From a virus, in IMG/VR virus record IMGVR_UViG_3300044701_000292, positions 1 through 26,245 of that record: DNA of 26,245 bases. The stretch is one strand, 5' to 3'. A program made the position numbers and the translations under genes. Positions within the stretch are counted from its first letter, which is position 1. Each line of letters starts with the position of its first letter. This document shows positions 1 to 26,245 of the stretch, piece by piece. The notes under the pieces were generated by a model. That model worked only from the letters and a program-made list of their open reading frames with translations, was not told where the DNA came from and did not search any database.

Positions 1-1560
1 ACCAGTTTCAACACTACTTGAGAATGTAGCAGCACCAGTAGAAGCTATTGTAAGTAAAGCAGTTTGAGCAGATGCACCTGTTTGCTTTCTAAATACAAAT
101 CCACCACCTACAGTATTCCATATATCTAATTCACTATTGCTATTTGAGAAGTTAGTTCCTATTGCTCCAAAATAAGTATTGTAAGCCGGATAAGCACCCG
201 CACTATTATATTGGAATCCCGTATATGCTCCTTGTGAAACTACTCCCGCACTAAACGTAGCACTTGTACCACTTAAAGCACCAGTAAGCGTACCACCAGA
301 TAAAGGTAGATAAGCACCTAAATCACTTGTCAATGCTAAAGTACCTGAAGCATTTTGAAAAGTAAATGTTCTATTAGATGTTAATGTTGTAGTATTTAAA
401 ATAATAAAACCAGAAGGATTACCAAAATTTATACATAAACTATTATTTAAAGCAAATAATGAAGTATAACCAGTACCTGAATATCCTGCACTTGCATATT
501 GTTTAAATTCTAATGGAACACCACTTGAACCATTATCCATAACAATACCATTAGAAAATGTTTTTACTCCTGCTATTGTTTGACTTGATGTTGTAACAAA
601 ACCTTGTAATGTAGCACTTGCTGCTTGTGAGCTAATTACACCTGTTGTACTATTATAAAATATAGGACTTGTCGCACTTAAAGCTGCTAAAGTAATATAA
701 GTACTTGCATCAACCGAACCATCTGCCTTTAAGAATTGGCTTGATGTACCTCCGCTTTTTACTAAAGTAGTTGCGTTTAATGTACCTATTATAGTTGCAG
801 CGTTACCACTACCACTTGTTTTGTTTATATATAACCCTTCGTTATTACCACCCTTTGTTATGTTTAAAGCTATTCCACTACCGCTTGAATGATTAATAGC
901 AAAAGTATCACTACCTCCGCTTGATGCAAAAGAACCTGTTGCACCTGTAATAACATCAGCAGTCAAATCAAATGTTCCTAAGTCAACATTAGCAGTTGCA
1001 CCTGTGTATGGCACCTTAGCATTTAAAGCATTTTGTAAATCTGTTTGATTGCTAAGCGTTCCTGTGATTGCACCCCATACTGCATTGTTTGCAGCTATTT
1101 CAACATAAATAGAACCTGTCCATCTATAAACCTTATTGTTATCTAAAGTAATATATATTTTACCCGTTTCGCCTGTTACAGGTAAAGCTGCAAAGTTAGC
1201 AACCTCGACAACGTCATCAACATAAGATGGTAATTGTATTGAAGGCACTTTGCCATCACCGCCTAAAGTAGCTACTCCATTAGCAGCACCAAAAGGAACG
1301 GAACTAATTACACCACTATCGCTTTTTAAAACTCCTGTTGCTAATCCTGTAATTGTCAAACCGCCAATAGCTATTGGATTAGTTGTAGTTGCTCCATTAT
1401 CTGTAACGCCTTGTAAATCTGCGCCTGTGCCTATTGTAGCTGATAATTGTAGTAAGGTAATTTTTCTACTTACTCCTGTAATAGGATCGCCTATAATTGT
1501 TAAATCAGATCCCGTAGGCGTCATCTCTGTCGCTAACTGATTAATTTTTTTTGATTCCAT
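1..1560 (-). CDS. Tail fibre protein, 3' end cut off by window
   Basis: Probable host-recognition tail fibre. The frame is open from ATG at 1560 to the window edge, giving 520 residues with no stop. It is rich in Gly, Ser, Thr and Ala and built of low-complexity beta-type repeats. Typical fibre phrases are visible: VDDVVEVANFAALP (about 114-127), followed by GKIYITLDNNKVYRWTG; FLKADGSVDASTY (about 277-289); QTIAGVKTFSNG (about 327-338); and PLSGGTLTGALSGT (about 419-432). These recur in fibres of Bacteroidota phages, often ahead of a C-terminal S74-type chaperone domain, which would lie outside the window and is not seen. The start overlaps the stop of the upstream gene as TAATG. Receptor binding is inferred from composition and position. 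Confidence 0.85.
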   Translation of the reverse strand, partial: MESKKINQLATEMTPTGSDLTIIGDPITGVSRKITLLQLSATIGTGADLQGVTDNGATTTNPIAIGGLTITGLATGVLKSDSGVISSVPFGAANGVATLGGDGKVPSIQLPSYVDDVVEVANFAALPVTGETGKIYITLDNNKVYRWTGSIYVEIAANNAVWGAITGTLSNQTDLQNALNAKVPYTGATANVDLGTFDLTADVITGATGSFASSGGSDTFAINHSSGSGIALNITKGGNNEGLYINKTSGSGNAATIIGTLNATTLVKSGGTSSQFLKADGSVDASTYITLAALSATSPIFYNSTTGVISSQAASATLQGFVTTSSQTIAGVKTFSNGIVMDNGSSGVPLEFKQYASAGYSGTGYTSLFALNNSLCINFGNPSGFIILNTTTLTSNRTFTFQNASGTLALTSDLGAYLPLSGGTLTGALSGTSATFSAGVVSQGAYTGFQYNSAGAYPAYNTYFGAIGTNFSNSNSELDIWNTVGGGFVFRKQTGASAQTALLTIASTGAATFSSSVETG

Positions 1561-2009
1561 TAATAAGTATAATTTGTAGGCACCTGGCACCTGTTGTTTA
1601 TAAATGGTAAATTCAAAGTAATATCACACTTGACGCCTGCTAAAAAATCAGGATCAGATTCCGTGAAATACGTCATTGGAATATTATCCCCGCAAGTCCA
1701 AGTAACTACCCCATAATCCATTGGGTATCTTAACTGCGCAATAAAATCCTGTGCTACCAATGTTTGATCCGATAAAACTTCTGTTTCGTTTGTTTCCTCT
1801 GATAGCATCCTATCCATAAAGTAAAAACTAAAATTGAAATTTATTTCTTTAGCACCTATTGTAGCACCTGTTAACGTAAAAAACATAGCAGGATAAGTAA
1901 CCTCTGCATTGCTTAAACGTTCCCAGACATCCCCAAAGTAAACAAAATTAATTTGTTCGTGGTCGTTTCCTATCTTTGTCAGTTCGCTGACAATCTGATT
2001 CAAAGTCAT
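1560..2009 (-). CDS. Probable neck or tail-completion protein
   Basis: A 149-aa soluble protein with no signal peptide or membrane segment. It resembles a family found in Bacteroidota phages next to connector and fibre genes: an N-terminal helix (LNQIVSELTKIG), a stretch about a strand-rich YPAMFFTL, a middle segment ETEVLSDQTLVAQDFIAQL, and a C-terminal strand region with the phrase DFLAGVKCDITLNLPF. The pattern is compatible with small head-tail joining proteins, but no catalytic motif is visible and the function is inferred from place alone. It lies between the homing endonuclease gene and the fibre gene and shares a TAATG junction with the fibre. Confidence 0.7.
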   Translation of the reverse strand: MTLNQIVSELTKIGNDHEQINFVYFGDVWERLSNAEVTYPAMFFTLTGATIGAKEINFNFSFYFMDRMLSEETNETEVLSDQTLVAQDFIAQLRYPMDYGVVTWTCGDNIPMTYFTESDPDFLAGVKCDITLNLPFINNRCQVPTNYTY

Positions 2010-2010
2010 A

Positions 2011-2580
2011 TTAAGCGTAAATTAAAGGTGTATTATTTTTATTTTTTCCAATAAGTTTCATACTTAAAGCAGTTCTTTTTAATCCTAAAGCGTCAGCCGC
2101 TTCTTTTATACAGGAATAAAAAATTCCAACTTGAGTATTTAATATAACTTTTGCCATTGGGTGATCGCCATTTTTATATTTATCTTTTCTTGCTTCGCTA
2201 AATTTCTTTAACGTTTCGGGTTTATATTTTCTATTTTTGCCAATAATTGAAAACTTTTCCCTTAATTCTTTTGAATAAAAAGCCGGTTTGTCTTCATTTT
2301 TTGGTAAAACTAAATTCAATCCACCAAAATCAGCAGAACTTTTAAACAAATCCCCAAATTCTCTTTCTTTATTTAATCTTTCTTCGGGTTGACATTCACA
2401 TAAAACTTCAAAAGAATGATTTATAAAGCCATATTTTTCAAAAGACCTAAACAATAAAACTTGTTTTTTAGCATGACCATTTTGATAAAATTTATATCGT
2501 GCTTCTAAATCAATAGAAGAACCAACATAAACCCTGTTATTTGGTGATACAATTTTATATACTCCGCACTTTTTTATCAT
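2011..2580 (-). CDS. GIY-YIG homing endonuclease
   Basis: A free-standing 189-aa homing nuclease of the GIY-YIG class, like T4 Seg proteins. The catalytic module starts near the N-terminus with GVYKI (6-10) and VYVGSS (17-22), followed by Arg28, a Glu in the EERLNKERE helix (about 67-75) and FGGLNL (85-90). The C-terminal region has basic helices (about 118-137) and a NUMOD-like DNA-contact segment VILNTQVGIFYSCIKEAADA (145-164). The start at 2580 was chosen because GIY-YIG proteins begin just before the first strand; an in-frame ATG at 2610 would add ten basic residues and overlap the upstream gene further. It appears to be an insertion in the virion operon, since its neighbours are structural. 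Confidence 0.85.
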   Translation of the reverse strand: MIKKCGVYKIVSPNNRVYVGSSIDLEARYKFYQNGHAKKQVLLFRSFEKYGFINHSFEVLCECQPEERLNKEREFGDLFKSSADFGGLNLVLPKNEDKPAFYSKELREKFSIIGKNRKYKPETLKKFSEARKDKYKNGDHPMAKVILNTQVGIFYSCIKEAADALGLKRTALSMKLIGKNKNNTPLIYA

Positions 2581-2677
2581 TACTTTTTTCTTTGACAGGT
2601 TTAATGTCATTCTTTTTTGCTTTTTCCAAATAAACCTTTAGCTTATTTTGGTTTTTTATAGTTACTTGTTTACTCAT
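2555..2677 (-). CDS. Small lysine-rich protein (40 aa)
   Basis: A 40-aa, strongly basic protein (MSKQVTIKNQNK...) rich in Lys and Asn. It begins one base after the connector stop codon and ends inside the start of the endonuclease gene, a 26-nt overlap in another frame. The same frame is open further upstream to 2764, but that part would lie inside the connector gene, so the ATG at 2677 is preferred. No domain is recognised. Its C-terminus may have been altered when the endonuclease gene arrived. Confidence 0.6.
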   Translation of the reverse strand: MSKQVTIKNQNKLKVYLEKAKKNDIKPVKEKSNDKKVRSI

Positions 2678-2678
2678 A

Positions 2679-3272
2679 TTAGCAGCATCCAATATTACCT
2701 TGATACCTTTCCTCGAATGTTTTTCTATGCTTGCCGTCATAATCATCAATACAACAAGCATCACCTAAATACATTGAAACTGTATATCCTTCATTATCAG
2801 GCTTGATTGAATCAATACCACTACCAAAGTTTAAATAATTAGGATATAAAGCATTGTTTTGTTTTAGGTATTTAATTAATCTTTGCTTGTAAAATTCTGC
2901 TCTTGCCTTGTATCTATTAGCCACATCAATCATATCCTGCATTGAAGGGTTTTCCTGATTCTCACCTGACTTTCTTAAAAGCCCTTTGTTATAAAACTGA
3001 AACGATAACCCTTGTGGTAATTCAGACATTACAAAATAAATCAATGTATCTACAATGTAATCATCCAATAAGGTCGTTTGTAAATTTGTATATGTGTTTG
3101 TATCAACTGCCGTCTGTAATTCATTGTAAAGTGCAGATCCCAATGCAGGCAAAATATACATATCTTGCGCCGTCTTGATTTCAGGCAATACTAATTTTTC
3201 ATCTACGTTTGCGTGCAATCCTGTTCTGTCCTTAATTGACTGAACTGATATAAATAAAGTATTCTTGCTCAT
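2679..3272 (-). CDS. Head-tail connector-like protein
   Basis: A 197-aa protein following the portal, probably an adaptor on the portal ring. It has the pattern of a Bacteroidota phage family placed there: an N-terminal block with VQSIKDRTGLHANVDEKL, then LPEIKTAQDMYILPALGSAL (about 30-49), a helix TLLDDYIVDTLIYFVMSELP, an NKGLLRKSGENQ block and a helix ending in YKQRLIKYL. The start MSKNT at 3272 gives a TAATG overlap with the portal stop; an upstream ATG at 3317 would overlap the portal by 46 nt and is less likely. The tail is Cys-rich (DACCIDD and a terminal IGCC), which is unusual for a virion protein. Function is inferred from family pattern and position. Confidence 0.75.
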   Translation of the reverse strand: MSKNTLFISVQSIKDRTGLHANVDEKLVLPEIKTAQDMYILPALGSALYNELQTAVDTNTYTNLQTTLLDDYIVDTLIYFVMSELPQGLSFQFYNKGLLRKSGENQENPSMQDMIDVANRYKARAEFYKQRLIKYLKQNNALYPNYLNFGSGIDSIKPDNEGYTVSMYLGDACCIDDYDGKHRKTFEERYQGNIGCC

Positions 3273-5071
3273 TATTTTTTTCTTGTTACTATGTTTGAAA
3301 CCCATTGATGTCTGCAACTTGGCTCGTGGTCATTAGTACCTGGCTTTGTGTACCAACCGCCCTTACGATCCCATACCGAATAACCTAATCTTGCACTCAT
3401 TAACTCTATTTCGCTACGGCTATAAACCTTGTTTGCTTCTAATAAAGCCACGCAAAATGGACGGCTTGTATCCTTATCTGCATTGCTAAACCCTGCTTTC
3501 CATTCATAAGAATATCTAATTAGCAACTCCGTTGTCTGTGGCTTAATTTTTTCTATAATATCCTTTAATGGCTCTGTCAAGGTATGTTCTGTAATCACAT
3601 TTTCATCAATCCCTGTACCTATTGTGTATTGCTTAGGTTGGATATGCCCATCATCAATCAATTTTTTAATCACTTGATTGATAGTATCCACGTTTTGATC
3701 TAAGGTAGTCGCCAATACTTGCGGCGTTATTCTTTTATCCTTAGCCATTAAATCAAGCACATTGGCTTGTAATTGGTTTACCTCTGCAAATAACTGATAT
3801 TCAGAATCGTCGTTAAAGCGCGTTCTTGACTTCCAAATATTGTATGAAGCCTTATCCTCGCCAAACTCAAAAAACACGCTAAAATCGTCCTTAAATTGCG
3901 CAGATTGCACAACTGTAACCGCTTCCTCTGGTGCTTGGTATTTGCTCATGTCAATCCCCGCCTTTTCAAGTAACCATTCCTTAGGTGCAATTTCCTTTAA
4001 AAGATTCTCTGTAAACTCAAATCCGATAGGCTCGGTTGGGATAATATGTAGTTCTGCGTCCTCGATACCTCTGTACTTAAATAGCATATTAAATACACTT
4101 TCAAGGTGCATTTGCTTACTATTAACGTAAGTATTTTTAAATATTTCGTATCCGTCGCGCATTTCTGAACGGCTGCCTAATTTACCAGCCTCTGCAATAC
4201 CAAAGATTGATGGCGTTGTAATCTGATGCCCTGAAAATATATTAGTTTGAATTAAAGAATCCACACGACCGAAATCCTCTTTTGTTATATCAGAAGTGCC
4301 TAAATCATCAACGATAGGTTTTCTTGCGCTATCATTTACAAAAGCTAAAATGAACTTCTTGCCATCTGATCCGCTAAATCTATTCGTGAAGCGTTTTTCA
4401 ATATTACGCTTTTCATCATCCGAAGGCTCGCCATTAGGCAGGGTAATAAGTTTACTTGCAGAAAACCCTGTCTGTGCATTACCTAAAACGTGCTTAGATA
4501 TTTCAATATCTGATTCTATGTAATTAAGCGCACCGAAATAACCTGGTAAAGAATAGTAACCCATATTTGGGCGATATTCTTTTATGTAAAGAATCTGCTT
4601 GCCGTATGGATTAGCAGGGTTAAAAGCAGTATAAACCTCCGCTTTTTCTGCCCTATCAGCCCAATCTTCTTTATACCAAAATTGTGTATTGTCTTTATTA
4701 GTACGAATCTTAGTGTAATCGCAATGCCAGATTTCGCTTAACTGACCTGCAACTGACCAAATGATTTCTAAATAATAACCTCCAAATAATTCAGCATCCA
4801 AAGATACTTTTCTTGTAAGATCCTCAAGGCTTTCCATTCTATTGACTTGCTCAATAAAAGGCTTTGCCTGCTCGCTTCCTGTCCAACCATTTGCAGTAAT
4901 ATAATGTACCTTGCTTTTTATAATAGCATTATGCTTAGCTGACTTATTAAAAAGTTCAACTAAGTAATTTGGGTAATCGTTGCGATCGCCATATTGAATA
5001 TACCCTTCACCTTTCTTTTCTTTAAATTCAGGCTGCTTGGCTTCCGCAAATGTTAGTACTCTTAAATCCAT
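3272..5071 (-). CDS. Portal protein with extended C-terminus
   Basis: The portal forms the dodecameric ring through which DNA enters the capsid. This 599-aa protein has a phage-portal-like core (about 25-375): IQYGDRNDYPNYLVELF (25-41), an internal region describing helices and the wing, and SGHQITTPSIFGIAEAG (280-296), the usual stretch of this group. The C-terminus carries two extra parts. One, about 436-478, looks like a winged-helix DNA-binding segment (ITPQVLATTLDQNVDTINQV followed by IKKLIDDGHI). The other, 517-599, ends in GGWYTKPGTNDHEPSCRHQW. It lies downstream of the capsid gene rather than next to terminase. Portal assignment is by similarity of pattern; the meaning of the C-terminal parts is unknown. 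Confidence 0.8.
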   Translation of the reverse strand: MDLRVLTFAEAKQPEFKEKKGEGYIQYGDRNDYPNYLVELFNKSAKHNAIIKSKVHYITANGWTGSEQAKPFIEQVNRMESLEDLTRKVSLDAELFGGYYLEIIWSVAGQLSEIWHCDYTKIRTNKDNTQFWYKEDWADRAEKAEVYTAFNPANPYGKQILYIKEYRPNMGYYSLPGYFGALNYIESDIEISKHVLGNAQTGFSASKLITLPNGEPSDDEKRNIEKRFTNRFSGSDGKKFILAFVNDSARKPIVDDLGTSDITKEDFGRVDSLIQTNIFSGHQITTPSIFGIAEAGKLGSRSEMRDGYEIFKNTYVNSKQMHLESVFNMLFKYRGIEDAELHIIPTEPIGFEFTENLLKEIAPKEWLLEKAGIDMSKYQAPEEAVTVVQSAQFKDDFSVFFEFGEDKASYNIWKSRTRFNDDSEYQLFAEVNQLQANVLDLMAKDKRITPQVLATTLDQNVDTINQVIKKLIDDGHIQPKQYTIGTGIDENVITEHTLTEPLKDIIEKIKPQTTELLIRYSYEWKAGFSNADKDTSRPFCVALLEANKVYSRSEIELMSARLGYSVWDRKGGWYTKPGTNDHEPSCRHQWVSNIVTRKK

Positions 5072-5445
5072 TATTGTCTTATTTTATAAGTGTCCGTTGT
5101 AGTATATTCCGTGAAATTGAAAGGCGTTCCGACTAACTCCATAATCCCTGATTCTAATAAATTTAAACCCGAAGGATTTAGGTTAGATGTACTTGTCTGT
5201 TCGTATATATCGTAATCATATTGACCATTTAAAGCAGTACTAAAATTAGTATTTGTAACAATACTAAACTCATTGTATCTGTCCTTAAATTGGCTTATAT
5301 CTGTGTTATTTAACATAACAAATTTAACCTCTGTATTTGCGCTTCTATTAGTAAATACAAATAAATAGTTAGGATTCGTTAATAGTTGCTTTTCAGTTAA
5401 AGTCAAAATAATATTTTGGGTTTGTCCTTTTGTTAACCTAATCAT
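5071..5445 (-). CDS. Conserved phage virion-associated protein, function unknown
   Basis: A 124-aa, beta-rich protein of a type I associate with Bacteroidota phages: it opens with IRLTKGQTQNIILTLTEKQ, continues with NPNYLFVFTNR, RYNEFSIV and GQYDYDIYEQ, and has LLESGIMELV near the end. No enzyme motif, signal peptide or membrane helix is seen. It begins a new block after the terminator at 5490-5521 and a leader of about 45 nt that contains an AT-rich motif at 5448-5464. Its stop overlaps the portal start as TAATG, so it is probably co-translated with the portal. A structural role is inferred. Confidence 0.7.
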   Translation of the reverse strand: MIRLTKGQTQNIILTLTEKQLLTNPNYLFVFTNRSANTEVKFVMLNNTDISQFKDRYNEFSIVTNTNFSTALNGQYDYDIYEQTSTSNLNPSGLNLLESGIMELVGTPFNFTEYTTTDTYKIRQ

Positions 5446-5447
5446 AC

Positions 5448-5464
5448 TACTATATAGCTAAAAA
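5448..5464 (-). promoter_or_regulatory. AT-rich leader motif, candidate late promoter
   Basis: On the minus strand this reads TTTTTAGCTATATAGTA, ending 2 nt before the start codon at 5445 and lying just after a terminator. It matches the motif before the scaffold gene (7706-7722) at 15 of 17 positions and has a palindromic CTATATAG core. It could be a promoter element for the phage sigma-like factor or a translation signal; neither is shown. Confidence 0.35.
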
Positions 5465-5489
5465 GCTAATTTGTTGCATATCCTACAAT

Positions 5490-5521
5490 AAAAAACCGCC
5501 GAACCAATTAAGGAACGGCGG
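5490..5521 (-). terminator. Rho-independent terminator after the 173-aa gene
   Basis: On the minus strand, CCGCCG pairs with CGGCGG (six perfect GC pairs) around a 14-nt loop region that can add two more CC/GG pairs, followed directly by six T. It lies 26 nt past the stop of the 173-aa gene and is a textbook intrinsic terminator. Confidence 0.85.
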
Positions 5522-5546
5522 CAAACCTATAAACCTATGAAAAAAC

Positions 5547-6068
5547 TTAAGCTCCTGCTGTTGTCAATACAGAATAAACTGCTTGTGCAACGCTTGGTGC
5601 TAATTCTGCTTCTGATCCTGTAAAGGTTAAAGTGAATCCACTTCTATCGCCTTGTGTAGTACCCGTGCCAGCAGTACCAGCAGTTAAATCTAATCCTCTT
5701 GTTTTACCAAGATACCAATATACGCCATTTGAATCTTTTACTACTGCGATCAAAGTGTTTTGAGCAAGTAATAAAATTTCGTTTCTTGTAGCGGTTTGTA
5801 ATTTATTTAATACAACCATTAGTTCCTGTGCATAAAATACTGTTCCATTCTGTACGTTTGTAGTGATTGTTTGATTCATCATTGATGTATCTTTCACTTG
5901 CTCGTATTTGTAGAACTTCTTACCAGATGCCTTTGTCAATGAAGTAATTACCCCACTCGCTTCGGTTGTAGCAGTTACGTTAGCCGCTTCTATGAAATAT
6001 ACTTCCGTAACACCGCCTAAACTATCTCGGCAGTCTAAAGTATATCCTTGTGTTAATGCACAACTCAT
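5547..6068 (-). CDS. Probable major tail (tube) or decoration protein
   Basis: A 173-aa protein with a conserved opening (MSCALTQGYTLDCRDSLGG) known to me from Bacteroidota phage structural operons. The rest is Ala/Thr/Gly rich with strands, including VFYAQELMVVLNKLQTATRN and VYWYLGKTRGLDLTAG, and ends in a hydrophobic, Ala-rich tail. Lying alone between two terminators just after the capsid gene suggests high, separately set expression, as expected for a tail tube or capsid decoration protein. I favour tail tube because of its size and strand content; a decoration or head-completion role is the main alternative. Confidence 0.6.
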   Translation of the reverse strand: MSCALTQGYTLDCRDSLGGVTEVYFIEAANVTATTEASGVITSLTKASGKKFYKYEQVKDTSMMNQTITTNVQNGTVFYAQELMVVLNKLQTATRNEILLLAQNTLIAVVKDSNGVYWYLGKTRGLDLTAGTAGTGTTQGDRSGFTLTFTGSEAELAPSVAQAVYSVLTTAGA

Positions 6069-6092
6069 TGTTAATTAATTTAATATTTTATT

Positions 6093-6119
6093 AAAAATGG
6101 GGAGCGGTTAAACTCCCCA
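6093..6119 (-). terminator. Rho-independent terminator after the capsid gene
   Basis: Minus strand: TGGGGAG and CTCCCCA form a seven-pair stem around the loop TTTAACCG, followed by a T-rich tail (TTTTT at 6097-6093). It starts 4 nt past the major capsid stop codon and may partly limit read-through into the next gene. Confidence 0.8.
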
Positions 6120-6123
6120 ATAA

Positions 6124-7077
6124 TTATGCTAAGATAAACTTAACGATCTCGTCTGGGAACGCTACGTTTACACCCATTTTGAACTCAGATACGAAACGAA
6201 CTTGATCAGCTTCTTTTGCGTAGAAGATTTCAAATTTTTCCTCTTCGTTCAACAAGTCTGTACCTAAGAACAAGTTAGATAAACGCATTGCGTAAACCTT
6301 GTTAGTTCCGTTCAAACCTGCAAGTGCTACAACTTTGATCATAGTACCTGGTAATACGAACTCGCTATCAGCTTTCACATCAATTGAATAATGGAATTGA
6401 TTTGCGTTCTTTAATGCAACTGTGTAAGTTCTGAAAACATCTTGACCACAGAAGATAGTCATATCTTCAGCAGCTACAACTTGTGCAGGGATTGCTTGAT
6501 AAACACCATCAAAAATACTGATTACGTTATCAGCAGTGATTGAGCTTAAAGGCGCACCTGAAATGTATGTAGAGCTATTAGCAGCTACAACACCAGAAGC
6601 AGCACCGATTAACTTAACAAGTCCGTCAAATCTTGATAGATTAGCGTTACCTGAAGTTGTATCACCTTGCCATAAAGCAACCTCTAATTGAGCAGCAATT
6701 GTTTTTGCTTTCTTATCTGCAAATTCTTGCTCAAAAGGAATAGAATCATACATTGATCCTGTTGGTAATGCTTTTTGTAAGTACTTAGATTCTAAGTCTT
6801 TAGGACATAGAGCTTCGTTTACTTTAATTTTTCCAACTGTTACTGTTCTTTGAGTAAAAGTTGTAGAACCAGATGCGGTAAATCCGCAAGATCCACCTGC
6901 TTGGAAGATCGCGTCTGTGTCCATAATGTTGATAGTTTCTGCGCTTTTTACGCCTACCATTACGTTACCTGCGCTCTTAATTAAAGCTGCAGTCTTTGCA
7001 CCTAATACAGAATCAGTTACCAATAAGGCTTCGTTTTGCTCTGTATAAGCGGCTAATGCGTCTACGTTAAATCCCAT
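6124..7077 (-). CDS. Major capsid protein
   Basis: A 317-aa protein read as the HK97-fold major capsid protein. Visible features fit that fold: an N-terminal arm (FNVDALAAYTEQNEALLVTD), the segment TFTQRTVTVGKIKVNEALCP leading into a backbone helix with FEQEFADKKAKTIAAQLEVA (about 114-133), the phrase LWQGDTTSG, a central domain, and a C-terminal strand block (EIFYAKEADQVRFVSEFKMG). It follows the scaffold gene by 5 nt and precedes its own terminator, the usual setting for the most abundant virion protein. Only the general fold, not the exact family, can be called by eye. Confidence 0.85.
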   Translation of the reverse strand: MGFNVDALAAYTEQNEALLVTDSVLGAKTAALIKSAGNVMVGVKSAETINIMDTDAIFQAGGSCGFTASGSTTFTQRTVTVGKIKVNEALCPKDLESKYLQKALPTGSMYDSIPFEQEFADKKAKTIAAQLEVALWQGDTTSGNANLSRFDGLVKLIGAASGVVAANSSTYISGAPLSSITADNVISIFDGVYQAIPAQVVAAEDMTIFCGQDVFRTYTVALKNANQFHYSIDVKADSEFVLPGTMIKVVALAGLNGTNKVYAMRLSNLFLGTDLLNEEEKFEIFYAKEADQVRFVSEFKMGVNVAFPDEIVKFILA

Positions 7078-7082
7078 TTTAT

Positions 7083-7697
7083 TTAATTTTTAGTGTTTAA
7101 AATTGCGTTTCTGTATTTTTCTAATCTTTGTTCTTTAATACCTTTTGTATTAACAAACTCATTAAAGCTATTTGGTTTTCTAATAGGATCTTCGCTTGGC
7201 GTATTTGAAAGTGCTTCAATCAATTCAGCTACTTGTGCAAATCCTTGCTTAATCTTATTTTCTAAATCCAAAACTTTTGCGTCAGATAAATTTTTAGCTT
7301 CAACTAATTCAGCAATCTTTGCTTCAAATTGTTCAGCCATTTCCTCCAACTTTTTATCTTTGTAATCTGCTCCTGCCTCAACTTCTGTGTCAACTTCTGG
7401 GCTTGCTTCTACTACTTTAGTTTCAATAGCGGTAATTTTTCCGTTCTCGTCTAAAGTAATTTCTGTTCCGTCCATTAATTCGTGATCACCTGCTGGTGCT
7501 GGTTGTCCTTCAATTGTTACTAATCCGCCAATCTCTAAAGCTGAAATCTCAACCTTAGTTCCGTCCATTAATGAATATTCTGCCATCTCAACCTTAGTCT
7601 CTTCAACATTAGGCTCAATAACTTCATCTTCCTTAACAGGCGCAGCGTTGTCCTCAAACAAAGCCTTAATTTTTAAAATTGCTTCCTGTGCGTTCAT
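7083..7697 (-). CDS. Capsid scaffolding protein
   Basis: A 204-aa acidic protein placed directly before the capsid gene. It starts with a helix (NAQEAILKIKALFEDN), continues with a beta module in which LMDGT occurs twice (an EYSLMDGTKVEISAL and a DHELMDGTEITLDENG half, separated by the linker EGQPAPAG), and then a predicted coiled coil (about 115-165, EEMAEQFEAKIAELVEAKNL). The C-terminus has a basic helix (KEQRLEKYRNAIL), the usual capsid-binding end of scaffolds. The two LMDGT stretches share a 15-bp exact DNA repeat. Scaffold is inferred from position, acidity and coiled coil. Confidence 0.75.
   Translation of the reverse strand: MNAQEAILKIKALFEDNAAPVKEDEVIEPNVEETKVEMAEYSLMDGTKVEISALEIGGLVTIEGQPAPAGDHELMDGTEITLDENGKITAIETKVVEASPEVDTEVEAGADYKDKKLEEMAEQFEAKIAELVEAKNLSDAKVLDLENKIKQGFAQVAELIEALSNTPSEDPIRKPNSFNEFVNTKGIKEQRLEKYRNAILNTKN
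7465..7572 (-). repeat. 15-bp direct repeat inside the scaffold gene
   Basis: The 15-mer GTTCCGTCCATTAAT (plus strand) occurs at 7465-7479 and 7558-7572, in the same reading phase, and encodes the repeated LMDGT of the scaffold protein. It looks like a trace of an internal module duplication. Confidence 0.7.
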
Positions 7698-7705
7698 ACT
7701 TTTTT

Positions 7706-7722
7706 TATTATATAGTTAAAAA
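7706..7722 (-). promoter_or_regulatory. AT-rich leader motif, candidate late promoter
   Basis: Minus strand TTTTTAACTATATAATA, 8 nt before the scaffold start codon. It matches the motif at 5448-5464 at 15 of 17 positions. Just upstream (about 7726-7733) is a second partial copy, AACTATTTATT. Candidate promoter for scaffold and capsid expression; a translation signal is equally possible. Confidence 0.35.
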
Positions 7723-7734
7723 ATAAATAGTTTA

Positions 7735-8328
7735 TCACTTAACCTGTGATAATATTTTTTTGATTGCATCAACCATAGACGCAACCTTGTTTACTTCCTT
7801 AGGTTTATAGGTGAATAACCCTTCTACGCTAAAGCCCATTATATCCCCGCTTTTAACCTTAGCCCAAGCCTCGTCATTATCTACAATCATAGATCCAAAC
7901 CAACTGCCAACAGGTGCATCCTCAAAGCCTTTCATTGGCATAATACCGCGCGAAGGATCTGATATAAAACTTTCAAATAAGGTAACGCCCTCAAATTGTT
8001 GCTTAGAATCGTGCATTAAATTTACATTGCTTTGGAAGCCCTTTTTAAAAAACTTCTGTACAATCTTAAGAATAGTGTCCGAACTAAAAGCAACATAGTA
8101 ATCGCCATAAGTAGCATCAGACCTAAAAATAGGCGTGTCAGCCAACATAATAGCACCCGAAATAATACGACGATCTTCATTTGTTACCTCAAATTTTTGG
8201 GTTTTATTAAATGCGTTCCAATTTCTTTGTATTGCTGGGCGATCTACTAATGCAATAAAATCAACTTGTGAATCATCATCTATGCTATCCGTAATGTCTA
8301 ACATATAAATAGGTATCTCTGTATTCAT
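7735..8328 (-). CDS. XkdF-like putative prohead protease
   Basis: A 197-aa protein of the type found before scaffold and capsid genes in phages related to PBSX XkdF. It opens with IPIYMLDITDSIDDDSQVDF and has DFIALVDRPAIQRNW (23-37), typical of this group. Two patches fit the His and Ser of the herpesvirus-like prohead protease fold: NLMHDS (His106) and GDIMGFSVEG (Ser167), the spacing being near that of HK97 gp4. The expected role is to trim the scaffold and capsid during maturation. Its start codon lies in a leader (CTATTTAAAGATATG) identical to that of the gene at 13450-14118. Protease activity is inferred from motifs and neighbours. Confidence 0.7.
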   Translation of the reverse strand: MNTEIPIYMLDITDSIDDDSQVDFIALVDRPAIQRNWNAFNKTQKFEVTNEDRRIISGAIMLADTPIFRSDATYGDYYVAFSSDTILKIVQKFFKKGFQSNVNLMHDSKQQFEGVTLFESFISDPSRGIMPMKGFEDAPVGSWFGSMIVDNDEAWAKVKSGDIMGFSVEGLFTYKPKEVNKVASMVDAIKKILSQVK

Positions 8329-8340
8329 ATCTTTAAATAG
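8326..8340 (-). promoter_or_regulatory. Shared 15-nt leader at protease start
   Basis: Minus strand CTATTTAAAGATATG, ending in the start codon at 8328. The identical 15-mer precedes and includes the start codon at 14118 (14116-14130). It lies in the 34-nt gap after the tape-measure gene. It could set translation or be a -10-like element of a nearly leaderless transcript. Confidence 0.35.
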
Positions 8341-8362
8341 TTTATTTGTGAATATTTATCGT

Positions 8363-10219
8363 TTAACTAAATCTTGCTCTTTGTCTTATGGCTGCCATTC
8401 TTTGCTGATTGCCTGTTACGTCTGTTTCAATAACGTAAGCCCTGACTGCCTGATTGCCTAAATCATTAATTGATTCCCTGCTTATATTTGTAGTTTGTGG
8501 CGTTGGTAATTGTGGAACAATAGGTGCTTGAGCCGTTGGTAAATTACCTCCTTGAACTCCGCCTCCGCTTCCTGATTTGAATTTAGATATAGAAGCAGCA
8601 GCAATAGTAGCAATAGAAGCAGCAGCTCCAATTTTTAATGTAGCTATCTTTTTTGTACCAATAGCAGCAGCAGCAGCAAAGGCTGGATTTGGAATACCTG
8701 GTGGCAAAATTGCAGGAATAGCAAGTGTATCAGCAGTTACTTCTGCAATAGCACCAGTAGTATTAGTTATAATTCTACCTATTTCTAAGGCTTTTGATAT
8801 TGCAAAAATTATGTTTGCTAATTTCTCATTATCCCCTGCTAATGAAGATAATAAACCTAAACCTGATTGAGCTATTTGAAATTTAGCTTCTTGTAATTCT
8901 TGATCTGCTTTTAATTCTGCTTCCCTTTCTTGTTTTTTACTATCTGTTATTTCTTTTTCAAGATCCCTTTTTAAATTAGCATATTTAGTAATAATTTCTA
9001 ATCTTTGGTTTTCGTCTAATTCTAAATTAGATAACTCAATTTCTTTCAGTTCTGCTAAATATGCCTCTTTATTAGCAAGTCTTTGTCGATCATTTTCATA
9101 ATCATTATCTAATAAATCATTTTCATAATCAATATCAGTAATTAAATTCTGCATTTCTTGATAAGCTAATTCTCTTTTTTTATTAGCCCTTTCCTCATCA
9201 AGTTCCATTAACCTTTGCTGAAGCTCAGTATCAAACTTTTCGTATTCCTCTGCTGCTTTTATTTTAGCTTCGTTAGCTGCTATTAAATCTGCTTCCTCTT
9301 TTTTCCTTATAGCTTCATCATCAATGGCTTTTTGTTTTTTTCTTTTTGCCTCTTGATTATCTAAAATTTTAATTTCAGTATTTAAATCTGCTATTGATTG
9401 TAATTCCTCAGCAGTTGCACCTTTTATTAAACTTAATTGTTTTTGAATCCTATCTCTCTTAGCATCATATATTTGCTTTTCTTTGCCGTTTTGTGATTCT
9501 AATTCCTTAATAATTCTATCTGCTGACTTTATATAAGCATTCGTTGCCTCTGTTAATGCTTCTGCATTTCTTTTAGCCTGACTTGTTATACCTACAAAAT
9601 CTGTAATTCCTTGAACAATTAATTTTACCTTATCAGCAAATTTGCCCAAATTTGGAAAAAGATCATTAATTACTTTTTTTACTTTTTCAAAATTAGCAAT
9701 TAATAAACCTATTCCTACAACCAATGCGCCATAACCTGTTGCTATAATTGCAGTTCTTAATGTACTAAATGCAGCTACAACTTGAGTTTTAATAACTACT
9801 CCTAATAGTTTAAATGATTCAATACCTTGACCAATTGCCTGTATGCCCTGTGTAAGAGCTAATGCAGATTGAACTTTAACTAAAGTTTTTTCTAAGTCTT
9901 TTGATTCAGAACCAAATAAACCCATTGCCCCTTGAACTGCGGCGAATCCACCTGCGACACCTGACAAAGACGCGGTTAATGCTTTAAATTTTTCATCTGG
10001 ATTAAATGTCTCAATTAATTTATTTGCATCTTGTATCGTATCTTTTATGCCTGCTGCTCTTTTTGCTGCTTCAATAGCTTGTACTGAATTAGCACCAAAC
10101 TTATTGGATAATATTACAACTTCGTCTTGTGCTTGCTTTAATTGATCTTTAAGGGTTGCTAAAGATTGTTCGGCTTGGTTTGTATTGACGTTTACGTTTA
10201 AATCTAAATTCTCTGCCAT
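8363..10219 (-). CDS. Tail tape-measure protein
   Basis: A 618-aa protein that sets tail length and is threaded through the tail tube. It opens with a coiled coil (LNVNVNTNQAEQSLATLKDQ...), then shows a Gly/Ala-rich stretch (LSGVAGGFAAVQGAMGLFG), a long hydrophobic segment near 150-175 (TGYGALVVGIGLLIANF), a long charged coiled coil with many Lys/Glu/Ala (about 230-450), and a second hydrophobic Ala/Ile-rich stretch (about 455-545). Positions 9089-9104 and 9116-9131 hold an exact 16-bp direct repeat that makes a nine-residue duplication around DYEND. By the usual ruler relation the tail would be near 90-100 nm. The start overlaps the previous stop as TAATG. Confidence 0.88.
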   Translation of the reverse strand: MAENLDLNVNVNTNQAEQSLATLKDQLKQAQDEVVILSNKFGANSVQAIEAAKRAAGIKDTIQDANKLIETFNPDEKFKALTASLSGVAGGFAAVQGAMGLFGSESKDLEKTLVKVQSALALTQGIQAIGQGIESFKLLGVVIKTQVVAAFSTLRTAIIATGYGALVVGIGLLIANFEKVKKVINDLFPNLGKFADKVKLIVQGITDFVGITSQAKRNAEALTEATNAYIKSADRIIKELESQNGKEKQIYDAKRDRIQKQLSLIKGATAEELQSIADLNTEIKILDNQEAKRKKQKAIDDEAIRKKEEADLIAANEAKIKAAEEYEKFDTELQQRLMELDEERANKKRELAYQEMQNLITDIDYENDLLDNDYENDRQRLANKEAYLAELKEIELSNLELDENQRLEIITKYANLKRDLEKEITDSKKQEREAELKADQELQEAKFQIAQSGLGLLSSLAGDNEKLANIIFAISKALEIGRIITNTTGAIAEVTADTLAIPAILPPGIPNPAFAAAAAIGTKKIATLKIGAAASIATIAAASISKFKSGSGGGVQGGNLPTAQAPIVPQLPTPQTTNISRESINDLGNQAVRAYVIETDVTGNQQRMAAIRQRARFS

Positions 10220-12246
10220 TATAAAAAATATTTTGTTTCAATAACCTTTAATAAACTAATTTTTGTTGTCTTGTATTCCATTGGGTTAAACCCGTCAACC
10301 TTATTCAGCCTAAATAATACCCCGTCAATCCAATAAAACTTACTAAAATCTAAATTCATAATATCAACAGTATCTAATAAAGCCGAACAAGTTAATAGCT
10401 TTGAATCTTTGCTTGTTATTTCAGCTATGTATTCACTATGATACGCGTTAAATACATTAGTTGTAGGATAAGTTGTAGCACTAAATTGAATCTCAAAAGG
10501 CACGCCAAAGTTAATATCGTTTGTAGGCGTATATGGATCGTTTAAATGCCCACCATATCCATAGGTAGTAAGGGTATCAAGGACTGATAAACTATTTAAT
10601 ATATTATAACTCGTTCTGCCTGTTATCTTTTTAGCTTGCATAATCCTGATAACACTATCCATTGAATTTTCTTTTGTGTTATTATCAGATACTTTATAAA
10701 TAGCAGGGTAAATTTTATCCGTACCTGTCTTTTGGTATAAAACACTTGGCGCAAATATTACATCAAGCGTATCTGTTTCTTTGCTAAAATCAAATTCAGT
10801 ATCAAAAATCCTATCACCGTAACTTTCATTATATTTTTTAAAATAATTCTCATTATAAAAATCATTATCCTGTTTAAACTTATAATGGAAATATCTTGCA
10901 TTTAATTCACTCATTGGCTTGATACTCAAAGGCTTAGCCCTATCTATCTTATTAGACCAATCTAAAGCCGTTGCACTTGTTTCTGGATAAAAATTAATAT
11001 ATGGTTTTATCATTATCTTTTTATCATCCCAAGTATCCTCATACACATATAAATTAAACATCTTTGTAATGCTTAAAAAAAAGTCTCTTTGAAATATACC
11101 TTTAGGGATTGTGTCATTAATAACTAATCCATCCCCATAGGCTACGTCAACAGGCACAGAAGATTCAGAAAAAAAAGATACTTCGCCCTCTGTTATCGTA
11201 ACAGGTGGATCATCCCTATTCGGTGCAGTATTTGTAAATCTAAAACTTATCGCGTCATTTGTGTTTATCAATAATTCAAACTCCCCGCCTATTCCAACTC
11301 CGTCAGCAAAATTTAATTCATAAACGCTTACGCCATTTTTTAATATATAAAAAACTCCGCTTGTTGAATCTCCTGAAAATGAATAAATCATCTTTAAAGT
11401 TATAGAAGCTGCGCCTGTATAAGTAAATACGCTATTAGATGAACTTGCAACTAATCCTGATCCTGTTACTGTTGTAAACCTATAAAGGCTTGTTCCTGTT
11501 ATTTCAAAGTCAGTAGTTCTTGTTGCTACAGGAAAGTTGCTTGTAGTCTTTGTTAAACTCTTTTGATTGTGCGGAATTATAAGTCTGTTAAATAATTCCT
11601 GATCGCCTGGCAATAAATCTAAAGTATATGTATAACTCGTTCCTGCAAATATCTTTTCTAAATACTCCGCTACATATAAGGCAGGACGAAAGGCTTTTAC
11701 TTGAAAGTTAACTTTGTCTGTACTTACATTTCCGTAGTCAATTAATGGATAAAAGTAACCTGATCCTGGAACGCTATCCCAACTTGCTTTTATATTAGTT
11801 ACATCATAAACGTGATCGTATGCGCTGAAATCTAAATCTGTCAATCTTTTATTTCCTAATGTAGTTATAAACCCGCCCAATTCCCCAAAGACAGAGCATT
11901 GATATTCAATCGTTTTATCATCAATTACAATTTCTAATATTCTTAAAGTCCCTTTAAATATTTGGATTTTATCAATAAATATTTTACAATTAGCTTGCTT
12001 TGAAGCATTAAAATTGTAGTTAACATTCGGTAAATTATTATCCGTATCATTTGCATTTGCTAAATCAAATATGAAGCCAAATATTTTATTGTTTGTAGCC
12101 GTACCTGTTATAGATATGGTTTTACTATACGAAGTGTTTTTACTACCAAAGTCGGTAATATCATCAATCGTATAAGTAAACTCGGTACTAATATCTTGTA
12201 CTAAATCAAGTCTATAATCTTCTATGTATATTTCTGTACTAATCAT
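10219..12246 (-). CDS. Large tail protein, probably hub or baseplate
   Basis: A 675-aa beta-rich protein following the tape-measure's upstream neighbour in the tail operon. Its N-terminus (TEIYIEDYRLDLVQDISTEF, then TYTIDDITDFGSKNTSYSKT) is of a type common in Bacteroidota phage tail clusters: a short strand pair, then a region written as ISITGTATNNKIFGFIFDLA. The remainder alternates strands and aromatic-rich loops without catalytic residues that I can identify. Gene position next to the tape measure suggests a distal-tail or hub protein, as with Dit or Tal proteins of siphophages. Both junctions are TAATG overlaps. Adhesion or hub role is inferred. Confidence 0.65.
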   Translation of the reverse strand: MISTEIYIEDYRLDLVQDISTEFTYTIDDITDFGSKNTSYSKTISITGTATNNKIFGFIFDLANANDTDNNLPNVNYNFNASKQANCKIFIDKIQIFKGTLRILEIVIDDKTIEYQCSVFGELGGFITTLGNKRLTDLDFSAYDHVYDVTNIKASWDSVPGSGYFYPLIDYGNVSTDKVNFQVKAFRPALYVAEYLEKIFAGTSYTYTLDLLPGDQELFNRLIIPHNQKSLTKTTSNFPVATRTTDFEITGTSLYRFTTVTGSGLVASSSNSVFTYTGAASITLKMIYSFSGDSTSGVFYILKNGVSVYELNFADGVGIGGEFELLINTNDAISFRFTNTAPNRDDPPVTITEGEVSFFSESSVPVDVAYGDGLVINDTIPKGIFQRDFFLSITKMFNLYVYEDTWDDKKIMIKPYINFYPETSATALDWSNKIDRAKPLSIKPMSELNARYFHYKFKQDNDFYNENYFKKYNESYGDRIFDTEFDFSKETDTLDVIFAPSVLYQKTGTDKIYPAIYKVSDNNTKENSMDSVIRIMQAKKITGRTSYNILNSLSVLDTLTTYGYGGHLNDPYTPTNDINFGVPFEIQFSATTYPTTNVFNAYHSEYIAEITSKDSKLLTCSALLDTVDIMNLDFSKFYWIDGVLFRLNKVDGFNPMEYKTTKISLLKVIETKYFL

Positions 12247-13472
12247 TATCTAAATTGACTATTTGTATATTTACCAACTTCGATTCCTATTTCAAAATTA
12301 AATAGCCTATCGCTTACTTCTAATTTATACTCGTAGTTCGTATCTGCTATTGTTACAGGGAAATATGCACCTTGTACCTCCATATAACAAATAGTACTTG
12401 CAACTAATTGAGCAAGCCATTCGTAATCCTGTTGGCTAACCCAATCGCTTATTAGCTTGTATTTATCTGTATGCTGAATAGCGTAATTTAAAGTCGTTTC
12501 ATTGTACCTATTGTAAGCATCATTGTTTTTCATCTGATTGCCTACTAACTGCCAATCATTGCGTCTATATGAAGCCCTCTTGAACTCGCTTGATCTTTTA
12601 TTAACCAAAGCAAATTTCATAGTATCCCAACCGCCTAATCTATTAAGAAAGTGTAAATTGTATTGCTTAAACTTAGGATAGCACTTTTGAACAAACTTAA
12701 GTTTACGCGATTCTGCCACCCCTAATTTCAAATAAACATTATAGCCGTAGGTATTCTCTGTTATTAATGTCCTACCTGCGAAGGTATTAATATGCCCTGC
12801 TTGTAGGTTAAATAAATTCATCTGTCCTGTTAGCGTTACGCTTCCACTTGCCGTATCAATAACCGCACCGCTTTCGTTAATTACATCTATAAAAGCATTG
12901 TAAGATCCTGCAGTTATCTTTAGATAGGTAGCAAAAAAGTTATCGCCGTATTCTAATACAATGTTATTTGTATCCCTTTCCGTAAGCCAATCATCTGTGT
13001 AGTTTTCTAAAAGTAAATTATCATAGTAATCAGATAAAACCAAAGGCGTGTTATTATTGACAAATAGAATGTCCGCAAATAAAGGCGGGTAGTAGTTATA
13101 AGCACTTAAATTACCAGATGCTAAATTATAATTACTAATTGATCCTGACGCATTTAGATATTCCTCGCCTACTCTATATTGATAATCAACTTTAATCTTA
13201 TCATTTGTAGCCACAAGAATTGAATTACCAGAAGGCTCAAAGTAGTTTTGAACATAAGCCCTAACCACAGGACTTGAATTGTAAATGCCATAGCTACCTT
13301 CTGCGCTCGGTGCTGGGTATATCTTTGTTCTGCTAACCTGTGCGCCATCTATGAATATATCATAAATAAACTTAAAGGAAGTTTCGCCTACATTTGTAGA
13401 ACTTGCTACAAACCAAAGGTCGTCGTGCATACTGCTATAAGTTGCAGGACTACTTTCTATCGTTATTGCCAT
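12246..13472 (-). CDS. Tail protein, probably distal tail or baseplate
   Basis: A 408-aa protein of strand-rich composition with the opening MAITIESSPATYSSMHDDLW, a form I associate with tail genes of Bacteroidota phages. It contains SSTNVGETSFKFIYDIFIDG (about 24-43) and a Tyr/Asn/Trp-rich middle, with the segment RKLKFVQKCYPKFKQYNLHF and the following LNRLGGWDTMKF. No signal peptide, membrane helix or enzyme motif is seen. It overlaps the previous gene by 23 nt and the next by TAATG, so the tail block is translationally coupled. A role at the tail tip is inferred only from position. Confidence 0.65.
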   Translation of the reverse strand: MAITIESSPATYSSMHDDLWFVASSTNVGETSFKFIYDIFIDGAQVSRTKIYPAPSAEGSYGIYNSSPVVRAYVQNYFEPSGNSILVATNDKIKVDYQYRVGEEYLNASGSISNYNLASGNLSAYNYYPPLFADILFVNNNTPLVLSDYYDNLLLENYTDDWLTERDTNNIVLEYGDNFFATYLKITAGSYNAFIDVINESGAVIDTASGSVTLTGQMNLFNLQAGHINTFAGRTLITENTYGYNVYLKLGVAESRKLKFVQKCYPKFKQYNLHFLNRLGGWDTMKFALVNKRSSEFKRASYRRNDWQLVGNQMKNNDAYNRYNETTLNYAIQHTDKYKLISDWVSQQDYEWLAQLVASTICYMEVQGAYFPVTIADTNYEYKLEVSDRLFNFEIGIEVGKYTNSQFR

Positions 13473-14118
13473 CTTTTATTTCGTTTGCTATTTGTTTAAT
13501 TTTTATTTCAACATCAAATCCTAATGCTGCATTCATAATCTTTTGAAAATCTGCTCCAAAAACAGTATCCCTTGCCTTATCAAAATACCTCGTAGATCTT
13601 AAACCCTTAGTATGTATTGATCTTGCTATTGCCGCTGCTAAACTCTTTTTGCTATCACTTCCCTTTAATTCAACCCCAAGTTTGCTATATTTTTTTACTG
13701 CAACTGTTTTTAGTTTATTATATTTAAGCCACCCGTCTACAACCGATATAGGTAATGACTTTTTGTTGCTTTTAAAAGCGTATGGCGTTTTGCCGTCTGC
13801 CTTTATGTTTTTGGTTCCCTTTACACCTTGATTGACAAAATCCCAATACTTAGACGCAGGCTCACTTTTAGGGTAACCCATTGACAATGTGTAAATAGTT
13901 CCAAACTTAGTAACCTGAAATCTAATGTCAGCTATATTACCCGAAGCAATAGAATTATTTGCGTTTAGATTATCAATAGCTTGTTTTTGAAAGTCTGCGC
14001 CATATTTAAGCAATATTGCTTCAATAACAGGTAAACCTTCGGTGGTAGTTTTCTCCTCTCCTAATGTTTCTAAAAAACCATCTGCTATCGCTTTTGCCTG
14101 TGCTTGACTAATACTCAT
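13450..14118 (-). CDS. Probable tail-completion or neck protein
   Basis: A 222-aa Lys- and Ala-rich protein. It has an amphipathic N-terminal helix (MSISQAQAKAIADGFLETLG), a strand pair (IRFQVTKFGTIYTLSMGY), the phrase YWDFVNQGVKGTKNIKADGK (about 92-111) and a helix KSLAAAIARSIHTKGLRSTR (about 158-177). The RSIHTKGLRSTR and WDFVNQGVKGT parts recall HK97 gp10-like tail terminators, but the match is weak. It is the first gene after the terminator behind the tail chaperone and has its own leader, so it may start the tail transcript. Confidence in the gene is high; the role is tentative. Confidence 0.65.
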   Translation of the reverse strand: MSISQAQAKAIADGFLETLGEEKTTTEGLPVIEAILLKYGADFQKQAIDNLNANNSIASGNIADIRFQVTKFGTIYTLSMGYPKSEPASKYWDFVNQGVKGTKNIKADGKTPYAFKSNKKSLPISVVDGWLKYNKLKTVAVKKYSKLGVELKGSDSKKSLAAAIARSIHTKGLRSTRYFDKARDTVFGADFQKIMNAALGFDVEIKIKQIANEIKDGNNDRK

Positions 14119-14148
14119 ATCTTTAAATAGATAAATGGCTTAAATATA
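14116..14148 (-). promoter_or_regulatory. Candidate promoter and leader of the tail operon
   Basis: Between the terminator and the start at 14118 the minus strand has TATATTTA (14148-14141), one base off the Bacteroidota -7 box TAnnTTTG, and then the 15-nt leader CTATTTAAAGATATG (14130-14116) shared with the protease gene. The order terminator, box, start codon supports a promoter; no clear -33 element is seen. Confidence 0.4.
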
Positions 14149-14154
14149 CCGCAC

Positions 14155-14182
14155 AAAAAACCCCCACCATATAGGCAGGGGT
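14155..14182 (-). terminator. Rho-independent terminator after tail chaperone gene
   Basis: Minus strand ACCCCTGCC and GGTGGGGGT form a nine-pair stem (seven Watson-Crick and two G-T pairs) around the loop TATAT, followed by TTTTTT. It begins about 11 nt past the stop of the chaperone's shifted frame and fully separates this block from the tail genes. Confidence 0.9.
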
Positions 14183-14193
14183 AAACCACAAAT

Positions 14194-14445
14194 CTATAAA
14201 CTCCTATGTAACTCTCTATCGTAATCCGCTTTTGCTTTTAAATAAGATAATGTATTTAAAGCCTCTATTGTTGATCTGATATAAACTTCCTCAACTCTGA
14301 TATTTTCGTGGTCGGCAATAAGTTTGGCTGAATAATGCCATCCAAAATACTGCATAAATCTGTTACCACTTGGCTGCATTGGGCTTTCGTCTGCCCCGTC
14401 ATCATCATTTTGGTCACCAAATAATCCCTTGTAACTTCGATCCAA
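14194..14445 (-). CDS. Tail assembly chaperone, -1 frame extension
   Basis: The second frame of the tail chaperone, overlapping the first by more than 180 nt. Read from a TTG at 14445 it gives 83 aa; an internal ATG at 14379 would give 62. The last 58 residues (GNRFMQYFGWHYSAKLIADH, then ENIRVEEVYIRSTIEALNTL) look like true protein and resemble C-terminal halves of chaperone fusions. There is no good separate start signal, so it is most simply reached by a -1 ribosomal frameshift, as in phage lambda G-T. The -1 frame is closed by a stop at 14497-14499, so the shift must occur after that. An independent short gene from 14379 is the alternative. Confidence 0.6.
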   Translation of the reverse strand: MDRSYKGLFGDQNDDDGADESPMQPSGNRFMQYFGWHYSAKLIADHENIRVEEVYIRSTIEALNTLSYLKAKADYDRELHRSL

Positions 14446-14942
14446 TTTCTGTATACTTGATAAAAAAAAACCAACGAAAAATAAACGTCTTGAAAATTAG
14501 CTTGTAAAATATCCTCCGCATAATCTTCGTGCTTCGCTGCGTCGTACTTATCATCAACCCATAAGCCAAGCCAATTTCTTTTCTGTGGCATAACCATTGT
14601 AGCACCTAACTTATGCAGGTTGCCGTATATATCCCCTACAAATGCTTTGCTTTCTACATACCTTCCGAATGGCATTTTATTAATATCATAAATAGGTCGG
14701 TATCTTCTGCCATTTACTTTTATGATCTTTACAGGTTTACCTTCTGGCAAACTATTTAAAAAATCACACTCTTTTAGCTTTGCCTTGTATTCTGCTTGGG
14801 TTAAGCTATCAATCTGGTTTTCAGTCATATTGTAAACAATGCCGATAAGTTTAAACGACTTTTCTATTTCGTCGTCTTGCTTATTTGCAAGGGTTTTTAC
14901 AATATTCTGATATTGCCAAACGCTAATGTTATTCCATTTCAT
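14265..14942 (-). CDS. Tail assembly chaperone, unshifted frame
   Basis: A 225-aa protein proposed to guide tape-measure and tube assembly. It opens with MKWNNISVWQYQNIVKTLAN and DDEIEKSFKLIGIVY, a pattern shared by proteins in this position in Bacteroidota phages, followed by KPVKIIKVNGRRYRPIYDIN (about 69-88) and DKYDAAKHEDYAEDIL (about 131-146). The helix up to VFFYQVYRNWIEVTRDYL looks genuine; the last 40 residues look like a non-conserved tail in a frame overlapping the extension. A run of nine T (14462-14470) lies within the helix. It overlaps the preceding small gene by 14 nt. The chaperone role rests on the dual-frame layout and its place in the tail block. Confidence 0.65.
   Translation of the reverse strand: MKWNNISVWQYQNIVKTLANKQDDEIEKSFKLIGIVYNMTENQIDSLTQAEYKAKLKECDFLNSLPEGKPVKIIKVNGRRYRPIYDINKMPFGRYVESKAFVGDIYGNLHKLGATMVMPQKRNWLGLWVDDKYDAAKHEDYAEDILQANFQDVYFSLVFFYQVYRNWIEVTRDYLVTKMMMTGQTKAQCSQVVTDLCSILDGIIQPNLLPTTKISELRKFISDQQ
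14462..14470 (-). promoter_or_regulatory. Candidate -1 frameshift slippery site
   Basis: Nine T on the minus strand, read as GTT TTT TTT TAT in the zero frame, so T TTT TTT is a canonical X XXY YYZ heptamer. Slipping back one base enters the frame of 14194-14445 at TTA TCA AGT. The last stop in that frame lies 27 nt upstream, at 14497-14499. A second possible site is ACCAAAATG at 14414-14406, whose joined product reads more naturally but which is not a canonical heptamer. Confidence 0.5.
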
Positions 14943-15087
14943 AGCACGAAGTTACTAAAAGTTCCTCAATATCATCATCCGATTCTAAGATTTCGTCAAT
15001 CTTATTTAATACGTCTGCGCAAGTAAAGGGCTGCCCTGTCTTGCATTGCTGATCCACCCAATCCCTAAGGTCAATTAATTGTTTCAT
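14929..15087 (-). CDS. Small acidic protein (52 aa)
   Basis: A 52-aa protein opening MKQLIDLRDWVDQQCKTGQP and ending in an acidic Asp/Glu-rich helix (EILESDDDIEELL). It contains three Cys. It sits between two other small genes and overlaps the chaperone start by 14 nt. Unknown function; the tight packing supports it being real. Confidence 0.6.
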   Translation of the reverse strand: MKQLIDLRDWVDQQCKTGQPFTCADVLNKIDEILESDDDIEELLVTSCYEME

Positions 15088-15098
15088 ATTGTTTTAGT

Positions 15099-15227
15099 TT
15101 AATCAATCCATTTGCCGTGCGTTCTTAGATGCCAAAACCTATGCTTTAATACATCAATAACTAAAGCAAAAAAAGTATCAGCTTCGTAAGTACCTGCATT
15201 GCAGATTAGTTTAAATTTTGGTTTCAT
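15099..15227 (-). CDS. Small protein (42 aa)
   Basis: A 42-aa protein, MKPKFKLICNAGTYEADTFF with a His/Trp-rich end (HRFWHLRTHGKW). It starts by an ATGA overlap with the stop of the winged-helix gene and ends 11 nt before the next start codon. No family recognised. Supported by the coupled position and coding-like composition. Confidence 0.55.
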   Translation of the reverse strand: MKPKFKLICNAGTYEADTFFALVIDVLKHRFWHLRTHGKWID

Positions 15228-15583
15228 AGTATAAATTTTTTTAGTCCGTTTGCGCTTGTCATTATTGCCTCCGCCCTTTGTGTAAGGCTTTCAATCTGGT
15301 TTAGTAATTCCGCCTTATCCTTTGTGCAATAGTATCCGTTTGATGTACCCATAACAGGAAGTATGCCTTCGGATCTTATAAAGTTAATTATCTTCCTTAA
15401 TCTTGGCTCGCTAAATAGCTTGATGCCGTACCTGTCTCTATTTTCGTTTATTGCGTTTACAATATCCGCACCCTTAATAGGATTATCTTTAGTCTTAGTG
15501 TTTAAGCCTTTGATTATTATAGGGACAAGTTTCTTTTCGTCCTCTGTTAATTCCTTTGTGATTTCCTCAAAGTTAGTTATCAT
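15224..15583 (-). CDS. Winged-helix-like DNA-binding protein
   Basis: A 119-aa protein with the look of a winged helix: an acidic N-terminus (MITNFEEITKELTEDEKKLV), then helices around IKGADIVNAINENRDRYGIK (37-56), a recognition-type helix SEPRLRKIINFIRSEGILPV (58-77) and a wing with GTSNGYYCT, followed by a C-terminal helix (AELLNQIESLTQRAEAIMTS). I have seen this pattern in phages of Bacteroidota. It could be a transcription factor for late genes or a DNA-packaging aid; nothing shows which. It couples by ATGA to the next gene. Confidence 0.7.
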   Translation of the reverse strand: MITNFEEITKELTEDEKKLVPIIIKGLNTKTKDNPIKGADIVNAINENRDRYGIKLFSEPRLRKIINFIRSEGILPVMGTSNGYYCTKDKAELLNQIESLTQRAEAIMTSANGLKKFIL

Positions 15584-15593
15584 ATTATAGGTT

Positions 15594-15767
15594 TTAAGAA
15601 ACGTCTGCTATTGCTAAATTAATCATTTTTAATTGAATCCTTAACTCTTTATTTTCTTTTTCTTTTAAGCCTAATTCCTTTTCAATCTTTGCAATCCTTT
15701 CTATAAGTAGCTCATTTTCAAGACGAAGCATATATTCTTGCCCCATTAAATAATTGTTCTTTGTCAT
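15594..15767 (-). CDS. Small coiled-coil protein (57 aa)
   Basis: A 57-aa protein, mostly one charged amphipathic helix (LRLENELLIERIAKIEKELG, followed by LKEKENKELRIQLK) with heptad-like Leu/Ile spacing. It ends 11 nt before the next start codon at 15583 and follows a 79-nt gap that holds an inverted repeat. Function unknown. Confidence 0.6.
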   Translation of the reverse strand: MTKNNYLMGQEYMLRLENELLIERIAKIEKELGLKEKENKELRIQLKMINLAIADVS

Positions 15768-15784
15768 AAAATAGATTTAAAATA

Positions 15785-15840
15785 ACCACCCCAAGTTTGA
15801 CTAATTACTATCAGGTTATTAATATTTGAAATGAGGTGGT
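15785..15840 (-). repeat. Inverted repeat before the coiled-coil gene
   Basis: On the minus strand ACCACCTC (15840-15833) can pair with GGGGTGGT (15792-15785): eight pairs, one G-T, around a 40-nt AT-rich loop. There is no clean T tract after it, so it is not a standard terminator; it may form a leader structure. Confidence 0.4.
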
Positions 15841-15846
15841 CAAGAT

Positions 15847-15999
15847 TTATAATTTGTTTAATTTTTCTTGTTCGATTTTAGCATCTGTATCTTCCTCCTC
15901 CTCGTCCTCCTCCTCCCAATCGCAATGCTCTAAGCAGTCAGGACAAATGTCAATTTCGTAAAAATTAGTATGTGCGCCACAGCAAGTTGAATAAGGCAT
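15847..15999 (-). CDS. Small Cys/His protein with acidic tail (50 aa)
   Basis: A 50-aa protein with CCGAH (6-10) and CPDCLEHC (19-26), a compact set of four or five Cys and two His that could hold a zinc ion, followed by an almost wholly acidic run (WEEEDEEEEDTD) and a short basic helix. Starts 2 nt after the stop of the gene before it. Family not recognised; zinc binding is inferred from the spacing. Confidence 0.65.
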   Translation of the reverse strand: MPYSTCCGAHTNFYEIDICPDCLEHCDWEEEDEEEEDTDAKIEQEKLNKL

Positions 16000-16001
16000 A
16001 G

Positions 16002-16178
16002 TTATATCATTTTTTCTTTTATACATTTGCTACAATACCATAACTGATGACCACTGCCCTTACTTGTATAATATAATTGGTAAGTATGGCCTTTAAGCGA
16101 GCAAATAAATTCCTTCCAAAACTTTTGATATTTCCATTTTCGTAAATACCTTTTTAATTCTTTTTGTTCTTGTGTCAT
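16002..16178 (-). CDS. Small basic protein with CxxC (58 aa)
   Basis: A 58-aa basic protein (MTQEQKELKRYLRKWKYQKF...) ending in LWYCSKCIKEKMI with a CxxC pair plus an upstream Cys and His, possibly a zinc site. Its ATG overlaps the stop of the membrane-protein gene as ATGA. The same frame stays open to 16340, but that upstream part lies over another coding frame, so the short form is preferred. Confidence 0.65.
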   Translation of the reverse strand: MTQEQKELKRYLRKWKYQKFWKEFICSLKGHTYQLYYTSKGSGHQLWYCSKCIKEKMI

Positions 16179-16303
16179 AGATTTTCTATTAAAGCCGTTA
16201 ATAATAAAGCACCGCCCATAATATACCAGAACCATTTTGCGGATAGGCTTTCCGCTTTGTATTGCTCGTTTCTTTTTTCTTGTAAGGTTTTTAATCTGTT
16301 CAT
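16175..16303 (-). CDS. Small membrane protein (42 aa)
   Basis: A 42-aa protein with a charged N-terminal helix (MNRLKTLQEKRNEQYKAESL) and one membrane helix (about 24-41, WFWYIMGGALLLTALIEN). It is the first gene after the promoter at 16330-16337, with a 27-nt leader, and couples by ATGA to the next. A spanin- or holin-type role is possible but nothing confirms it. Confidence 0.65.
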   Translation of the reverse strand: MNRLKTLQEKRNEQYKAESLSAKWFWYIMGGALLLTALIENL

Positions 16304-16329
16304 ATTGGTTTGTTTTTGGTTTTGTTATA

Positions 16330-16337
16330 CAAATATA
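16330..16337 (-). promoter_or_regulatory. Bacteroidota-type promoter (-7 box)
   Basis: Minus strand TATATTTG, a perfect fit to the TAnnTTTG -7 box of Bacteroidota housekeeping promoters, placed 27 nt before the start codon at 16303 in the largest non-coding gap of the window (16304-16469). No clear TTG-type -33 element is seen at the expected distance. Confidence 0.6.
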
Positions 16338-16430
16338 CACCTTTTAAACATATTCTATACATTTAAGGTACTTTTTTTTGTAAAAATTATGTTAAAATCT
16401 ATAAACCTTTAAAAATCAAATAGTTGTGGT

Positions 16431-16463
16431 TTTATCAATCACAAAGAAGCCGTTTATCAATCA
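16431..16463 (-). repeat. Paired 11-bp direct repeats, possible operator
   Basis: TTTATCAATCA (plus strand) occurs at 16431-16441 and 16453-16463, 22 bp start to start, about two helical turns apart, placing both copies on the same DNA face. They lie between the terL stop and the promoter at 16330-16337. A regulator site is possible. Confidence 0.4.
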
Positions 16464-16469
16464 ATAAGC

Positions 16470-17621
16470 CTAAGCAAAGGCGTAACGCCCTGATCCCCTT
16501 TTATAGTTAAAGTTCTGCCAAGCTAAAGCCAATGCCATAACGCAATCGTCGTGGAATCCCGAAGGCGCAGAATAGCGTACCCCGTTAGCCGTAAACTGAT
16601 ATTCAAATATATCTAATTCGTCAACAATAACTCCTTCTGGATAGCTTATCTTGCCCTGTTGTATTGCCTGTGCCAAGCCCTCCATTAGTTGCTGCTTTGA
16701 TTGACTTGTAAACTTTAAACCTTCTATATTTATTCCTTCTCTTTTTAAGTCCTCAAGGATAGGATCACCTACACCCGTGCTATCTGCTAATATAGGCGCA
16801 ATAGGAAGCCTTCTTATTGTTTCCTTAGTATTATGCCAATCCATTTGAAAGCGGTCAAAATAAGCCACATTGCCGCTACTATCAAGCCCTATGATAACAG
16901 TGAAGTCAACTGACTTAGCAAGGTCAATTCCATAAGCTACGATTTGCTGACTTGATATAGGACGAATGCAGTTTTTTATATAGGCGTTCCCAAAAGGGTT
17001 GGCACTATTCTCGGAAGGGTTTGCAAGGTATTCCTGCTCAAATACAACCTCTGGCAACTGCAATCGTGCCTCGTCTATTTCCCTTGTGTTAATATAAGGA
17101 TTATCGTATGTACTAAATTTAAAAGACTGCCAATCATTCTCGCCTTGTTTCATAAACATAGAGTAGAAAAAGTTCTTACCTCTTGGCGTAGATAGGAATA
17201 CAGCCTTACCTTGATAATCGGTTAAGGTTGGGCGTATGCTATTCTGCCATCCTGATTCTAAGTCAGGGATAAATGCTGCCTCGTCTATGATAACTAAATG
17301 AAACTTGCGACCTCTTAAATTGTCTAATCGTTCCCCTGTATAAAATTCAATTGATCCATTATTAGGGCAATAGATTTTAAGGTTGCTGATATTGTTTTTA
17401 AATGGTAGTGCTGCGGTTAACCTTTCAAAGAATGTTTTAGCTAATTTATAGGTAGGTGTAATATAAGCAACCTGCCCTCCTTTAATTGATTCACTAATTG
17501 ATAGTATCTGCGATAGTTCTGATTTACCGAAACGACGTCCGCACATAACCACAATAAAACGCTTGTCGCATTCTAATATCTTCTTTTGGTTTATATGCGG
17601 ATTGGGTAATTCTATGCGCAT
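16470..17621 (-). CDS. terL: Terminase large subunit
   Basis: ATP-driven DNA packaging motor and nuclease, 383 aa. The ATPase half shows Walker A MCGRRFGKS (26-34), Walker B LVIIDEA (109-115) and coupling motif STPRG (144-148). The RNase H-like nuclease half shows the acidic residues Asp233 (YGIDLAKS), Asp280 (LADSTGVGD) and the pair Asp358/359 (GFHDDC). The protein is complete but on the short side for a large terminase. The start overlaps the stop of the small subunit as TAATG, so the two are coupled. A 167-nt gap with a promoter follows. Confidence 0.95.
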   Translation of the reverse strand: MRIELPNPHINQKKILECDKRFIVVMCGRRFGKSELSQILSISESIKGGQVAYITPTYKLAKTFFERLTAALPFKNNISNLKIYCPNNGSIEFYTGERLDNLRGRKFHLVIIDEAAFIPDLESGWQNSIRPTLTDYQGKAVFLSTPRGKNFFYSMFMKQGENDWQSFKFSTYDNPYINTREIDEARLQLPEVVFEQEYLANPSENSANPFGNAYIKNCIRPISSQQIVAYGIDLAKSVDFTVIIGLDSSGNVAYFDRFQMDWHNTKETIRRLPIAPILADSTGVGDPILEDLKREGINIEGLKFTSQSKQQLMEGLAQAIQQGKISYPEGVIVDELDIFEYQFTANGVRYSAPSGFHDDCVMALALAWQNFNYKRGSGRYAFA

Positions 17622-17980
17622 TATAAAATTGTTTTGCCTTCAACAAACACAACCTCGATTCTTGTATCCTGCTGAATATCCATTTGTTCTTTGGGCTTGC
17701 CATATACTCGGGTTAGCAAAGTATCTAAAGAATACAGGCTACCCTTTTCTAAAGACTTACGCATAGCTGCGGCAATAGTCTTTTCTAATATCGTTGCCTT
17801 TGGGTTATCCCAAACCTTTTTTAATTCCTCCATATCCATTGACATCATCACTTGGATCGTATCGTTTATTTCGCTTAGCTTGTAACCTTGCTCTTTCAGT
17901 AGGCTAACGTATTTACGCGGACGTCCGTTTGGGTTACCTGATTCGCCTGGTTTAAATGGTATTAAATGTTCTTTGCTCAT
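17621..17980 (-). CDS. Terminase small subunit-like protein
   Basis: A 119-aa protein that should bind the packaging site and load the large subunit. It has the FKPGESGNPNGRPRK stretch (8-22) typical of this protein group (DUF5681-like) followed by helices with KATILEKTIAAAMRKSLEKG and SLYSLDTLLTRVYGKPKEQ, the latter close to small terminase domains. Position directly before terL with a coupled stop-start supports the role. A 4-nt gap separates it from the methyltransferase gene. Confidence 0.8.
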   Translation of the reverse strand: MSKEHLIPFKPGESGNPNGRPRKYVSLLKEQGYKLSEINDTIQVMMSMDMEELKKVWDNPKATILEKTIAAAMRKSLEKGSLYSLDTLLTRVYGKPKEQMDIQQDTRIEVVFVEGKTIL

Positions 17981-17984
17981 TCTG

Positions 17985-19094
17985 TTATTGTTCTGTTTTT
18001 ATATACGCTTGTCCGTTTCTTTTTATTTCTAAAGTCGGGTCAAGTTTTTTCATTCTATCTACGATTACTTGGCAGTATTTTGGGTCAAGTTCCATCAAAT
18101 ATGTTTTAACTCCTAATTGTTGTCCTGTAACCATTGTTACCCCACTACCACCAAAAAAGTCAGCAATTGACTTTATATTGCCTTTTGTTTTTTCAATACA
18201 CCATTCAACTAATGAAACAGGCTTTTGTGTTGGATGTACTCTATTTGTTTTTTCAGATGCTTGTGTAAATTGTCTTACAACGCTTCTAATGTTAGTCCAA
18301 GCTAACTCACAATCAGTTTGGTCGCTACCTCCATTGTTTTTATCCCAAACCAACCAGCATTCGCTATCTGGCAATGCAGATGAATAGTAATTTGCACCCC
18401 ACCAAATATGATGTGCTTTTGGATATAATGAATAAACTAAATTAAAGCTATCTCTTGCCACATCAGTATTATCATCGCCCATAATATCTTTCCCATATTT
18501 TTCCTTTAATACACCGCTTTTACTAACTGCATTCATTCCGTATGGTGGGTCAGTATGAACTAAATCTGGTTCATTACCATTCATAAGTTTAGTAATATGG
18601 TCTGAATCAATACTGCTTCCACAAAGTAATCTGTGTTCGCCTATCTCAAATAAATCTCCTAATACTATATCCGTTTCAACTCCGCCATCTGGAACGGCAA
18701 AATCATCTTCCTCTGCCTCTAATACTTCTTGTTCAAAGTTTGGTATATCTAAACCCCATTCTGTTAATAGTTGCTCATCCCAATTATTCGCGAGTTCGTT
18801 CCAGTCGTGTTCCCCAAAAGCCACATTATCTTTTATAATAAATTCTTTTTGCTTCTGCTCATCCCAATCAACTATATCAACATTGATTTCTTTTAATCCT
18901 GCTTCTTTAATTGCCTTTAGGCGCATATTCCCGCCAAGTACAACCATATCTTTATTGACTACAATAGGACGCACGTTTAACATATCAGGGAAATCCTGTA
19001 TTGACTTTACAAGTTTTTTAAACTTCTCGTCTTTAATTAAACGGGGATTGTTAGGATTAGCAATTACTTCCGTGATCTTTACTTTTTTTATCAT
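17985..19094 (-). CDS. ParB-like domain fused to DNA methyltransferase
   Basis: A 369-aa two-domain protein common in phages. Residues 5-90 form a ParB/Srx-like domain ([20 protein letters not shown], then the GGNMRLKA motif at 54-61). The second domain is an amino-methyltransferase: catalytic DPPY at 182-185, HPTQKP at 287-292, and the AdoMet motif FFGGSGVT at 313-320. The catalytic motif precedes the AdoMet motif, the beta-class order, as in N6-adenine or N4-cytosine enzymes. It would mark phage DNA, protecting it from host restriction or from its own nucleases. The target sequence cannot be read from sequence. It lies between small genes and terminase. Confidence 0.92.
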
Positions 19095-19103
19095 AGGTTT
19101 GTT

Positions 19104-19226
19104 TTATCTACCTTGTTTTACATATTTCTTAGTAGGTTTGTCTTTTGGACCAAATCTCTTTTTGTATTTACCGCATTTCCTTTTACCAAAATTAACCTTT
19201 TTTGAATCACTTTTAACCTTTGCCAT
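19104..19226 (-). CDS. Small basic protein, 40 aa
   Basis: A 40-aa protein with about 15 Lys/Arg (MAKVKSDSKKVNFGKRKCGK followed by YKKRFGPKDKPTKKYVKQGR). Short FGKRK-type proteins ending in GQGR or KQGR are familiar from Bacteroidota phages, with no known function; nucleic acid binding is likely from charge. It overlaps the HNH gene by 14 nt and ends 9 nt before the methyltransferase start. Confidence 0.75.
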   Translation of the reverse strand: MAKVKSDSKKVNFGKRKCGKYKKRFGPKDKPTKKYVKQGR

Positions 19227-19470
19227 TGATTTTTTTATTATGTATGTCTTTTAAATAATCATAATGCGTCTTTGTATCCCCCATTACAACGTGGCATTGT
19301 CTACATAATGCCTGTAAGTTTTCTATCGTGTCCGCGTTTTTAGATCCTCCCATTCCCCTTGCATCTATATGATGTATGTCCACTGCTTTAGATCCACAAG
19401 CCTCACAAGGTATAAAGTCCTCTATTCCGTAACCGAAATAATCAAGATATATTTTAACGTGCTTTTTCAT
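19213..19470 (-). CDS. HNH endonuclease
   Basis: An 85-aa nuclease with the beta-beta-alpha-metal fold: zinc ligands CEAC (22-25) and CRQC (56-59), catalytic HH in VDIHHIDARG (33-34), the helper Asn in IENLQALC (51), and closing His60. An upstream in-frame ATG at 19485 adds five residues; the ATG at 19470 gives the shorter overlap (17 nt) with the previous gene and is preferred. HNH proteins near terminase often take part in packaging as a nicking partner of TerL (as in HK97 gp74); a free homing nuclease is the alternative. Confidence 0.85.
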   Translation of the reverse strand: MKKHVKIYLDYFGYGIEDFIPCEACGSKAVDIHHIDARGMGGSKNADTIENLQALCRQCHVVMGDTKTHYDYLKDIHNKKINGKG

Positions 19471-19879
19471 TATCGATTTGTTCAAGTTTCTTTTGCGCCC
19501 AAGCTACACCCTCGTCGCCTCCCCAAGCTAACCACATTAAAGCACCGCAATCATTTTTAGGATCACCCTTGCTGTTTTCTCTGTGCCTTTCAAAACTTGC
19601 CATTCTTGCTATCGTGTCCCTTGTAATGTTTTCACCTTTAGCTAATTGATTAGCACGCGCCCAACCAACAGGCGTTCCACATTTACGATTATATTGATCC
19701 CTTATATTTATTGCTCTTTGCGCGTTTACTCTTGCGGCTTGTGGGTAGTCATTGTAACTATCTGCCATTGATACACGAATCGCAGCCCATACGCTTTGCG
19801 CTTTTTCCTCTGTATCGTATATACAAGCACCTGATCCTATTCTATATTTTCCGTTTGATTGGCATTTAATTACTGGCAT
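19454..19879 (-). CDS. Conserved phage protein with RMASF...WGGDEG motif
   Basis: A 141-aa protein of a recurrent phage family. It begins MPVIKCQSNGKYRIGSGACI (a short cysteine-containing strand motif), followed by an Ala/Asn/Arg-rich helix and then the conserved core: VGWARANQLAKGENITRDTI (71-90), RMASFERHR (92-100) and LMWLAWGGDEGVAWAQKKL (114-132). I know the core as a separate domain found alone or attached to phage head proteins such as prohead proteases, of no established function. Position before the packaging genes fits a head or packaging role. The name is by pattern only. Confidence 0.65.
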   Translation of the reverse strand: MPVIKCQSNGKYRIGSGACIYDTEEKAQSVWAAIRVSMADSYNDYPQAARVNAQRAINIRDQYNRKCGTPVGWARANQLAKGENITRDTIARMASFERHRENSKGDPKNDCGALMWLAWGGDEGVAWAQKKLEQIDNEKAR

Positions 19880-20873
19880 TTCCTATTAGTTTATTATAAA
19901 TAGCAAACCTTTGCTTATTTACTTCGTGCAGATTAAAGTGCTTATTACAATACTCGTAAAGGTCATTCCCGTACTGCTTACGCGCTGCTTGATCGTGGGT
20001 TAATAGTTTTATCCAATAATACCAATCCTTTTGACTATTGACGTGGCAAGCAGGATAAAAGCCCTTATAAGGGTGTACGTTGCTTACAATAGCAGGGTTT
20101 TTCTTTGATGCTGTTTCTAATACCTTTAAATTAGATTTCATTGAATTAAACTTAGAATCTACTAAAGGGATAAGACTAATATCAGAATCACAATAAGCTG
20201 CCATATATTCCGTTACAGGATTATAGTTATAAATCGTGGGCTTTAGTTTTAACCCGTTAGTAAAAGCACAAATCATATTATCCCAAATATGTTTTTCAGC
20301 TTCATTATACCCCGCTATGATTGTTCGTACAGGGAAATTTATGCGCTTCATTGGGTTGCGAAGTATTTCCAAGTCCTTGCCGTGTGTTCCTGATCCTGAC
20401 CAAAACAACCTTACAAGATCCGATGGCTTTTTTTCTAATACAAATTGTTCCTCGCCGTATGGTATTGCGTTAGGTAATATTTCTACGTTTGTATTGTGCT
20501 TATATATTTCTTGTGCTAACCTATCATGCGTACAAGTACAAAGATCTGCTATCTGTACCCAATTGATAATCTGTTCTGAAATCTGATTTAAAATATAATG
20601 CTGATATAGTATGTGCGAAGGATCAAGCTGCCAATGATCGTCATTGTCAACTACTAATTTAAAGCCATACTTTTTGCGCCATTCAATCATTTGCTCTGGC
20701 GTTATATTAGCAAGCATCCTATTAATAACCACAATATCAAAATTCCCCTCAAATACTTCCTCGCTTATTGTATCTGTAATCAAGCAATAATCTTTTTTCA
20801 TATTAACCAAAGGCATCATTATCCTATGATAACCCACGCCGCTTTGCTTACTTGTTATTGCTAAAATTCGCAT
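19866..20873 (-). CDS. Glycosyltransferase, GT4-like (GT-B fold)
   Basis: A 335-aa sugar transferase. The N-terminal half starts with a Rossmann strand (MRILAITSKQSGVGYHRIMM); the C-terminal half has the donor-site pattern LPNAIP (133-138), RLFWSGSGTHGKDLEIL (155-171), DISLIPL (231-237) and SMKSNLKVLETASKKNPAIV (244-263), which includes the usual Glu of GT4 enzymes. Retaining transfer from a nucleotide sugar is expected; donor and acceptor are unknown. It overlaps the GT2 gene by 13 nt. It may decorate virion proteins, modify host surface glycans or modify DNA. Confidence 0.85.
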   Translation of the reverse strand: MRILAITSKQSGVGYHRIMMPLVNMKKDYCLITDTISEEVFEGNFDIVVINRMLANITPEQMIEWRKKYGFKLVVDNDDHWQLDPSHILYQHYILNQISEQIINWVQIADLCTCTHDRLAQEIYKHNTNVEILPNAIPYGEEQFVLEKKPSDLVRLFWSGSGTHGKDLEILRNPMKRINFPVRTIIAGYNEAEKHIWDNMICAFTNGLKLKPTIYNYNPVTEYMAAYCDSDISLIPLVDSKFNSMKSNLKVLETASKKNPAIVSNVHPYKGFYPACHVNSQKDWYYWIKLLTHDQAARKQYGNDLYEYCNKHFNLHEVNKQRFAIYNKLIGNASN

Positions 20874-21535
20874 CTAAGTTTTTTTTCTGTATGATATATA
20901 GGTTGGTATTTTTCCCAAACCGCTTGCGCTCTTTGTAGGCTTGCGTCCTTCATAGCCCTGTAATCTGTGCCATTCCCAACGTCGTGTCCGATATGCTCGC
21001 TTCTTAATTCTGGAATATAATAATTAGTAAATCCTGCAATCGTAGCCCTTTCTGCATAATCCCTATCTTGCATTCCGTATGGATCGTATTCGGTATTGTA
21101 TCCTCCAATCGTGTCAATCAATTCCCTCGTAATAAAATTATTTCCAAATGGGGTATGTGTCTTATGTATTCCGTCCTGTAATGGCGGCAATTCCTCAACG
21201 CAATGTATACCAATAATGCCTGTTTTTGACACACGTTGCGCAAACATAACCCAATTTGACAACCAATTGGTAGGTAATAGTATATCGTTTGCCAAAATAC
21301 AAACGCCATCATATCCTCTGGTCATTCTTAGTCCTGCATTTACTCCCGCGCCTATGCCTCTTTTATTTGCCACATTGCAATTAGTCCAATCGTATAAATC
21401 ATAGGGTATTTGATCGCTTCCATTGTCTACTAAAAAGCAATCAGCATCATATCCAGAATTAAAAAAATTCTGATCTATAACCCTCTTTGTTAAATCGTTT
21501 CTATTTAGGGTTAATAAGATTACGGCTATATTCAT
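20861..21535 (-). CDS. Glycosyltransferase family 2
   Basis: A 224-aa GT-A-fold transferase: N-terminal strand NIAVILLTLNRNDLTKRVID (2-21), FLVDNGSD (34-41), KRGIGAGVNAGLRM (58-71), and the metal-site region CILANDILLP (79-88) in which a single Asp replaces the classical DXD. A later GMQDRDYAERATIAGF (154-169) corresponds to the ED-type base motif. The protein is complete but short for GT2. It overlaps the acyltransferase by 35 nt and the GT4-like gene by 13 nt, so all three are coupled. Confidence 0.88.
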   Translation of the reverse strand: MNIAVILLTLNRNDLTKRVIDQNFFNSGYDADCFLVDNGSDQIPYDLYDWTNCNVANKRGIGAGVNAGLRMTRGYDGVCILANDILLPTNWLSNWVMFAQRVSKTGIIGIHCVEELPPLQDGIHKTHTPFGNNFITRELIDTIGGYNTEYDPYGMQDRDYAERATIAGFTNYYIPELRSEHIGHDVGNGTDYRAMKDASLQRAQAVWEKYQPIYHTEKKLRCEF

Positions 21536-22004
21536 TTGTTCCTAATTTTCTTGCAGGCACACCCGCGTATTTACTAAATTCCTCTGTTGATCCTTTTATA
21601 AAAGCACTTGCGCCAATCATACAACCGCGTTCAATAATTGTAAACTGATGCAATACCGCGTTTAACCCAATGTTTGAATATTCTTTAATAATTGTATGTC
21701 CTCCTATTTTAGCACCGCAGCTTATTGTAACATTATCCCAAATATGGCAATCGTGTCCGATATGTGCGTGCTTCATTATAAAACAATTATTCCCGATAAT
21801 AGTCGGATCTATTGTACCCGCATCAATAGTAATTAAGCCTGTAATCATATTCCCATTTCCAATGATTACCTTACCTTTCGGCTGTCCCCAATATTTTTTA
21901 TGTTCTGCTTGATCGCCTATAATACAATAAGCCCCAATATAATTGTTATCACCTAATTCAACATTATCGCCTATGATTGCCGTTGGATGTATAAAATTTG
22001 CCAT
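21501..22004 (-). CDS. LpxA-like hexapeptide-repeat acyltransferase
   Basis: A left-handed beta-helix acyltransferase of 167 aa from MANFIHP. An ATG five codons upstream would overlap the previous gene by 14 nt, so 22004 is used. The hexapeptide pattern runs from IHPTAIIGDNVELGDN to the C-terminus. It follows LpxA closely around the active site: AHIGHD (E. coli His122/His125; here His81 and His84), the GGH triad (His103 for His144) and LHQF (His119 for His160). It lacks the C-terminal helical domain of true LpxA (about 260 aa). Substrate may be a nucleotide sugar or a glycan. NeuD/PglD- or GlmU-like enzymes are the alternatives. Confidence 0.85.
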   Translation of the reverse strand: MANFIHPTAIIGDNVELGDNNYIGAYCIIGDQAEHKKYWGQPKGKVIIGNGNMITGLITIDAGTIDPTIIGNNCFIMKHAHIGHDCHIWDNVTISCGAKIGGHTIIKEYSNIGLNAVLHQFTIIERGCMIGASAFIKGSTEEFSKYAGVPARKLGTNEYSRNLINPK

Positions 22005-22005
22005 A

Positions 22006-22227
22006 TTATTGTGTTTCAAACCATTGATATAATCGCATTACCATTTCAAACTTACAAGATCCACACCATACTGATACAATGAAATTAGGATCTAAATAAC
22101 TCCTATATATATGTTCGTACATTTTTAAGTCATCTAAGTCAAGATTTCTTATATATCCGTTTTTAGCACATTCATAATTGCCTATGTTAGCGGTAAGCCA
22201 TTCCCTATGCTCTTGTTTTATTTCCAT
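22006..22227 (-). CDS. Small protein with WCGSC motif
   Basis: A 73-aa soluble protein, or 76 aa from an upstream ATG at 22236. It begins MEIKQEHREWLTANIGNYEC, has an acidic middle (DLDDLKMYEHIYRSYLDP) and ends VSVWCGSCKFEMVMRLYQWF plus three residues. The CxxC could bind zinc or be redox-active. I have seen this WCGSC form in Bacteroidota phages but know no function. The start overlaps the previous gene by 10 nt, the stop lies 1 nt before the acyltransferase. Confidence 0.65.
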   Translation of the reverse strand: MEIKQEHREWLTANIGNYECAKNGYIRNLDLDDLKMYEHIYRSYLDPNFIVSVWCGSCKFEMVMRLYQWFETQ

Positions 22228-22457
22228 AAAGACCATATTAGTTTTGTTATAATTGGGGCTAAGAATCCTGATATAAACATTGTACTTGTAATATTCTGGA
22301 TTAATTCAGGCAGGAAATAGTGTATTGGCGCAAGCCACGCAGCCAAGCAACTTCCACAATTAAAGGGCTTGTAATTGATTCCCCATTTATGGTGTAGGTT
22401 ATGAATCTCAGTAAAAAATAATGATGCACAGATAGCAGTTATAATTGATAAAATCAT
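22218..22457 (-). CDS. Small membrane protein with CGSC motif
   Basis: A 79-aa protein with an N-terminal hydrophobic segment (1-17), a loop with FNCGSCLAAW (32-41) and one or two further hydrophobic segments (about 39-50 and 57-77). The Cys pair beside a membrane helix recalls DUF1360-like proteins. Linked by ATGA to the sigma gene stop. Function unknown; a holin role cannot be excluded. Confidence 0.65.
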   Translation of the reverse strand: MILSIITAICASLFFTEIHNLHHKWGINYKPFNCGSCLAAWLAPIHYFLPELIQNITSTMFISGFLAPIITKLIWSLWK

Positions 22458-22939
22458 TTTCTAATATTTGTTTTCATTTGTTTTTTGGTTTTATTTATCG
22501 TGCGTATAATTGACATATATGGTATGCCCGTTTTACGGCTTAATTCTTTAGCATTCTTTTTAAAGTCAATAGCATATAGTTTTAAAATTTCTTTGTTATA
22601 CCAATGTAAGCCTTCCATATTTGCTTCTAACTTTTCAAACATACTTTTATCGTAATCATCTGAAACAAAATCCTGATCCACAAACTCCGTGTAGTTTCTG
22701 TAATTTTTATAAAAAGTACTTCGGTCGCTTTTAATCATATTAAGCATAATCCTAACAATATAAAATTTTAACTCATTCCTTTCAAATAATCCTACCAACT
22801 TATCATCTTCCATTTCGCAAAGAACTAAAAAAACTTCTGCCTTTAAATCATAGCGCAGTTCCTCTGGATGCATTTTATCAAATGCGTCGTTAACTTCTTT
22901 TAAAGTCCAATATTGTTCTAAAATTTCATTTTTGACCAT
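22454..22939 (-). CDS. Sigma-70-like transcription factor
   Basis: A 161-aa protein with the two blocks of a minimal sigma factor. Residues about 28-82 resemble region 2: LRYDLKAEVFLVLCEMEDDK, then LKFYIVRIMLNMIKSDRSTF (57-76), containing the core-binding and -10-contact helices. Residues about 112-156 resemble region 4, with HWYNKEILKLYAIDFKKNA and the helix-turn-helix KELSRKTGIPYMSIIRTINK (131-150). Similar proteins are common in phages of Bacteroidota. It probably guides host RNA polymerase to phage promoters. It overlaps the VRR-NUC gene by 22 nt. Confidence 0.75.
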   Translation of the reverse strand: MVKNEILEQYWTLKEVNDAFDKMHPEELRYDLKAEVFLVLCEMEDDKLVGLFERNELKFYIVRIMLNMIKSDRSTFYKNYRNYTEFVDQDFVSDDYDKSMFEKLEANMEGLHWYNKEILKLYAIDFKKNAKELSRKTGIPYMSIIRTINKTKKQMKTNIRK

Positions 22940-23232
22940 TCAACTAATGCGGGTTTACTTTCTATTTCAGTACAAATATAAACTATTCCTCCACATTCGT
23001 AAATATCTTTTAATCGTTCCCTTTGTTCCAGGCTTAATTTATCCCCTATTTTTTTAACTTCAACTGCCGTATAAATACCTTTTTCATTATAACCTTGTAA
23101 ATCAGCCCATCCTTTTTGTATTGTTCCCTTACGTTTTCCGTATGGAATATTGTTTACTCTATTTAACCTGAATCCTGCATATTCAAGGTTTTTTTTAGCC
23201 CACTTTGTTAAATCGTTTGCTGATATGTCCAT
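22918..23232 (-). CDS. VRR-NUC domain nuclease
   Basis: A 104-aa nuclease of the PD-(D/E)xK superfamily. Visible motifs: GWADLQGY with Asp44, AVEVKKIGDKLS with Glu58-x-Lys60, LSLEQRERLKDI with Gln70, and GGIVYICTE (81-89). These match the VRR-NUC signature of stand-alone phage enzymes that act on branched DNA such as Holliday junctions. Such an enzyme fits an ERF-type recombination system. The start shares a TAATG junction with the preceding gene. Confidence 0.85.
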   Translation of the reverse strand: MDISANDLTKWAKKNLEYAGFRLNRVNNIPYGKRKGTIQKGWADLQGYNEKGIYTAVEVKKIGDKLSLEQRERLKDIYECGGIVYICTEIESKPALVEWSKMKF

Positions 23233-23450
23233 TATAATGCTTCTATTTCTTGTTTAACTTCATCCCAAAAATCTAATTCCATTTCGTGCATATTCCTTCT
23301 TAATATTACTATATGCTTTAAATCTAATATTTCATCTACTGCTATTAATGCACATTGTCTTGATGCCTCATCGCTTAATCCCATTTCATCACTCGGTATA
23401 GCCATATAAAATTTATTGTATAAATCAAATGCTTTTTCTTTTGGTGTCAT
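23232..23450 (-). CDS. Hypothetical protein, 72 aa
   Basis: A 72-aa helical, acidic protein (MTPKEKAFDLYNKFYMAIPS and a LDLKHIVILRRN helix), no motif that I recognise. It sits between a short gene and the VRR-NUC gene in the replication block and couples to both (ATGA and TAATG). Confidence 0.65.
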   Translation of the reverse strand: MTPKEKAFDLYNKFYMAIPSDEMGLSDEASRQCALIAVDEILDLKHIVILRRNMHEMELDFWDEVKQEIEAL

Positions 23451-23611
23451 AATTTGTATTTAATAAGTAAGTCATAAAATTGTTTTTTAAAGGTAAGCCT
23501 ATTTATGCCATTAATAGCATCTTGTCTTGTTGAATAACAGTCAAAAAAATTAATAGTATAACAATATTTGACGCTTCCGAAATGGGTATATTTAACTTGA
23601 TAGACTTTCAA
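23447..23611 (-). CDS. Small protein with TTG start (54 aa)
   Basis: A 54-aa frame read from TTG at 23611, since it has no ATG in frame. The product (KVYQVKYTHFGSVKYCYTIN, then FFDCYSTRQDAINGINRLTF) is aromatic-rich and looks like a folded small protein. It overlaps the stop of the previous gene by 20 nt and joins the next by ATGA, filling exactly the gap between two genes. Unknown function. Confidence 0.55.
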   Translation of the reverse strand: MKVYQVKYTHFGSVKYCYTINFFDCYSTRQDAINGINRLTFKKQFYDLLIKYKL

Positions 23612-24335
23612 AATATTTAACTAATGCTAATTTTTTACATTGTAATTCAATAAAATCCTCTTTTTTAATTTCTTGGCTAAACTTTTTTGCGTCCAAAGGA
23701 TGCATTTTATTTAGCCTGTATAAGTTATCTTCCCTAACTACTCTTATTGTTTCTAATATCTGTTCCTGTGTGAAGTTTAATTTACCTTGTTTTAAAAGGA
23801 TCTTAAAAACCTTATCAGCATTAAATACCCTATTAAAATCTTGACGCTTTCCATTTAACCAATCCTGTTTTGTAAAATCAACTACTTCCTGTTCTGTTAA
23901 TTGTTTTACGGGTTGCTCTGGCGGTGGCGGGATATTTTTACGCACTTGATTAGCTTTTGATTTATAGGCATTCATTATTCCTGATATATATTTAGGGCTA
24001 AACTTTTCGTAATGCTCAATATTACAATCAAATTTACCTTGAACTGCCATTTTAAAAGCTATGCGCATTTCTTGTATTGTAAAAAAAGGATAAGTTGATC
24101 GTATAAAATCTTCAATTACTTCTAATTCAATCTTATCAGGTAGTCGCGTAAGCCCAATCAATGTAAAGATATAAGCTAAATTTTCCCGAAGCGTTACAGG
24201 ACTGATTAGGTTTAACTTATCCCCTTTAAAGGCTTCTATGATAGGCAAATCTTCCTTATCTATTAACCCACTTTGCAAGGTCGTCCATTCGTTTGCGACT
24301 TGCGGCAGTTGCGTCAGTATCTTTTGAATTTCCAT
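23592..24335 (-). CDS. Replication-block protein, unknown function
   Basis: A 247-aa soluble protein, mostly helical: MEIQKILTQLPQVANEWTTL, then KDEDLP-like and LIGLTRLPDKIELEVIEDFI (about 74-93), FSPKYISGIMNAYKSK and NIPPPPEQPVK, a Pro-rich linker near the middle. It overlaps the replication gene upstream by 80 nt. Its position suggests helicase loading or a related replication role, but I see no AAA+ Walker motif. An in-frame TTG about 54 nt in would reduce the overlap to about 26 nt. Confidence 0.6.
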   Translation of the reverse strand: MEIQKILTQLPQVANEWTTLQSGLIDKEDLPIIEAFKGDKLNLISPVTLRENLAYIFTLIGLTRLPDKIELEVIEDFIRSTYPFFTIQEMRIAFKMAVQGKFDCNIEHYEKFSPKYISGIMNAYKSKANQVRKNIPPPPEQPVKQLTEQEVVDFTKQDWLNGKRQDFNRVFNADKVFKILLKQGKLNFTQEQILETIRVVREDNLYRLNKMHPLDAKKFSQEIKKEDFIELQCKKLALVKYFESLSS

Positions 24336-24876
24336 ATTTATTTTTATTTTGTAGCCAGGTATTTACTCGGCGTTTAATATCAAAAAACTTTTGGGCTTCA
24401 TAGCGTAATTTACCACTTTTTGATGGTTCTGTCCAATAATCTATAAACTCCTGGTATGATTCATTTAATAAATTTTTATAAGGCTCTATATTATTTATAA
24501 ATATATCTTTATTTACATTTATAGTTTCAGTTTCAGTTTCCATATGCTTATGCATATGCTTAGCACTTGCTTCGCTTATGCTATCATTTTTTACTGATTT
24601 AGCATTATTTCGCCTACTTTCTGTAAATTTTGACCTTCTTATGGATTCATTATACATTCTGTCATTTACAAAAAACCCATCTACTTGATCAAATTTTTCG
24701 TAAATCTCATTATCATATGCTTTGCATATGCTTAGCATATCCTTTTCTGTTAGCTTGCCTTTTTGATGTTGAAGGCATAGCAATCTGATATACTTGCCGA
24801 CTTGCTCGTCAGTCATTGTAAATGTACCACTTAGAAAATCACTTGTGTAAAATAGCACTGCGGGATCTTTTGACAT
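24256..24876 (-). CDS. DUF1376-like replication protein
   Basis: A 206-aa protein. Its N-terminus (DPAVLFYTSDFLSGTFTMTD, then EQVGKYIRLLCLQHQKGKLT and EKDML) matches the DUF1376/YdaU type, a winged-helix-like fold seen in phage replication initiators. The C-terminus carries a basic helix (GNSKDTDATAASRKRMDDLA). The middle has a low-complexity linker with MHKHMETETETIN. The gene contains four copies of the CATATGCTT core at 24541-24565 and 24714-24737, which could be its own binding sites, as in lambda O. Function as initiator is inferred. Confidence 0.7.
   Translation of the reverse strand: MSKDPAVLFYTSDFLSGTFTMTDEQVGKYIRLLCLQHQKGKLTEKDMLSICKAYDNEIYEKFDQVDGFFVNDRMYNESIRRSKFTESRRNNAKSVKNDSISEASAKHMHKHMETETETINVNKDIFINNIEPYKNLLNESYQEFIDYWTEPSKSGKLRYEAQKFFDIKRRVNTWLQNKNKYGNSKDTDATAASRKRMDDLAKWVNR
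24541..24737 (-). repeat. Iteron-like repeats in the replication gene
   Basis: Two near-identical composite units lie inside the DUF1376-like gene: 24541-24565 and 24714-24737 on the plus strand, each made of CATATGCTT plus TGCATATGCTTAGCA. The 15-bp part (TGCATATGCTTAGCA) is identical at 24551-24565 and 24723-24737. In all there are four CATATGCTT cores with a CATATG palindrome. This resembles iterons at replication origins. It could also result from codon choice, since both copies are coding. Confidence 0.5.
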
Positions 24877-24879
24877 AAA

Positions 24880-24960
24880 TTAAAAATGGATCGCAGGCTT
24901 ACAGATAATGGTACTATCTGCTTGCCCTTGATCCAATATATTTGAACTGCGTTGTACCAT
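24880..24960 (-). CDS. Small peptide gene (26 aa)
   Basis: A 26-codon frame with ATG start, reading MVQRSSNILDQGQADSTIIC and then KPAIHF. It fills exactly the gap between the DnaA-like and DUF1376-like genes, starting 9 nt after one stop and ending 3 nt before the next start. Composition looks coding. No family known. Confidence 0.45.
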   Translation of the reverse strand: MVQRSSNILDQGQADSTIICKPAIHF

Positions 24961-24969
24961 AACGCTTTT

Positions 24970-25392
24970 TTATTCTTTTACAAACTTACTAAAATTTTCA
25001 ATCTCTTTTTCAATTTCATCAACTTTTTCTTTATACCATTTTTCGGTAAACATTAGGTTTTCAGCCGTTTTTATGTTATAAATCACAGTTGTATGATCGC
25101 CAACCCCGATATGCTTTGCTATTTCGTTAAGGGATAATTGAGTATATTTTTTAAGAATATAAGCCGCCGCCTTGCGTCCAAATATAACGCTTTGCCTTCG
25201 GTTTTTTATCTGTATACTTGTATCAAATACGTCCTCAACTAATTCAACTAATCTATGCGGCAATATACTTGAAGGGACAGAACCAATTGCAATGTCATCT
25301 GTTATCAAATTAGCTTTTACTAATTCTTTATGAAACATGCGTAAACTTTGCAACTGATCTTTATAACATTGAATTAAATTGTTATACTCCAT
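24970..25392 (-). CDS. DnaA domain IV-like protein
   Basis: A 140-aa protein that resembles the DNA-binding domain (IV) of the replication initiator DnaA but has no AAA+ part. Domain IV spans about 45-120: a helix at 46-60, a basic loop with KNRRQSVIFGRKAAAYILKK (63-82), a helix with LSLNEIAKHIG, and the signature GVGDHTTVIY (96-105) typical of DnaA box recognition. A coiled-coil helix ends the protein. It lies beside the replication proteins, spaced by 2 nt from the gene before. It could bind DnaA boxes at the phage origin or compete with host DnaA. No perfect DnaA box was noticed in the window. Confidence 0.88.
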   Translation of the reverse strand: MEYNNLIQCYKDQLQSLRMFHKELVKANLITDDIAIGSVPSSILPHRLVELVEDVFDTSIQIKNRRQSVIFGRKAAAYILKKYTQLSLNEIAKHIGVGDHTTVIYNIKTAENLMFTEKWYKEKVDEIEKEIENFSKFVKE

Positions 25393-25393
25393 A

Positions 25394-25603
25394 TTAAAAT
25401 TCTAAATCGTCGTTCACTAATTTTGTTTCTGTAGGCGCAACGTAATTATCTTCATAGATCTTATAATCAGGCTGCGCAGGCTTATCCTTATAGGAATTAA
25501 CCCACATATTGTATCGCTGCCCGTTAATTGAAAATTTAATTACTTCTTTGCCGTCTTTGGTTGTGTTTTTCCAGGCACCGATTGATTCTTTTTTTTCTGA
25601 CAT
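25394..25603 (-). CDS. Small protein, DUF736-like fold possible
   Basis: A 69-aa protein with one beta domain (SIGAWKNTTKDGKEVIKFSI, then NGQRYNMWVNSYKDKPAQPD) and an acidic tail. Small proteins with this IGxWxN...DGxExIKFxI pattern are common near phage single-strand annealing genes; the pattern faintly recalls DUF736. The acidic end (VNDDLEF) may act as a protein-contact tip, as in SSB. Function unknown. Confidence 0.6.
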   Translation of the reverse strand: MSEKKESIGAWKNTTKDGKEVIKFSINGQRYNMWVNSYKDKPAQPDYKIYEDNYVAPTETKLVNDDLEF

Positions 25604-25604
25604 T

Positions 25605-25817
25605 TTATATTTGGTTTGTGGATTCCTCTGAATCCTGTTTAAAAAATACTGCTTTAAATTCTGAATGTTTTTCCCAATGGTTTACAAATGTAATCAATTG
25701 GTCGTATGCTTCCTTATTATACCAGGCATAATGATAAATTTTTGCTAAAAGCATCTGCCTTTCCATAGGTAAAAGGTTTTGCATACCTTTCTCTAAATCT
25801 TGATATGTTTCTTGCAT
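25605..25817 (-). CDS. Hypothetical protein, 70 aa
   Basis: A 70-aa helical protein (MQETYQDLEKGMQNLLPMER and a helix with WYNKEAYDQLITFVNHWEKH). No motif recognised. It lies 1 nt after the stop of the ERF-type gene and 1 nt before the next start, so it is part of the recombination operon. Confidence 0.65.
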   Translation of the reverse strand: MQETYQDLEKGMQNLLPMERQMLLAKIYHYAWYNKEAYDQLITFVNHWEKHSEFKAVFFKQDSEESTNQI

Positions 25818-25818
25818 T

Positions 25819-26245
25819 TTACTTGTTTTGGTTAGCTAATATAATTTTATAAGCCTTGTCATATTGCTCATTTGTAGTATAAGCACTTATCTTGATAGCC
25901 TGTTTACTTTTAAGGCTTTCATCCCAAATAGTATTTTCTAAAAGTGCAATTAGCTTCATACGTTTTTCCTCGCCTACTTCGTCCTTATGCTCATTTGTAG
26001 AATCCGCATCCTTTGTGTCATCTATTGCAAATAAGCCATTAAGGGCGTATTTACGCGCGTAAGAACTTGCTGATCCTGTAATCTGTGCAGCGTCCATTCC
26101 TTTTTTCACTTCCTCCTCGCGCGCCCAACCGCTTACAGAAATTACTTCCTCTAAATGTAATAATGATGCAGTAGCTTTAACATAAATCCTGTCCCCTACT
26201 TGTAATACTTCGTCTGAAATTACTAATGCAGTTCCGTACTTGTTT
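25819..26245 (-). CDS. ERF-family single-strand annealing protein, 5' end missing
   Basis: The last 141 residues of an ERF (Sak-like) annealing protein that pairs complementary single strands in phage recombination. Reading continues to the window edge. The family core is clear: KYGTALVISDEVLQVGDRIY near the start of the visible part, KATASLLHLEEVISVSGWAR, and KKGMDAAQITGSASSYARKY followed by ALNGLFAIDDTKDAD, the typical C-terminal ERF block. The rest is a short acidic and helical tail. An internal GTG near 26109 is not a start, because the family core extends upstream of it. Confidence 0.9.
   Translation of the reverse strand, partial: NKYGTALVISDEVLQVGDRIYVKATASLLHLEEVISVSGWAREEEVKKGMDAAQITGSASSYARKYALNGLFAIDDTKDADSTNEHKDEVGEEKRMKLIALLENTIWDESLKSKQAIKISAYTTNEQYDKAYKIILANQNK

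Follow-up and report, generated by a model that had tools for sequence, protein, structure and literature searches.

What would a phage do with an LpxA-like acyltransferase and two glycosyltransferases encoded immediately ahead of its packaging genes? The question is raised by three overlapping genes in the IMG/VR virus record IMGVR_UViG_3300044701_000292, of which we analysed the whole stretch of 26,245 bases (the window). The earlier note had located these genes at 19866-22004, and the coordinates proved exact, with all three on the minus strand. They encode a 167-aa left-handed β-helix acyltransferase (ACT, 21501..22004), a 224-aa GT-A glycosyltransferase with VDNGSD, LAND and YGMQDRDY motifs (GT2, 20861..21535) and a 335-aa GT-B glycosyltransferase (GT4-like, hereafter also GT4, 19866..20873); GT2 and ACT overlap by 35 nt, and GT4 and GT2 by 13 nt. 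Directly upstream of ACT lies u76 (22006..22236, minus strand), the gene of a small conserved 76-aa protein, preceded by TM79 (22218..22457, minus strand), which encodes a small hydrophobic, probably membrane protein, and then by a 161-aa ORF and a VRR nuclease. On the downstream side GT4 overlaps by 14 nt the gene of a phrog_2859-like 141-aa protein (19454..19879, minus strand), after which the packaging block begins with an HNH endonuclease (19213..19485, minus strand) and continues with a ParB-methyltransferase, TerS and the terminase large subunit TerL (16470..17621, minus strand), our backbone marker. Thus, of the earlier placement between a sigma factor and packaging genes, the packaging side holds, while the sigma label is weak: the ORF at 22454-22939 matched a PHROG without assigned function only marginally and had no hit in Pfam. 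A further ORF at 24970-25392 is DnaA-C-like.

Median dN/dS values of 0.105 for ACT, 0.078 for GT2 and 0.057 for GT4, against 0.063 for TerL, show that the three are real, intact genes under strong purifying selection comparable to that on TerL. Because of these low values and the recurrence of the set in well over 100 distinct contigs, its composition is not a matter of chance.

We then asked what the enzymes are. GT2 matched PF00535 at 24.5 bits, above the 23.3 cut-off, which bears out its proposed family. The GT4-like protein scored below the cut-off of the Pfam Glycos_transf_1-type model (14.7 vs 27 bits); its identity is carried instead by a match to phrog_7162, 'glycosyltransferase', at 2e-61 and by a structural model (pLDDT 91) with a complete two-domain GT-B fold. 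Among known structures it came closest to GT4 enzymes, BshA being one example (Foldseek 8e-12; Z 25.9 over 307 residues). Two sugar transfers are well supported as the roles of this pair of enzymes.

The acyltransferase belongs to the Pfam Hexapep family (5e-21). As had been claimed, it keeps four LpxA active-site histidines: H81, H84, H103 and H119 align with LpxA H122, H125, H144 and H160. Residues E34, K36, D61, H84, H119, Q120 and N157 are invariant in 58 ACT homologues, among which H81 and H103 are nearly so. LpxA H125 is the general base of that enzyme, and N198 with the arginines that follow it binds the UDP part of the substrate; since ACT N157 aligns with N198, the phage enzyme fits a UDP-sugar substrate. 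The left-handed β-helix and the LpxA positions His125, H122, H144, H160, Q161 and N198 are thus shared, but the differences from LpxA are considerable. The invariant Asp61 occupies the position of the fifth LpxA active-site histidine, H99 in E. coli, where the aligned LpxA sequences have His or Asn and both ACT and the Psychrobacter protein Pcryo_0615 have Asp. ACT also carries a short loop deletion, aligns only to LpxA 36-40..208, and in its model (pLDDT 64-79 around the catalytic coil) a single 7-residue helix follows the β-helix, which agrees with the description of a short enzyme devoid of the C-terminal helical domain. NCBIfam LpxA models matched it at E ~1e-33, but with 112-115 bits, half of the curated cut-offs of 226-231.

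The solved structure nearest to ACT by sequence is PDB 8e62, which the title of the entry describes as Pcryo_0615, an N-acetyltransferase from Psychrobacter cryohalolentis required for a diacetamido-2,3-dideoxy sugar. A profile built from the 58 homologues found 8e62 at 1e-52 and the best LpxA at 2e-29. In the fold search 8e62 reached Z 19.0, with 164 residues aligned and 44% identity, and LpxA Z ~16-18; we treated rows differing by less than one Z unit as tied, and because of such ties it is the sequence profile and the tree, not the fold alone, that part 8e62 from LpxA. The tree, computed on matched stretches, places the phage ACT sequences and Pcryo_0615 in one branch (100/100) and LpxA in another (100/100). 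Pcryo_0615, the single characterised member, falls inside the phage diversity (97/87) on a long branch that makes its exact place among the phage sequences unsure. The two proteins share 44-47% identity, length class, fold and the set E34, K36, D61, H84, H119, Q120 and N157. By domain content, NCBIfam score and tree, the enzyme is not the LpxA of lipid A synthesis, in line with the earlier note; that note had also held that a phylogeny grouping the acyltransferase with enzymes of a different known role would speak against its proposal, and the tree does part ACT from LpxA, leaving as nearest characterised relative a UDP-3-amino-sugar N-acetyltransferase. Other hexapeptide sugar acetyltransferases, NeuD, PglD and VioB, were matched by profile at 1e-25, but their N-terminal sugar-binding domain is missing in ACT (the profile is matched from position 99 of 202) and the score of 90 bits lies below the cut-off of 160.8. 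Sugar acetylation is well supported as the role of ACT, and an acetyl-CoA donor and action at C3 may be proposed by analogy with Pcryo_0615.

Most of the ACT/Pcryo_0615-type sequences found in this analysis are viral. We looked for a cellular source in 296 genomes from the phylum to which the host-like bin belongs, and only ordinary LpxA proteins of ~260 aa appeared among the best matches. The single match on a genome contig (DOMR01000068.1, from a Chitinophagaceae bin) was discarded as a sign of cellular origin, the contig being itself a 32.9-kb phage contig.

Scans of IMG/VR recovered at least 352 ACT relatives, as well as GT4 relatives in large numbers, and 175 distinct ACT loci were left once duplicates had been removed. 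The next recognised gene after ACT was of the GT2 family in 145 of 146 distinct phage loci, and the pair was found on several unrelated TerL backbones, which supports the acyltransferase and glycosyltransferases as a coupled sugar-enzyme set. The GT2 partners comprise at least three subtypes, about 30% alike, that do not follow the backbone strictly: locus L142 combines a window-like backbone with the distant GT2, and in L081 and L156 the GT2 is window-like and the backbone is the other one. A search started from the Pcryo_0615 sequence added 15 phage loci; the ACT-GT2 pair is preserved on different backbones in at least eight of these, and in two it directly follows a GT4 homologue. A methyltransferase-like gene of ~196 aa stands between ACT and GT2 in ~16 of the 145 loci; from its position inside the pair, acylation and methylation would be alternative or additive decorations. 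Our literature search found no description of an ACT-GT2-GT4 cassette.

The comparison of close relatives gave the main new result. Locus L097 is 94% identical to the window in TerL and 91% in GT4. Its DNA homology (90.9%) extends to window position 22014, ending 9 bases short of the ACT start, and picks up again exactly where the GT4 start codon begins, at position 20873. Between flanks that are 88-91% identical, L097 carries a glycosyltransferase-methyltransferase-glycosyltransferase (GT-MT-GT) cassette in place of ACT and GT2. In a second relative, L219, ACT+GT2 is cleanly absent: homology is lost and regained at the two positions seen in L097, with 4 nt between them, and a GT-MT-GT cassette lies further downstream. 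ACT+GT2 (20874..22013, minus strand) is therefore a discrete exchangeable unit, bounded where u76 ends and where the GT4 start codon begins, and GT4 is its constant partner. Where the full context is available, ACT without the methyltransferase cassette occurs in 118 loci, the cassette without ACT in 10, both together in none and neither in one; the methyltransferase loci were collected with a methyltransferase query, so that 118:10 is not a population frequency, and the zero overlap is unaffected by this. The acetylating and methylating units are alternatives. Nearly all variants with full context retain GT4, u76 and TM79, and u76 stays in place where ACT+GT2 has been swapped.

Glycosyltransferase genes immediately upstream of an HNH-terminase block, as in the window and its relatives, are known from mycobacteriophages. 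In Che8 and related mycobacteriophages, the phage glycosylates its own capsid and tail tube (PMC12363180; PMC12619734), and Che8 gp110 is needed for glycosylation of the capsid (PMC12363180). The gene order is GT108-GT109-GT110-hyp-HNH in Che8 and GT-MT-hyp-hyp-HNH, then TerS-TerL, in the mycobacterial prophage McProf, so that these loci (Che8 gp108-110, Corndog gp38, McProf gp43-45) share with ours a run of glycosyltransferase or methyltransferase genes adjoining HNH and terminase. The McProf methyltransferase is ~30% identical to that of our alternative cassette. The resemblance is positional, since GT2 and GT4 gave no detectable homology to Che8 gp108, gp109 and gp110 or to the McProf glycosyltransferases; the mycobacteriophages also differ in having actinobacterial hosts and, in the stretches read, no ACT-type acyltransferase. 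Two other phage systems show partial likeness. The glycosyltransferase cluster of Phapecoctavirus (gp102-105) includes a GT4 homologue (~32% identity over 97%) among its four glycosyltransferase genes, but has no ACT and belongs to large E. coli myoviruses. The Bacteroidota phage immuto, of Flavobacterium, combines a PglD-like acetyltransferase with glycosyltransferases and a methyltransferase, but encodes a full amino-sugar pathway with transaminases and an epimerase, and its acetyltransferase is just 27% identical to ACT.

To place the locus in the life of these phages, we surveyed their other genes. Among the annotated genes of a complete relative (G004; 34,733 bp, terminal repeat of 127 bp) there is none for an integrase, for sugar synthesis or for base hydroxymethylation. 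Across ~36-37 near-complete phage records we detected neither a tyrosine or serine integrase or resolvase (PF00589, PF00239) nor, with positive controls, a thymidylate synthase/hydroxymethylase (PF00303), an aminotransferase (PF01041) or a GFO/IDH dehydrogenase (PF01408); a search for the TET/JBP oxygenase PF12851 gave no match and was silent in all controls too. One locus (L102) bears, as an isolated insertion after TerL, a thymidylate-synthase-like gene accompanied by a dCMP deaminase gene and MazG-like genes. We reject lysogenic conversion on the absence of a tyrosine or serine integrase from these records, and the gene content suggests phages that look lytic. A Shine-Dalgarno-like site precedes only 1 of 33 genes, scarcity that is usual for Bacteroidota, and one member of the group (DOMR01000068.1) was binned with the Chitinophagaceae genome; based on these two observations, we infer that the hosts are probably Bacteroidota.

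The absence of PF01041 and PF01408 from the phage records does not support the earlier suggestion that the set makes a sugar, and the host has to supply the nucleotide sugar. Here the locus departs from its closest characterised counterpart: according to the PDB title and citing papers, Pcryo_0615 acts in a cellular O-antigen pathway towards 2,3-diacetamido-2,3-dideoxy-glucuronic acid that has its own dehydrogenase and aminotransferase, while the phage locus has neither and pairs the acetyltransferase with GT2 and GT4 genes. The ACT substrate may therefore differ from that of Pcryo_0615, as the phage is devoid of 3-amino-sugar synthesis genes.

Our preferred reading, which we lean towards by a little, is a modular locus whose enzymes acetylate a sugar and assemble it into a glycan carried by a virion protein. 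ACT would acetylate a host-made UDP-sugar, most likely of the UDP-GlcNAc type, at C3, either on the nitrogen of a 3-amino group, following Pcryo_0615, or by O-acetylation of a 3-OH. GT2 would then transfer the acetylated sugar, and the GT4-like enzyme would transfer a shared sugar, probably the first or core one. The glycan would be made in late infection, just ahead of packaging, and would end up on a phage virion protein. We infer this order, timing and acceptor; a virion protein is favoured because of the TerL-like conservation of the genes, the lack of a lysogeny gene, the missing DNA precursors and the position shared with Che8 and McProf. Among the three targets that had been put forward, virion, host surface glycan and DNA, the last appears unlikely in view of the missing hydroxymethylase gene, and the virion is favoured over the host surface on indirect grounds.

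The serious rival, on balance unlikely, is that during infection the cassette alters a host surface polysaccharide (LPS, capsule or S-layer glycan) and so blocks re-adsorption or superinfection. O-antigen loci typically contain soluble GT2 and GT4 enzymes with hexapeptide acetyltransferases, and the putative membrane protein TM79 is found upstream in nearly every variant. Phage-encoded O-acetyltransferases reportedly change the Acinetobacter capsule (PMC6586298), and viral genes of a similar kind have been labelled lpxA or LPS auxiliary genes and interpreted in this sense (PMC9529941). However, no flippase, polymerase or undecaprenyl-dependent membrane glycosyltransferase was seen in the 34.7-kb complete relative, the integrase survey speaks against lysogenic conversion, and conservation of the core at the level of TerL is more easily squared with a structural role than with an accessory trait for exclusion. 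Quite improbable is a locus whose glycosyltransferases modify a base of the phage DNA and whose ACT acetylates the sugar, as protection from restriction and CRISPR. Phage DNA glycosyltransferases can add diverse glycans (Pyle et al. 2024, as cited in PMC12619734), the GT4 model aligns with T4 AGT (Z 20.9), and a ParB-methyltransferase gene is nearby in many members; but AGT ranks far below the BshA-type enzymes and is listed only through its GT-B fold, the ParB-methyltransferase gene is missing from many members, and sugar-modified phages such as Thanatos do carry a gene of the hydroxymethylase type (PMC12838424), which the phage records surveyed here do not. Least probable of all is a reduced LpxA that would transfer a fatty acyl chain onto UDP-GlcNAc, with acyl-ACP as donor, and would feed or divert lipid A synthesis, a reading that the retained catalytic and three other active-site histidines and the LpxA profile matches might favour but that the missing C-terminal domain, the half-cut-off score, the Asp at the H99 site, the separate branch and the almost constant pairing with GT2 contradict.

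Returning to a glycan on the virion, we tentatively propose, as a possibility that we hold somewhat short of even, a serotype-like locus in which a constant core GT4 is combined, with gene precision, with either an acetyl-sugar unit (ACT+GT2) or a methyl-sugar unit (GT+MT+GT); it would switch the coat of an abundant freshwater phage group and would have spread to unrelated Bacteroidota phages.

To our knowledge, virion glycosylation by phage-encoded enzymes is known experimentally mainly from mycobacteriophages. The locus studied here is a real, conserved and modular phage glycan locus of a large freshwater phage group. Its conserved genes very probably assemble an acetylated sugar chain, for which a coat on the phage's own particles is the most likely use, and the re-identification of its acetyltransferase would correct the usual label of 'lpxA' or LPS auxiliary gene. 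The gene-precise swap for a methylating version in some relatives hints at interchangeable sugar coats in environmental viruses; an exchangeable acetylating or methylating unit in hundreds of uncultured phages would, if true, suggest that sugar-coat variation is widespread in environmental phages.

Methyltransferase genes were found in two arrangements at or near the slot occupied by the exchangeable unit of the hexapeptide acyltransferase gene (ACT) and GT2. Within or close to this slot, the relative loci L097 (2549-4372), L217 and L219-L235 carry the alternative GT-methyltransferase-GT cassette, the methyltransferase of which shares ~30% identity with methyltransferases from mycobacterial prophages, McProf among them. 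At ~16 loci, a 196-aa methyltransferase-like gene sits inside the ACT/GT2 pair itself, as in L216 (4752-5342), L044 (4654-5244) and L082 (604-1194).

The pair also differs in how its genes meet. Across nucleotides 21501-21535 of the window, the start of GT2 encodes the final residues of ACT, a 35-nt overlap; since ACT in other lineages ends with an overlap of 4 nt, the extra tail of the window-type protein may be a by-product of this arrangement. In several lineages (L049, L055, L076 and L196) an insert of 18-24 residues follows the conserved EHKKYW motif of ACT. At L183 (525-1304) a single 259-aa open frame covers ACT and u76, the small conserved gene immediately upstream. This joint frame is either a natural fusion or a frame change, and it hints at a link between them. 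The GT4-like gene is apparently broken in L100 (930-1937), where it is split into two adjoining frames, and in G006, the record behind L230, by one in-frame stop; these breaks may be sequencing errors or decay.

Relative G004 carries an insert (L237, 1468-4535) of PAPS-reductase/DUF3440, PD-(D/E)XK-like and ParB-like genes between the methyltransferase and the terminase small subunit, and lacks the GIY-YIG homing-endonuclease-like gene found in the structural region of the window (2011-2610). In one relative only (L102, 4703-6826), an insert of MazG-like, dCMP-deaminase-like and thymidylate-synthase-like genes follows the terminase large subunit.

Two records, IMGVR_UViG_3300043436_001856 (63 kb) and IMGVR_UViG_3300002835_000289 (50 kb), contain the region in two copies and are probably pairs of related phage genomes joined in assembly. 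Finally, the window's phage group includes the 32.9-kb contig DOMR01000068.1 (L236). This contig was placed in the bin of Chitinophagaceae bacterium UBA8137, where it represents either a binning contaminant or a hint to the host.
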